From positions 1 to 50,597 of IMG/VR virus record IMGVR_UViG_3300021964_000106: a DNA stretch of 50,597 bases, one strand, 5' to 3'. A model generated the notes under the pieces. That model made no database searches and had not been told where the DNA came from. It saw only the letters and a program-made list of their open reading frames with translations. This document shows, piece by piece, positions 1 to 50,597 of this stretch. The stretch is from a virus. Positions within the stretch are counted from its first letter, which is position 1. Every line of letters starts with the position of its first letter. The translations under genes were made by a program, and so were the position numbers.

Positions 1-31
1 TCCCATTTTCAACTTTTGCAAAATGACTCAT
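1..31 (-). CDS. Partial small virion-associated protein (N-terminus only)
   Basis: Only the first ten codons are present; they read MSHFAKVENG before the window ends. The start overlaps the stop of the glycine-rich gene as ATGA. The same ten residues, with one change (N for D), begin the complete 119-residue gene at 49201-49560, which also follows a glycine-rich gene. It is therefore the first piece of a second copy of that gene, cut by the contig end. Function is unknown; its place suggests a tail-adhesin accessory protein. Confidence 0.75.
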   Translation of the reverse strand, partial: MSHFAKVENG

Positions 32-810
32 GTCGTGTAACTTCCTGACGAAGTGTATGTAAGAATTGTGTTAGCACCTGATACGGTAACAGTTGGAGAA
101 CCTGTGGTAATCCCACTGTAACTTGAAGTGGGCATTCGTAATATCACAACACCTGATGCGCCAAGTTGACCATTGCCCGCAGTGTATGCCCTACCATCAC
201 CGCCATTGCCTGAGTTTGCTGGCTGTAGGTCAGTTTCTGGGTAATAATACCCATCTCCCCCTCTTGCATAAGTCACTGCTGTGCCTGTAATGTCATTAGC
301 CAGCCCGTTTGGTTGCGCAGTTCCCAAGCCTCCAGCACCGCCACCAGCACCTGAAGCATAACCTTGAGGATTTCCGGGGCCACCTGCATACCCTTGCCCT
401 GCTATACCGCTTCCGCCAATACTTGCTGAATTGAAACCTGCATTACCGCCACCTGAACCACCAGAATTACCGCCACCCGCTGAAGCCTGTCCGCCTTTGC
501 CACCTCCGGTTGACATAATTGACCCAAAGTAGCTGTTAGTTCCATTTGAATTGCTACCACCGCCCCCAACCGTTATGGTGTATACAAGTCCCGGGTCTAC
601 TGTTACAGCCGACTCAGTTGTTCCCCCACCCCCTGTAGGCGTAACGCTTGACCGTAGTCCACCAGCACCACCGCCACCACCACGAGTAGTTTGGTTGAAG
701 GGGCTATAACCACCTGAACCGCCCCCAGCAAGAACCAGATAATCAATATCATAAGGCCCAGCAGAAGCAGAAGCATTGACCCCAGCAAGTAAAGCAATTA
801 CTCCTGACAT
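28..810 (-). CDS. Glycine-rich tail adhesin-like protein, copy 1
   Basis: This 260-residue protein is dominated by glycine tracts (GGGGGAGG, GGSGGG, GAGGGAGG) between a short N-terminal beta segment (residues 20-30, YDIDYLVLAGG) and a C-terminal segment with the motif SGVVILRM. This pattern is typical of phage glycine-rich domain proteins and recalls the poly-glycine adhesins of T-even-like phages such as S16 gp38, so a role in host receptor recognition at the tail tip is likely but inferred. It follows the 110-residue gene with a TAATG overlap. A second copy lies at 49557-50339 with about 30 substitutions over 260 aligned residues and no gaps; the differences cluster in the first 40 residues and in glycine-loop positions. 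Confidence 0.8.
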   Translation of the reverse strand: MSGVIALLAGVNASASAGPYDIDYLVLAGGGSGGYSPFNQTTRGGGGGAGGLRSSVTPTGGGGTTESAVTVDPGLVYTITVGGGGSNSNGTNSYFGSIMSTGGGKGGQASAGGGNSGGSGGGNAGFNSASIGGSGIAGQGYAGGPGNPQGYASGAGGGAGGLGTAQPNGLANDITGTAVTYARGGDGYYYPETDLQPANSGNGGDGRAYTAGNGQLGASGVVILRMPTSSYSGITTGSPTVTVSGANTILTYTSSGSYTT

Positions 811-1142
811 TAGCTAACTGCTCCTGCAATAACGCAGACTGTGCCAGAGATAAAAAAAATAGAGCATAGTCCACGAGTGGCTAGTGTGACGTTTGCAACG
901 TCTGTGTCTGCTCCTGATATGTAGGCTGTCGTGATAGAACAAGTAATAGTTATATCACCTGTTGTATTGTTAAAAATATTAACTACATCGCCTTCACTAA
1001 AAGTAGCGTCAGGTATTGTAATGGAACCACCCGTACCTACTTGCACATACTGGCCTACATCATTGTTAGCCAATGTATAGCTAGATGTCTTTGTGCCTAC
1101 GGGGGCAACTATCCTATCTGCAATGTCTCTTGCGTTACTCAT
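810..1142 (-). CDS. Small beta-rich tail protein preceding adhesin, copy 1
   Basis: The 110-residue product begins MSNARDIADR. I chose the ATG at 1142 because it has an AGGG ribosome site at proper distance and forms an ATGA overlap with the upstream stop; a GTG four codons earlier would bury that site. The middle carries short hydrophobic beta-type repeats with T/N/D turns (GGSITIPDATF, GDVVNIFNNTTGDITI), like the small beta-helical or trimer-forming domains of phage fibre proteins. A paralogue, truncated by the contig end, sits at 50339-50597. It is probably a fibre-tip or connector subunit working with the glycine-rich protein; no enzymatic motif is visible. Confidence 0.7.
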   Translation of the reverse strand: MSNARDIADRIVAPVGTKTSSYTLANNDVGQYVQVGTGGSITIPDATFSEGDVVNIFNNTTGDITITCSITTAYISGADTDVANVTLATRGLCSIFFISGTVCVIAGAVS

Positions 1143-1726
1143 ATCTGTATCCACCCTGTAGTATTGTCTTCCTGATATGCGTCTTCATCCCAGTACGCTT
1201 CACCTTCTGGTTTAGGCAGTGGTGCGTTCCAGACAAATGCTGTGCTGTCGTAAGTCCAAGAGTCGTATGGTGACTCGTCAGGGCTTTCAGGCAGTGCGTT
1301 ATCCGGGAAGCCAGCCTGTGCAGGCACATCGCGTAGAGCATTCCTGTAGTTCTCGTAGACAGCCTTGTCATCAGTTGACAGTGGACTGTCAGGTAGAACC
1401 GCCCAATCAGTTTTAGCCAGCTTGTCATTGCGCTGGATGCGCACATTAGCCCTTTTCCCAATTAGCTCATTGGCAATGGCTTCAGGGGTTCTGTCTATAA
1501 TACTAAAAGTCTGGTAGGCAACGCCATCGCGTACTTCTATGACATCTTCAATGACCTTCTCGGTAGCTGAGTCATAGGTTGGTTTTGTGTCATCTGTCAG
1601 TCTGACCAAGTTGAGAGAGGCCAGTGTCGCGTCACTGAAGGGTAACGCAAATGAAGTGTTAGGATGGGCTTTGACAACTTGCCTCTCGCTAACTACTGTC
1701 TGTGATTCTGTGTTGTAGTATCTCAT
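1139..1726 (-). CDS. Tail fibre assembly-like protein
   Basis: The 195-residue protein sits directly after the LamG/SPRY fibre gene. Residues about 95-145 (RNDKLAKTDWAVLPDSPL, then KAVYENYRNALRDVP) match the style of phage tail-fibre assembly chaperones, where a 'RD..L..TDW' segment is followed by 'W..YRQALRD'. The C-terminus has an aromatic and acidic tail (WTYDSTAFVWNAPLP, YWDED, GWIQI) resembling the end of the 119-residue protein at 49201-49560. It starts at an ATG preceded by AGGT and overlaps the next gene by ATGA. A chaperone or cap for the fibre is the best guess; structural incorporation is also possible. Confidence 0.7.
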   Translation of the reverse strand: MRYYNTESQTVVSERQVVKAHPNTSFALPFSDATLASLNLVRLTDDTKPTYDSATEKVIEDVIEVRDGVAYQTFSIIDRTPEAIANELIGKRANVRIQRNDKLAKTDWAVLPDSPLSTDDKAVYENYRNALRDVPAQAGFPDNALPESPDESPYDSWTYDSTAFVWNAPLPKPEGEAYWDEDAYQEDNTTGWIQI

Positions 1727-1734
1727 TGTGTTAC

Positions 1735-4182
1735 CTATCGTGCGTTTGAATATTTGAATGGGTTTTCTGCGAATGCCATGTAGATGTATGTAGCACCTGA
1801 TGCGTTCTGTGTACTGCTTTCACCTATACATTTAAACCCGTTAGATAAGAAGTCTACTCTTGTACTAGAGTTACCTACTTCTGCGCTACTTGAGTTAGGA
1901 TATAGCCATTCTTCTGCGGGGTTATATGTATCTCTTGCATTATCCATTAAAACCCAATTATAGCCTGAGGCATCTGTACGCTTCGTCATTATAAAAGCAG
2001 GTCTAAATCCGGTGTAGATGAAGGGGCCATTCCCGCTAGTGTCTCCATTCCCGGTATAGCTTCCGAAGGAACTGAAGCCTTCTTTTTCTGCCCATATATA
2101 AGCAACATTGTTGCTATTAGCTAGAGTAGAGTAGCCAATATTAAAACTCGCTGTTGTACTAGATACACCAGAAGGCCACATAGTGTAAGTACCTGTACTT
2201 GCAGCCATATCACTATTTAACGCAATGTATGAAGTTGTCGTACTAGCGAATGATTGATGCCATGTGTACCAGCTATAGCCTGATGAACTTGTAATTTTTA
2301 CAGTAACCATTGCAGGAGTAGCCCCAAGTCCATGACCTACTGTGAAGCCTCCTGATGCCGGAGCAGTAAATGTAACTATACTAAACCCTGCATCTGTATT
2401 TGCAGACACGTTACTTGTTATATCTCCGTCTGTGTTACTTGATGCAGTGCCTCCAGCTTTCCATGAATAATTAACAATACTGCTTCTGTTAAGTCCGGGG
2501 TGACTATCTATCCGATAGCCGTCAGTAATAAAGCTATCAAACTTACCCGTGCCAGATTCTTGCGCACCTGTGTCAAATCCTAATGACCATCCATCACCAC
2601 GATTGCGGTCAACAATAATCCATCCATAGCCGTTTTCATCACGGTTCTTAAAAATACCCAAATCAGGGTCAAAGCCTACGCCCGTAATATCTCTGTCGTT
2701 AGTGCTGTTGCCTTCATAAAGCAGTACGTTAAGCTGATCTTCTGGAAGCCCTGCCACAGCTGTATCGTCTATATTAGGCCCGATAGTGGGTTCTGGTAAG
2801 TTGGCTGTGGATAGGGCTAAGTGGTCTGTTGGGGGTGTGTAAGTTAAGGGTGTCTGACCAAAGTTAGTGGTTGTTTGTGAATTGTAATAGTTTGCATTAG
2901 ACATATAGTAAATGGAACTTGTCAGTCCTGTAACTGTGCCTTGAAGCGTTCCATTTTTATAAAACGATATTTGTAAGTTATCTACATCTAATGCCACACC
3001 TATAACATCATTGGTTGTAAATGTAGCGTAAGTGGCAACACTAGACCCTTCCTTATAAACAGCTCCATTCCTAAAATAACCAACACCACCACCAGTAGAA
3101 TCACCAGTATATTTACCGTTAGACGGTTGCTGAATAATTCTTGCTACACCAACACACGGATAAGACGCGGCTGAAGAAATTGCATTTATTTTTTCTTCCC
3201 AGTACCACTTACCTGATGTTACGGCTATTGTTGAATAGTCAAGGCTATCCTCTGCACTATTATTTCCAAAACTTACCAAATTACCATCAGACAATGTAGT
3301 TCTTGCAGAAGAAGCCAAAGGATTTAACGTAGCAAAGTTATTAGTAGGCGTATCAATCAGCTGATCTGAGCTTGTAAGCCCTGTAGAAGTATAGTGATTA
3401 CCATTGCCTGAAACGTCCTTACCTAAATCAGATGAATCTGCAAAGTCTAAGTAAAAACCTCCATTGCCATAAGAAATACCAGAAGGTTCTACAGGAATCC
3501 AAACACCGTTTTTAAATTCACCAAATTTACTTATATCATAAGCAGTACCATCTACAGCGTGTGCTTCTGCTAAATAAAAATCGTGACCGTAAGTTGAGTT
3601 ATTAGCTAGTGCAGGGCTAATGTACATACCCCATGCGCTATTTGTGGTTGTAAATAAATGCCAATCTGTATTTTGTGGTGTTTCTGCTGGCTGATCGGTA
3701 GTGGTGTAAGGTATCGGCACTCCGTTTAAATAGAGTTTATACCTATCGCTACCAGTTGAAAGTGTAGTATCTACAACAACATATAGATGATACCAAGCTG
3801 AAAAGTCACGCTGTTGTGAAATAGTATCTGCCCGCATTAAGTATCTTGGGGTTGGGGTGGGGCGATAATCCTGAAACTCCCAAGAACCTTCTCCATAAGG
3901 CGAATAATTACTGTAATCATAAATAGCAAACGTCGGATAACCAGACGACATTGTGTTAAAAAAAATACCAAGACCAGCTTGATGTATTTTGTTTACTTTC
4001 ATCCAACAAGAAAAACTTAATTTTTGTGCATCTGTTGGAGAACTAGCTAAAGCTGTTGATCTTGAAAGATACTTACTAGATGTTCCCTGTATCCGCACAG
4101 AGTTATCTATCGTGTACGGGTAGAAGTCACCACTGACATTTCCTGCTGCACTTTGCAGTGCTGTAATTAACTCATTGCTCAT
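1735..4182 (-). CDS. Tail fibre / receptor-binding protein with LamG-like and SPRY-like domains
   Basis: The 815-residue protein has a concanavalin A/LamG-like N-terminal region (about residues 20-215: [41 protein letters not shown]), then a SPRY-like region at about 300-450 ([24 protein letters not shown]-type segment, [11 protein letters not shown]), then a C-terminal region with [18 protein letters not shown] and [11 protein letters not shown]-like segments typical of phage fibres carrying DUF7483-type repeats. Such lectin-fold domains bind surface glycans, so host attachment is the likely role. It overlaps the preceding fibre gene by ATGA, and the putative assembly protein follows it. Domain assignment rests on recognisable sequence pattern, not a profile search. 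Confidence 0.8.
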
Positions 4183-6728
4183 ATAGAGTTTCCGACATAT
4201 GCACCGTAAAGAGTGCTAGATACTTTCCAGAATACCAGCGTGTCTGCTGCTGTTAGGGTAGGCGCAACATTACCGCTATTTGTTACCCATGTCATAGTAG
4301 GCCAAGTGATCGTGTAGCTTCCTGCATCTGTAAGTATCAGCACGATAGCGTCACCAGATGACAGCGAGTCAGTAAATGTAGTGTTGGCTGCTATTGTCTT
4401 GGTTTGTATTGCCCCGTTGGTAGCGTCAAAGGCTGTCCCGGTTAAAGCGTAGACCGTGGAGCGTATTGTCTTGTTGGTCAGTGTCTGGGTGTTGGTCGCT
4501 GTGGTTGTATTGGCATCGTAGCCCTGAACCGTTACACCAAGATCAGAAGTTGTTAGAGCATTAGCAACATTGAATGTTTCAAAGGCTACTACTTCAATCA
4601 AGTCACCTGCTGCTGCACCTGATGCTAGAACAATGCTTGTGCCGTTTGTAGCAGTAACGTCAGTACCGACAATTAACTTAACACCATTCATGTAAACATC
4701 AACATAACCAGCAGTGTAAGCAACAGTAAATGTAGTCTGTGCTGCTGTAGCAGTAAAGTTAGTTCTTACATAGGTATATGAAGGAATGTTTACTACCGCC
4801 CATGAAGCAGTAGTTCCATCAGTTGTTAGATAGTAACCAGCGTTACCTGTCTGGCTTGGTAAGGCATCAACATTACCAAAAGATATTGTGCCAGCACCGT
4901 CAGTGATAAGTGCCTGTCCAGTTGTGCCGTCAGATGTAGGGACTGTAAAGGTGGTAACAAAAGACTGTAGGTTGCTGTCAAAGGCCAGTACAGTGACACC
5001 GATGTCTGCATCAAGAAGGGTTGTTGGATCGTTAACTTCTGCGCCTGTAGCAATGCCAGCAAGTTTAGTTTCTTCGGCAGTTGTAAAAGAAGCAGTGGTA
5101 GCGTCCAGTACAGCACTGTGGGCTTGTACGTTCACACCAATGTCTGCATCAACTAATATCGTTGCATCGTATCCTTGTACACTTACGCCTATGTCACTTG
5201 ACTGTAATGCTGAGTCAGCCAGTGTACCTTGTGCAGCAGTAGCAAATGCTGTGGCTTCATTGCCATCAAGTAGGTCAGCGTCTAAGCCTGTACCTGCCCC
5301 ATCAACTGTGAGGAGGGCTGTAAGTATCTCAGAGGCTGTTTGGTCGGCTGTAGCACCAGCTTCTATTGCATCTAGTTTAGTTTCGTCAGCTGTAGTAAAA
5401 GAAGCTGTAGTGGCTGCAAGAACAGCAGAGTAAGCCTGAACATCTGTGCCAATTTCTACGCCTAAATTAGTTCGGGCAGCAGCAGCTGTAGATGCGCCAG
5501 TACCACCGTTACCTATCTCAAGATCAGCACCAGACCAATCAGTATTTGATATTGTACTGGCTGTAGCTAAACTGCCTAATCCTAAAGATGTTCTTGCTGT
5601 TGAACCAGCCTCGGCTACCCAGCCTGTAGCTGAACCTACAATAAAGTTACCGTCTGCATTTGATAGTCCAGCAATAGTAGTCAGATCTGAATCTAATGCC
5701 TGTTTGTTATTCAACTGAGTCTGGATATTTGATGTAACACCATCAGTATAATTTAATTCTGTAACTGTAGCTGTAATACCATCAAGTGTATTTAACTCAG
5801 AAGTTGTAGCTGTTATACCTGCTAAAGTGTTAAGTTCAGCACCAGTAGCGGTAATACTAGTGCCAGCAAAATCAATAGCATCAACATACGCAACACCATC
5901 AATATAGATGTCTTTCCACTCGGCTCCTGTTCCTCCAAGGTCATAGGTGTTAGTGGCTGAAGGAAGAATATTTGACGCAACATCGGCAGCAAGGTTAATT
6001 GTGTCTGTAGCAGCATCACCAAAAGTAAGATTGCCAGATATTGTCGCATTGCCTGTCACCGTTAAATTACCACCAACAGAGATGTCGCCTGTTGTAGTAA
6101 CAGCATCTAAGTAGGCGTGTGACCAGTAGTTTGAACCGTCACCAAGAGTGTATGTGCTATCTGCACTAGGAATAATGTTTGAAGCTACATCTGCGGTAAT
6201 AGTAAGTGTATCTGTAGCTGCATCACCAATAGTTACATTGCCATCAAAAGTAGCTGCGCCTGTAACATCAAGTGTGCTAGAAAGAGTTGTCGCGCCTGTA
6301 ACGCCAAGAGTTGTACCTACAGTAGACGCACCATCTACAGTCAATGTATCTATAGTTGCTGTGCCGTCTAAATACAGATCTTTAAATTCTAATGATGATG
6401 TACCTAAATCAATATCATTATCAGTTACTGGAACAATTGCACCATCTTGAATACGAATTTGTTCTTCAGCTGCGCTACTTACTTCTACGTAAAAACCCCA
6501 ACGGTTATTAGTGCTATCAACTGCAATTTTATTTAAGAAGTCTTCATCACCAATAACATGAATGTTACCGCCCTCGCCAGACGTACCATCATGTCTGTGT
6601 CCAGTTGTACCACTACTTGCATACGAAAATGCATTTACTAGCTGATTGTATTCGTCATTGAATAACGAAGCAGTAATAGTATCGCCATCTGCAAATGTAC
6701 TTTGTCTAGTGTAACTAGTTCCAGCCAT
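4179..6728 (-). CDS. Tail fibre protein with repetitive beta-structured shaft
   Basis: The 849-residue protein begins [18 protein letters not shown], like other marine phage fibres that attach by the N-terminus. Residues about 110-260 are repeats of the type [20 protein letters not shown] / [24 protein letters not shown], and later come ELNTLAGIT / ELNTLDGIT / ELNYTDGVT repeats and the familiar [18 protein letters not shown] motif. These mark a trimeric beta-helical shaft. The C-terminal part ([28 protein letters not shown]) is a common phage fibre domain. It follows the nozzle-like gene and precedes the LamG fibre by ATGA overlap. It is probably the primary fibre linking tail to receptor-binding tips. 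DNA repeats within it could recombine. Confidence 0.85.
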
Positions 6729-6734
6729 TTTCTT

Positions 6735-8330
6735 TTATCTCCTACCCGAGGGCATATAATCTATATATAAACCATTTACTGAATATGCAGCATTGTTATC
6801 ATTGCTTGAAAGTCTAAAACTAGCTACATGCCCACTCCCCTGTAACGATTGTCTTACTAACGGGTCTAGCGAACCACCAAATACATTTGTTCCAAATAGT
6901 GCTGATCCAAACAAAGATGGAGTCTGTACTTCAGTTAGTACATAATCAGCTGGTTGCGGAATAGTTGTATCTTCGTAATTAAATCTTACACGCAAAGACG
7001 GCTGCACTTCGCCTTCGGGACTTAATGAAATTTTTGCATAATGTAATGTTTTTAATGTACCTGCGTCACCAAAGTCTAGGTTCGGTGTCTTGTATCTTGC
7101 TGATATACTTTGAGCTGACCCTGACTGATAAAAGTAATTACCACTATCATGCTCGTAAATATAACCAGAGTTATCCCCATGATATGTTTTTTCAACGCCC
7201 GTGCTTAAAAATGCAGATGAAATTGCGGGAGCTTGTATACCTTCTGTTTCAGACCACTCAAATCCATTTGGGGTTAATGTTCCAATTAATCCTTTAGATG
7301 CTGAAATAGCTGATCCAGTAGGTGTATAAAATAATCTGTACTGGGATTTGTTTCTTAGTACCACACTGCTTATAGTGTAGTCAGTTATGCTAGCAGCTAA
7401 GTCTGCAACAATAGACTGTACCTGTCTGGATACAGAACTTAACTCAACGTCACCAATACGCGCTGTTGCAGCTACAAGACGAATACCGTCTGGTGCTAAG
7501 AATAAAACATCACCACCAATTTCTTGGATGCTATATCCACTTAAACAACCCACGTTAGATGTAATCTGTGAAACAGCTACAGATGCTGCATCATTAATAT
7601 TATCTAATCTATGTATTGTGTTTTGGCAAAAGATATACAAAGAATCACGGAAACTTTTTATACCTACAATTCTATCATCTATTGTTACTGAACCAGAACC
7701 AGTACCAGTAAAATCTCTGTCATCATTTGTTTTACTGTAGTAAACAGTTGAAGGCGCATTTTCAGCATCTACAATACAAATATGTTTATTATGATTTTCA
7801 ACATATTTACCAGCAGCAGGTGCGCTTATTTCTTCGTAGATAAATAATCTACTTGCGCCTGTACCATCAATATGAAAATGAGCTACCTTATCTGAACCTG
7901 TTGCAATAGTTACTGAGCCATATTCGCTATCTGTATGACCAGTAGGCGCACGCATAATTACAAACTGAGCTTGGCCTTGGTTAGGTCTATCCAGTTCTGC
8001 TTGAGAATTTAGATTAGCTTCAGTAACTCCAACATGACCTGTATCTCTGTTTATCTGCGTCCATGTTGTGCCGTCTTCGGTATAATATATACTTGTGTCT
8101 ACACATACGATAAGACCGAGTGCATAAGGGAACACGCCATGAATTCGTGATGCACCTTCTGGTCTAGTTGTTCCATAGTTAGCGTAACCGTTTATACGCC
8201 TATAGCCACCATCAGGGTCTACTTCAAAATTAATCAGCTGAGTAGCAAAGCCCGGCTGCTGAAGCATATCAAATTGGTTTAGGTTAGTGTTTAACCCGCC
8301 CTTACATGAAAGACCAAATGGTTGAGACAT
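6735..8330 (-). CDS. Tail nozzle / stabilization-like protein (gp12- or gp10-like)
   Basis: The 531-residue protein begins MSQPFGLSCKGGLNTNLNQFDML and has the 'GG..T..NQFDM..PG.AT.L.NFEVD..GG.RRI.GY' opening found in podoviral tail tube B and P22 gp10-like packaged-DNA stabilization proteins. The rest is beta-rich, with propeller-like blades (LIVCVDTSIYYTEDGTTW, DSLYIFCQNTIHRLDN). It follows the adaptor gene by TAATG overlap and precedes the main fibre, the usual place for a nozzle. It is expected to form the distal tail tube that holds the genome in the capsid. The family-level call is good; the exact homologue cannot be set by eye. Confidence 0.8.
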   Translation of the reverse strand: MSQPFGLSCKGGLNTNLNQFDMLQQPGFATQLINFEVDPDGGYRRINGYANYGTTRPEGASRIHGVFPYALGLIVCVDTSIYYTEDGTTWTQINRDTGHVGVTEANLNSQAELDRPNQGQAQFVIMRAPTGHTDSEYGSVTIATGSDKVAHFHIDGTGASRLFIYEEISAPAAGKYVENHNKHICIVDAENAPSTVYYSKTNDDRDFTGTGSGSVTIDDRIVGIKSFRDSLYIFCQNTIHRLDNINDAASVAVSQITSNVGCLSGYSIQEIGGDVLFLAPDGIRLVAATARIGDVELSSVSRQVQSIVADLAASITDYTISSVVLRNKSQYRLFYTPTGSAISASKGLIGTLTPNGFEWSETEGIQAPAISSAFLSTGVEKTYHGDNSGYIYEHDSGNYFYQSGSAQSISARYKTPNLDFGDAGTLKTLHYAKISLSPEGEVQPSLRVRFNYEDTTIPQPADYVLTEVQTPSLFGSALFGTNVFGGSLDPLVRQSLQGSGHVASFRLSSNDNNAAYSVNGLYIDYMPSGRR

Positions 8331-9100
8331 TAAATAAATACCACTCTATCGTCTTTGAAATATGATGGGGTAGGATCAAGAAGATTAGAACGCATGCTTC
8401 TTAGTCCTTTGTTGTAGTCATCTAATGCAAAAGCAGCAGCCTGTGGATTATCTTTAAACTGCCAAATGTAGTATCTTGCCCTAGCCATTAAGACGGGCTT
8501 GTATAAATCTGGAAACACTATTGTGTCTGAATATGCAGATAGCTCTGTTGGTAGATCCCAAGCATAAAACCAAATACGATAGGTTTGCTTAGGAATTGGA
8601 CTTAATCCAAACTTACGAGAGTCTGGACTACGAATAACAAAGCGGGGTTCTCCCCAAGCCTGTGTATCCGCATCGTCTGCATTTTCTGCGGTACGTCTAA
8701 AATCTTTCCACTCTTCTGTAGTTAAGAATTTTAAATTTCTTGAAACGTATGGAGCAGTTTCACCACTAACTCCAATTGTGGTTACATAAAAAGTATCCCA
8801 ATCAATTGAGCCATAATCGGTTGTTACATCTGAACTGGCAGCTTTTAGTTCGTACCAGCGTATACCCGCAGTAGTTTCAGCATATACATTACCATACATT
8901 GGGTCTGTTGCACCGCTTTCCGCAGTAGCAAGAAAAGGCCACTTAGGTTCATAGTTAGCTATGTCTAAGTAACCTCTATTAATACAATCTTTAGCATGCT
9001 GCTGTATGCCCGTAGCTGAAGCAAAGTTAGCAGAAGTTAATGGGACTTCATTTAATTCACGCAAAAGTTCATTTGTGATAGTTAAAAATGTTGCTGCCAT
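8330..9100 (-). CDS. Head-tail adaptor / tail tube A-like protein
   Basis: The 256-residue protein starts MAATFLTITNELLRELNEVPLT, the characteristic opening of podoviral adaptor proteins (T7 gp11-like or SU10 adaptor-like), with the conserved 'CINRGYLDIANYEPKWPFL' helix that follows and a C-terminal helix (PVLMARARYYIWQFKDNP). Such proteins form a dodecameric ring under the portal and complete the head. It starts in a TAATG overlap with a small upstream gene, lies between capsid and nozzle, and so is in the expected order for T7-like morphogenesis. Confidence 0.82.
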   Translation of the reverse strand: MAATFLTITNELLRELNEVPLTSANFASATGIQQHAKDCINRGYLDIANYEPKWPFLATAESGATDPMYGNVYAETTAGIRWYELKAASSDVTTDYGSIDWDTFYVTTIGVSGETAPYVSRNLKFLTTEEWKDFRRTAENADDADTQAWGEPRFVIRSPDSRKFGLSPIPKQTYRIWFYAWDLPTELSAYSDTIVFPDLYKPVLMARARYYIWQFKDNPQAAAFALDDYNKGLRSMRSNLLDPTPSYFKDDRVVFI

Positions 9101-9222
9101 TATTTATCCTTTTTGAATATACGATCCCAGTTTTGTGCATACTGTTCACGCGACACCTGACTTTTGCGGGGTCTGCCCCTGTGTTTATTTCTAGCTTTTA
9201 AATTTATGCCTTTCTTTCTCAT
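9100..9222 (-). CDS. Small basic protein with NWDRIF motif
   Basis: A 40-residue, lysine/arginine-rich product (MRKKGINLKARNKHRGRPRK..., then EQYAQNWDRIFKK). The same short signature, 'RRP...QF.SNWDRIF.N', occurs in the 50-residue protein at 33250-33402, which argues that both are real. The stop overlaps the adaptor start as TAATG. The start ATG directly follows the T-tract of the post-capsid terminator and has no Shine-Dalgarno sequence, so its translation would depend on read-through and is uncertain. Function unknown. Confidence 0.5.
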   Translation of the reverse strand: MRKKGINLKARNKHRGRPRKSQVSREQYAQNWDRIFKKDK

Positions 9223-9250
9223 AAAAAATGGGGGCAGTTTCCCACCCCCA
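9223..9250 (-). terminator. Rho-independent terminator after the capsid gene
   Basis: Read on the minus strand, TGGGGG and CCCCCA pair around a 10-nt loop and are followed directly by A/T with six T residues. It lies 16 nt past the capsid stop. This is a textbook intrinsic terminator and would make capsid, and whatever is transcribed with it, more abundant than the tail genes downstream. Confidence 0.75.
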
Positions 9251-9265
9251 CCTTCCTATCAACTA

Positions 9266-10252
9266 TTAGTCAATAATGTAATACGCACCGACCATTGCTT
9301 CGGGACGTAATACTTTTACACCGTGAACATGAAGACCACGAACGATATCACCGAAAGATGATGGATCGCGGATTACTTCAGTGTTAACGATAGTCTGTGC
9401 AGTAGCAGTAGCAGACATATGACCAGCAAGACAGATACCTGTGGCATTTGACTGTGAAGGCATATTGTTAGTCTTGTACATGCTAAAGCCACGCAGCTTA
9501 CCTTCAGCTACTAGACCATTCCTGATGGAACCCTGTCCACCATTGTAGTCTACTGACAGCAGTTTAGAATCTGTCTGAGACAGTTCTTCATAGAAGTCAG
9601 GAGAAGCTACAAAGTAACGACCTTCTTCAGGTACGCTCTGCTCGTCAAGAAGACGGGCCATACGTGCCATAAGATCCAAAGGATCGGTTTCACTAGCAAC
9701 GCCAAGGTCTACTGCGCCAGCACCATCATAAACACCAGCACCAAGAGCAGTCGCAGAATCAGCACCAAGGATGTGATTCGGGGTAGCAGCGGAAAGACCA
9801 GCAACCATTTTGGTAAACACATTTTCGTCAAATGCATCACGCAGTGAATAAGCAGCAGAAGAAGCTGCAACTTCACGCCAGTTTACATGAGACATGTTGC
9901 TTTCAATATCATCAACGATGAACTTGAAGGCGTTAGCTGTGTCAACGACCAGAGTAACTTCCTGATCTGTCAACTTGGTTGATGTTACATCCTGACCACG
10001 CTCGTACTGATAAACAGTAATAGTTGGTTCTTTGATGATTTTTACAGAATCCCCATAAGCGGAAATCTCACCAGCGTAGTCAGTGTTAGTGACTGCTTCA
10101 GCAACCGCTGCCTTTCGGAAGAAGTTAAGTACCTTCTTACTATAGACGGCAGGCAGGAAGAATGAATTGGTTTGACCACTTACGGAGTTACCAAAGTTAG
10201 CATCGGTATCTGTACTCGGTTCAAAAAACTGATCGGCCTGATTATAAGCCAT
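9266..10252 (-). CDS. Major capsid protein (T7 gp10-like)
   Basis: The 328-residue protein has the style of podoviral major capsid proteins: an N-terminal arm (NSFFLPAVYSKKVLNFFRK), the 'GDSVKIIKEPTITVYQYERGQDV' E-loop region, then the helix-rich P-domain (residues about 105-240) with DEQSVPEEGRYFVASPDFYEEL, and the C-terminal GLHVHGVKVLRPEAMVGAYYI strand that ends many T7-like capsids. It has a good GAGGT ribosome site, follows the scaffold gene, and is followed by an intrinsic terminator. It would assemble the icosahedral shell on the scaffold. Confidence 0.92.
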   Translation of the reverse strand: MAYNQADQFFEPSTDTDANFGNSVSGQTNSFFLPAVYSKKVLNFFRKAAVAEAVTNTDYAGEISAYGDSVKIIKEPTITVYQYERGQDVTSTKLTDQEVTLVVDTANAFKFIVDDIESNMSHVNWREVAASSAAYSLRDAFDENVFTKMVAGLSAATPNHILGADSATALGAGVYDGAGAVDLGVASETDPLDLMARMARLLDEQSVPEEGRYFVASPDFYEELSQTDSKLLSVDYNGGQGSIRNGLVAEGKLRGFSMYKTNNMPSQSNATGICLAGHMSATATAQTIVNTEVIRDPSSFGDIVRGLHVHGVKVLRPEAMVGAYYIID

Positions 10253-10279
10253 ATTGAATTACCTCAAAATTAGACAAAA

Positions 10280-11119
10280 TTATCCTTTGATTACCCTGCC
10301 TTCAGAGATAGCTTGATTAATTTCCTCTTCGTATTTATCAAACTGATCTACAGACATACGGGCAATCTCCCGTTCTGTCCAAACTTTTGCTTCTCTAGTG
10401 TCAACAGTCTTAGTCTTTGTAGAGACCATATCCGCTGCACTTGAAGTCGCAGGTCTGGACGGTTTAGAATTTTTAGACTGAGGGATACCGCTTTCAAGCT
10501 TATACAAGTCAATAGCACGGCTTGCTAAAGTAGCATTATCAGGATTGTTGTAAATCCAATTTTGTATTTCTTCAGGCTGATCTTTTGCCCATGTATGGAA
10601 ACTTTCGTCCCCACGAATCTGGTCAAAGTCGGGATGGCGTGACATCAACTCCGATTCAGCTTCTTTACGAGTAATATCAGCTTCACGTTTCTTAATGCTT
10701 ACCAACTCCTGACGAATGTCTGCAATCTGCTGTTCGCTACGCATGTGCGCTACAGTTTCTACAGTCTCATACAAATCGGGATACTTTTCCTTAAACTGTT
10801 CCAGCTCTTCAACAGACTTAGGTGCTTGATACTCTGGGGCTGCTGCCCTAGCTTGAGCAAGAAGCTGTTCCTCTTTCTGTTTAAACTCTGAAACACGATT
10901 ATCATAATGTTTCTTTAGATCGTCATACCTTTTCTTGTAATTTGTTTTACCGTCTCCCTTCGGGGCTTCAGCTTCTTTGCTGGAGGTGGCCTCTGGTTTT
11001 CTGGCGGTAAACAATGTATCAGCACTCACGAACTCTTTATCTGTTCCTTTGTGCCATTCCTTATTCATATTATAAGGATTTGCTTGTACTTCATCGTTAT
11101 CCATAACTGCTTCAGTCAT
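10280..11119 (-). CDS. Capsid assembly scaffolding protein
   Basis: The 279-residue, highly charged protein lies immediately before the capsid gene. It has a low-complexity acidic N-terminus, a long helical coiled-coil region (about residues 65-180: NYKKRYDDLKKHYDNRVSEFKQKEEQLLAQ, with further E/K-rich heptads) and a basic-amphipathic C-terminal helix (REIARMSVDQFDKYEEEINQAI) of the kind that contacts capsid. I place the start at 11119 (MTEAVMDNDE) because GGAG lies six bases upstream; an upstream start ten codons earlier would include that site. Two imperfect hairpin repeats precede the gene. Confidence 0.85.
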   Translation of the reverse strand: MTEAVMDNDEVQANPYNMNKEWHKGTDKEFVSADTLFTARKPEATSSKEAEAPKGDGKTNYKKRYDDLKKHYDNRVSEFKQKEEQLLAQARAAAPEYQAPKSVEELEQFKEKYPDLYETVETVAHMRSEQQIADIRQELVSIKKREADITRKEAESELMSRHPDFDQIRGDESFHTWAKDQPEEIQNWIYNNPDNATLASRAIDLYKLESGIPQSKNSKPSRPATSSAADMVSTKTKTVDTREAKVWTEREIARMSVDQFDKYEEEINQAISEGRVIKG

Positions 11120-11131
11120 ACTATTCTCCAA

Positions 11132-11213
11132 ACGGGGCTTGTTGTCCACAAGGTAGCCATACCAATTAAGTCTCGTCAGACTAGTACGGGGCTTGGTACT
11201 ACAAGGTAGCCGT
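11132..11213. repeat. Two imperfect direct repeats with internal hairpins upstream of scaffold
   Basis: Positions 11132-11158 and 11186-11212 share ACGGGGCTTG at one end and ACAAGGTAGCC at the other, with a divergent middle. Each copy can fold CTTG against CAAG and GGCT against AGCC, giving a small hairpin. On the minus strand the proximal copy ends just before the ribosome site of the scaffold gene. They may be RNA processing or translation-control elements for the scaffold/capsid pair; that is inference. Confidence 0.5.
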
Positions 11214-11214
11214 A

Positions 11215-11874
11215 TTAACGTACACTAGGCATCTGATTAGCATCAAGCATTTGCTTACGAATTTCTTCGTCAGTCAATACACCTGTTGCAGGATCAGTGG
11301 GCCTAGTCATTAATCCACCGTCATAAGCCCTTTCTGCTTCATCCATCATTTTCTGAAGGTTTTCAGGGCCAATTTGATCGGTGGCTTTTTTAGTGATTAC
11401 AAATTCACCAGCAGATAGTCTTGCAGGTATTGAATCTGACACACCATTTCCCGGGCCATTAACCATACCTGACCCGACAAACTCTGAGGCAGTCTCTACA
11501 ACCTTGTCAAAGATTTGACTAAGCTGCGGATCTTGTCCCAAAGCATTCATTAGGTAGTCTTTTTCCTCATCTTCCAATGATTCATCAACTACGAAATCTA
11601 TATATTCTTGCATCATTTCTTCATCTGGAAGCTGTGATGCCATCGCCTCATCCATTTCTTCGGGCGGGATGTTGGGGTAAGTATCAACAGGTGCTGCTTC
11701 AGAAGCCATATCTGCCATTTCGGGAGGGACTAGCATACTTCCTTCAGCATATTTTTTCATCTTACCGCCAGCATACTTTTTCTCTTTATTTTCCATAGCG
11801 TAATATACCCGTTCACCTTTTTCTGAACCGTATTCTTTCTTCATGGCTTTCATTTTATCTTTGTTAACAGGCAT
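11215..11874 (-). CDS. Conserved virion-region protein with GPGNG..DSIPARLS motif
   Basis: The 219-residue product has a basic N-terminus (KDKMKAMKKEYGSEKGERVYYAMENK, then YAGGKMKKYAEG), an acidic middle (PDEEMMQEYIDFVVDESLEDEEKDYLM), and a C-terminal region with NGPGNGVSDSIPARLSAGEFVI, a motif seen in many phage tail and minor capsid proteins ('GPGTGTSDSIPAMLSPGEYV'). It is encoded between the small basic proteins and the scaffold, as in several marine podoviruses. Probably a minor head or core protein; no catalytic residues are apparent. Confidence 0.7.
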   Translation of the reverse strand: MPVNKDKMKAMKKEYGSEKGERVYYAMENKEKKYAGGKMKKYAEGSMLVPPEMADMASEAAPVDTYPNIPPEEMDEAMASQLPDEEMMQEYIDFVVDESLEDEEKDYLMNALGQDPQLSQIFDKVVETASEFVGSGMVNGPGNGVSDSIPARLSAGEFVITKKATDQIGPENLQKMMDEAERAYDGGLMTRPTDPATGVLTDEEIRKQMLDANQMPSVR

Positions 11875-11884
11875 ATCTATACTC

Positions 11885-12040
11885 TTAAAAAATAATTATA
11901 AGGAGAACAAGTACAACTACAGCAGCTACTCCAGCTGTACCTGCACCAAGTTTTAAATCTTCTATACTATTAATAATAGCTTTTACTTTAGCACCAAGCT
12001 GATTACATAGTTCAGTAGCTTTTGTTTTTAAAAATGTCAT
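11885..12040 (-). CDS. Small single-pass membrane protein
   Basis: This 51-residue protein (MTFLKTKATELCNQLGAKVK...) ends in a strong transmembrane segment at residues 33-51 (AGTAGVAAVVVLVLLIIIF). Its ATG overlaps the stop of the upstream basic protein as ATGA, indicating coupled translation. A tail-anchored inner-membrane or virion membrane peptide is possible; function is unknown. Confidence 0.65.
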   Translation of the reverse strand: MTFLKTKATELCNQLGAKVKAIINSIEDLKLGAGTAGVAAVVVLVLLIIIF

Positions 12041-12291
12041 GTTCTATATTTCCTAGCTGTTGTAGCTGCCTTCTTTGGCTGTTTAGAAAACTGTTTACCT
12101 TTTTTAGTATCTTCTCTTTTCTTTCTTGTAGTAGCTGCATATTCGGCAGAAGACATAGCTTTAATAGCTTTTGCAGGTAAATATCTTTCACCTGTTGCCT
12201 TTGGCCCCTGAGTAGAAGGCTTACCACTTTTAGTAGTCCATTTCTGAGCAGTCCATTTTTTTAATGACTTCTGTGGTTTCTTTAACGCCAT
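12037..12291 (-). CDS. Small lysine-rich protein
   Basis: The 84-residue product is strongly basic and contains segments (KKWTAQKWTTKSGKPS, GERYLPAKAIKAMSSAEYAATTRKKR, GKQFSKQPKK) familiar from a small basic protein widespread in marine phages, possibly of the DUF5872 type. It is one of a string of overlapping small basic genes between portal and scaffold. A DNA-binding or head-internal role would suit the charge and place, but is not shown. Its start overlaps the end of the preceding 59-residue gene by ten bases. Confidence 0.7.
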   Translation of the reverse strand: MALKKPQKSLKKWTAQKWTTKSGKPSTQGPKATGERYLPAKAIKAMSSAEYAATTRKKREDTKKGKQFSKQPKKAATTARKYRT

Positions 12292-12461
12292 TGAGACCTA
12301 GCCTTTTCTTTTGCTTTCTTGGACAAATCACCGTAGTGAAATAAATTAACAGACTTACTGCTCATAGTTTTACCAGACATTAGCTTACCGTCTGGGTGTT
12401 TATGGTACTCACCTTTGTGGACAGTACCATCTTTTTTATAATGTTTAACGCCCATACCCAT
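12282..12461 (-). CDS. Small conserved phage protein (GVKHYKKDGTVHKG type)
   Basis: A 59-residue basic protein with the motif VKHYKKDGTVHKGEYHKHP, then SGKTMSSKSVNLFHYGDLSK. I recognise the pattern 'H..DG..H.G..H....G...SGK.H' as a small peptide repeatedly found in marine podo- and myoviruses, function unknown. It starts in a TAATG overlap with the upstream gene, with GGGGGA serving as ribosome site inside that gene. A second in-frame ATG two codons later could also be used. Confidence 0.7.
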   Translation of the reverse strand: MGMGVKHYKKDGTVHKGEYHKHPDGKLMSGKTMSSKSVNLFHYGDLSKKAKEKARSQWR

Positions 12462-12640
12462 TATGATTTATATCCCCCGCCTTTAGCTTTATACTCTTTG
12501 GCTAACATCTGAGCTTTACGCGCACTCCACTGTCCGGGTTTACCACCTTTATCACCAGCCTTTATCTTTTTAAATAGCCTTTCTCGCATAGTAGGCTTGG
12601 TGTAATTTCCTGCTTTATTTACTGTTGACTTTTTTTTCAT
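12461..12640 (-). CDS. Small conserved basic phage protein (NKAGNYTKPTMR type)
   Basis: The 59-residue product contains STVNKAGNYTKPTMRERLF and GDKGGKPGQWSARKAQMLAK, a motif set shared by a very common small marine phage protein. It has ten or more lysines and no membrane segment. It lies just after the 77-residue gene that overlaps the portal and is coupled to the next gene by TAATG. The family is known to me only as conserved and uncharacterised. Confidence 0.72.
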   Translation of the reverse strand: MKKKSTVNKAGNYTKPTMRERLFKKIKAGDKGGKPGQWSARKAQMLAKEYKAKGGGYKS

Positions 12641-12649
12641 GGGTAAAAG

Positions 12650-12883
12650 TTATGAAGTTTTACTTTCGTTAAGAGTTCTTCTTACATTATCTTTAAGCTG
12701 CTCTAGGCGTTCCAGAGAATTCACTCTCCCCTGACTGCGGTACAGCTCCAGTTCCGATGTTGCCCCCACCAGTACCCGTAACTCCAAGGTCTTGGCCTTC
12801 TGGAGGTACTCCTTCAGGGCTTCCCATAGTTCCGGGTTGTTCACCACCGGGGCCAGCTTGTGGGCCAGTTCCTTGTCCAGCAT
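12650..12883 (-). CDS. Small helical protein encoded out of frame over the portal 3' end
   Basis: The 77-residue protein (MLDKELAHKLAPVVNNPEL, then LWEALKEYLQKAK, GRVNSLERLEQLKDNVRR) matches the pattern of a small helical protein found directly after the portal in many marine T7-like phages ('MLDK.LA..LAP...NPELW.AL..Y'). It begins at an ATG preceded by AGGA and overlaps the last ~190 nt of the portal in another reading frame; only its end lies beyond the portal stop. The portal tail it overlaps is low-complexity Gly/Pro, consistent with this frame being under the stronger constraint. Function unknown. Confidence 0.72.
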   Translation of the reverse strand: MLDKELAHKLAPVVNNPELWEALKEYLQKAKTLELRVLVGATSELELYRSQGRVNSLERLEQLKDNVRRTLNESKTS

Positions 12884-14867
12884 TTTGTAGTCCTATGATT
12901 TGTGCCATAATAGCTGCTTCTTCTGGATCATTAAGAATTTCTTCTGGGTCAAGTTCCAGAGAGTAAGCAAGTTCGCTAATAAGTTTATTTATTTTTATGA
13001 AAGGTGCAATAGCAGGATTCTGTGCGGTCTGTAAGAACATAGTCAATCGTTGACTACGTACTTCTTTCTGCATCAAGCTATTTGTACCTGTGGCCTTAAC
13101 TTCCAAATCACCTTCTACATTTAACTTAGAATCTAGGAACTGCATGTTCCACTGAAAGTAAGCTTCTCCAAGTGGGCGTAAAAGAAAATCATCAAGATTC
13201 TTTATTACTGTTTTTATATTTAGTGAGGCTGCACCTAGTAGCATGGACATACCAGATGCGGTTCTAGTCATACTCTGTACGCCAGTTTGACCATGAGAGT
13301 AACTAGGAATACCTGTCTGTTCGTCAGCTAACTGCCGGAACCGATCAAACATCATCATGTTTTCATTAGAGGTATTGGGGAACTTTAATCCATTTATCGC
13401 TTGACCGGGAACCCCTGCTTGTCTTCTAAAGATTTTGCCGGGGTATATTTCCATACTCTGACCGCCAACAAGAGCAGACTCATCTACGTCAAAGACTAGT
13501 GAGCCAGACAATGCCAGATTATCAATAGCCATTCGTGCATGACCATTCATAATTTTCTGGGAGTCATCCATGTTTTCTGCTACGCCAATACCAAAGAAGC
13601 TATATGGATTACGCTCGTAGGAGAAGGCGTGGTATGGAATGCGATGAGGTGTGAATGGATTAATAACAGCCCTGAGTATTTTACCATTACATATCCAAGC
13701 ATTTATTTGAACTTCATCCAATGAATCCACATCTTCAGGAAGTTCCATGCCAATCTGCTCGGCATACTCAGCATCCATTATTCCCCAATACTCTAATACT
13801 TCGTACTGGCCTGAACCATAATCTTCTGAACGCTGGTCATCTTTTAACTCGTGTTCATAATCTTCTGGCTCGTAGTTCGGCCCCATCATCAGGCACTCAC
13901 GAATAGCATCCTTATCAAAGTAAGGCATCTTTGCTAACGCACGAACCTGAGACTTGTTCATTTTATGACGATGGAAAGCATACTCAGCTTCTGCTATTGA
14001 TGTTGCATTTGGATCGGGAAAGAAATCCCAGATGCTTACAAACTCAATGCGGGGAACTCGTACATCAACCGGGGAGTAGGTTCTAGTTCCGTCTTCTGCT
14101 TCTTCCCAACGATTCAAAGTCTTATTAAAATTAAATGGGCCTTTGACAATACCTGTGCCAAAAAGCGCAGCTTCAAACAATGCGCTTCTTATTTCGCTTG
14201 ATCCATTAGACTCTTCTATCTGATCATGGATAAGTTTTTCCATCCGTCTTGCAGCAGCCTGTGCTGGCTTAACTTCATACATGTTAGGGATTGGAGTTGA
14301 GCCGGGGCTTAGGTTATCAGCTACTACTGCATCAATATCTTCCTGCTGACCTTTTACATATGTACTACCTGCTGATTTTACATCTCGTCCATCACCAGCA
14401 TAACCTACATTAAAAGGGTCTTCTGTTTCAGCTTGAGGGCTGGTAGTTTCAATTCCGGGGAGGGGAGTAGAAGGATTAAGGTGGGCATATTCAGTTGCCC
14501 CTTCTGGCATCTTAGTTTCAGATATGCCAATAGGAAACTTACCCGCACCAAAAATAACATCAACCAACTGACCATAGGCTGCAAGTACTTTTGTTTTAGT
14601 TACTTTAACAAATACCCTAGACTTTTCTGACTCACGAAACTTAACATGCTTTGGGTACATACCACGATAGTTGTGGTAGCCAGTGATCCAACGCTTTTCG
14701 TCATAATCCCTTGCTTGCTGGGCTGCAATATAACGGTCAGTAATAAGACCAACAAACTGGTTGTGCAGCTGTTCTTCAAGAGTTAATACTCTAGCATCTT
14801 CACCTGCTACTTCTTGGAAGTAGATATCATCTGCTCCCATTACTATGCTGTTATCTTCTTCTGCCAT
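12693..14867 (-). CDS. Portal protein
   Basis: The 724-residue protein follows TerL and has portal features: an N-terminal YDEKRWITGYHNYRGMYP region, a clip/wing region with 'SALFEAALFGTGIVKGPF' and 'PRIEFVSIWDFFPDPNATS', and a stem/crown helical part (GIGVAENMDDSQKIMNGHARMAIDN; later QTGIPSYSHGQTGVQSMTRTASGMSMLL). It resembles the large portals of marine podoviruses. It forms the dodecameric ring through which DNA enters. The last ~65 residues are Gly/Pro-rich and of low complexity, and are overlapped by a separate gene in another frame. Confidence 0.88.
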   Translation of the reverse strand: MAEEDNSIVMGADDIYFQEVAGEDARVLTLEEQLHNQFVGLITDRYIAAQQARDYDEKRWITGYHNYRGMYPKHVKFRESEKSRVFVKVTKTKVLAAYGQLVDVIFGAGKFPIGISETKMPEGATEYAHLNPSTPLPGIETTSPQAETEDPFNVGYAGDGRDVKSAGSTYVKGQQEDIDAVVADNLSPGSTPIPNMYEVKPAQAAARRMEKLIHDQIEESNGSSEIRSALFEAALFGTGIVKGPFNFNKTLNRWEEAEDGTRTYSPVDVRVPRIEFVSIWDFFPDPNATSIAEAEYAFHRHKMNKSQVRALAKMPYFDKDAIRECLMMGPNYEPEDYEHELKDDQRSEDYGSGQYEVLEYWGIMDAEYAEQIGMELPEDVDSLDEVQINAWICNGKILRAVINPFTPHRIPYHAFSYERNPYSFFGIGVAENMDDSQKIMNGHARMAIDNLALSGSLVFDVDESALVGGQSMEIYPGKIFRRQAGVPGQAINGLKFPNTSNENMMMFDRFRQLADEQTGIPSYSHGQTGVQSMTRTASGMSMLLGAASLNIKTVIKNLDDFLLRPLGEAYFQWNMQFLDSKLNVEGDLEVKATGTNSLMQKEVRSQRLTMFLQTAQNPAIAPFIKINKLISELAYSLELDPEEILNDPEEAAIMAQIIGLQNAGQGTGPQAGPGGEQPGTMGSPEGVPPEGQDLGVTGTGGGNIGTGAVPQSGESEFSGTPRAA

Positions 14868-14877
14868 TTATATTCCT

Positions 14878-16557
14878 TTAATACCCAAACTCTGAATCAG
14901 CAGGAGTATATGCTTGCTCTAGTCTTAAATGCCTTAATCTAGAAATAGGATCTTCAATTCTAGGTCTAGACATAATTAAATATCTTAATGCATCATACGC
15001 ATGGTCAGATGCGTGTGTATCTACATCTTCGGGGTTTGATTTGTCCAGAGGAATACTTTGAAGTTCCCGTATCAGATTAGGGCAAGTATTAAATATTTGT
15101 AGTCGTGGCCTTCCGTTTTGGCGTAACTTCAAGTATTCGTGGATTTGTATTTTACCGGGTATTCTTGCCTTATCAGCCCTTCTTAGTTTATGTCCTGTCT
15201 TTATTAAGGCTTCTCCTACAGTTGGGCCAGTAGCCCCTGTCTTAGCCCATGCTGCTGTATCTAGTACTCCCGGTACAGAAAAAGGATCATCTAGTTCCAT
15301 TTCAGTTATAAGATGTCCTAAATCCTCGCCAGTTAAACCTTTAAGATATAACTCACGATATATTATCAGGGTTCCGTCTGAGGGGTCAACACACCCCCAC
15401 ACACATGCACTTTCAGAGGCATACCCGTAGTCAATGCCTTTAACTCTTTCCCATCCAATAGGAATTGCAAACGGAGTTATAACGTGCGCTTCACTATCAA
15501 ACTCCGTAAATGCTGCGCCCTCTGCAATATCCCAATTGCCTTCCAGCAGTTGTCTACGCTGAACATCTGGCAGGGCTTTCAGCATTTGCTCATACCTGCC
15601 ATCTGTAGCAAGGTACGGGTTGTCGTCTAAGCGGGCTGGTATAAACTTACGGGATAGCCCATCTTCACCCTTAAACGACTCGTGCGGGGGGTTAGGATCA
15701 ATGTATCGTTTCTTAACCCAGTTCGCACCTATGCCACCCGGGTTGGCGGTACACCTCATGTACGGTGTTATCTCCGGGTCAGTTGTTCTGAGTCGGGAAG
15801 CCAGATAGTTCCAACCAAACTCAGTGGGCAGATGCGTTATCTCATCAAACCCAATCCAACTGTATGCTTGTCCTTGGTAGCGGTACACATCAGCATCTCG
15901 CTCCAAGAATCCAAATTCTACTTTAGCCCCGCTTGGAAAGTTCCAAAGCTTTTCTACTTCTCGGTACTTACAACCGGGGAACGCACGGGGGTACAACTCC
16001 CGGCTCTTGTCAATCAATTCCCTTAGTTCGGGCATTGATCGTCTTAATATCAGTGCGCGGTGGGCTGCTCTATGCGCATAACGCAATGGATCAATAAGCA
16101 TTGCGTAACTTTTACCACCACCAGCTGCACCACCATACAGTACATCTGTCTCGGGTGCAGCTAAAAATTCTGTCTGTGGCCCTTCGTTTGCTTTGAAGAT
16201 TACATTATCTTGTACTTCTTCTCGCAATGACTTCGGCACTTTGGATAAGACATCAGTATCAATTACTTTACTGCCCTTATCCTTCTCTAGCTTTGAGAGG
16301 GTCTCTTTGGACGCTCTGAGCTTTTCTCGCTGTTGGTGTAGCTTGACCCTATCCTTTTCTAACTTTCGCTCTCGCGCCTTTACAGAGCGTCTGGCGACCA
16401 TCTTTGCTTTTGTCTCAGAATGAAAGTGGTAGCCCCTGCTTTTTGACCCCTTGGGTCTGCCAGTTTTTTTGCGGGGCGTACCATCTTTCTTTAAAACAAA
16501 GTTACCGTCTTCGTCTTTTAGGTAGTCGTCCGGGTTATTGTCCCAATCGTTCGTCAC
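14878..16557 (-). CDS. terL: Terminase large subunit
   Basis: The 559-residue protein has a basic coiled-coil N-terminal extension (residues 30-110), then the ATPase: Walker A GGAAGGGKS at 142-150, Walker B-like WIGFDE at 234-239, and coupling motif CTANPGG at 269-275. The C-terminal RNase H-like nuclease shows GIDYG (D376), VLDTAAW (D433) and THASDHAYDALRY (D518 region). It packages DNA into the prohead together with TerS and portal. The start is GTG at 16557, overlapping the HTH gene by 23 nt; the only nearby ribosome-like sequence is a weak GAGG, so expression may be coupled to the upstream gene. Confidence 0.95.
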   Translation of the reverse strand: MTNDWDNNPDDYLKDEDGNFVLKKDGTPRKKTGRPKGSKSRGYHFHSETKAKMVARRSVKARERKLEKDRVKLHQQREKLRASKETLSKLEKDKGSKVIDTDVLSKVPKSLREEVQDNVIFKANEGPQTEFLAAPETDVLYGGAAGGGKSYAMLIDPLRYAHRAAHRALILRRSMPELRELIDKSRELYPRAFPGCKYREVEKLWNFPSGAKVEFGFLERDADVYRYQGQAYSWIGFDEITHLPTEFGWNYLASRLRTTDPEITPYMRCTANPGGIGANWVKKRYIDPNPPHESFKGEDGLSRKFIPARLDDNPYLATDGRYEQMLKALPDVQRRQLLEGNWDIAEGAAFTEFDSEAHVITPFAIPIGWERVKGIDYGYASESACVWGCVDPSDGTLIIYRELYLKGLTGEDLGHLITEMELDDPFSVPGVLDTAAWAKTGATGPTVGEALIKTGHKLRRADKARIPGKIQIHEYLKLRQNGRPRLQIFNTCPNLIRELQSIPLDKSNPEDVDTHASDHAYDALRYLIMSRPRIEDPISRLRHLRLEQAYTPADSEFGY

Positions 16558-16768
16558 GTTTGATTATCTGCCTCAGTCCTACATGGCTTAACGGTCTGCC
16601 AGTAATGTAACTTAAATACTCTGCACCTTCGCGGAGACTAAAAGAGTTTTCTTTTACTAACTTCTTGGTCTCTGCTAGTGCTGCCAGTTCAACATCAACT
16701 GGTATTAGTGTATTCGTTTCTTCATCTAAGGTGTAGCCAAACGGGATTGTACTGCTTGTTCTACGCAT
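16535..16768 (-). CDS. Small helix-turn-helix protein in the terminase operon
   Basis: The 77-residue protein has the opening IPFGYTLDEETNTLIPV and the helical region SLREGAEYLSYITGRPLSHVGLRQIIKR. That pattern (a proline-bearing linker then a recombinase/resolvase-like HTH ending in SH.GL..I.KR) occurs in small proteins beside TerS in marine phages. It may help DNA recognition in packaging. It overlaps TerS by eight bases and TerL by 23, so the three are translated as a coupled set. Confidence 0.7.
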   Translation of the reverse strand: MRRTSSTIPFGYTLDEETNTLIPVDVELAALAETKKLVKENSFSLREGAEYLSYITGRPLSHVGLRQIIKRDERLGQ

Positions 16769-17141
16769 CTTCCCTGATCATCTCTTTGGCGGGGAGTATA
16801 AATAAACCACCCTGCACATTGTTGTTTACTTCAAGCCTATCCTGTCGTCCCAAACCTGTACGATCTAATATCGTTTGGGCTGCCTGAAGTTTTAAGTTAG
16901 CTTGAGGTAGCGGAGCATCTGAGTTCATAACCTCTACTAACTTCATTGCGGCTCTAGGGGCAGACTGTGCAAGTATACCTGAAGCAAGTTCTACGATCTC
17001 GTGCTTTAGGGATTTGATTACTTGGTAGTGGCTGTTGTCACTGTACCCAGCTAGTTCCGCTGCTTTCTTTGGATCACCTCCTGTTGTTACAAGGTTATCA
17101 AGAAAACTTTGCTGTTTAATTGTTAATTCTTTATTTGACAT
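16761..17141 (-). CDS. terS: Terminase small subunit
   Basis: The 126-residue protein is of small-terminase type: N-terminal TIKQQSFLDNLVTTGGDPKKAAELAGYSD, a helix-turn-helix with the 'KQ..F......GD...AA..AGY' signature of terminase small subunits, then a helical oligomerisation region (residues 45-105) and a short C-terminal tail likely to contact TerL. It would bind the packaging site and regulate TerL. It is the first gene of the leftward arm, and its ATG lies about 7 nt after the -10 box of the leftward promoter, so the transcript is predicted to be leaderless or nearly so. Confidence 0.85.
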   Translation of the reverse strand: MSNKELTIKQQSFLDNLVTTGGDPKKAAELAGYSDNSHYQVIKSLKHEIVELASGILAQSAPRAAMKLVEVMNSDAPLPQANLKLQAAQTILDRTGLGRQDRLEVNNNVQGGLFILPAKEMIREDA

Positions 17142-17148
17142 ACAGAGT

Positions 17149-17177
17149 ATTATACAGGTTATTTACAGTTTTGTCAA
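17149..17177 (-). promoter_or_regulatory. Perfect sigma70 promoter for the late (leftward) arm
   Basis: On the minus strand TTGACA (17177-17172) and TATAAT (17154-17149) are both exact consensus with a 17-bp spacer. Transcription would begin at about 17142, at the TerS ATG. Host sigma70-type polymerase should recognise it. Confidence 0.9.
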
Positions 17178-17191
17178 GTATTTCTTGACAA
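17171..17191. repeat. Inverted repeat joining the two divergent -35 boxes
   Basis: TTGTCAAG and CTTGACAA form a perfect 8-bp inverted repeat around a five-base centre. Each arm contains the -35 box of one of the divergent promoters, so the promoters are symmetric about 17181. This could be an operator for a dimeric regulator, or simply the result of two -35 boxes placed back to back. Confidence 0.7.
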
Positions 17192-17213
17192 AAAGCTAAT
17201 TCAGCTGTATAAT
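17185..17213 (+). promoter_or_regulatory. Perfect sigma70 promoter reading rightward into the hairpin region
   Basis: TTGACA (17185-17190) and TATAAT (17208-17213) are exact consensus with a 17-bp spacer. The start would be near 17220, producing a ~740-nt leader before the first early gene. That leader contains the hairpin array. Confidence 0.9.
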
Positions 17214-17469
17214 ATAGATTACTAGCCCCCCGGGGCCACACCTAGTACATGGGCAAGCAGTATTTATAACTTTAAAAGCCCGACCAAAATCCTTAACTCC
17301 CCTAGTAATACCCAGAGTCCCCCACTAGAGTACTGGCGAGTACCCCTACAAGTACTGCCCGCCCGGTCTCTAGAAGACCCGCCCAAACTGATTAACACCC
17401 TAACCTGCGCAAATTGTATATGATTTAGTATATATATGGGGGGTAGCCCCATGGCCTCCTGCCCACCCC

Positions 17470-17756
17470 CTTAGTCTTGGAAGACTAAGGTGGTGTTGTA
17501 GACCTTGAAAGTAACTTTAGTTACTTTTAACCTCTAAAGCTTTGCTTTAGGACTCCACCAACTACTCAATCATCCTGATTGAGAACTTTCCAGACCTCTC
17601 AGACCTCTAAAGCTCTGCTTTAGGATTAGCTAGTTACCAAAGGATTTAAGAATCCTTTGAATTGTTAAAGTAAAACTTTAACCTAGACAGATTCCAAAGG
17701 AATCAGTAGCTTACAGAGTTATTTGCCCCAACTTAAAACTCTTAAACGAGTTTTAA
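17470..17756 (+). repeat. Array of nine perfect short hairpins
   Basis: Successive perfect stem-loops, given as left arm and loop: CTTAGTCTT/GG at 17470-17489; AAAGTAAC/TTTA at 17508-17527; CTAAAGC/TTT at 17534-17550; CTCAATCA/TCC at 17565-17583; CTAAAGC/TCT at 17607-17623; CAAAGGATT/TAAG at 17638-17659; GTTAAAGT/AAA at 17664-17682; GATTCC/AAA at 17690-17704; TTAAAACTC/TTAAAC at 17733-17756. Apart from hairpins three and five the stems differ in sequence, so structure rather than sequence is repeated. Spacers are 4-28 nt. None is followed by a T-tract, so they are not intrinsic terminators. Confidence 0.85.
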
Positions 17757-17785
17757 AAAACCCCGCCAAAAACCTCTCCTCACCC

Positions 17786-17842
17786 GCGCATACCTGCACA
17801 TGATGCAGGGTTTCTTCGCCTGTTTTAGTGTGCATTATGCGC
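17786..17842. repeat. Nested inverted repeat
   Basis: GCGCATA (17786-17792) pairs with TATGCGC (17836-17842), enclosing a smaller perfect hairpin CCTGCA/TGCAGG with loop CATGA at 17793-17809. It lies just upstream of the second rightward promoter. It could be an operator or an origin-associated structure; nothing decides between these. Confidence 0.5.
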
Positions 17843-17868
17843 AGGAAAAATCACGCACCAGAAACTTG

Positions 17869-17898
17869 TTGACACTTTTTGGAATCTGTGAGTTTAAT
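17869..17898 (+). promoter_or_regulatory. Second rightward promoter, proximal to the first early gene
   Basis: TTGACA (17869-17874) is followed after 18 bp by TTTAAT (17893-17898), a 5/6 match to the -10 consensus. Initiation near 17905 would leave a ~58-nt leader with an AAAGGAG ribosome site. It would bypass the upstream hairpin array. Confidence 0.6.
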
Positions 17899-17963
17899 GT
17901 TTAGGCCTCGGCAAATTGGGGCAACAAAAACTAAAACACACACAACTCCAAAGGAGCATACAC

Positions 17964-18488
17964 ATGAAAGCAACATCCAAGTCATTCGCTAACATTGACA
18001 ACAACCGTCTTGCAACTGCAAAGCAGTTCTTCAGGGTTACCGTACACCACGCTAATCTCGTTAAAGACGAGATGAACATCCCTGAAAAATACTTTTTCAG
18101 ACTCCGTAAGCAAGTTGAAGCAGTACTTGCCCGAAACAACCCTAAAGGGTTGACTCATGGCGATGTGCAGAAGTTTCTAGCTTCAAAGAAGCTACCGAAG
18201 TATTTAATTGCAAACTTGCAGATACTCACCCTTGTTGAGCCGAAGGCTGAAGAACAACCGAAGGTTGCCAAGAAAGCCCCAGCAAAGCCGAAGGCTAAGG
18301 CTAAAGCCAAGCCGAAGGCTGTTAAGACTCAGCCAGAGGCTGTTAAGACTCAGCCGAAGGCTCCGGAGTTTAATCAAGAATTTGATGCCCGTCTGACCTT
18401 CCTTGAAGGTGAAGTCAGCGTCATGTCAGAAGACATCCAGACTATCAAGTCTGGCATGGAAATGATTCTGGAAACCCTGAAGGGTTAA
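17964..18488 (+). CDS. First early protein: basic Ala/Lys/Pro linker and C-terminal coiled coil
   Basis: The 174-residue protein starts at ATG 17964 after AAAGGAG. Residues 1-95 form a compact, basic, probably helical domain (FFRVTVHHANLVKDEMNIPEKYFFRLRKQV). Residues about 95-135 are a histone H1-like linker of PKA/AKPKAVKTQP repeats. The last 40 residues (FDARLTFLEGEVSVMSEDIQ...) form a coiled coil, suggesting oligomerisation. A nucleic-acid-binding early protein is plausible. Most strikingly the coding DNA itself contains about fourteen perfect short hairpins (see findings), and the linker repeats are also AGCC-GAA-GGCT hairpins. I do not recognise a named family. Confidence 0.8.
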   Translation: MKATSKSFANIDNNRLATAKQFFRVTVHHANLVKDEMNIPEKYFFRLRKQVEAVLARNNPKGLTHGDVQKFLASKKLPKYLIANLQILTLVEPKAEEQPKVAKKAPAKPKAKAKAKPKAVKTQPEAVKTQPKAPEFNQEFDARLTFLEGEVSVMSEDIQTIKSGMEMILETLKG

Positions 18489-18531
18489 TTTAAAATTCAC
18501 GGCCAAGGACGGCCTAAACTCAAGGAGTTTA
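18014..18531 (+). repeat. Dense perfect hairpins inside and just after the first early gene
   Basis: Examples, arm/loop: AACTGC/AAA 18014-18028; ATCTCGT/TAAAG 18055-18073; CTGAAAAA/TAC 18082-18100; CAACCC/TAAA 18137-18152; TAGCTTC/AAA 18178-18194; AGCC/GAA 18238-18248, 18286-18296, 18310-18320 and 18352-18362; CAACC/GAA 18255-18267; CAGCC/AGA 18330-18342; ACCTTC/CTT 18396-18410; ATGTC/AGAA 18423-18436; CAGACT/ATCA 18438-18453; AACCC/TGAA 18473-18486; TAAACTC/AAG 18515-18531. Loops are mostly 3-4 nt and purine-rich. The last one holds part of the ribosome site of the next gene. Confidence 0.85.
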
Positions 18532-18533
18532 AA

Positions 18534-18692
18534 ATGGTAGTTTTAAAATTATTTAATTTAATATTTAATCGCCAATGCAAGTTAGTTGAAATTAAATCAA
18601 TAAGAAAATCAAGGAGTTATGCCAGATCAGGCTACTACCACTACATTGTAGTGAACAACACCCAGTACGTTTTCAGAGAGTTTATAATTTAA
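18534..18692 (+). CDS. Small basic protein, unknown
   Basis: A 52-residue product, MVVLKLFNLIFNRQCKLVEI and then a basic, tyrosine-rich end (SRSYARSGYYHYIVVNN). The ribosome site AAGGAG lies in the loop/arm of the TAAACTC hairpin directly upstream, so its translation may depend on that fold. The coding sequence holds another perfect hairpin, CACTAC/ATT/GTAGTG at 18639-18653. No family recognised. Confidence 0.6.
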   Translation: MVVLKLFNLIFNRQCKLVEIKSIRKSRSYARSGYYHYIVVNNTQYVFREFII

Positions 18693-18705
18693 TTTAATTT
18701 TAAAT

Positions 18706-18754
18706 GGGTTATAATTATCTCTCAAAGGTTTTTGAGAGAGATAATTAAACCCCC
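18706..18754 (+). repeat. RBS-proximal hairpin repeat, copy A
   Basis: A long hairpin with AAAGGTTTTTGAGAGA at its centre and a GGGTT...AAACCC outer stem. It is the divergent member of a four-copy family (others at 18972, 19250, 20370): its outer stem has ATAATTATCTC instead of TATATATCTC, with compensating change on the other arm. The ribosome site GAAGGAGG of the next gene follows within 15 nt. Confidence 0.85.
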
Positions 18755-18775
18755 AAAGCCGAAGGAGGCAACAGC

Positions 18776-18961
18776 ATGACCACAGCAACAGATCAAGCGA
18801 AGGGCAATTTTGGAGAATTAAAATTTATTGTGGGAAGCACAATAGAAGAATTAAAAAACGCAAGGATTGCGTTGTCTTACAACGATCCAGAAAGGTGGAA
18901 CCGAATAGCAGACACCCTGCTGGAAAGAAGCATTGAGAATTTAGAAAAATCAATTAAATAA
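18776..18961 (+). CDS. Small helical early protein, unknown
   Basis: A 61-residue product with amphipathic helices (NFGELKFIVGSTIEELKNARIA, then WNRIADTLLERSIENLEKSIK). It follows hairpin copy A and a strong GAAGGAGG ribosome site. Its coding sequence has two perfect hairpins, TATTGTG/GGAAG at 18826-18844 and AACGCAA/GGA at 18857-18873. Function unknown; it belongs to the cluster of small early genes that often interfere with host functions in lytic phages. Confidence 0.65.
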   Translation: MTTATDQAKGNFGELKFIVGSTIEELKNARIALSYNDPERWNRIADTLLERSIENLEKSIK

Positions 18962-18971
18962 ATAAATAAAA

Positions 18972-19018
18972 GGGTGTTTATATATCTCAAAGGTTTTTGA
19001 GAGATATATAAACCCCCC
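18972..19018 (+). repeat. RBS-proximal hairpin repeat, copy B
   Basis: The outer stem GGGTGTTTATATATCTC pairs with GAGATATATAAACCCCCC. The inner part CTCAAA-GGTT-TTTGAG leaves a two-base GA bulge on the 3' arm. It is followed immediately by AAAGGAG, the ribosome site of the 19035 gene. No T-tract follows. Confidence 0.9.
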
Positions 19019-19034
19019 AAAGGAGAAAAGCACC

Positions 19035-19241
19035 ATGCTAGTTTTAGATTACCCCAGCAAAAAAGAACTTAAAGAAAACATTGGCGAGTCGCTTTGTTAC
19101 ATGGAAACTTCCATGTTCGGCCCAGAATATAAGTCAGATGGGACATTCTGTGGCTGTAACCGACCTCATATTACTGGTCACAAGCGGGAGTTTTTCGCTG
19201 AAGTTACTATGAAAGATGGCAAGATTTTTAAAGTTAGTTAA
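19035..19241 (+). CDS. Small conserved phage protein (SMFGPEY type)
   Basis: The 68-residue protein has the segments GESLCYMETSMFGPEYKSDG, NRPHITG and FFAEVTMKDGKIFKV. I have seen 'ETSMFG.EY...G' followed by 'A.VTMKDGLI.KV' in small proteins of pelagiphages and related marine phages, but no function is known. It is probably a small beta-rich fold. It starts after hairpin copy B with an AAAGGAG site. The coding DNA includes an ACATGGA/AACT/TCCATGT hairpin. Confidence 0.7.
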   Translation: MLVLDYPSKKELKENIGESLCYMETSMFGPEYKSDGTFCGCNRPHITGHKREFFAEVTMKDGKIFKVS

Positions 19242-19249
19242 TTTTAAAT

Positions 19250-19295
19250 GGGGTTTATATATCTCAAAGGTTTTTGAGAGATATATAAACCCCCC
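19250..19295 (+). repeat. RBS-proximal hairpin repeat, copy C
   Basis: Identical to copies B and D from TTTATATATCTC through AAACCCCCCAAAGGAG; only the outermost bases of the left arm differ (GGGG instead of GGGTG). It stands just before the ribosome site of the 19309 gene. Confidence 0.9.
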
Positions 19296-19308
19296 AAAGG
19301 AGTACGGC

Positions 19309-19518
19309 ATGATTACTTTAACTAAAATTAGTTTGCTAACTGGTAACACTAACAAAATAGTGTTGCCAATAACTCAAGATGAATATGACAAAGCTGAACA
19401 AGCTAGAAAAGGAGGTATGTACATACAAGATGCTTACCCTACTCTCACAGCAGATCAAAGAGAGTTTTTAATAAGCGGAGCAACCCCAGAAGAATGGGAT
19501 AAGTTTTTTAATGTATAA
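19309..19518 (+). CDS. Small conserved phage protein (LTADQREFLISGATPEEWD type)
   Basis: The 69-residue product starts at 19309 after hairpin C and AAAGGAG; upstream in-frame codons run through the hairpin and are rejected. The C-terminal half, IQDAYPTLTADQREFLISG and TPEEWDKFF, is a widely found short phage motif ('IQ.A.P.L...EREFI.SGITPEEWD'), and the N-terminal half (TGNTNKIVLPITQDEYDK) also fits it. The family is uncharacterised as far as I know. Confidence 0.75.
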   Translation: MITLTKISLLTGNTNKIVLPITQDEYDKAEQARKGGMYIQDAYPTLTADQREFLISGATPEEWDKFFNV

Positions 19519-19540
19519 ATTAAACTAAAGGAGACACGGC

Positions 19541-20353
19541 ATGAATTTCAACACACTAAAAGAAATCACCCGATCAAAATCAATATTCAAAGCAGTAGCA
19601 TCAGCATATAAACAGGAAGATAAGCAAGGCTGGCGTAAAGCAATGCTAAAATTTATGCGCTGGTTAAAAAGAGATAGTGCTGGTTGGTCAGTTATGATGA
19701 AAAAGGGCAACAGCAAACAGCAGTTTTTATCCTTCAGTAGCTTACCTGAAGTAAGCTGTCCCGGTGCTGGTGCTTGTCTCAAGTTTTGTTATAGCTTTAG
19801 AGCTTGGAGATATCCCGATGCATTTTTTAGACAATTACAAAACTATGTTTTGATGCAAACAGCTGAAGGTAGAGCCAAGATACTTGAAGACTTAGACAAG
19901 TATAAATCAGACAAACCAGTAGACTTTAGGTTATATGTTGATGGCGACTTTGCTAATGTTTCAGAAGTTACCTTCTGGATGGAAGCCTTGAAAGACCGCC
20001 CTTGGTTAAAAGCCTACGGCTACTCTAAATCTTGGGAAGAGTTGTTAGCTTACAAGGGCGAATGGCCTAGTAATTATAAATTAAATTTGTCTTCCGGTAG
20101 CAAGCATGATGCTGAGTTAAAAGCTAAGGTTAAAGCTTTACCAGTTACAAGGGGCAGTTTTGTAGCGGTAGATGTTGGTTATAAAGTAACCAGTGATATG
20201 CATGGCGATAGAAAACATCAGAGTTTTCTCAGAAAACTATATGGTATTAAAGCCTTCACCTGCCCCGGAAAATGTAATACTTGTACCCCAAAAGGTCATG
20301 CTTGTGGATCAGATAGATTCCAAGGCATGGATATAATAATTGCAACGCATTAA
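19541..20353 (+). CDS. Gp88-like cysteine-rich protein
   Basis: The 270-residue protein carries an N-terminal cysteine motif CPGAGACLKFCYS (C73, C79, C83) and a C-terminal set C241, C245, C248, C255 (CPGKCNTCTPKGHACG), with KPVDFRLYVDGDFANVSEVTFW between. This arrangement fits the 'gene product 88' family of phage proteins, which look like metal- or iron-sulfur-binding proteins with a TIM-barrel-like core; the first motif recalls, but does not match, the radical SAM CxxxCxxC. Enzymatic activity is not established. It starts after GGAG, and contains strong hairpins in its DNA (AGCTTAC/CTGAA at 19739-19757, AGTTTTC/TCA at 20222-20238). Confidence 0.75.
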   Translation: MNFNTLKEITRSKSIFKAVASAYKQEDKQGWRKAMLKFMRWLKRDSAGWSVMMKKGNSKQQFLSFSSLPEVSCPGAGACLKFCYSFRAWRYPDAFFRQLQNYVLMQTAEGRAKILEDLDKYKSDKPVDFRLYVDGDFANVSEVTFWMEALKDRPWLKAYGYSKSWEELLAYKGEWPSNYKLNLSSGSKHDAELKAKVKALPVTRGSFVAVDVGYKVTSDMHGDRKHQSFLRKLYGIKAFTCPGKCNTCTPKGHACGSDRFQGMDIIIATH

Positions 20354-20369
20354 AATTAATTAATATAAA

Positions 20370-20416
20370 GGGTGTTTATATATCTCAAAGGTTTTTGAGA
20401 GATATATAAACCCCCC
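20370..20416 (+). repeat. RBS-proximal hairpin repeat, copy D
   Basis: Same sequence as copy B over its whole stem-loop, placed between the Gp88-like gene and the zinc-ribbon gene, 1.4 kb from copy B. It is followed by AAAGGAG. Confidence 0.9.
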
Positions 20417-20431
20417 AAAGGAGACAGCGAC

Positions 20432-20614
20432 ATGACAGTTGAAACAACACCGGAATATTGGGATTGTGAATGTGAACATAATTATATTCACTACAAAACT
20501 CAGCCAACTTGTGAGATATGTGGTAGTGAAAAAGATGAACAGCCGGAGTCAATAATAAATGAAGTAATAATTCTTCTAAAGGAGAGACTAAATGCTATTG
20601 AAAGTGAAAGTTAA
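20432..20614 (+). CDS. Small zinc-ribbon-like protein
   Basis: The 60-residue protein has four spaced metal-binding residues (YWDCECEHNYIH, then CEICGSEKDEQP): C12, C14, C29, C32 with a histidine between. It resembles a rubredoxin-type or zinc-ribbon mini-domain followed by a helix. Small proteins with 'FWDCEC...YIH' are present in other marine phages. Function unknown; it may bind nucleic acid or protein. It follows hairpin copy D. Confidence 0.7.
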   Translation: MTVETTPEYWDCECEHNYIHYKTQPTCEICGSEKDEQPESIINEVIILLKERLNAIESES

Positions 20615-20765
20615 AAACAATTACGGTACTGAACATATCTATCCAGTAAGTGAAGAAGCTAAATTGCTGGCACAGCTAGCTGGTAGTAAAACATTGACCC
20701 AAAGCACTATAGAAATAGCTAAAAAACTAGGTTTTAAATTCTCAGTTGAGAGGGTAGAAATATGA
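20592..20765 (+). CDS. Small conserved early protein
   Basis: A 57-residue product (MLLKVKVKNNYGTEHIYPVS, then LAQLAGSKTLTQSTIEIAKKLGF). It starts inside the end of the previous gene after AAAGGAG and ends in ATGA overlap with the next. The 'YP.......LA.L.G.KTLT.......KLG' pattern is known from pelagiphage-type small proteins without function. Confidence 0.7.
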   Translation: MLLKVKVKNNYGTEHIYPVSEEAKLLAQLAGSKTLTQSTIEIAKKLGFKFSVERVEI

Positions 20766-20980
20766 TAACTAGAATACACGTTAACCAACATAACATCAGG
20801 GACAATAGTAAAGATGGAGGCTCAAGGCCAGTTTTAACTGTTAAAGACTACAAACAAAACAGAAAATGTGATGAAGTATTTTTTACTAATGGACGAGTAA
20901 TATATTCCCCCGACAAACCATTGTCTTGCGGAGCTAAAGTATGGATTGAAACAACTGAACCAGTGGAGATTATACGATGA
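20762..20980 (+). CDS. Small conserved early protein (YSPDKPLSCGAKVWIE type)
   Basis: The 72-residue beta-rich product has IHVNQHNIRDNSKDG near the start and VIYSPDKPLSCGAKVWIE at the end; the latter is a signature of a small protein common to many phages. It is coupled to both neighbours by ATGA overlaps. Function unknown. Confidence 0.72.
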   Translation: MITRIHVNQHNIRDNSKDGGSRPVLTVKDYKQNRKCDEVFFTNGRVIYSPDKPLSCGAKVWIETTEPVEIIR

Positions 20981-21264
20981 GTGAGTTTAATCAGATACAT
21001 CTATTTGATGGTGCAGATTACAACCCAGAAAGAGATGGCGCAAGACTGTCAAAACAACTTCAAAAAATTTATGACCTAATGAAAGAAGGCAGATGGTGGA
21101 CTTTGCGGGAGTTAGAAGATGCAACTAATTACCCACAGGCTTCTATCTCAGCAAGCATAAGGAATTTTAGAAAAGATAAATTTGGTGGGCATACTGTTGA
21201 AAGAGAATATGTAACCAATGGAATTTATAAATATAAATTAATCTTAAAGAGGGCGGAAGCATGA
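20977..21264 (+). CDS. Winged-helix DNA-binding protein
   Basis: The 95-residue protein contains a classic winged helix-turn-helix: LQKIYDLMKEGRWWTLRELEDATNYPQ, ASISASIRNFRKDKFG (recognition helix) and a wing strand (HTVEREYVTNGIYKYKL). Similar phage proteins ('WRTLREI...G.P.ASISARLRDLRK') are small regulators of unknown targets. It could control early/late switching at the divergent promoters; that is inference. It starts in an ATGA overlap. Confidence 0.75.
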   Translation: MSEFNQIHLFDGADYNPERDGARLSKQLQKIYDLMKEGRWWTLRELEDATNYPQASISASIRNFRKDKFGGHTVEREYVTNGIYKYKLILKRAEA

Positions 21265-21413
21265 ATGACAAACAAACTTTGATGGAACGGGTTATTGAAC
21301 AGATAAAAAAAGATGTTGCTGATAAAGAATTGCAGCCCCTTGCTCTCCTTCTTTCCAACATAGACAGACGTTTACTAGAAAGTTTTATGGAAGAAGCAGA
21401 GGAGGAATCATGA
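21261..21413 (+). CDS. Small acidic helical protein
   Basis: A 50-residue product (MNDKQTLMERVIEQIKK..., LLSNIDRRLLESFMEEAEE), coupled by ATGA to the winged-helix gene. It has the appearance of two short helices. 'L..LL..I....L..FL.E' type small proteins follow HTH genes in other phages. Function unknown. Confidence 0.6.
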   Translation: MNDKQTLMERVIEQIKKDVADKELQPLALLLSNIDRRLLESFMEEAEEES

Positions 21414-21559
21414 AACACTATCTTGAATTATTAATTTCGTTTATAATTAACACCCTACCCCTCGTGGTTATATATTTTATATTTATTCACTCGGGGTTTT
21501 TAAATAACATAAATACTTACATAACAAAGGAGATAGAAGAATGTCCCGTGATCCAGTAG
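21410..21559 (+). CDS. Small membrane protein
   Basis: A 49-residue product (MKHYLELLISFIINTLPLVV...) with one hydrophobic segment at residues 6-27. It has a strong GAGGAGG ribosome site and an ATGA overlap with the preceding gene, and its end overlaps the next gene by 19 bases. Likely an inner-membrane peptide; function unknown. Confidence 0.6.
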   Translation: MKHYLELLISFIINTLPLVVIYFIFIHSGFLNNINTYITKEIEECPVIQ

Positions 21560-21687
21560 ATATTGCAGAATTAGAACGAGACTTTGAAGAAACCTATGGC
21601 TCCCGCGAACAGCAATTTGCTGAGTGGTGGCATAGTCAAGAAAGAAAAGCAGATATGGAACATGAAACAAAGGAGAGTGCGGGATGA
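21541..21687 (+). CDS. Small acidic protein, unknown
   Basis: A 48-residue product (MSRDPVDIAELERDFEETYG, then QQFAEWWHSQERKADMEHE), rich in charged and aromatic residues. The ribosome site AAAGGAG lies in the preceding gene, and an ATGA overlap joins it to the next. No family recognised. Confidence 0.6.
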   Translation: MSRDPVDIAELERDFEETYGSREQQFAEWWHSQERKADMEHETKESAG

Positions 21688-21911
21688 ATTCAGTTAAAAA
21701 GCAATCAAAATTTATTATTAAAACTTATAAGTCGGGTGTAAAGATGGGGTTGACTGATGCTGAGACAGCAAAGAGCGCACTTGTTCTTTTCTCTACCTTA
21801 GCAATGAAACATGATCTTAATAGAGAATACGCATCGGAAGTGGCTGATGCCATTTTAGATCAAGCTTATGGGGAAGAATTCCAATCTTTAATAACAGGAG
21901 ATATGCATTGA
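21684..21911 (+). CDS. Small helical protein, unknown
   Basis: A 75-residue, mainly helical product (FIIKTYKSGVKMGLTDAETAKSALVLF, ASEVADAILDQAYGEEF). It starts in an ATGA overlap after GGAG, within the small-gene cluster. No family recognised. Confidence 0.6.
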   Translation: MNSVKKQSKFIIKTYKSGVKMGLTDAETAKSALVLFSTLAMKHDLNREYASEVADAILDQAYGEEFQSLITGDMH

Positions 21912-22105
21912 AAAGTAAAGAGCTGAAAGCAAACTGGGAAGTGTGGGTAGCTGGTCATAAGATACTGGTACACGATAAAACTTATTATGAAGCTATTGAA
22001 GAAGCTGAAGCTTTAGGCACACCTTTTGCCATAACTCAGAAGAATTATACTTATAAACAGATGAAACAACGACAAGAACTAGAAGGAGAATCTCATGCAA
22101 GTTAA
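21908..22105 (+). CDS. Small protein with TTG start, unknown
   Basis: The 65-residue protein (KSKELKANWEVWVAGHKILVHD...) starts at a TTG that overlaps the previous stop as TTGA, with AGGAG seven bases upstream. No ATG start is available nearby. Its sequence suggests a small alpha/beta fold. Function unknown. Confidence 0.55.
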   Translation: MKSKELKANWEVWVAGHKILVHDKTYYEAIEEAEALGTPFAITQKNYTYKQMKQRQELEGESHAS

Positions 22106-22364
22106 TGAAATTAGAAGAGAAATAGGTGAGTTTGATTATGCCCTTAGCGAATACAAACAGATGGTAGAATTCTACCCACTTGTTGAAAATTTGGTGGAAG
22201 CAGTTCTTGTACAGGCTAGGAGCGAGGAAGATGATTTAAGATTCTCCTGTGCTAGAGCATTAGGTAGGATTACAGGACTGCTGCCGTCAATACTTAGTAT
22301 TACAGATGTAGAAGAACGTAAAGAAAAAATAATTCAAATTACAAAGGAGAAAACCAATGTCTAA
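22095..22364 (+). CDS. Small helical protein, unknown
   Basis: An 89-residue, all-helical product (RREIGEFDYALSEYKQMVEFYPLV..., RSEEDDLRFSCARALGRITG). It begins inside the previous gene after AAGGAG and overlaps the DUF932 gene by eight bases. No named family recognised. Confidence 0.6.
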   Translation: MQVNEIRREIGEFDYALSEYKQMVEFYPLVENLVEAVLVQARSEEDDLRFSCARALGRITGLLPSILSITDVEERKEKIIQITKEKTNV

Positions 22365-23268
22365 TATTGTTTCACTAAACTCTAATCGTGATAATATGCT
22401 CGGCCTATACAATCAGGGGTACGGAGCTGCTAGTTTTGATACTCATATGAGTCCACTTTATTATGCCCCAACCCCGCATGATAGAATCCAATCCGATAAG
22501 ATGGCTATCTATCGTGGCGATACTTGGGAATTTTTAGGAGCTGTTAGTAGGAAGTACAACCTAGTAACTCACCGCGAGATGATAGATAACCAACGAGCCA
22601 TTCTGGAGCGTTCTAATCTTGACTGTTCTAACATTGAAGAAAGGATTACTGTTGGTAGCAACGGCAGCAAATGCTTTGTGCATCATACTCTCCCTGCTCA
22701 TAAGGTAACAACCCCCGATGGGGACACTGCGGTGTTAACATTCCTCGGTACTAACAGCTACGATGGGACATTTAGTTTCCTATTATCTGGTGGTGCTAGG
22801 CAGGGTGCTTGTATGAATGGTCAAGTCTGGACAAAAGATGCAGCCACAATTTATAAAGCTAAGCACTCTAAGTCTTTAAATATTAATCATGCTGCCCGAG
22901 TTGTAGGCTCCGCTTTAGATGTGCTTTCTGAACAAAATAATATATGGCATAAGCTTGCCAACACAGGATGTACAGATTACGCAGCTAAAAATTGGATACT
23001 AAAAGCTCTTAATATTAAGATGGATGCTGAAGAGTTTGAAGCGCACTGTCGTGAAACTGGTAAGTCTAATAAAAATTACTTGTATCTTGTTAATGCTTGG
23101 ATGAAGTACCGCACCAGACTTCGTAGCCCAAGTAAATGGGCTTTGTATAATGCATTTACTGATTGGTCTACTCATGCTCCTGCTGCAAGAAAGAGTACTG
23201 ATATCAGTAACTTACAACGTAAACGTGAGGAAGCTGTGCAAAATATAGTGACTGCTTTAGCTGCTTAA
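22357..23268 (+). CDS. DUF932 family protein
   Basis: The 303-residue protein shows the DUF932 pattern: an N-terminal 'W..LG.VS..Y.LV.H.E....' segment (WEFLGAVSRKYNLVTHREMID), a central beta region (LTFLGTNSYDGTFSFLLSGGARQGACMNGQVW) and a helical C-terminus. DUF932 proteins are common in phages and on plasmids near replication or recombination genes; their biochemical role is not established. It ends the run of small early genes and is followed by a short hairpin. Confidence 0.78.
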   Translation: MSNIVSLNSNRDNMLGLYNQGYGAASFDTHMSPLYYAPTPHDRIQSDKMAIYRGDTWEFLGAVSRKYNLVTHREMIDNQRAILERSNLDCSNIEERITVGSNGSKCFVHHTLPAHKVTTPDGDTAVLTFLGTNSYDGTFSFLLSGGARQGACMNGQVWTKDAATIYKAKHSKSLNINHAARVVGSALDVLSEQNNIWHKLANTGCTDYAAKNWILKALNIKMDAEEFEAHCRETGKSNKNYLYLVNAWMKYRTRLRSPSKWALYNAFTDWSTHAPAARKSTDISNLQRKREEAVQNIVTALAA

Positions 23269-23275
23269 ATTTTTG

Positions 23276-23302
23276 ATGCCGTTGCCAAGGATGGCATTTT
23301 TA
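23276..23302 (+). promoter_or_regulatory. Short hairpin with T-run before the next RBS
   Basis: ATGCC (23276-23280) can pair with GGCAT (23293-23297), or internally TGCC-AAGGAT-GGCA, followed by five Ts. It resembles the GGCCAAGGACGGCC sequence after the first early gene. It might be a weak terminator or an RNA processing site ahead of the 23315 gene. Confidence 0.35.
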
Positions 23303-23314
23303 AAAGGAGATATT

Positions 23315-23623
23315 ATGTCTAAGAAAAAGAAACTAGAAGTTATTAGTAGGTTAGATAAAAAACTTTTGAATCTAAAGTCAGGTGATCATTTCATAATTGA
23401 TTTGAATCACCAAGGACGTAGATTCTGTGAGGTAAAAATTGGTTACAAGCATGGTAGGATTAAACCTCTATTTGAAAGTACAGGTACTAGGGTTACTGCT
23501 AACAAACTTAAAAAGAAACTGGCTGATACCTACTGGCAAGAAGCTAGAACTGATGCCACATATAAGGCATGGGAAAAAGATAGAAAACATAGATCTAGGA
23601 ACTGGGAGAAGGCTTATGCCTAG
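23315..23623 (+). CDS. Basic small protein, unknown
   Basis: The 102-residue product starts at 23315 after AAAGGAG (MSKKKKLEVISRLDKKLLNLK). Two halves can be seen: a basic beta-type N-terminal half (GDHFIIDLNHQGRRFCEVKIGYKHG) and a helical, K/R-rich C-terminal half. It immediately precedes, with an eight-base overlap, a predicted nuclease. Function unknown; nucleic-acid contact is plausible from charge. Confidence 0.6.
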   Translation: MSKKKKLEVISRLDKKLLNLKSGDHFIIDLNHQGRRFCEVKIGYKHGRIKPLFESTGTRVTANKLKKKLADTYWQEARTDATYKAWEKDRKHRSRNWEKAYA

Positions 23624-24038
23624 ACCAACATACGAAAACAAACAAAGTTTAAAAGACGAGCAAAGCTTTGGCGAGGTAATTCAAACTGCTTGGAACTGTG
23701 AGTTAATCAAGATGCCTGTGCAATATAAAATAGATTACTGTTGTTATCGGGACAAGCAGCTGATTGGTTTTGCTGAGTTAAAGAATAGGACTTGTAGCAA
23801 AGCTAAGTATCCTACTTATATGATAAGCCTGAGTAAGTATATAGCAGCTGTAAACTTATCAAGGACTCTAGGTAAACCAACTAATCTATGTGTCCGATGG
23901 ACAGACCAGAGCGGGTATTTAAGATTAGATACAATTAAAGATCCCGACATTGGTCAAGGCGGGAGGTTTGATAGAAACGATTGGCAAGATGTAGAGCCTG
24001 TAATTTATATAGATATAAATAGTTTTATGAGGATCTAA
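23616..24038 (+). CDS. Predicted PD-(D/E)XK-type nuclease
   Basis: The 140-residue protein starts at 23616 (MPRPTYENKQSLKDEQS). The segment YKIDYCCYRDKQLIGFAELKNR contains an acidic residue (D in KIDYC) followed by the E-x-K triad (AELKNR), preceded by an N-terminal helix with a conserved acidic (E in SFGEVIQ). This spacing fits a minimal restriction-endonuclease-like fold. Small proteins of this type are common beside phage replication genes. It could aid host DNA breakdown or recombination. The fold call is by motif only. Confidence 0.6.
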   Translation: MPRPTYENKQSLKDEQSFGEVIQTAWNCELIKMPVQYKIDYCCYRDKQLIGFAELKNRTCSKAKYPTYMISLSKYIAAVNLSRTLGKPTNLCVRWTDQSGYLRLDTIKDPDIGQGGRFDRNDWQDVEPVIYIDINSFMRI

Positions 24039-24039
24039 T

Positions 24040-24321
24040 ATGAATGAAATAAAAAATAATATTTTAAATAACTTTAAAAATATTAAAGATAACTATAAGA
24101 CTTCTATTAACAACTACAACAAGCTACTTGTAGTACTTTCTATAAGTCTTTATATAATAAGTATACTAAGTGCTTTAATGGTCTTTATAGAGATTATAGA
24201 ACTAAAAGACTTTAAAAGCAACACCGGATTTATTCCATCCACACTTGAGTTTGTTTTACTAGCTGTTGTCAGCTGGTGGGGCAGTCAAAAGACTGCGGAT
24301 AGAATAATAGTAAAGCTGTAA
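24040..24321 (+). CDS. Early membrane protein, two transmembrane segments
   Basis: A 93-residue product with hydrophobic segments at about residues 28-52 and 66-84 and a short basic end, FVLLAVVSWWGSQKTADRI. The C-terminal 'WWG.....D' pattern resembles some holin-like phage membrane proteins, but it is encoded in the early arm far from endolysin, so a lysis role is doubtful. It may anchor replication or alter the host membrane. Confidence 0.55.
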   Translation: MNEIKNNILNNFKNIKDNYKTSINNYNKLLVVLSISLYIISILSALMVFIEIIELKDFKSNTGFIPSTLEFVLLAVVSWWGSQKTADRIIVKL

Positions 24322-24328
24322 TTTTTTG

Positions 24329-24357
24329 TTGACATGCCATAACAATAAGATTACAGT
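24329..24357 (+). promoter_or_regulatory. Putative promoter for the SSB unit
   Basis: TTGACA (24329-24334) is followed after 17 bp by TACAGT (24352-24357), a 4/6 match to the -10 consensus. It begins just past the previous stop, and transcription would start near 24364, giving a ~28-nt leader to SSB. The perfect -35 box and gene position support it; the weak -10 lowers confidence. Confidence 0.5.
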
Positions 24358-24391
24358 TCAATTTCAATCAACAATACACATGAGGTGTAAT

Positions 24392-24826
24392 ATGCCAGTA
24401 GTAGCAGGAACCGCTTATTGGGCAAGCGTAACTCAGCCCAACACAACTTACGAACCAGTTTATTCTGTAAACTTAGTCGTAGATGAAACAACCGCTGATG
24501 AGTTCAGGTCTCGTGGCTTCAACATCAAAGAGATGGACGAAGGCCCAGCACTTGTTATTAAGCGTAAGGTTGAAGGCCCAAATGGTATGGTGCGCTCTGC
24601 TCCTAAACTGTTTGATGCTACCAAGCGTGAGATCAATTGTCTCATCGGTAATGGATCAAAGGTCAAAGTCCAGTACAAAGAGTGGGAGTCCAACTACAAA
24701 GGGACTAACCATAAAGGTCTAGACTTCATGGCTATGCAGGTCATTGATCTAGTTACTTACTCCAATCAGCCGGGCGATGAGTTTGATGTAGAAGAAGCAG
24801 CCGATCCTTTTGAGGCGGAGCTGTGA
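24392..24826 (+). CDS. Single-stranded DNA-binding protein (T7 gp2.5-like)
   Basis: The 144-residue protein starts at 24392 (MPVVAGTAYWASV) after GAGGTG. It has an OB-fold-like pattern (EPVYSVNLVVDETTADEFRSRGFNIKE, GNGSKVKVQYKEWE) and a long acidic C-terminus (DEFDVEEAADPFEAEL), as in T7 gp2.5, where this tail contacts polymerase and helicase. Lysine-rich beta strands fit ssDNA binding. It is likely transcribed from its own promoter and, with the next small gene, ends at a strong terminator. Confidence 0.8.
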   Translation: MPVVAGTAYWASVTQPNTTYEPVYSVNLVVDETTADEFRSRGFNIKEMDEGPALVIKRKVEGPNGMVRSAPKLFDATKREINCLIGNGSKVKVQYKEWESNYKGTNHKGLDFMAMQVIDLVTYSNQPGDEFDVEEAADPFEAEL

Positions 24827-25026
24827 TCTACACATTTAACGGCAAGCAGTATGATGTTTCCCTCTTGGGCGAGGAAGTCAAGGAAGACTTCCTCACTCTT
24901 TCTGAAGTTCAGAATGAGGTTGCCCTGCTGGGTAAAAAGTCTTATGTACTTAAATGTTGTGCTGCTGAATTGAATCGTAAGATACAATCTAATTTGTCTA
25001 ATGAGGTTCTAATTCAGGACGAATAA
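24823..25026 (+). CDS. Small SSB-linked protein
   Basis: A 67-residue product with a GTG start overlapping the SSB stop (GTGA). The sequence (IYTFNGKQYDVSLLGEEVK, then VQNEVALLGKKSYVLKCCAAELNRKI) resembles small proteins placed after gp2.5-like SSBs in marine phages. Its coding DNA contains two perfect hairpins, GAGGAAGTC/AAGGAA at 24871-24894 and TTCTGA/AGT at 24900-24914. Function unknown. Confidence 0.6.
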   Translation: MIYTFNGKQYDVSLLGEEVKEDFLTLSEVQNEVALLGKKSYVLKCCAAELNRKIQSNLSNEVLIQDE

Positions 25027-25040
25027 GTTCCCCTCACCTT

Positions 25041-25064
25041 CTACCTGTTACTCCTTGCAGGTAG
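25041..25064 (+). repeat. Hairpin upstream of the terminator
   Basis: CTACCTG (25041-25047) pairs with CAGGTAG (25058-25064) around a 10-nt loop. It stands just before the terminator and could protect the 3' end of the SSB message or act with the terminator. Confidence 0.55.
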
Positions 25065-25073
25065 TTGACCTTT

Positions 25074-25103
25074 GGGGGGGCTTTCATAGCCCCCCCTTTT
25101 TTT
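25074..25103 (+). terminator. Rho-independent terminator between SSB unit and primase-helicase
   Basis: GGGGGGGCT (25074-25082) pairs with AGCCCCCCC (25088-25096) around TTCAT, followed by seven Ts. Its nine-pair GC-rich stem and T-tract make this the strongest intrinsic terminator in the window. The primase-helicase gene begins 16 bp later with no obvious new promoter, so read-through or partial termination is expected. Confidence 0.9.
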
Positions 25104-25118
25104 CACGAGGAAACTTAT

Positions 25119-26777
25119 ATGGCATTTATAAAAACACATGTCTACTGCCCTAACTGTAAAGGTTCAGATCCGGCAGCAATAAATGAGGATGGCTCAGCCT
25201 ATTGTTTTAGTTGCAGTGCATACATAAAAAATTATAACGAAGCTACTAAAGGTGAGGAATCTATGGCTAGCACAAAACAAGTATCGCTTGGTACAGTATT
25301 TAATAGTACCAGCGAATTCAACGCCCTGACTGATCGGGGCATCTCTCTAGAAACCGCTAAGTTTTTTGGGGTTAAATCTTCCAAGAATACTCAGGGTAAA
25401 ATCATCTCACATTCTTATCCCTACTATGTTGCCAACGAGGTAGCTGGTTACAAGTTGCGTGAGCCTAACAAGATGTTTTCTTGGAAGGGTACATCTATAG
25501 GCACTGGCTTGTTCGGTCAGAATTTATTTTCTGAAGGTGCTGCAAAGCGGATTACTATTACTGAAGGTGAGTGTGATGCGATGGCATCTTATGAAATGCA
25601 AGGTTCAAAATGGCCTGTAGTTTCCCTGAAGAATGGTGCAGCAGGTGCGGAGCGCGATGTCAAACAGTCACTAGAGTTTTTAGAAAGATATCAAGAAGTA
25701 GTTATCAACTTTGATAACGATCAGCCGGGACGAGAAGCTGCACGTAAGGTAGCTAGGTTACTCAGTCCGGGTAAGGCAAAGATTCTTTCAATGCCTGAAG
25801 AGTTTAAAGATGCCAATGATATGCTTAGGCAAGGTAAACGTCAGGCATATATGGAAGCTTGGTGGGGTTCAAAGTTATATACTCCAAGCGGTGTTGTTAA
25901 TGCTAGTGAGTGTCTTGACAGCTGGTTAAATCGGGAAGAGAAACCTTCTGTACCTTTCCCTTGGGAAGGTCTCAACAAAAAGCTTTATGGTTTAAGGCGG
26001 GGTGAGTTAGTTACTCTTACTGGTGGTACTGGCTTAGGTAAGTCTAGTGTTACAAGAGAGCTAGAGCATTGGATGCTTACTCAAACTAGAGATAATATTG
26101 GTATCATCGCGCTGGAGGAAAATCAGAATAGAACTATAGACGGACTATGTTCTATTGAAGCTAATGATAAACTCTACATAGATCACATCAGAAAATCATA
26201 TGATCCCGACACACTACGAGATATTCATACTAAGATTATGGGTAACGAAAATACTGGTCGTGTCTGGATATTCTCGCATTTAGGTGTGAATGATGTTGAA
26301 GAGATTTACAGTAAGATAAGATTCATGATTGTAGGTTGCGACTGTAAGTGGATAGTAGTAGACCATCTACACATGCTTGTATCAGCCAGCACTGAAGGCG
26401 ATGAGAGGCGTACTATTGATAGCATCATGCATAGACTACGCTCTATAGTAGAGGAGACAGGAGCAGGTATGATACTGGTCTCCCACTTAAAGAGGGCTGA
26501 AGGTAACAGAGGTCATGAGAACGGCCTGACTGTCAGTCTGAACCATCTTAGAGGTAGTCAGTCTATTGCGCAGCTTAGTGATTGCGTCATTGCTTTAGAG
26601 CGTAACCAGCAGTCAGATGATAAAGACGAGGCCAACACTACATCACTAAGAGTATTGAAATCTAGGTACACTGGTGATGTTGGTAGAGCTTCTGATTTAC
26701 TGTACAATCATGATACAGGTAGGCTCAGTGAAGTATTTCTGGATGAGCTAGATGAGGAGTTAGGGGATATACTATGA
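25119..26777 (+). CDS. Primase-helicase (T7 gp4-like)
   Basis: The 552-residue protein has an N-terminal zinc-binding domain (C10, C13, C29, C32), a TOPRIM primase domain (EGECDA at 149-154, NFDNDQPGR near 197-205), a linker, and a RecA-like hexameric helicase: Walker A GGTGLGKS (302-309), Walker B WIVVDHLHML (411-420), and motif H3/H4 regions ILVSHLKR and LRGSQSIAQLSD. It unwinds DNA and makes primers for the polymerase encoded next (ATGA overlap). Start at 25119 has ACGAGGA upstream; earlier in-frame codons run through the terminator. Met49, after GGTGAGG, could start a short form without the zinc domain, like T7 gp4B. Confidence 0.93.
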   Translation: MAFIKTHVYCPNCKGSDPAAINEDGSAYCFSCSAYIKNYNEATKGEESMASTKQVSLGTVFNSTSEFNALTDRGISLETAKFFGVKSSKNTQGKIISHSYPYYVANEVAGYKLREPNKMFSWKGTSIGTGLFGQNLFSEGAAKRITITEGECDAMASYEMQGSKWPVVSLKNGAAGAERDVKQSLEFLERYQEVVINFDNDQPGREAARKVARLLSPGKAKILSMPEEFKDANDMLRQGKRQAYMEAWWGSKLYTPSGVVNASECLDSWLNREEKPSVPFPWEGLNKKLYGLRRGELVTLTGGTGLGKSSVTRELEHWMLTQTRDNIGIIALEENQNRTIDGLCSIEANDKLYIDHIRKSYDPDTLRDIHTKIMGNENTGRVWIFSHLGVNDVEEIYSKIRFMIVGCDCKWIVVDHLHMLVSASTEGDERRTIDSIMHRLRSIVEETGAGMILVSHLKRAEGNRGHENGLTVSLNHLRGSQSIAQLSDCVIALERNQQSDDKDEANTTSLRVLKSRYTGDVGRASDLLYNHDTGRLSEVFLDELDEELGDIL

Positions 26778-28522
26778 ACTTAGTATTTGATATTGAAACC
26801 AATGGTCTTACAAACTGTAATACTATCTGGTGCATTGTCGCTTACGATATTGATGCCGAGGTATTACACAGTTTCGGCCCAAAAGAAATAGACGAGGGGC
26901 TGGAGCTGCTGACTCAGGCAGACAAGCTGATAGGTCATAACATACTTTCATTTGACATTCCTACTGTCCGAAGACTAACGGGAGTTAGTCTGTATGATAA
27001 AAAGATTGTTGATACTCTGGTTCTTTCAAGACTGTTTAATCCTATCAGAGAAGGTGGGCATGGTCTGGAGGCTTGGGGCTACAAGCTTGGTTATAACAAG
27101 ATAGATTTCCATGACTTCAATAAGTTCTCAAGTGAGATGCTTGAGTACTGTGAGCGTGACGTACAGCTTAATGCTAGGGTCTATCTTGAACTGCGTAAAG
27201 AAGCCAAAGGTTTTTCGGGGCAGAGCATCAAGCTAGAGCATGACTGCTACAAGCTGCTGGACGAGCAACGTATCAATGGATTTATGTTTGATACTACCCA
27301 TGCTTTCTCACTGGTCTCCCGGCTCAAGTCAAGATTAAATGAAGTTGTAGATCAGGTACATAAAGAATTCAAACCAAAGGTAGAAAAGATCAGGCTCTAC
27401 GCTAGAGATACTAAAACGGGCATACCATCTAAGATGGCAGCCACAGATTCAGATAAGCGTATCCGCATGACCGACAGTGAATACAAGATTGCATGTGTTG
27501 ATGGGTTTGTTGACCGTCACATTGAAACGGAATTTAATCTTGGTTCCCGTAAACAGGTCGGGGAATACCTACAAGACTTTGGTTGGAAGCCTACTAAGTT
27601 TACACCAACAGGTCAGCCGATAATTGATGAGGGTACACTCATGGAGATTGAAGGTATCCCTCAAGCTAAATTGATTGCCGAGTACCTGCTGCTCCAGAAA
27701 CGTCTGGCTCAGATTAAATCTTGGTTTAAGTTTTCATGTGAGGATGGTAGGGTACATGGTTACGTGAATTCAAACGGGACTATTACAGGACGTATGACTC
27801 ATCGTGATCCTAACATGGCTCAAGTACCAAGTACTCGCGCTCCTTATGGGGCAGATTGCAGAAAATGCTGGCGTGTACCTACTGGTTATAAACTGGTAGG
27901 TATTGACGCTAGCGGTCTAGAACTACGTATGTTAGCCCACTACATGAACGATGAGGCGTTTACAAATGAAATACTCAATGGTGACATCCACACAGCTAAT
28001 CAAAAGCTTGCAGGACTTGAATCAAGAGATCAGGCAAAGACTTTCATCTATGCACTTATATACGGAGCAGGAAATGAAAAGCTTGGACAAGTGGTTGGAG
28101 GAAACAAAAACCACGGTAAGAGACTTAGAGACTCTTTCCTTAATAATCTCCCAGCATTTGCTGCTCTTGCAAAACGAGTTGAAAGAGCGTCAGCAAAAGG
28201 CTACCTCCGTGGAATAGACGGACGTAAGATATTTATTAGATCGTCACACGCTGCCCTAAACTCACTGCTCCAAGGTGCAGGTGCAATCGTGATGAAGAAA
28301 GCACTGGTCATCTTTGATGACAAGATAAAGTCAAACAATCTTAATGCCAAGATCGTAGCCAACATCCACGATGAGTGGCAGGTTGAGGCTCTAGCTCAGG
28401 ATGCTGAACTGGTAGGTGAACTTGGTATTGATGCTATAGTAGAAGCAGGTGTTGCATTAGAACTGAACTGTCAGCTTGATGGGGAATACAATGTAGGGGA
28501 TGATTGGAGTGGTACACACTAG
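26774..28522 (+). CDS. DNA polymerase, family A (T7-like)
   Basis: The 582-residue protein has a 3'-5' exonuclease (FDIETNG at 5-11, GHNILSFDIP with D61, YCERDV with D129) and a family A polymerase: motif A GIDASGLELRMLAHY (~376-390), motif B DQAKTFIYALIYGAGN (~419-434), and motif C ANIHDEWQ (~529-536). It is shorter than T7 gp5 (704 residues). It replicates the genome together with the upstream primase-helicase and SSB; it is coupled to the helicase by ATGA. Confidence 0.93.
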   Translation: MNLVFDIETNGLTNCNTIWCIVAYDIDAEVLHSFGPKEIDEGLELLTQADKLIGHNILSFDIPTVRRLTGVSLYDKKIVDTLVLSRLFNPIREGGHGLEAWGYKLGYNKIDFHDFNKFSSEMLEYCERDVQLNARVYLELRKEAKGFSGQSIKLEHDCYKLLDEQRINGFMFDTTHAFSLVSRLKSRLNEVVDQVHKEFKPKVEKIRLYARDTKTGIPSKMAATDSDKRIRMTDSEYKIACVDGFVDRHIETEFNLGSRKQVGEYLQDFGWKPTKFTPTGQPIIDEGTLMEIEGIPQAKLIAEYLLLQKRLAQIKSWFKFSCEDGRVHGYVNSNGTITGRMTHRDPNMAQVPSTRAPYGADCRKCWRVPTGYKLVGIDASGLELRMLAHYMNDEAFTNEILNGDIHTANQKLAGLESRDQAKTFIYALIYGAGNEKLGQVVGGNKNHGKRLRDSFLNNLPAFAALAKRVERASAKGYLRGIDGRKIFIRSSHAALNSLLQGAGAIVMKKALVIFDDKIKSNNLNAKIVANIHDEWQVEALAQDAELVGELGIDAIVEAGVALELNCQLDGEYNVGDDWSGTH

Positions 28523-28531
28523 GAAATAATT

Positions 28532-29161
28532 ATGTCTTATTTAGTTGAATGCGAAAACTGTAACGAAGACTTAAAGATACAGCATCTTCACTGGGAAGAA
28601 CTTGTTTGTGCTGAGTGTGGTGATACAGTCAAAAACAACCTACCTGAAATGTATCGTGATTATATTAATCTACAATACAAAGATGGTATCTGGTACTACA
28701 CTGGTAATTCAGATGGAGCTAGGCGTACCCTAGAAGCGCATTTAAAAAAGAATAAGAAACGTATGTATGTAGGGGGTAAGTATGTACCTGTCAGTCATGC
28801 TACTCACAGCCCCGGCAGATTTAAAAACTACAATGACGTAGTATTCAAAGAGTATTACAAAACAAAAGATATAAAAGAAGGTAATGTATATCTTATATCT
28901 AATCCCGCTTGGAACGGCTGGCTTAAAGTTGGCAGGGCTATGTCAGTAGCTGATAGGCTAAATGCTTTTCAAACTGCATCTCCCTATAGAGATTATAAAA
29001 TTGAATACGCTATAGCAGTTGAAGATGCTCCCAAAATAGAAAGGCTTTTACATACTGCGCTGAAAAATAAGTTTCGTTCTAAGTATGAATGGTTTAAACT
29101 GGATGTTTCGGATGCATTAAATATAATAAATGAGGTGATAGATAATGAAGAAAACGATTGA
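28532..29161 (+). CDS. GIY-YIG / T5orf172-type nuclease-like protein with N-terminal zinc ribbon
   Basis: The 209-residue protein begins with a zinc-ribbon pair (CENC at 7-10, CAEC at 26-29). The C-terminal part VYLISNPAWNGWLKVGRAMSV, then RLNAFQTASPYRDYKIEYAI and RLLHTALKNKFRSKYEWFKL has the MUG113/T5orf172 branch of the GIY-YIG fold ('VYLI......KVG...D...R....T.SP....'). Such proteins may be nucleases or homing-type endonucleases. It lies between polymerase and exonuclease and overlaps the latter by 17 bases. Confidence 0.75.
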   Translation: MSYLVECENCNEDLKIQHLHWEELVCAECGDTVKNNLPEMYRDYINLQYKDGIWYYTGNSDGARRTLEAHLKKNKKRMYVGGKYVPVSHATHSPGRFKNYNDVVFKEYYKTKDIKEGNVYLISNPAWNGWLKVGRAMSVADRLNAFQTASPYRDYKIEYAIAVEDAPKIERLLHTALKNKFRSKYEWFKLDVSDALNIINEVIDNEEND

Positions 29162-30005
29162 TACGCTGGTACAAGATATATATACCGCACTAGAACCATT
29201 AACAAATGGTGAGCCTCTTGATGTATCTGATGAATTGATTGATGAATTTGGCGAAGCAATGAAGCAAGCCTTTATCAGCTGGGCAAGACCTACAAAAAGA
29301 GATTCTAATTTTAATCTTAGAATGTCTAACATTGGCAAGCCCTTGAGAAAGCTGTGGTACGACTCCCGTGCTGAAGGTAAGGACAGTGATATGTCTCCAA
29401 GTCTTATGATCAAGTTCTTGTATGGTCATCTACTGGAAGAACTAGCCTTACTCCTAGTTAAGATTTCAGGACATGAAGTAACAGGTCAGCAAAAAGAAAT
29501 AACTGTTGACAGTATTGCAGGACATATGGACTGTAAAATAGATGGTGAAGTAGTTGATGTTAAGACTGCATCTAGTTTTGCATTCAGTAAGTTTAAGTAC
29601 GGAACTTTGGCAGAGAACGATCCCTTTGGATATCTTAGTCAGCTTGCTGGGTACGAAGCTGCTGAAGGAACAAACTCTGGCGGGTTCTTAGTTATCAACA
29701 AAGAAAGCGGAGAACTTTGTTTATTTATACCAGAAGATTTAGATAAACCTAACATCAAAGATCGCATCGCAGTAGTTAAAGATGTAGTTGCATCAGACTT
29801 ACCGCCTGAAAAGTGTTATCCAATTGAAGCTGATGGCGCAAAAGGTAACGAAAAAATTTCTAAGAATTGTTCTTACTGTAGTTATAAATACGACTGCTAC
29901 GCTGATGCAAACAATGGGCAAGGGTTACGTACATTTAAATATGCCAAGGGTCTGGTTCATTTAACAAAAGTTGTTGTCCCTCCAAACGTAGAGGAAGTAT
30001 TGTGA
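29145..30005 (+). CDS. PD-(D/E)XK exonuclease (Cas4/RecB-like)
   Basis: The 286-residue protein shows GHLLEEL (94-100), GHMDCKIDG (126-134), VVDVKTAS (136-143) and QLAGY (166-170), the motif series of RecB/Cas4-like nucleases, with D129, D138 and K140 as likely catalytic residues. Near the C-terminus CSYCSYKYDC (242-251) could hold a metal or iron-sulfur cluster as in Cas4 and AddB. In marine T7-like phages this gene takes the place of T7 gp6 exonuclease in host DNA degradation and recombination. Confidence 0.82.
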   Translation: MKKTIDTLVQDIYTALEPLTNGEPLDVSDELIDEFGEAMKQAFISWARPTKRDSNFNLRMSNIGKPLRKLWYDSRAEGKDSDMSPSLMIKFLYGHLLEELALLLVKISGHEVTGQQKEITVDSIAGHMDCKIDGEVVDVKTASSFAFSKFKYGTLAENDPFGYLSQLAGYEAAEGTNSGGFLVINKESGELCLFIPEDLDKPNIKDRIAVVKDVVASDLPPEKCYPIEADGAKGNEKISKNCSYCSYKYDCYADANNGQGLRTFKYAKGLVHLTKVVVPPNVEEVL

Positions 30006-30229
30006 ACGGTAAAAAAGCTAAACGGATTAGAAGACAAGCCAAGGAAATGCTAGTTGATTGGTTGCGTGAACAGGTTGAAAAGAAAGACCATCACAAGATA
30101 ACAGTTGATAATATTTTAGATAGATTATCAGACCAGACTCATTTCTTTCTTCAAGGAAAGATGACACTCGCACCCTACTCTTTTAAGTGGGCAATAAAGC
30201 AGATAAAGAAAAATGAGTTTAATGGATGA
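30002..30229 (+). CDS. Small basic protein, unknown
   Basis: The 75-residue product has a GTG start in overlap with the exonuclease stop. The N-terminal motif KAKRIRRQAKEMLVDWLREQV and the later HFFLQGKMTLAPYSFKWAIKQIKK are familiar from small phage proteins near endonuclease genes in marine podoviruses. Basic amphipathic helices suggest nucleic-acid binding; function unknown. Confidence 0.65.
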   Translation: MNGKKAKRIRRQAKEMLVDWLREQVEKKDHHKITVDNILDRLSDQTHFFLQGKMTLAPYSFKWAIKQIKKNEFNG

Positions 30230-30374
30230 AGAACTAATTGAAGTACTTTTAGTTATCGGATTAGAAATTGAGAAGAATGAAAAAAATGTTTACATTAGTA
30301 ATGAAACATTAATCTACCTCTATAATTTGATTGAAGACGAATTAATAAACAGGGAAGAGGCTATAACACATTGA
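30213..30374 (+). CDS. Small acidic protein, unknown
   Basis: A 53-residue, helical product (MSLMDEELIEVLLVIGLEIEK..., LINREEAITH). It overlaps both neighbours, the next by TTGA. It is below many gene-finder limits but lies in frame with the tight packing of this operon. Function unknown. Confidence 0.55.
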   Translation: MSLMDEELIEVLLVIGLEIEKNEKNVYISNETLIYLYNLIEDELINREEAITH

Positions 30375-30880
30375 AAGCCAAAATTAGAAACGGATTTCGT
30401 AAGCAGCGGAGGCAGCGTCCAGTACAGAAGAATGTTCCTGCTAGTTATGATTCCATATGGGAAGCTAACTTACATAACGGTCTCCTGAAAAAGTGGAAAC
30501 ATCACAGTAAGATTATTGATTACACCATAAAGCATAAGTATCACCCCGACTTTATTAGAAAAATAGGACGTACTATTTATTTAATTGAAGCTAAGGGAAG
30601 GTTCTGGGATTTCGCTGAGTACAGTAAATACATCTGGATCAACAAGTCCCTGCCCCGAGACTACGAATTAGTATTTTTATTTGCCGATCCTTCTGCACCA
30701 ATGCCCCAAGCTAAACGTAGAAAAGATGGCACGAAGCGCAGCCATGCAGAGTGGGCTGAAGCTAACGGATTCACATGGTACAGTGAGTATACTCTTCCCG
30801 ATGATTGGGTAGATATGGAATATCGTAAGAGTGAAGGGTTTATAAACGAGTATTTTGATAAAGATAAGGAGAGTGAATAA
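30371..30880 (+). CDS. Endonuclease I-like Holliday-junction resolvase (T7 gp3-like)
   Basis: The 169-residue protein has SIWEANL (E31), KYHPDF (D60) and LIEAKG (E73, K75), matching the catalytic E...D...ExK set of T7 endonuclease I; the D-to-E interval is three residues longer than in T7. Basic N-terminus (FRKQRRQRPVQK) fits DNA binding. It should cut branched DNA before packaging and help break host DNA. The start is TTG, overlapping the previous stop; no ATG alternative is available before the conserved region. Confidence 0.8.
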   Translation: MKAKIRNGFRKQRRQRPVQKNVPASYDSIWEANLHNGLLKKWKHHSKIIDYTIKHKYHPDFIRKIGRTIYLIEAKGRFWDFAEYSKYIWINKSLPRDYELVFLFADPSAPMPQAKRRKDGTKRSHAEWAEANGFTWYSEYTLPDDWVDMEYRKSEGFINEYFDKDKESE

Positions 30881-31173
30881 TGTCTATTGATAATGCTACG
30901 CCAGAAGAATGGTATGAAGTTGGTAAAAAGATACGTGAAGAATCAAGGCTTGATGCGGTTAATTCTCCCGCACATTACAATCAAGGTGGGATAGAATGCA
31001 TTGAGGCCATTGAAGCAATGCTAAATCCAGAGGAATTTATAGGCTACTGCCGGGGCAACAGCATGAAGTATCGCTGGAGATTTAGAGCCAAGAACGGAGT
31101 TGAAGACCTGCGTAAAGCAGAGTGGTACGAGAAGCGTATGTTATCTACAATTATAAAAAAAGGAATTAGTTAA
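30880..31173 (+). CDS. DUF3310 family protein
   Basis: The 97-residue product contains SPAHYNQGGIECIEAIEAML, EFIGYCRGNSMKYRWRF and KNGVEDLRKAEWYEKR, the DUF3310 signature. Such proteins are found in many phages beside nucleotide metabolism genes and are sometimes annotated as nucleotide kinases without proof. It starts in TAATG overlap and ends in TAATG with NrdA, so all three are coupled. Confidence 0.85.
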   Translation: MSIDNATPEEWYEVGKKIREESRLDAVNSPAHYNQGGIECIEAIEAMLNPEEFIGYCRGNSMKYRWRFRAKNGVEDLRKAEWYEKRMLSTIIKKGIS

Positions 31174-33065
31174 TGAGTAACGACAAACTAGGAGTGCAAG
31201 AATATCTAGGGCTTAAAATTGATTACGATAAAGAATCGGCACTGGATGTTTTTGCAATTGAAACATTAAAAGATAGATATTTCTGGGAGGGAGAGACACA
31301 TGCTCAAGAAGCTTTTGCAAGGGCTGCTGTATACGGGGCAACTTATAAAGGGGTTACTGACTTTAGTCTTGCACAGCGACTTTATACCTATGCTAGTAAT
31401 ATGTGGTTCATGTTTAGCACTCCTATCCTTAGTAACGGGGGAACTAGCCGTGGCCTACCTATCAGCTGCTTTCTTAATTATGTTCCTGATTCCCGGCACG
31501 GTTTATCTTCTCATTATGATGAGAATATATGGTTGGCAAGCGCAGGTGGAGGGATCGGTGGTTATTGGGGCAGTATTCGGAGTAATGGTGTGGACACAAC
31601 TAACGGTAGTAAGTCTACTGGTTCTATCCCATTCATGCATGTCGTAGATAGCCAGATGTTAGCCTTCAACCAAGGGGTTACAAGGCGAGGTAGCTATGCT
31701 GCTTACATGGATATCAACCATCCAGAAATAGAAGAGTTCATTGCCATGCGTAAGACAACTGGCGGGGACATTAATAGGAAGTGTTTAAACCTACACAACG
31801 CAGTTAATATAACTAACGATTTCTTAGAGGCTGTTGAAAATGACAGCGAGTGGCGGTTGATTGACCCCAAGAGTAATACTGCTATTAAAACAGTTTCTGC
31901 CCGAGACCTATGGTTTCAGATTATCAACACCCGAGCAGAGACCGGAGAGCCATACATTGTAAATACAGATACCTGTAATGCAGCCCTGCCCAAGCAGCAG
32001 CAAGACCTTGGTCTTAATATAAATCAAAGTAATCTTTGCTCAGAAATTACATTAGCCACCAACGAAGAGCGTACTGCTGTGTGTTGTTTATCTAGTGTAA
32101 ACCTAGAACACTTTGATGAGTGGAGCAGTGATGACAACTTTGTACCAGATCTGATTACCATGCTTGACAATATCCTTGAGCATTTTATTTCAGATATTGT
32201 AGACACAAATCACTTGGGTGGTTACACCGCTAACTTTAAACGGTTTAAAGGGTACGTAAAAGAAGGTAAAGAAGGTTATACAAAAGCTGCTTATTCAGCC
32301 TATAGGGAGCGTTCTGTGGGCTTAGGAGCGATGGGATTCCATGCCTACCTTCAACGTAAGGGTATAGCATTTGAAAGCATGTACGCCACCGCATTCAACC
32401 ACAGGGCATTTAACTATATTAAGTCTAAGGCAGTGGAGGCTACTGAGAAGCTAGCTGCTGATCGGGGTGAAGCCCCTGATGTAAACGGCAGCAACAGGCG
32501 CAATGCACATCTACTAGCGGTAGCTCCTAACGCCTCCAGTTCAATTATATGTGGCGGTACTAGTCCATCAATTGAACCTTTCAGAGCTAATGTGTTCACA
32601 CATAAGACTCTGTCGGGCAGCTTTAAGGTTAAGAATAAATACTTAGACGATTTAATTTATGAAATGTTCCCCGGTAGTCAGAAGAAACGTGATGATATCT
32701 GGAAAGATATTGCTGCCCATGAGGGATCAATACAGCATATGGATGTATTCTCTGATGAGCAAAAAGAAATATTTAAGACTGCTCCCGAGTTAAATCAGAT
32801 ATGGATTATAGAACATGCACACCAACGACAGGACTATATTTGTCAGAGCCAAAGTGTTAATCTATTCTTTGTACCTCCTAAAGCTACAGAGCCACAGGAA
32901 GTGCATGATGAGTACTTACAGTATGTAAATGATGTACATTGGGCGGGGGCTAAGAAGCTAAAGTCTATGTATTACTTGCGATCAGACGCTGCTAGATCAG
33001 CTGAGAATGTAAACATAAAGATACCCCGCATTGATTTAGGAACTTGTTTAAGCTGCGAGGGTTAA
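31173..33065 (+). CDS. nrdA: Ribonucleoside-diphosphate reductase class I, alpha subunit
   Basis: The 630-residue protein has the class I signature: SCF (C99), NLCSE (N287, C289, E291) at the radical site, VCCLSSVNL (C304 or C305), the tyrosine pair Y600-Y601 for radical transfer, and the C-terminal shuttle pair CLSC (C625, C628). It is much shorter than E. coli NrdA (761) and begins directly in the catalytic domain, so it lacks the ATP-cone used for overall activity control. It reduces NDPs to dNDPs for phage replication, with NrdB as radical donor. Two small genes and a MazG-like gene separate it from NrdB. Confidence 0.93.
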   Translation: MSNDKLGVQEYLGLKIDYDKESALDVFAIETLKDRYFWEGETHAQEAFARAAVYGATYKGVTDFSLAQRLYTYASNMWFMFSTPILSNGGTSRGLPISCFLNYVPDSRHGLSSHYDENIWLASAGGGIGGYWGSIRSNGVDTTNGSKSTGSIPFMHVVDSQMLAFNQGVTRRGSYAAYMDINHPEIEEFIAMRKTTGGDINRKCLNLHNAVNITNDFLEAVENDSEWRLIDPKSNTAIKTVSARDLWFQIINTRAETGEPYIVNTDTCNAALPKQQQDLGLNINQSNLCSEITLATNEERTAVCCLSSVNLEHFDEWSSDDNFVPDLITMLDNILEHFISDIVDTNHLGGYTANFKRFKGYVKEGKEGYTKAAYSAYRERSVGLGAMGFHAYLQRKGIAFESMYATAFNHRAFNYIKSKAVEATEKLAADRGEAPDVNGSNRRNAHLLAVAPNASSSIICGGTSPSIEPFRANVFTHKTLSGSFKVKNKYLDDLIYEMFPGSQKKRDDIWKDIAAHEGSIQHMDVFSDEQKEIFKTAPELNQIWIIEHAHQRQDYICQSQSVNLFFVPPKATEPQEVHDEYLQYVNDVHWAGAKKLKSMYYLRSDAARSAENVNIKIPRIDLGTCLSCEG

Positions 33066-33068
33066 ATT

Positions 33069-33257
33069 ATGAGTAACTCAGATTGTAAATGCGATCCAGA
33101 ATCTTGGGGGTATGCAGACCCTCAAGATATTTGTACAGAGCCGGAGTTTGAAGACTTACATGGTACTTGTTTTAAGTGCTATCATGGACGACAATGCCAC
33201 AAAGAATACTGGGAAACATTTGGTTCTTTGTACTACGAGGAAAAAGACAATGGGTAA
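33069..33257 (+). CDS. Small cysteine-rich protein between RNR genes
   Basis: The 62-residue product has CKCDPESWGYADPQDIC near the start and GTCFKCYHGRQCHKEYW later: six cysteines plus two histidines, suggesting one or two metal sites. It does not have a thioredoxin/glutaredoxin fold signature, though CFKC could be redox-active. Being placed after NrdA it might act as reductant or metal carrier for the reductase; this is inference only. Confidence 0.6.
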   Translation: MSNSDCKCDPESWGYADPQDICTEPEFEDLHGTCFKCYHGRQCHKEYWETFGSLYYEEKDNG

Positions 33258-33402
33258 GGGCAGTGTGCGTAGGCCATTAGCTATTACCCCTGCTCAGTTT
33301 AATAGTAACTGGGATAGAATATTTCAAAACAAAAGGAATCAAGATGGAACAGATAATAAATCTAGTAAGTCAGTGGAGCAGAGAAAAAAAGATAGTAAGT
33401 AA
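33250..33402 (+). CDS. Small basic NWDRIF-motif protein
   Basis: The 50-residue product (MGKGSVRRPLAITPAQFNSN, then WDRIFQNKRNQDG) shares the core QF..NWDRIF with the 40-residue protein at 9100-9222. It has GAGG upstream and overlaps both neighbours, the MazG gene by 59 bases. Such short proteins occur near NrdB or MazG in marine phages. Function unknown. Confidence 0.6.
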   Translation: MGKGSVRRPLAITPAQFNSNWDRIFQNKRNQDGTDNKSSKSVEQRKKDSK

Positions 33403-33646
33403 CTCTACTCCAACAGTTCAGCTAGGTAAATTAGTATCTGAGATGGGCGAGTTAGCCGATAATATAATTAAAGGCCGAGCAGTAAAAGATGATATAGGTG
33501 ATTGTATTGTTGTTCTGAATACAATAGCCTTAATGAATAACACAACATTAGAAGAATGCCTAGCTGTAGCTTATGACGATATTAAAGATCGTAAAGGCTA
33601 TATGAATGAGCTAGGGGTATTTATAAAAGAAGGAGATAAAGAATGA
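33344..33646 (+). CDS. mazG: MazG-like nucleotide pyrophosphohydrolase
   Basis: The 100-residue protein is one MazG-type helical domain: KLVSEMGELAD (E33, E36) and DDIGDCIVVL (D50, D53) form the ExxE...D/ExxD metal-binding set, followed by the usual AYDDIKDRKGYM C-terminal segment. It probably hydrolyses NTPs or dNTPs to monophosphates; phage MazG has been proposed to adjust host nucleotide or alarmone pools. It is coupled to NrdB by ATGA, which fits a nucleotide-supply operon. Confidence 0.82.
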   Translation: MEQIINLVSQWSREKKIVSNSTPTVQLGKLVSEMGELADNIIKGRAVKDDIGDCIVVLNTIALMNNTTLEECLAVAYDDIKDRKGYMNELGVFIKEGDKE

Positions 33647-34611
33647 GCTTACTTAGTACTAGAGATTACTACAAACCTTTTGATCATCCTTGGATGTTTG
33701 ATTACTACTTCCAGCAGAACCAGATGCATTGGTTCCCAGAAGATGTACCCCTGCACAATGATGTTAAAGATTGGCAGGACATGACGCAGGAAGAAAAGAA
33801 TCTCCTGACACAAATATTCAGACTGTTTACTCAGTCAGATGTAGATGTAGGTAGCGGATACGTTGACCGCTACATGCGCATCTTTAAGAAACCAGAAGCC
33901 CGTATGATGATGGGTGCATTCGCCAACATGGAGTCCATACATCAACACGCCTACAGCTTGTTGCTAGATACCGTGGGTATGCCTGAAGTAGAATACAAAG
34001 CTTTCTCTGAGTATGAAGAAATGTCTGACAAGCATGAGTATGTCAACAGCCTACGCATATCAGTAAAAGATAAAGGTTCAATTGCTAAGAACCTTGCTGT
34101 CTACAGTGCCTTCACCGAGGGACTACAGCTGTTCAGCAGCTTTGTTATCCTTCTAAACTTCCCCCGCTTTGGGCGCATGAAAGGAATGGGGCAGATAGTT
34201 AGTTACAGTATTAAAGATGAATCTCTTCATGTAGAAGCCATGACCCGCCTGTTCCGAGAGTTTATTCAGGAGAATCTGGATATCTGGACAGATGATTTCA
34301 AGAAAGAAATCTATCAGGCATGCCGGGATATGGTTATGTTGGAGCAGAAGTTCTTGGACTTAGTGTTTGAAATGGGCGATATCCGAGGATTAAGCCGATC
34401 AGAGATGAGTGATTATGTTCATTATATAGCTGACCGCAGACTGCTACAACTAGGCTTAAAGCCTAACTATGAGGTTAAGGACAACCCGCTGCACTGGCTT
34501 GATGATGTTCTTGGCGTAGAACACCAGAACTTCTTTGAAGGTAGAGCAACAGCTTACATGAAAGCAGGGCTGCGAGGTAAGCAGGAGAATGTTGTATGGA
34601 AGGAAATTTAA
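33643..34611 (+). CDS. nrdB: Ribonucleoside-diphosphate reductase class Ia, beta subunit
   Basis: The 322-residue protein retains the whole di-iron and radical set: D66, E97, H100, E159, E193 and H196 as metal ligands and Y104 as radical tyrosine (ESIHQHAYS, spacing identical to E. coli E115-H118-Y122). The C-terminus (GKQENVVWKEI) would dock on NrdA. Radical generation for NDP reduction is expected. It is slightly shorter than E. coli NrdB (376) but complete. Confidence 0.94.
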   Translation: MSLLSTRDYYKPFDHPWMFDYYFQQNQMHWFPEDVPLHNDVKDWQDMTQEEKNLLTQIFRLFTQSDVDVGSGYVDRYMRIFKKPEARMMMGAFANMESIHQHAYSLLLDTVGMPEVEYKAFSEYEEMSDKHEYVNSLRISVKDKGSIAKNLAVYSAFTEGLQLFSSFVILLNFPRFGRMKGMGQIVSYSIKDESLHVEAMTRLFREFIQENLDIWTDDFKKEIYQACRDMVMLEQKFLDLVFEMGDIRGLSRSEMSDYVHYIADRRLLQLGLKPNYEVKDNPLHWLDDVLGVEHQNFFEGRATAYMKAGLRGKQENVVWKEI

Positions 34612-34814
34612 TATCGTTTAAACTATTGATAAACTTACACGGTGATTTAATTACCGAGGTAAGCATGCTGCCTAAAGATAAGATATCAAAAGTATTTAAA
34701 AAAGATGATGCCCCGCTAATTCATAAAGCAATTAGCGAGGCTGAAATAAAGTTGAAAGGACTACACAAATATTTAGAGGATGAAATATCTGCGTTTAATA
34801 ACTCCAAACTGTAG
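34596..34814 (+). CDS. Small terminal early-arm protein
   Basis: The 72-residue product (MEGNLISFKLLINLHGDLI..., KGLHKYLEDEI) starts inside the NrdB end with AGGAG eight bases upstream. It is the last + strand gene, and its final 20 bases overlap the 3' end of the convergent endolysin. Function unknown. Confidence 0.6.
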   Translation: MEGNLISFKLLINLHGDLITEVSMLPKDKISKVFKKDDAPLIHKAISEAEIKLKGLHKYLEDEISAFNNSKL

Positions 34815-35151
34815 GACGCACCCCGGTTGTTAAATCATCAAGATGTATAAACCGGGAGCTGCCTTTCTGATTAATTCCTATCCCTGTAAAACCAGCACGA
34901 AGAGCAGCCTCTACTAGCAGGTATGCTTCCGTCCTTGAAACAGCAATATCAATTGCTCTACCACTAGCATGCGCCCCCGGTAAATCTTTCTTAGCTTCTA
35001 TCGGGTGATTGTTGCAGCGGTAAGCACTAGTAACAGGAAAAGGAAAGCCCAGCTCTTCGCGCAGCTGCTCTACCTTTACCATGAAATCTTCCTTCATGCC
35101 TTGGCTTCCGCAATGTGAACATTTTAATTCATCTTCTGTAAAGTACTTCAT
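34795..35151 (-). CDS. Endolysin: M15-type D,D/L,D-carboxypeptidase-like zinc peptidase
   Basis: The 118-residue protein has the peptidase M15_3 pattern: VTSAYRC (40-46), GAHASGRAIDIA with H61 and D68 as zinc ligands, and RFIHLD with H103. It has a CSHC pair near the N-terminus (C11, C14), typical of this phage branch. It should cleave peptidoglycan cross-links at lysis. I use the ATG at 35151, in ATGA overlap with the preceding giant gene, rather than a GTG three codons upstream. It lacks a signal peptide, so release would need the holin at 48070. Confidence 0.85.
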   Translation of the reverse strand: MKYFTEDELKCSHCGSQGMKEDFMVKVEQLREELGFPFPVTSAYRCNNHPIEAKKDLPGAHASGRAIDIAVSRTEAYLLVEAALRAGFTGIGINQKGSSRFIHLDDLTTGVRPTVWSY

Positions 35152-38100
35152 GCTGCACACGCCTTCATTACTTTACCACCATCTGCGCGTTTATTTCTTT
35201 TAGCACAAGCACTCATTATCTTACCACCAGCTGCGCGTTGCTGACGTTTATTGATAATAGCATCATACATTTTTCTACGTTCTTCTTCGGCCTGTTTAGG
35301 ATTGTCATATCCTTTGATCACTCCGCTGTCTATCAGTTTTTTAAACTTCTTTCTAGTTCCACCAGCTGATAGTATTGTACCGCTTTCAGGATCATAGCTA
35401 GGAAGTAAGTACTCTTTGCCATTTACGCCAAGCCCTCTGATATACATTGTTACATCCTTCCCATCCATCTTACCAGCCATGTCACCGCGCACTACTGCAT
35501 CGTGATAGCTTTCTAAAAACTTAAAGTTTTCTGGGTGTATGTAACCGCCCTTAGCATACCCATGTAACTCCTGACTTTGGGCGGGAGTCATATAGCGGGC
35601 TTGCTGTTCATCTATCAGCTTGGTTATACGCTCCTCTGCTTCAGCCCTACTTTTAGCATTCATCGCATAACCTAGATTGTTGTTAAACTGATCCATCTCC
35701 CGTTCGGGGACGTTGGATATAACCTCCCGGGCATTGATCAGGAACTTGGATAACTCAGGTTTTTTAGAACGCTGTGCTAACCAGCCAAGGGCAAGATGTC
35801 GTGCTGCATCTCCCTTCCCGTCCATCTCTTCCCGTTGACCATACTTCATGCCAAGGGAGTTAGCCCATTCTATATCGCTCTTTTCTATGCCAAGGTTGGA
35901 GGCAATACCCCGGCCTACAGCGTTACCCGCTCCCTTCAGTTTGTTGGCTGTAATTTTGAAGATTGACTTCAATATCTTACCGCCTTCGTTGTATCTAGGT
36001 ATTTCTATCTGCTTGTCAGGGAGATCAATAACCAGCCAGCCATCTTCCATTTTAGTTGTAGTGCCAATGTCTTTAGCTATAGACTTAGCAATCTTAGGTA
36101 TCTCTGTTTCGTATCTTTGCTGTACTTCTTCAGATCGTACTAAATCATTAACACCTGAAGGATCAACAGCTATTTCTACACGGTCAAGACCTTCATCGTA
36201 TGCTCTTTGTATTTCACCATAGATACCCCGCTTAACGTATGGGAAGTCTGTTACTGGCATGATATACTCATCACCGAACATATCTTCAAACTCTTTTAGT
36301 TCTTTAATTTCTTCTTTAGTTTTATTAGGCTTATCACGCAGCTTCTTCCCTTTCTTTATTATTTCAGCCCTTTCTATATTACTGTTCAGCTGATCAGACT
36401 GTATCTCAAGTATCCTTACTGCACCATTTTCTACATCAGTTCGTGTATGGAAAGAGAACTCTCCTTCATCACGGAAATGAGTAGATTTACCCATTACACG
36501 AGGATCGTTGTATAGCCTTACTTTATAAGTATCTAGATTTGTGTCGGGAAGAGTAATTTCTGAAAAATCTACTTTTGTTGCGTCTGGCTCAAAGTAATTA
36601 ATGCTGGGTATTTCCCAACTCTCAAGTATCTCACTAAACAACATACCATCAATCTGTTCTGGTACAGTCTCAAATTCCTCTTCTAGATCATCTATAAAAC
36701 CAATGCCTTCATATTCGTCAACACCTTTTGGTGTAAGAGTAACGTCTTCTAAAAATGGTTCTCCGTTATTTCGGATTCCAAGCTTATAATCTTTTACTAG
36801 TCCGTTATCTACAGCCCTGTCCATTTCTACTTTATAGGCGTTTTCTATTGCGTCTAATCTTGCTTGGATAAGTTCTTCTTCAGGAGGTACTACAACCTCT
36901 GGTATGTCATCCATATCAACTTCTCTAACACCAAACTTATTTTTATCTGAACGAGCAGACTTTATAGTGTTTAGAATTTCAGGAGTTAACCTACCTTTTG
37001 TTGATATTTGAGACTTAGGTATTCTACCACCAGCATCATCCAAGTTGTTACCCAGAAACTCAATAGCATCTTTTATTCTAGATGATTCTATTTCTACTTT
37101 AGGTACACCCTGTTTAATTAAAAAATTTTCAAACGACTGAACAGGTATAGGCTGTCCACGCTCAATAAGCTTATCCAAAGCATTATCTAGCTTAGAAACA
37201 ACCTTTGCAGAAGGTGTACCAAAAGCAGTAGCAGGAGGAACAAATGCACCAGAGTCGCTCATAAACGCCTCTACAGCTAACTCCATTTCATTCTCTAACT
37301 CATTAGCTAAGTCCTCATCACCTTCTGCAAGAGCATCATTTATTCTTTCAAGATAGTCAGCTTCTATTTCTTCTTCGGCAGAAATCCGAGGCGTGTCTAT
37401 ATCCCGCGCTTGAATTTCATCCAAAGCATTAGTTATTTCGTAAGTGACATCTTGTGTATCAAAAGGCAATTCATCTGCCAGTTGATTAGCTTTTTTAAAA
37501 GCTTCTATTTCTTCTCGGGTATATCCACGCCAAATACTAAACTCGTCACCACCTATCGGCCCCTGCCATCCCTGTTCTCTCATCTGGTCAACAGTCAAAT
37601 CGTGCTTCTCGTCCAGAAGCGCACGAGCGTTTAACTGTGTAAACTCTTGGACTTTAGGATCGGCAAGTTCTTCAGGGGTGTAGAAACTTTCTATCCTTTT
37701 AGCAGCTGCTTCTGCTGCTTCATCAGATATATTCTTTTTAGAATAAGTTTTAATTATGTTAAATAAGCCTTTACCCAAACCACCCAGAGCAAACCCAACC
37801 CTTTCTTCTGAGTCTACAAAAGCACCACCCGCTTGCTGGTTGTAGGGCAAGCCTGTCATTTTGTCTATACGCTCGTCTGGTTCAACAGGTGCTTGAGGCA
37901 CATCATAGACCTCCCCACCTATAGCCCTTTTAAGTCGGGGGAAATACTCTGATTCCTTCCTTTCATTTTCAGGTTTCTCTAAAGGAGTAGCAATCATATC
38001 TGAATATAAATTGTTTAAGTTCTTTACTAGTGAACTTAAAGTTTCTTCATCTGTAAATTTAACTTTTTGATATATCCTGTATACATCATCAGATGTAATT

Positions 38101-41100
38101 TTTTCGGGCCTGAATCTGTTTGATGTCATCATCAACAGTTCTTCTCTACCTATAGTTATAGAACGGTCACTAATTAATTCTTTTAAAGCCTCATCCCTAC
38201 CCATTATAGTTTCAGCAGATTTTAAAACGCTGTAAAACTCTTGCGCCCTTTTGTAGATTGCATTTTCTCTAGTGTAATAATTAGAGATTACTTCTTCAGC
38301 TGTTGTGCCAAAGCTAGGATTATCAGAAATAATATTTCTTTTTGAATTGGCATATTCTTTAGCTGCAAATATCAACCTGTCTCTTGGATTAACTTCAGTG
38401 AATTTAAAACCAGTAGTATTTGTTATAGCCTCAGAAGCAACAGGAGTTACACTCCCGGTGCTAGGGCTGGGCGTTTCAAATATAGAGTCGGCTACACGTT
38501 CTAAACTAGAAACAGAGCCGGGCAGGAAAGAATTCATTACATGAAAAGTACCATTAAATACTTTATCCCATGTTGATAAACCTTCTTGAAATAAAGCTTT
38601 GCCTTCTCCTGTCCTACCATTTTCATTTTTAGCAGCTACATAAAGGTCAGTTAGGCTCTTTGTAAGAATTGCCTCATCGGTATAAGGAGATAGAATTTTA
38701 AGCACACCCGAGCTAATACCGTCAATTAGATATTCATCTAAATCTTCACCCTGTAACCTACCACTAGTAATTTCGTTGTAGGCTGCAAGTACTGGCTCAG
38801 TAAGTATGCTATAGCTATTAACAAACTGAGTATCCATTGCGAATATTTTATCGTCAAATCTAGCATACACTCTAGGCGCATCTTTTGACCAAGGAGTTTT
38901 GGTAATAGTATCTAAACTTTCTTTTTCTTCAGGTGTCAGCCCCAGCAAGTTTGCACTAGTGGCAGCTAATCCAGACCACATAGTACTAGCAGTACCGAAA
39001 CCAGCAAGTCTTCTCAGCCCTCTATTTCTTAAAACAGAATTACCAGATGTAATTTCTTTGGATGCCTGTCTTACTATATGTGTGCTGTTCCTTATAATTT
39101 CAGAAGGGAACGAAACAAAGCTTCCCACAGGTAGCTGCCGTAATGTTTTTATTCCTTTTGGGACTCTGTCATAATTTGGAAAAGTATTCCTAATAATTTC
39201 AGCAGCCATTTCCTCCAGTTCAGCATCAGGCTTTCCGAGGTTGGCTTTCTTTAGTGTATCTAGTTCTGATAGATAGCCATTAATTTTATAAAAATCGTCT
39301 GTTGCTAAATAAAAGTTTTCAATGGCTTCTCCGGTTTTTTTAATTTTACCCAGCCCATAGCCGTCCATCTTCTTAAAGAATTTATCAACATTACCTTCAA
39401 TAGCACTTTCATAGCCTGTCTCAAGAAGCTTTCTAAATTCATTAACAGATACGTTAGTGTTTATAATTCCAAGCCTCAGATATTTTTCATAAATATCATC
39501 TAGTCCCTGCTGACCTGTTTTTGAAATCTGATTCGCTAAAAGTTTTACTGTGCCAGAAGCTTTATTAAATGGGTTCATCCCATTAGCTAAACCAAACTGC
39601 GCACCACCACTTATGTTTCTTAAATGGGTAACGTGACTAAATACAGTTTTAGATTTCTGAGAATAGCCTTTTAACGAAAGAAAGCTTCTCCAAGCATTAG
39701 AAACCATGTGGTCTTCACCAGTTGGTGAGCCAAGTTTTAAGTAAGATTCCTGCTCTTTTATCGCAGTCAGTATTTCAGGAGTGGTATACTTACCATCAAG
39801 ATTAGAATTGGTTCCTGTAATTTTTACAAAGTTACCTTCTCTAGGTCTCAATGCCCCTTCATCAAAAATATAATTTCCCTGTTTACCCAGCCTTTCTAAG
39901 TTATCAAAAAACTTAGATGTTTCAACCAGCCTTGTCATTTTACTAACAGTTAAGACAATATTTTCTGTAGGTTCTTTGATCTCCCCCATAAAAGCACGGA
40001 GAGGTTCTGGGATATCTTTTTTACCTTTTAATATTTCAGTGTTAACTTTTCTAACTTTAGAATAGTACTCGCCAAGTTCTCCGCTTTTGCTTTTTAATTC
40101 GGGCTTAGAAATTATTTCATCCAGCACATTGTTAGCTTTAACTAAAGCATCATCTTCGGACATTGTTTTTTTGTATTGATTTACTAAGTAATCCTCTGCA
40201 TCTTTTCTAGCAGCAGCTGTAGGTGTGTACCCAGAATCTTCAAACAGACGATAAGACCTGCGCAAATACTGCCCGGTGTTCTCAGCGATAGCTTCTTTTA
40301 ATTCCAAAGGAACAGCATTTGAATTTACAGCTGCTTTTGAAAGATCATCAATTAACATCCTAGCTTCGTAAACAGATTCAGCTACTTCTTTAGTTAGACC
40401 TTCGTCCATTAAATCTACAATAGAAGCTTCTTTAGACTGCTTTTTAATAAAAGACAAATCTGATGTAAGAAGTTCCTGAACTTTATTGTTAACAGCCTGT
40501 GCTTCGTCCAGAGAAGATAAGTTATCTAATTCTATTTTTAACCTGTTACTGATATGCTCTGCCCTGCCAACAGCTGCACGTTGTGCATACTGTGCATCTT
40601 CAAACGCATGAAAAGCTTTAGGTGTCCAGTATCCACGGCTAGTAAATACTTGGTTCATAAAGCGTCTAAGTTTACTACTATTCTGTTGGGCTACTTGAGC
40701 AGCACCTTCAGCAGTCTCATTGTATTCAATCTCAGGACGTTTAATCGGAGACTGTTCTTTAATGTCTTTTACATGATCTAAAATTAGATCGCCTTTTTCA
40801 CTAGATGTCAGATCAGTATAGCTTTTCTTAAACTTGTCTCTTGCAAGCTTAGATACTTTAGCGACTCCCCCTACAATTTCAATAAGGCTACCCAAGGCAA
40901 GACCTTCGCCTAAAAGTTTTATTCTTTTTTCAGCTTCTGTATCATTTTCATCGGTAGCCATATAAGATGAAATTTCCTGTACGGCACTACCTCCCCAACC
41001 AGCTTCTTCTAAAAGATTAAATAAATTTTCAGATGGGTCAGCTAATATTTGATCAACAGCCACGCCAGTAGTGAGACCACCGACAACCGTAGGCAGGGCT

Positions 41101-41582
41101 TTAATTAATTTTGCCCTACCGCCAAGAACAGAACCAGCAACAAAAGTCCCTATTTCCGCACCAACCCCAACTACTTGACCTGTTAATGTTTCTGGCTCTT
41201 TTATGTTACCTTCAGGAGTCCAAAAAGCGTTATACATTTTTTCGGGCAAGTACTGCGTCAGCCTTTCTTTTTCTAAAGGAGTGACACCCTCTCGTGCAGT
41301 AAATTCATAAGGTTTAAAATCCTCACCGGGTTCCCAGCCTGATCCCGGACTCCATTTACCAATTTTCTGTGCTGTGTTAAGAAACACCCGCCCAAAATCA
41401 ACAGCAACACTAGGATCACTAACTTGCTCCTGCTCTTCTACTGCGGGAGATTCTGCTGGTGCTGTTGTTATTTCTTCAGGGTGACGGCCTAAATAGTCAT
41501 TTATAGCTTCTTCATCGGTAAACGAGTCTGGGACATCATTTATAACTTTGCCGTTAGGTAAACGTATGCTTCTTGTAGCCAT
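35148..41582 (-). CDS. Giant internal virion protein with polyvalent-protein-like domain
   Basis: The 2144-residue protein begins TRSIRLPNGKVINDVPD, an N-terminal motif of large marine phage internal proteins. Much of it is helical and charged. Residues about 1690-1840 (KSTHFRDEGEFSFHTRTDV, VRILEIQSDQ, VKRGIYGEIQRAYDEGLDRVEIAVD) fit the 'HF.E....H.R......G...L.IEEIQSD' domain found in large phage polyvalent proteins. Residues about 1890-1990 contain GDAARHLALGWLAQRS. The C-terminus carries two GGK(I/V)M.ACA motifs. It is likely ejected with the DNA, like T7 gp16, though no lytic transglycosylase motif was recognised. It precedes endolysin by ATGA. Confidence 0.75.
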   Translation of the reverse strand: MATRSIRLPNGKVINDVPDSFTDEEAINDYLGRHPEEITTAPAESPAVEEQEQVSDPSVAVDFGRVFLNTAQKIGKWSPGSGWEPGEDFKPYEFTAREGVTPLEKERLTQYLPEKMYNAFWTPEGNIKEPETLTGQVVGVGAEIGTFVAGSVLGGRAKLIKALPTVVGGLTTGVAVDQILADPSENLFNLLEEAGWGGSAVQEISSYMATDENDTEAEKRIKLLGEGLALGSLIEIVGGVAKVSKLARDKFKKSYTDLTSSEKGDLILDHVKDIKEQSPIKRPEIEYNETAEGAAQVAQQNSSKLRRFMNQVFTSRGYWTPKAFHAFEDAQYAQRAAVGRAEHISNRLKIELDNLSSLDEAQAVNNKVQELLTSDLSFIKKQSKEASIVDLMDEGLTKEVAESVYEARMLIDDLSKAAVNSNAVPLELKEAIAENTGQYLRRSYRLFEDSGYTPTAAARKDAEDYLVNQYKKTMSEDDALVKANNVLDEIISKPELKSKSGELGEYYSKVRKVNTEILKGKKDIPEPLRAFMGEIKEPTENIVLTVSKMTRLVETSKFFDNLERLGKQGNYIFDEGALRPREGNFVKITGTNSNLDGKYTTPEILTAIKEQESYLKLGSPTGEDHMVSNAWRSFLSLKGYSQKSKTVFSHVTHLRNISGGAQFGLANGMNPFNKASGTVKLLANQISKTGQQGLDDIYEKYLRLGIINTNVSVNEFRKLLETGYESAIEGNVDKFFKKMDGYGLGKIKKTGEAIENFYLATDDFYKINGYLSELDTLKKANLGKPDAELEEMAAEIIRNTFPNYDRVPKGIKTLRQLPVGSFVSFPSEIIRNSTHIVRQASKEITSGNSVLRNRGLRRLAGFGTASTMWSGLAATSANLLGLTPEEKESLDTITKTPWSKDAPRVYARFDDKIFAMDTQFVNSYSILTEPVLAAYNEITSGRLQGEDLDEYLIDGISSGVLKILSPYTDEAILTKSLTDLYVAAKNENGRTGEGKALFQEGLSTWDKVFNGTFHVMNSFLPGSVSSLERVADSIFETPSPSTGSVTPVASEAITNTTGFKFTEVNPRDRLIFAAKEYANSKRNIISDNPSFGTTAEEVISNYYTRENAIYKRAQEFYSVLKSAETIMGRDEALKELISDRSITIGREELLMMTSNRFRPEKITSDDVYRIYQKVKFTDEETLSSLVKNLNNLYSDMIATPLEKPENERKESEYFPRLKRAIGGEVYDVPQAPVEPDERIDKMTGLPYNQQAGGAFVDSEERVGFALGGLGKGLFNIIKTYSKKNISDEAAEAAAKRIESFYTPEELADPKVQEFTQLNARALLDEKHDLTVDQMREQGWQGPIGGDEFSIWRGYTREEIEAFKKANQLADELPFDTQDVTYEITNALDEIQARDIDTPRISAEEEIEADYLERINDALAEGDEDLANELENEMELAVEAFMSDSGAFVPPATAFGTPSAKVVSKLDNALDKLIERGQPIPVQSFENFLIKQGVPKVEIESSRIKDAIEFLGNNLDDAGGRIPKSQISTKGRLTPEILNTIKSARSDKNKFGVREVDMDDIPEVVVPPEEELIQARLDAIENAYKVEMDRAVDNGLVKDYKLGIRNNGEPFLEDVTLTPKGVDEYEGIGFIDDLEEEFETVPEQIDGMLFSEILESWEIPSINYFEPDATKVDFSEITLPDTNLDTYKVRLYNDPRVMGKSTHFRDEGEFSFHTRTDVENGAVRILEIQSDQLNSNIERAEIIKKGKKLRDKPNKTKEEIKELKEFEDMFGDEYIMPVTDFPYVKRGIYGEIQRAYDEGLDRVEIAVDPSGVNDLVRSEEVQQRYETEIPKIAKSIAKDIGTTTKMEDGWLVIDLPDKQIEIPRYNEGGKILKSIFKITANKLKGAGNAVGRGIASNLGIEKSDIEWANSLGMKYGQREEMDGKGDAARHLALGWLAQRSKKPELSKFLINAREVISNVPEREMDQFNNNLGYAMNAKSRAEAEERITKLIDEQQARYMTPAQSQELHGYAKGGYIHPENFKFLESYHDAVVRGDMAGKMDGKDVTMYIRGLGVNGKEYLLPSYDPESGTILSAGGTRKKFKKLIDSGVIKGYDNPKQAEEERRKMYDAIINKRQQRAAGGKIMSACAKRNKRADGGKVMKACAA

Positions 41583-41595
41583 TAAATATTAATCC

Positions 41596-42909
41596 TTAAT
41601 TGTTAAAGCTAGAACTTGCTGCGTTAGCCATCTGCTGAGACATGTTCATTGTAAAACTAATTCGGTCAGCTAGCTGCCTAAACAATTCGTCTTTTTCTAT
41701 ACCTTGTTCAGCTAACTGAGCAATCAACCCGTCTATTTTTAATGCGTCTTCTCCTAACACATCAAACATTTGAATAGCAATACTGTCTCTAACAGTGTCT
41801 CTTATTTCAGTGGGATTGGCTGTTAAGAAAGTTGAATATTCTTTTGCAGCAGTAGCGTATTTTGCTACAGTATCTATTTTTGTTGTTTCAATACCATGTT
41901 TTTCTTTTAACTCCTGCTGAAATCTCTGATAAGCTTGAGGATTCAGCTGATTAAAAGCATCTTTACCAAAATTAAAATTACTGTCTAATGCAGCAAGCGT
42001 TTCTTTTTCTACATCAGCAGGGTCTTTTAATTTATTAAAGTCTACGCTTAGATCAGAAACAGTTTCTTTAATTTCCCCAGTATTTCTATCTGTCCTTGTT
42101 GTTGTTTTAAACCTAAGTAACGCTCCACCAGACGCAGATACTTTATCAGAAGTATTTGTAATATATTTGTCTTCATCTTTAATTTCAGGAACTACAAAAG
42201 TGCTGTAGTCATAAGAACCAACTAAATTTTTAGTCTCTCTATATTCATCCATAAATAAATTCAGACGATCTGCGTTCTGCATGATGTCGCTATTGATGAT
42301 TGCATCATAAGCTTCTTTATCAATTTCCTGCTTGGTCTTACCAGACACTTTTCTTTTGAGAAAAGATATACCAGCATCCAACAAGTTTTGAGGTCTAGCA
42401 CTTTTTTTGCTCAGTCCAATCATACTATCAAAATCTTCTTGAGAAGCTAATGAACTAGCTAGTGCATAACCTTTAGCTTGCGCATCAGCCTGTTCCTGAG
42501 CAAACTCTCTTACTTGCTGAGTAACTAAAGAATTAAACGCCCCGGCTTCACCTATTAATCCATATTCACCACGTTTATTCAATGCTTCTTTAGCTAACTG
42601 CTCAAACTGAGTGCGGTTAATACTGGCAAAATAATCTACTGCACTTTGACCAGAATTATCTATGGCTTCTTGAGTTCTTTTATAAATATCTGCATTAGCT
42701 ACAGCATTCCTAAAAGCACGTTTTTCTGCGCGAATAGGCTCGCTTTGCATAAAATTATCAGCAGCCGACTGTAAAATATTTTTGCCTACTGCGCCAGCAA
42801 TTGTACCAAGGGCAACATCTCTCTGCGCCCTGCGCTGCTGTTTAGCTATCCTTTGCTGCCTCTGACGCTGTCCTGCAAGCAGTGACTGTCCAAACTGTTC
42901 AATAGCCAT
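41596..42909 (-). CDS. Internal virion protein, helical
   Basis: The 437-residue protein starts MAIEQFGQSLLAGQRQRQQR with a strongly basic glutamine-rich N-terminus, a short hydrophobic stretch (VALGTIAGAVGKNIL) and then charged helices. It lies directly upstream of the giant protein in the late operon, the relative place of T7 gp15. A core protein forming the ejection channel is the best guess; no catalytic motifs are seen. Confidence 0.6.
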   Translation of the reverse strand: MAIEQFGQSLLAGQRQRQQRIAKQQRRAQRDVALGTIAGAVGKNILQSAADNFMQSEPIRAEKRAFRNAVANADIYKRTQEAIDNSGQSAVDYFASINRTQFEQLAKEALNKRGEYGLIGEAGAFNSLVTQQVREFAQEQADAQAKGYALASSLASQEDFDSMIGLSKKSARPQNLLDAGISFLKRKVSGKTKQEIDKEAYDAIINSDIMQNADRLNLFMDEYRETKNLVGSYDYSTFVVPEIKDEDKYITNTSDKVSASGGALLRFKTTTRTDRNTGEIKETVSDLSVDFNKLKDPADVEKETLAALDSNFNFGKDAFNQLNPQAYQRFQQELKEKHGIETTKIDTVAKYATAAKEYSTFLTANPTEIRDTVRDSIAIQMFDVLGEDALKIDGLIAQLAEQGIEKDELFRQLADRISFTMNMSQQMANAASSSFNN

Positions 42910-42922
42910 CTATATAATCCTC

Positions 42923-43495
42923 TTACTGTTGTGCCATTAAACTGGCGGGGGCTTCTTCAGCTTCTTCTACGGGCGGTTGAGCCATCAAGCTGTTTACAGG
43001 CATTTCTTCAATTGCTGTTGTTATTTCTTCTGGCAATGCACCAGCAGGTACACCTTGAGAATTTTTTATTTTTTCTAATATTCTTTTGCTATTTTCTACG
43101 CCCATGACTTCATCCTCGGCTGCTTCTTCTGCTTCTTCGTCACGATATATAACGTAGTCAATATCAACACGTTCGGCAAGAGCCATGATCATGTAAGTCA
43201 TAGGTTCAGCTAACAGCAGCATTAAGTCGGGGTTCCACTTGCCGTTGCTAAAACCTTCAAATAAAAATATCTGAACTAAATCCATGATAGGAAAACCATT
43301 TTCAACTTCCTGCATGATTCCCATGTAATTTTCTTCTTCAGTTATAGAAACAAAGATATACTCAAGAGCGTCCCTCATTTCAGTAAACTCAGGAGCCTTT
43401 TCAAATGGCTGTGGATTCTCTGGATCGTTAGTTAAAGACTGACCGGGAATAGCACGATCAGCTTTATTTATATACTCTGCAAACTGTTGTTCCAT
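42923..43495 (-). CDS. Acidic protein of the internal virion cluster
   Basis: The 190-residue product is strongly acidic, with a helical middle (DALEYIFVSITEEENYMGIMQE, LLAEPMTYMIMALAERVDIDYV) and a low-complexity C-terminus (EEAEEAAEDEV, EEMPVNSLMAQPPVEEAEEA, SLMAQQ). The repeated SLMAQ ending is seen in related marine phages. It sits between two predicted virion proteins and may be a chaperone or structural partner of the basic neighbour. Function unknown. Confidence 0.6.
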   Translation of the reverse strand: MEQQFAEYINKADRAIPGQSLTNDPENPQPFEKAPEFTEMRDALEYIFVSITEEENYMGIMQEVENGFPIMDLVQIFLFEGFSNGKWNPDLMLLLAEPMTYMIMALAERVDIDYVIYRDEEAEEAAEDEVMGVENSKRILEKIKNSQGVPAGALPEEITTAIEEMPVNSLMAQPPVEEAEEAPASLMAQQ

Positions 43496-43496
43496 G

Positions 43497-44663
43497 TTAT
43501 GCTACTCCCATTGCTCTTTTCCAAGAACTTAGTGGTCTATAATAAACATCCCCCGGCTGGGCAATATCAAACTGAACCATAGGGAATCCAAACTGAGCAA
43601 GAGGTGCTGCTTCTTCTACATCATATTGTCCAAGAAGTACAGGCGATGCACCGTAAGCAGAAGTCCCGCCATAACCTACTTCAGGAGCAGAGAAATATTC
43701 TTGGGCAGCAGTAGTGATCCCTGCTGTAACTGCCTCTCCTGTTAGGTTAATACCAGAAGTAGATTTTTCTAATCCAAAATCGTAGTCTAATGCTTCTGCT
43801 TTAAGTTCATCTAGTGAACGGACAGGGGTTCCTAATTTAGAGGGGTCAGCAACAGCTTCCTCAAAACTAGGCATGGACATGCCATCTTTTAATAGATTTG
43901 GTTGCGCAGCTTCAATCCCACCTTTTGTAAATCCCGGTTCATACAAGCCAGCAGACTTCTGTGCTAACAAACTATCCCCACCTGTAATAGTTGCTTGCGC
44001 ACTAGGTTCCAAAAGCGGAATCTCAGGCATCTCAGGTACGTCTACTTTTAACGAGGGGGCAGCTTCCCTTGTTGGATCAAAAGCATCCGCAAAAGGATCA
44101 TCTACTATACTATCAGTTTTTAACATAGGTCTTGATACTGCTGCTTGTGTACGCTGATAAGTCGGGTCAAACTGATTCATCCATTTAGTTGAGCCAATTG
44201 TGGTGTTCCAAGTTTTAGCAGTAGCACCTGCTGCACGTTCAAATGCCCCACCAGTACCAAAAAAGTTATTAGCTGCCCCTTCAAAATTTACTCCGGGTAT
44301 TTTATTTAAAGCAGTTTTACCTACTTCACCAATAAAGTTTTTAACACCTGAAGTAACAGTATTAAAAGCTCTAGCAGACTGAGTCACAAACTTTGTCGCT
44401 GTGCCTATGACTGCTTTTGCTCCTTGTACTAAAGCATTACCACCAGCAGTACTAGCCCAAGCAGCTACCTTTCCTAACGTCCCTCCTAATGTTTTGAGCA
44501 AGGCTCCCCCGACCCCCGGCAGGATAAACGACATAGCAATTTGACCGACAATGCCGATCTTGTCCATGAATTTACCAACTTTCTTGGCAACCTTTTTAAT
44601 ACCTTTACCAATTTTCTTAAAGACTTTCTTTACGCCTTTAAATATCTTACTAAAAAATCCCAT
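43497..44663 (-). CDS. Internal virion protein with membrane-active basic N-terminus
   Basis: The 388-residue protein begins with an amphipathic, lysine-rich repeat (FFSKIFKGVKKVFKKIGKG, then KKVAKKVGKFMDKIGIVG) resembling cationic membrane-active peptides, followed by a Gly/Ala/Ile-rich hydrophobic stretch (IAMSFILPGVGGALLKTLGG). The rest is low in predicted regular structure. Such N-termini are typical of a marine phage protein encoded with internal core proteins. Insertion into the host membrane at ejection is plausible but inferred. Confidence 0.65.
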   Translation of the reverse strand: MGFFSKIFKGVKKVFKKIGKGIKKVAKKVGKFMDKIGIVGQIAMSFILPGVGGALLKTLGGTLGKVAAWASTAGGNALVQGAKAVIGTATKFVTQSARAFNTVTSGVKNFIGEVGKTALNKIPGVNFEGAANNFFGTGGAFERAAGATAKTWNTTIGSTKWMNQFDPTYQRTQAAVSRPMLKTDSIVDDPFADAFDPTREAAPSLKVDVPEMPEIPLLEPSAQATITGGDSLLAQKSAGLYEPGFTKGGIEAAQPNLLKDGMSMPSFEEAVADPSKLGTPVRSLDELKAEALDYDFGLEKSTSGINLTGEAVTAGITTAAQEYFSAPEVGYGGTSAYGASPVLLGQYDVEEAAPLAQFGFPMVQFDIAQPGDVYYRPLSSWKRAMGVA

Positions 44664-44676
44664 GCTTAATTACCCT

Positions 44677-47595
44677 TTAAGATGTAAAAATACCAGTAAT
44701 CATATTAATTAATCTATCTACACCACTTGTGCTGCCGGAGTCAGCTATACCAGCTTCATTAGATAGTGCTGTAGCATACAATGTTGTAATACGTTGCTGT
44801 TCATTTTCAAATGCAGTTCTGGCATAAGTAGCCTCATCGCGTAACTGCTGCCAAATATTAGACAGCTCAGCACTAGTTAAGTTAAACGCCATTTGTGCAG
44901 CAGCTTGATTAGAGGCATTTTGTGCAGCAGTATTTATTGTATTAGACTGCCTACGCCATTCAATATTAGACTGCTGAATAGCTTGGGCATTCTGAGCATT
45001 CCAAATCTCACGCTGCTGATCCATTTGCGCATTGAATTGATCATACTGAGAAGTTAACTGGTTGTTAAATTTAGCCACATCAATTTCATTTCCTGCATTT
45101 ATAGCAGCCATTCTGTTCTGCTCAGTAGCATTAAACTGCCCCATTGCGTTTACTTGCGCAGTATTAAACTGTTCCATCTGAGCATTCAAGTTAGCCATAA
45201 ACTGATCAGCTTGCTGCTGAGATGCTGCGTTAAACTGTAAGGCAGCATTAGTTGCCGACTGATCTGACAACAGCCTCTGCTGTCGCATCTGTTGATCAAG
45301 AACAAGCGTCTGTTGCTCGTTAGACAGATTAGCCATATCAAGTGTCAGAAAGTTCTGTGCATTCTGAATGGCTAGCTTTGTACGTTGATCAGCTGTAGCC
45401 AAATCCATTGAAGCCAAAGCAGTAGCATTTTGCATAGCTGCTTGCTGCCTAGCATTCATATTAGCTAATGTAGTTGACTGCATAAACTGACTGTTAGCTA
45501 ACTCAACCTGCTGTGCTGCATTAAATTTATTTAAATCAATGTTAGCTACCATAGTAGCATTCTGTACTGCACGTTGCTGATCTACATTAAGCTGGGCTAC
45601 GTTTAACTGTTTAGCAATATCGGCAGCAGCTAAGTTTGTTTGCATCTGTGCATTTAGATTTGCTAACTCAGTTTGCTGTGCTGCATTTAGATTATCAGCA
45701 CCCGCCTGATTTAACGCAGAAAGATTAGCAAGTCTTGTCTGCTGGTCTGCACTTAGGTTAGCTAATTCCATCTGCTGTTTAAGGTCAGCATTTTTAGCAA
45801 GGAACTCCGCAGCTGTTTGAAACTCAGCAAGCTTGCCTTGGTTCTCAGCTGTCATGTTAGCTAAGTCGGTCTGGCTCTGTATCTGTAGATTAGCTAACTC
45901 AACCTGCTGAGTATTAGACAGGTTCTGTGCATTCATAGCTTGCTGATTCTGCGCGTTAAGTTCGGCAGTTCTTTGCTGGTTTTGCAAGTTCTGTAATGCT
46001 GTCTGCTGGGTTTGTTCAGCTGTAGCCAATGTAGCTTGCTGTCTAAACTGACTCTGTAACTGAGCCATGTCATTAGCCATTTGAGCGGTCTGACTACCAG
46101 CTGTTTGCTGATTAGCTAAGTTCTGCATACGTCTTGTCATATCTAACTGAGAAGACTGTAAGTTAGCTTGCTGCTGGTTGTTTAAATTCTGGGTTGCTCG
46201 GGCTTGTAGAGCCTGTGCATTAGACTGCGCAATAGGTAACGCACTCTGGATAATAGCATTGAAAAGCGAATCACGGCCTACAGTAGAAGCACTCATGCCT
46301 CTCTGTGCTAGGTTCTGCTCTACTAACTCTACTGCTGGTCTAGCCCATGTAGGAACCTGTCCTGACTCTAAACCACCCAGCAGTGTTTCCATCTGAGAAG
46401 ACATCAACGCTTCAGTAGGTAGAGCAGCAACAGCAGCTTGTACTTCTACGGGCTGACTATCTATCTCAGCGGTAACAGTGGCGGGGTCTTCTACAATTGC
46501 AGCAGTAATTGCTTCAGGTATTTCACCTACTTGTGCAACCATAGTAGCAGCTTCGCCTTTAGCTGCTTCACCTTTAACAGCCCTAGCCTGAGATGCTGTA
46601 TAGCTAATCTTATCTAGTATCTGCGCCTCAACGCCTGTAGGGGCAGTACCTGTTATAGCCTGACGCTCTTGCTTTTCAGCTTGAGGCGTAGCAGCTAGCG
46701 GAACCTGACCTACTGTAACCTCTGGTACAAAAGCATCTGGACTAATTGTATAGTCAGCAGCTTGAGCTGTTACCATTTCTCCCGCACCTACTTGTGCAGC
46801 TTGGGCGGGTGCGCTAAGTGTTCTAATTTCATCTACAGTTATTTCTGGACGGGCAACACCTTGTGCTGCTGTAGTACTATTTAACTCAGCAGCTAGGGCT
46901 GCTTGATACTGAGAGGGGCTTACCGTGCCATTCTGAATAGCTGTTTTAACATTTGATACAGCTGTTGTTAACTGTGATGCAGAAACTCCTTCTGGAGGGG
47001 TTAGCGTTGAAAACTCATCAAGCTGCTGTATTGCAGAGTCTGGAGTAATTCCTGTTTCAACATCAACAGTTGCAACTTTAGGTTTCATTGCTGCTGTTAT
47101 TTGAGGAACATTTAATGTTCTACGCTGCTCGGCTGTCAATTCGCTAGCCACAGGAGCGGGTGTTTTAGCCTGTATACCTGTCATTGTAGCAGGAGCAGAC
47201 GTAGGGGTATAACTACCACCCCCCGGAGTAGTAGGGCTATAATTATAATTAGGCGTATAAGTAGGCGTAGAGGCAGGAGGAGTACTTCGTGCTGCTTCTT
47301 GTGCTGCTTCTATTCTTGCTCTTTCTGCTTCTGCTAATTCTTCATTTGCCTTAATCTGCTGTTGTTGCAAAATTTGATTAGCCTGTTGAAAATTCTTACT
47401 CCCTTCTTTAACAGCTGCCCGTTCAATAGCAGATTGGATACTTGCAACAGATGTTCCTGTTTCTTTAGCAATGTCTTCTAAACTTTTTTGACCCGCCATA
47501 TATGCAGTTACATAGTCCTGCACAGAACCACCGTTAGCATAGTTAAAACGCTTAACCCCGCTTCTTTCACGGTTATATTTTTTTTGCTGTGCCAT
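44677..47595 (-). CDS. Large Gln/Asn/Ala-rich coiled-coil virion protein
   Basis: The 972-residue protein has an N-terminal basic part with SVQDYVTAYMAGQKSLEDIA, a Pro/Thr/Ala-rich central part, then from about residue 440 to 900 degenerate repeats of the type LANLNA.QQT.LANL.A.QQ (for instance MELANLSADQQTRLANLSAL, QTELANLNAQMQTNLA). The regular A/L spacing predicts a very long coiled-coil or solenoid rich in glutamine. It lies before the other internal proteins in the late operon. A core or ejection-channel scaffold is likely; enzyme motifs are absent. Confidence 0.7.
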   Translation of the reverse strand: MAQQKKYNRERSGVKRFNYANGGSVQDYVTAYMAGQKSLEDIAKETGTSVASIQSAIERAAVKEGSKNFQQANQILQQQQIKANEELAEAERARIEAAQEAARSTPPASTPTYTPNYNYSPTTPGGGSYTPTSAPATMTGIQAKTPAPVASELTAEQRRTLNVPQITAAMKPKVATVDVETGITPDSAIQQLDEFSTLTPPEGVSASQLTTAVSNVKTAIQNGTVSPSQYQAALAAELNSTTAAQGVARPEITVDEIRTLSAPAQAAQVGAGEMVTAQAADYTISPDAFVPEVTVGQVPLAATPQAEKQERQAITGTAPTGVEAQILDKISYTASQARAVKGEAAKGEAATMVAQVGEIPEAITAAIVEDPATVTAEIDSQPVEVQAAVAALPTEALMSSQMETLLGGLESGQVPTWARPAVELVEQNLAQRGMSASTVGRDSLFNAIIQSALPIAQSNAQALQARATQNLNNQQQANLQSSQLDMTRRMQNLANQQTAGSQTAQMANDMAQLQSQFRQQATLATAEQTQQTALQNLQNQQRTAELNAQNQQAMNAQNLSNTQQVELANLQIQSQTDLANMTAENQGKLAEFQTAAEFLAKNADLKQQMELANLSADQQTRLANLSALNQAGADNLNAAQQTELANLNAQMQTNLAAADIAKQLNVAQLNVDQQRAVQNATMVANIDLNKFNAAQQVELANSQFMQSTTLANMNARQQAAMQNATALASMDLATADQRTKLAIQNAQNFLTLDMANLSNEQQTLVLDQQMRQQRLLSDQSATNAALQFNAASQQQADQFMANLNAQMEQFNTAQVNAMGQFNATEQNRMAAINAGNEIDVAKFNNQLTSQYDQFNAQMDQQREIWNAQNAQAIQQSNIEWRRQSNTINTAAQNASNQAAAQMAFNLTSAELSNIWQQLRDEATYARTAFENEQQRITTLYATALSNEAGIADSGSTSGVDRLINMITGIFTS

Positions 47596-47597
47596 GT

Positions 47598-47759
47598 TTA
47601 CTTACCTTTAATAACTGATAGATTAGCTGAACTTGTGTGTTCATGCTCTACGGATTTTATAAAATAATAAAGTTCCATTATTTGTTTAGGACTGTACTCG
47701 CCATTAGTATATTCTAATATAGTTAGAATTAAATTGACAGGTTCAGTAGAATATGTCAT
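47598..47759 (-). CDS. Small protein, unknown
   Basis: A 53-residue product (MTYSTEPVNLILTILEYTNG, then SPKQIMELYYFIKSVEHE), coupled by TAATG to the upstream gene and ending three bases before the large coiled-coil gene. Mainly helical. No family recognised. Confidence 0.55.
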   Translation of the reverse strand: MTYSTEPVNLILTILEYTNGEYSPKQIMELYYFIKSVEHEHTSSANLSVIKGK

Positions 47760-48067
47760 TAGCCTTTAACCCATTTTTTAGATTTTGACTTAGTCTTACT
47801 AGGACTCCATTTTTCTTTTGCTGCCCAATAAGCTGCTGACATTTTTCCTTTGGCTATGTTTTTTGCATGCCTTGATTCAAAAGCTTTGCGTTGTCCAACA
47901 GTTTGGTTTGTCTTAACTCCCTGCTGTCCAAATCTAATTGTCTTTATTTTGTCGCCTACTTTAGCCACAACGACATGAGATTTAGTAGGATGGCTTGGTG
48001 TACGTTTTGGTTTATTAAACCCACTAACTCCAGCCTTTTTTAGTCTTGGGTCTTTTTGGGTAGCCAT
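47759..48067 (-). CDS. Small basic conserved protein (GFNKPKRTP..PTKSHVVVAK type)
   Basis: The 102-residue product is basic and carries SGFNKPKRTPSHPTKSHVVV and later KAFESRHAKNIAKGKMSAAY, a pattern shared by a small protein of many marine phages and possibly the DUF6321 family. It has AGGA upstream and lies between holin and the virion core genes. A DNA- or core-binding role fits the charge, but is unproven. Confidence 0.7.
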   Translation of the reverse strand: MATQKDPRLKKAGVSGFNKPKRTPSHPTKSHVVVAKVGDKIKTIRFGQQGVKTNQTVGQRKAFESRHAKNIAKGKMSAAYWAAKEKWSPSKTKSKSKKWVKG

Positions 48068-48069
48068 AA

Positions 48070-48474
48070 TTACTTCCTATCAACTTGTTTTACTTTTTCA
48101 ACTGTTCTCATTGCGCCTAGTCCTAGCATACCTAAAAGTACTGGGAGCAAAGTTTCCATGTCAATTAGCGGGATAACTACATCGTATTCTAAAAGCTCTA
48201 GTATCATATTAGTAAAAGGAATAGTTATAAAGTTACCTGCCATACCTAACACACAGACCCAACCTACTGCTGGCCTCCAGCCACTAACAAACAATGAAGG
48301 ATGCTCTGCTTCTTTCTTGTTAATCTCTAGCTGGGCTTGTACTGCTTCGTGTGCATGGCGTTCAGCCATAGTAGCTATGTCGTGTGCAAGCTGTGCCTTC
48401 TGGTCTTTGTCTTCTATAAACTTATCTAGTATTGCCGACACTGGGCCAGCGAGACCGCTAATAAGATTTATCAT
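48070..48474 (-). CDS. Holin of the GTA 3TM type
   Basis: The 134-residue protein has an N-terminal helical part (LDKFIEDKDQKAQLAHDIATM), the motif HPSLFVSGWRPAVGWVCVLG (first membrane segment), then two more hydrophobic segments at about 85-100 and 105-123. The 'HPS.FV.GWRP..GWVC' signature is that of the GTA holin 3TM family (PF11351). It should permeabilise the inner membrane so that the endolysin reaches peptidoglycan. It is coupled to the DUF6127-like gene (adjacent start and stop). Confidence 0.82.
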   Translation of the reverse strand: MINLISGLAGPVSAILDKFIEDKDQKAQLAHDIATMAERHAHEAVQAQLEINKKEAEHPSLFVSGWRPAVGWVCVLGMAGNFITIPFTNMILELLEYDVVIPLIDMETLLPVLLGMLGLGAMRTVEKVKQVDRK

Positions 48475-48725
48475 TACTTATCTCCCCAGTTCATCCATAT
48501 GCCAGCAGCAAGAGCAGTAAGAAGAGCAGTAGTAACAACTCTAGCTATTGTCTGCCCTACTGTCTGTTTAGTTGCCCGCCAAGCATCTAATAAATTACGG
48601 ACTTCTTTCATGTCTTGATAGGCATTTTCATCAGAGAGGCCAATACTTTTAAGTGCTTCTTGCGCACCTCTCTTCGCTGCACGATCAAGCAATAATTCTA
48701 GTTCTTGTTCGGTCATGTTTAACAC
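48474..48725 (-). CDS. DUF6127-like small membrane protein
   Basis: The 83-residue product has EQELELLLDRAAKRGAQEAL, EVRNLLDAWRATKQTVGQTI and a C-terminal membrane segment (ARVVTTALLTALAAGIW), matching the DUF6127 pattern seen in alphaproteobacteria and their phages. It precedes holin in the same operon and may be part of the lysis or tail-associated membrane set. Confidence 0.72.
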   Translation of the reverse strand: MLNMTEQELELLLDRAAKRGAQEALKSIGLSDENAYQDMKEVRNLLDAWRATKQTVGQTIARVVTTALLTALAAGIWMNWGDK

Positions 48726-49199
48726 CTACTGACTCGCTGCTATTAACGCAACAATACTTGCTAGAATAGCTCCAGCAACACCAAATAAAAAGAGAACTAA
48801 TGCTAAGTCTGTTGCGTCTTTCTTTGCCACTGCTTTAGCTCGTGCCTCTCTTAGTCTTTCGTTCTTAATGTTCCTGCGCTCTCGTAGCATTTCTCTATAG
48901 AACTCACCTTGTCCACTATAGATAAGATATTCGCGCAGCTCGTTCTCCATCTCCCTTGCTTTAGTTTTTGCTATTGTTATCTCTAATGCTTGTGACTCTA
49001 CGCTTTTACTGTTTAGTAGTTTCTTGGCGTAGCTAGCGGATTCGTTTTTAATACCTGCTTCAAGAATTGATTCATTCGCATCCCAAAACGCCCCCAATGT
49101 TTGTCCCATGTCCTGTAGTTCTTTGCCTTTGGCTATCCCTGTCTTGAGTGCATTGAAGGCAGAGTTAGCTATACTGACTGCTGCCATCACTTCTATCAT
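48726..49199 (-). CDS. Coiled-coil protein with C-terminal membrane segment
   Basis: The 157-residue product has a long charged helical region (ALEITIAKTKAREMENELRE, YREMLRERRNIKNERLREAR) and a transmembrane segment at residues about 130-154 (ALVLFLFGVAGAILASIVALIAA). An internal ATG at codon 5 could also serve as start. It lies beside DUF6127-like and holin genes. A spanin-like or lysis-accessory role is possible but the sequence lacks a lipobox; function remains unknown. Confidence 0.6.
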   Translation of the reverse strand: MIEVMAAVSIANSAFNALKTGIAKGKELQDMGQTLGAFWDANESILEAGIKNESASYAKKLLNSKSVESQALEITIAKTKAREMENELREYLIYSGQGEFYREMLRERRNIKNERLREARAKAVAKKDATDLALVLFLFGVAGAILASIVALIAASQ

Positions 49200-49200
49200 T

Positions 49201-49560
49201 CTATTCGCCTATGGTTATCCAGCCTGTTGTGTCCTCATCCCACGTATACTTATTACCATCATCCGGCATTGGAATGGGTGCTTCCCAAATACAGGACGCT
49301 TCATTTAAAGACCAGCTTGGGTAAGGCTGTGGGGCGTAAAACGCATCTCTACCAGAATCGTAAGTATAGCCAATACCTGCGTAGTTTTTTCTCAGTGCTA
49401 CACCGCCATCTGGTTCTCTGGTTTCAGGACTGTAATGCACACCTCCATAAGTATTGTATGAAGTCTGCACCCAAGTGCCTTCCTGTGTGTCCACAAAGTC
49501 TTGTTCAGCAACAATAACTTGCGTAACAATTCCGTCTTCTACTTTTGCAAAATGACTCAT
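49201..49560 (-). CDS. Small virion-associated protein with WDED...GW tail, copy 2
   Basis: The complete 119-residue product has the common marine phage opening SHFAKVEDGIVTQVIVAEQ, a middle with WVQTSYNTYGGVHY and an aromatic end (WEAPIPMPDDG, YTWDEDTTGWITI). It is found widely in cyanophages and pelagiphages next to fibre genes. The C-terminal pattern is shared with the 195-residue protein at 1139-1726. It follows the glycine-rich adhesin with an ATGA overlap. Likely structural; function unknown. Confidence 0.72.
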   Translation of the reverse strand: MSHFAKVEDGIVTQVIVAEQDFVDTQEGTWVQTSYNTYGGVHYSPETREPDGGVALRKNYAGIGYTYDSGRDAFYAPQPYPSWSLNEASCIWEAPIPMPDDGNKYTWDEDTTGWITIGE

Positions 49561-50339
49561 GTCGTGTAACTTCCTGACGAAGTGTATGTAAGAATTGTGT
49601 TATCACCTGATACGGTAACAGTTGGAGAACCTGTGGTAACCCCACTGTAACTTGAAGTGGGCATTCGTAATATCACAACACCTGATGCGCCAAGTTGTCC
49701 ATAGCCCGCAGTGTATGCCCTGCCATCACCGCCATTGCCTGTGTTTACTGGCTGTAAGTCAGTTTCTGGGTAATAATACGCATCTCCGCCTCTCGCATAA
49801 GTCACTGCTGTGCCTGTAATGTTATTAGCCAGCCCGTTTGGCTGCGCAGGGCCAGCACCTCCAGCACCGCCACCAGCACCTGAAGCATAACCTTGAGGGT
49901 TTCCGCCTCCACCTGCATACCCTTGACCTGCTATACCGCTTCCGCCAATACCACTTGAATTGAAACCTGCGTCACCACCACCTGAACCACCAGAGGAACC
50001 ATCACCACCTAACGCTTGTCCGCCTTTGCCACCTCCGGTTGACATAATTGACCCAAAGTAGCTGTTACTCCCATTTGAATTACTACCACCGCCCCCAACC
50101 GTTATGGTGTATACAAGTCCCGGATCTACTGTTACAGCTGACTCAGTTGTTCCCCCACCCCCTGTAGGCGTAACGCTTGACCGTAGTCCACCAGCACCAC
50201 CGCCACCACCACGAGTAGTTGAGTTGTAAGGCGTGTAACCACCTGAAGCACCCCCAGCGACAACTAGAAAATCAATATCATAAGGCCCAGCAGAAGCAGA
50301 AGCATTGATACCCGAAACTATGGAGAGTAGTCCAGACAT
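49557..50339 (-). CDS. Glycine-rich tail adhesin-like protein, copy 2
   Basis: The 260-residue paralogue of the protein at 28-810, with equal length and roughly 88% identical residues by eye. Most changes fall in residues 4-40 and in a few glycine-loop positions (for example NAGFNSAS against DAGFNSSG); the long central tracts and the C-terminal SGVVILRMPTSSYSG are kept. Two such adhesins may give different receptor ranges or assemble as a mixed tip. ATGA overlaps join it to both neighbours. Confidence 0.8.
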   Translation of the reverse strand: MSGLLSIVSGINASASAGPYDIDFLVVAGGASGGYTPYNSTTRGGGGGAGGLRSSVTPTGGGGTTESAVTVDPGLVYTITVGGGGSNSNGSNSYFGSIMSTGGGKGGQALGGDGSSGGSGGGDAGFNSSGIGGSGIAGQGYAGGGGNPQGYASGAGGGAGGAGPAQPNGLANNITGTAVTYARGGDAYYYPETDLQPVNTGNGGDGRAYTAGYGQLGASGVVILRMPTSSYSGVTTGSPTVTVSGDNTILTYTSSGSYTT

Positions 50340-50597
50340 CAGCTAACAGCTCCAGCTATGACACAAACTGTGCCTGATATAAAAAATATGGTACATAGAC
50401 CACGGGTTGCTATTGTAACGCTTGCAACATCTGTATCAGTACCGGATATGTAAGCCGTTGTGATACTACAAGTAATAGTTACATCTCCAGTAGTATTATT
50501 AAAAATACTAACAACATCACCCTCCGAAAACGTAGCATCTGGTATCGTAATTGAACCACCAGCACCTACCTGAACGTACTTGCCCGTGTCAGCAGTG
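50339..50597 (-). CDS. Partial small beta-rich tail protein, copy 2 (N-terminus missing)
   Basis: The last 85 codons of a paralogue of the 810-1142 gene: it reads from TADTGKYVQVGAGGSITIPD to the end GTVCVIAGAVS before a TGA that overlaps the adhesin start. The N-terminal ~25 residues lie beyond the window. It shows that the cassette order (110-residue protein, glycine-rich protein, 119-residue protein) is repeated at both contig ends. Confidence 0.75.
   Translation of the reverse strand, partial: TADTGKYVQVGAGGSITIPDATFSEGDVVSIFNNTTGDVTITCSITTAYISGTDTDVASVTIATRGLCTIFFISGTVCVIAGAVS

Follow-up and report, generated by a model that had tools for sequence, protein, structure and literature searches.

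Among the described phage systems that invite comparison with the locus analysed here, the virion RNA polymerase of N4 uses hairpin promoters with short stems and 3-nt loops in the early region, T5-like phages carry repeat-rich regions at their genome ends, and the O/ori cassette of lambda is inherited as a unit. The nearest logic is that of lambda, whose transcription-activated origin of replication lies within the initiator gene O and is made up of inverted repeats (PMC5043065). Like O/ori, our locus brings together, in a transcribed cassette, an early gene that would encode the cognate protein and, within it or next to it, an array of inverted repeats. Nonetheless, lambda iterons share a single sequence bound by O, whereas the 20-30 hairpins described here each have their own; the consensus among sites of a lambda-type iteron origin is thus missing, the stems of the window being unrelated. 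The array sits both in and before the gene (gene 1), which, unlike O, is a putative initiator at most. In T7 and other podophages, too, an early leader and small genes come after host promoters, but T7 genes 0.3 and 0.7 lack the hairpin excess seen here. A literature search on such hairpin arrays in phages returned no relevant publication, and nothing turned up on the replication start of HMO-2011-type phages.

The window, by which we mean the whole stretch of DNA analysed, is the 50.6-kb virus record IMGVR_UViG_3300021964_000106 (50,597 nt). It belongs to an HMO-2011-like podophage: its MCP is 57% identical to that of Pelagibacter phage HTVC115P and 42% to that of HMO-2011, it encodes the primase-helicase and PolA of the HMO-2011 group, and its gene order is the same in relatives. 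The nearest named DNA match is limited to an 8% stretch, with Pseudomonas phage Kremar. HMO-2011-type phages are described as a marine group that is dominant and widely distributed (PMC9038755).

Early genes run to the right and late genes to the left, diverging from two back-to-back sigma-70 promoters (Table 1). The -35 boxes of these two perfect-consensus promoters make up an inverted repeat (17169-17193), at which a single protein, or a polymerase, could shut off the opposite direction. GC skew changes sign at the promoter/leader site, and gene direction flips there too. The promoter scan scores only P1 and its leftward partner; P2, which gets no sigma-70 score, and the candidate P3, absent from the scan output, are regarded as putative promoters from sequence reading and conservation. 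Gene 1 is preceded by a leader of ~750 nt, and its product is modelled as a helical N-terminal domain, predicted with confidence, that a disordered K/P/A linker joins to a C-terminal coiled coil; a fold search gave no match, and no named relative was found in the phage collection searched. Further downstream, the window encodes a T7 endonuclease I-like protein that is a possible partner of the hairpin array, and, on the minus strand (35148-41582), a 2144-aa protein without confident family match (0 matches in PHROGs and, in Pfam, nothing beyond a DUF below threshold) that is probably a large virion protein.

Table 1. Coordinates of promoters, hairpins and genes in the window
Feature	Position	Strand	Remarks
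Two sigma-70 promoters	17149..17213	.	each 12/12 consensus; consensus promoter scan
Leftward sigma-70 promoter, towards terS	17177-17149		12/12 consensus bases
P1, rightward sigma-70 promoter	17185-17213		12/12 consensus bases
Approximate swappable cassette (P2, array, gene 1)	17325..18606	+	identity between window and L035 lost
Conserved element P2 (TTAACA...GTATATATA.GGGGGG...GGCCTCCTGCC)	17391..17463	+	alignments with relatives
Leader array, 10 perfect hairpins	17469..17809	+	stems preserved, with partial compensation, in L012, L014
Leader hairpins 1-5	17469-17490, 17508-17527, 17534-17550, 17565-17583, 17607-17623		
Leader hairpins 6-10	17638-17659, 17664-17682, 17690-17704, 17733-17756, 17793-17809		
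Candidate third promoter P3 (TTGACA-N18-TTTAAT)	17869..17898	+	directly before gene 1; read from sequence
Gene 1, 174-aa first early protein	17964..18488	+	coding sequence carries array
Coding array in gene 1	18014..18486	+	7 hairpins of at least 6 bp, 12 of at least 5 bp
AACTGC-AAA-GCAGTT	18014-18028		
ATCTCGT-TAAAG-ACGAGAT	18055-18073		
CTGAAAAA-TAC-TTTTTCAG	18082-18100		
TAGCTTC-AAA-GAAGCTA	18178-18194		
CAACC-GAA-GGTTG	18255-18267		
TAAACTC-AAG-GAGTTTA	18515..18531	+	includes Shine-Dalgarno AAGGAG of next gene
Fading array tail in following early genes	18776..20353	+	18776-18961 and 19541-20353 enriched
T7 endonuclease I-like protein (cruciform/Holliday-junction resolvase family)	30371..30880	+	PF05367, 28.8 bits, cut-off 29.1

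Inventory and constraint of the hairpins

Short perfect inverted repeats with spacers of ~2-4 nt occur far above chance in the early region and are densest directly downstream of P2, thinning out over 1-3 kb. In the window the array runs from about 17469 and has faded by ~20.4 kb, the number and stem length of its hairpins declining along the way, with those of the leader being on average longer (n=10). The earlier note had claimed about fifteen perfect stem-loops in and just past gene 1, and those it named were all recovered in place; the segment 18014-18531 holds 13 hairpins of at least 5 bp (loops of 3-6 nt), or ~15 if the 4-bp copies of AGCC-GAA-GGCT are counted, within a zone that extends further than had been claimed. 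A sequence-specific repeat family was discarded as an account of the window hairpins, as their stems differ from one another.

The excess survives the codon-preserving shuffle that had been proposed as a check. Gene 1 contains 12 hairpins of at least 5 bp, where synonymous-codon shuffles give 3.4; for stems of at least 6 bp the figures are 7 and 1.04, and for those of at least 7 bp 4 and 0.28, with none of 500 shuffles reaching the observed count at either of these two lengths. When the same measure is applied along the genome, the excess is confined to the early zone and absent from later genes: 19541-20353 carries 5 hairpins against 1.0 in synonymous-codon shuffles (0/500) and 18776-18961 carries 2 against 0.38 (p 0.03; p 0.01 for stems of at least 7 bp), and the rest of the ~48 genes tested by synonymous shuffle yield just isolated nominal values below 0.05. 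Counted per kb, stems of at least 7 bp peak between 17 and 19 kb (9 at 17-18 kb, 10 at 18-19 kb); there are 4 each at 19-21 kb and 24-25 kb, and 0-2 nearly everywhere else.

Comparison with relatives points to constraint on pairing itself. Across 16 close pairs of leaders, aligned pairwise and automatically, divergence amounts to 2.9% in stems, 7.5% in inter-hairpin DNA and 15.4% in loops, stems thus evolving 2.6 times more slowly than the DNA between them. Third positions of unchanged codons in gene 1 are conserved in 97% of cases within stems versus 80% outside (p 0.028), and in a second comparison in 88% versus 63% (p 0.025). An alignment of six leaders reveals two-sided Watson-Crick changes in 16 pairs (24 cells versus 7.3 when shuffled, 0/500), as compared with 0-5 pairs when the partner is slid by 1-3 columns as a control, and one-sided G-U states are nearly absent from helices 1-7; several of the tests in this work rest on few shuffles (4-60). 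Evolution keeps these hairpins as shape, not as sequence. Hence, shuffle excess, third positions and two-sided covariation uphold the notion of selection on base-pairing, besides protein, across the leader and first coding sequence, and the pairing-preserving changes that the earlier note had suggested looking for in relatives are indeed seen. Its further suggestion that the Lys-Pro-Ala linker is partly a by-product of the hairpins is not supported, since the linker is also found in two relatives (L044 and L042) whose gene 1 is nearly devoid of hairpins, and the first-gene proteins of HMO-2011 and CRP-1, apparently unrelated to that of gene 1, have EPKA-rich linkers as well.

Distribution of array and cassette among relatives

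Using the terminase small subunit as marker, we fetched 80 related loci, a non-random sample consisting of the closest terminase relatives. Among the 65 with enough upstream sequence (window included), the array is present in 34 and absent from 31. Over the first 1500 nt, loci with an array have between 8 and 27 perfect hairpins where 1-2.6 would be expected, and the remaining loci are close to background; the arrays of relatives begin shortly 3' of the P2 counterpart. The most extreme case is L015, with stems of up to 22 bp; its relative L017 has no array, and protein residues differ between the two at hairpin positions. The former also carries two paralogues of gene 1 (4995-5402 and 5874-6126), with hairpins only in the first, promoter-proximal copy.

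On the terminase tree, at least 8 gains or losses are needed to account for the array. A gene-1 family protein, searched for with an HMM built from array-rich phages, is found in all 34 array loci and in 10 of the 31 array-less ones (Fisher 7e-10), and the three informative independent pairs on the tree all run in the expected direction, a result that is not significant. The presence of gene 1 in those 10 loci implies that its protein does not require the array. Apart from gene 1, no widespread gene family distinguishes phages with an array from those without, and a gene-content cause of array presence was therefore rejected; DNA polymerase is common to the 15 of 15 records searched.

Between close relatives, sequence identity ends just before P2 and resumes beyond gene 1. 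Exact blocks shared by the window and L035 stop at offset ~196 and restart only at 1465 (counted from 17142), and the corresponding offsets are 215 and 2147 for L066/L061 and ~208 and 2339 for L083/L096. Since these breaks flank the segment from P2 to gene 1, leader, array and gene 1 are exchanged as one cassette. Cultured isolates extend this picture, for the first genes of HMO-2011 (phage1322_74), CRP-1 (gp01) and CRP-345 (gp01) contain, respectively, 17, 13 and 10 hairpins against 2.7, 3.3 and 2.8 expected (stems of at least 5 bp in HMO-2011). These genes have no clear similarity to gene 1, apart from a weak linker match (E 0.008), and the occurrence of the array in apparently unrelated first genes indicates that it follows position, that of the first early gene, and not gene family. 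Along with the T7 genes mentioned above, HTVC115P, CRP-3 and CRP-738 show no such excess. Taken together, the data show the hairpin zone to be selected, co-varying, positionally fixed and exchanged with gene 1. Overriding codon choice and swapped with a small protein, it provides in isolates HMO-2011, CRP-1 and CRP-345 a concrete test site.

Pairing level and proposed function

Published hallmarks of template switching are inverted loops and paired changes in the two arms (PMC8794818, PMC8604942); in yeast, high transcription is required for events of this kind (PMC3820800). Both features are seen here, in the form of spacers inverted between unchanged arms and of two-sided arm changes without intermediates. 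In phages that are ~99% identical, loops have turned into their own reverse complement with the stem unchanged (GAAC to GTTC in L052/L053; CTTG to CAAG and CTT to AAG in L098/L091), and when all homologous hairpins are pooled, an exact reverse complement accounts for 7 of 95 multi-base loop differences, as opposed to 2.6 expected (P 0.01). These observations suggest that arms are kept perfect via template switching during phage DNA synthesis. The quasipalindromic hairpins attributed to this process have the same perfect arms, paired arm changes and inverted loops (PMC8794818, PMC8604942), but those published are scattered single events, whereas the present locus crowds 20-30 of them, with conserved stems, into 1-3 kb. 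Slower evolution of stems does not follow from template switching alone, and selection is hence needed too, making this an unusually clear natural case of both processes jointly shaping DNA hairpins within a gene.

Several measures bear on whether pairing takes place in DNA or in RNA. Under a strict rule, one-mismatch hairpins exceed shuffles 2.6-fold for G-T, 2.4-fold for A-C and 2.8-fold for other mismatches; under a laxer one, G-T is mildly in excess (3.0-fold versus 2.0-fold for A-C and 1.9-fold). Terminators were dropped as a positive control for G-U tolerance, being too few. With base composition allowed for, leader RNA folding differs by -0.2 +/- 1.8 kcal/mol between sense and antisense, and gene 1 has a small sense-strand preference (-3.4 +/- 1.2). 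In the leader, 2-, 3- and 4-nt spacers show much the same enrichment (~15-20 times each), and half of the 4-nt loops contain an additional Watson-Crick pair that leaves a 2-nt spacer. Given that G-U pairs are little favoured and that both leader strands fold equally well, pairing seems to be mainly DNA-level, which suggests that it acts as ssDNA hairpin or cruciform. On the other hand, loops richer in purines on the plus strand (57% versus 47%, p 3e-6), the G-U excess under the laxer rule and the sense folding of gene 1 lean towards RNA. No Rfam family reached its gathering score, the only match being a sub-threshold mir-9440 (26.6 bits versus 80), and a known RNA family was accordingly discarded.

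The reading that we favour, at a probability of roughly 0.4, is that the array, pairing at the DNA level, is a cis element under selection within an exchangeable early cassette and marks a zone where replication starts. Transcription by the host RNAP from the P1/P2 region would open the duplex downstream of P2, and the displaced strand would fold into hairpins whose shape would be recognised by the product of gene 1 or by priming proteins. The hairpin zone would thus be a replication start paired with its own early protein, and polymerase template switching during phage DNA synthesis would keep its arms perfect. The two consensus promoters and the change of GC skew at the site speak for a replication start; the lack of initiator homology or fold match in gene 1, the coincidence of the skew change with that of gene direction and the existence of HTVC phages with the same layout but no array speak against it. 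More broadly, we tentatively propose that 20-30 hairpins of unlike sequence, together with the first early protein, form either a shape-read replication start or a control of early expression, maintained by template switching.

A role in RNA, the chief alternative, is possible, though it would not be our first choice. The leader and first mRNA would then be saturated with hairpins, so that an untranslated, C-rich transcript would resist Rho and RNases, or the gene 1 protein would bind its own RNA in autoregulation, with template switching again keeping stems perfect. The array does begin just past P2, track the first transcription unit and fade near the end of gene 1, and strong RNA folding (z of -5.9 for gene 1 and -6.9 for the leader), A-rich loops on the plus strand, the mild G-U excess under one rule and covariation all agree with such a role, which has to contend with the near indifference to G-U pairs under the strict rule, an antisense leader that folds just as well, the extra pair narrowing half of the 4-nt loops and the Rfam result. 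It seems rather unlikely that the locus is a functionless mutational hot zone, single-stranded or R-looped in early replication, in which template switching perfects chance quasi-palindromes. Loop inversions in nearly identical phages, two-sided changes with few intermediates, the residues that differ at hairpin sites between L015 and L017, and the published link of template switching and quasi-palindrome mutation to transcription (PMC8794818, PMC8604942, PMC3820800) would all be accounted for, but neither the slower evolution of stems nor the retention of third positions is predicted by template switching alone, and phages with the same polymerase family can be array-less.

Two further explanations are very improbable. 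If the array were the leading genome end, first into the cell, its early position and the repeat-rich ends of T5-like phages would provide a precedent; near-complete contigs, however, are broken at varying distances from the array, and the HMO-2011 record is circular. This suggests permuted genomes lacking a fixed end, even if contig fragmentation could also explain the breaks. We give still less credence to N4-like hairpin promoters for a virion RNA polymerase. Stem and loop sizes are alike and the region is early, but the window hairpins lack a common sequence and are far too numerous, no RNA polymerase family was detected in the 2144-aa candidate, and sigma-70 consensus promoters exist.

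Other repeated elements of early regions

Aside from the array, the hairpin TCTCAAAGGTTTTTGAGA occurs in four identical copies in early intergenic gaps of the window (18720-18737, 18985-19002, 19262-19279 and 20383-20400), where none would be expected by chance. A Shine-Dalgarno site closely follows at least the first three copies, and we read the hairpin as a repeated control or processing element. HMO-2011 has AGTCCG-ACAG-CGGACT about five times around its early genes (15878 and 16808 in L026; 60, 1260 and 1926 in L115), once with the loop inverted (CTGT).

The degenerate palindromic octamer CTYYRRAG is absent from the leaders of HMO-2011 and HTVC115P (0 copies) and present in 2 copies in the window leader. 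In the leaders of close relatives it is enriched ~80-90-fold, reaching 11-16 copies per kb upstream of terS (L035-L114, ~130-700 nt from the terS start) against ~1 per kb elsewhere, and its leader density is high with or without hairpin arrays. The octamer is a property of a sister clade and looks like a putative repeated protein-binding site.
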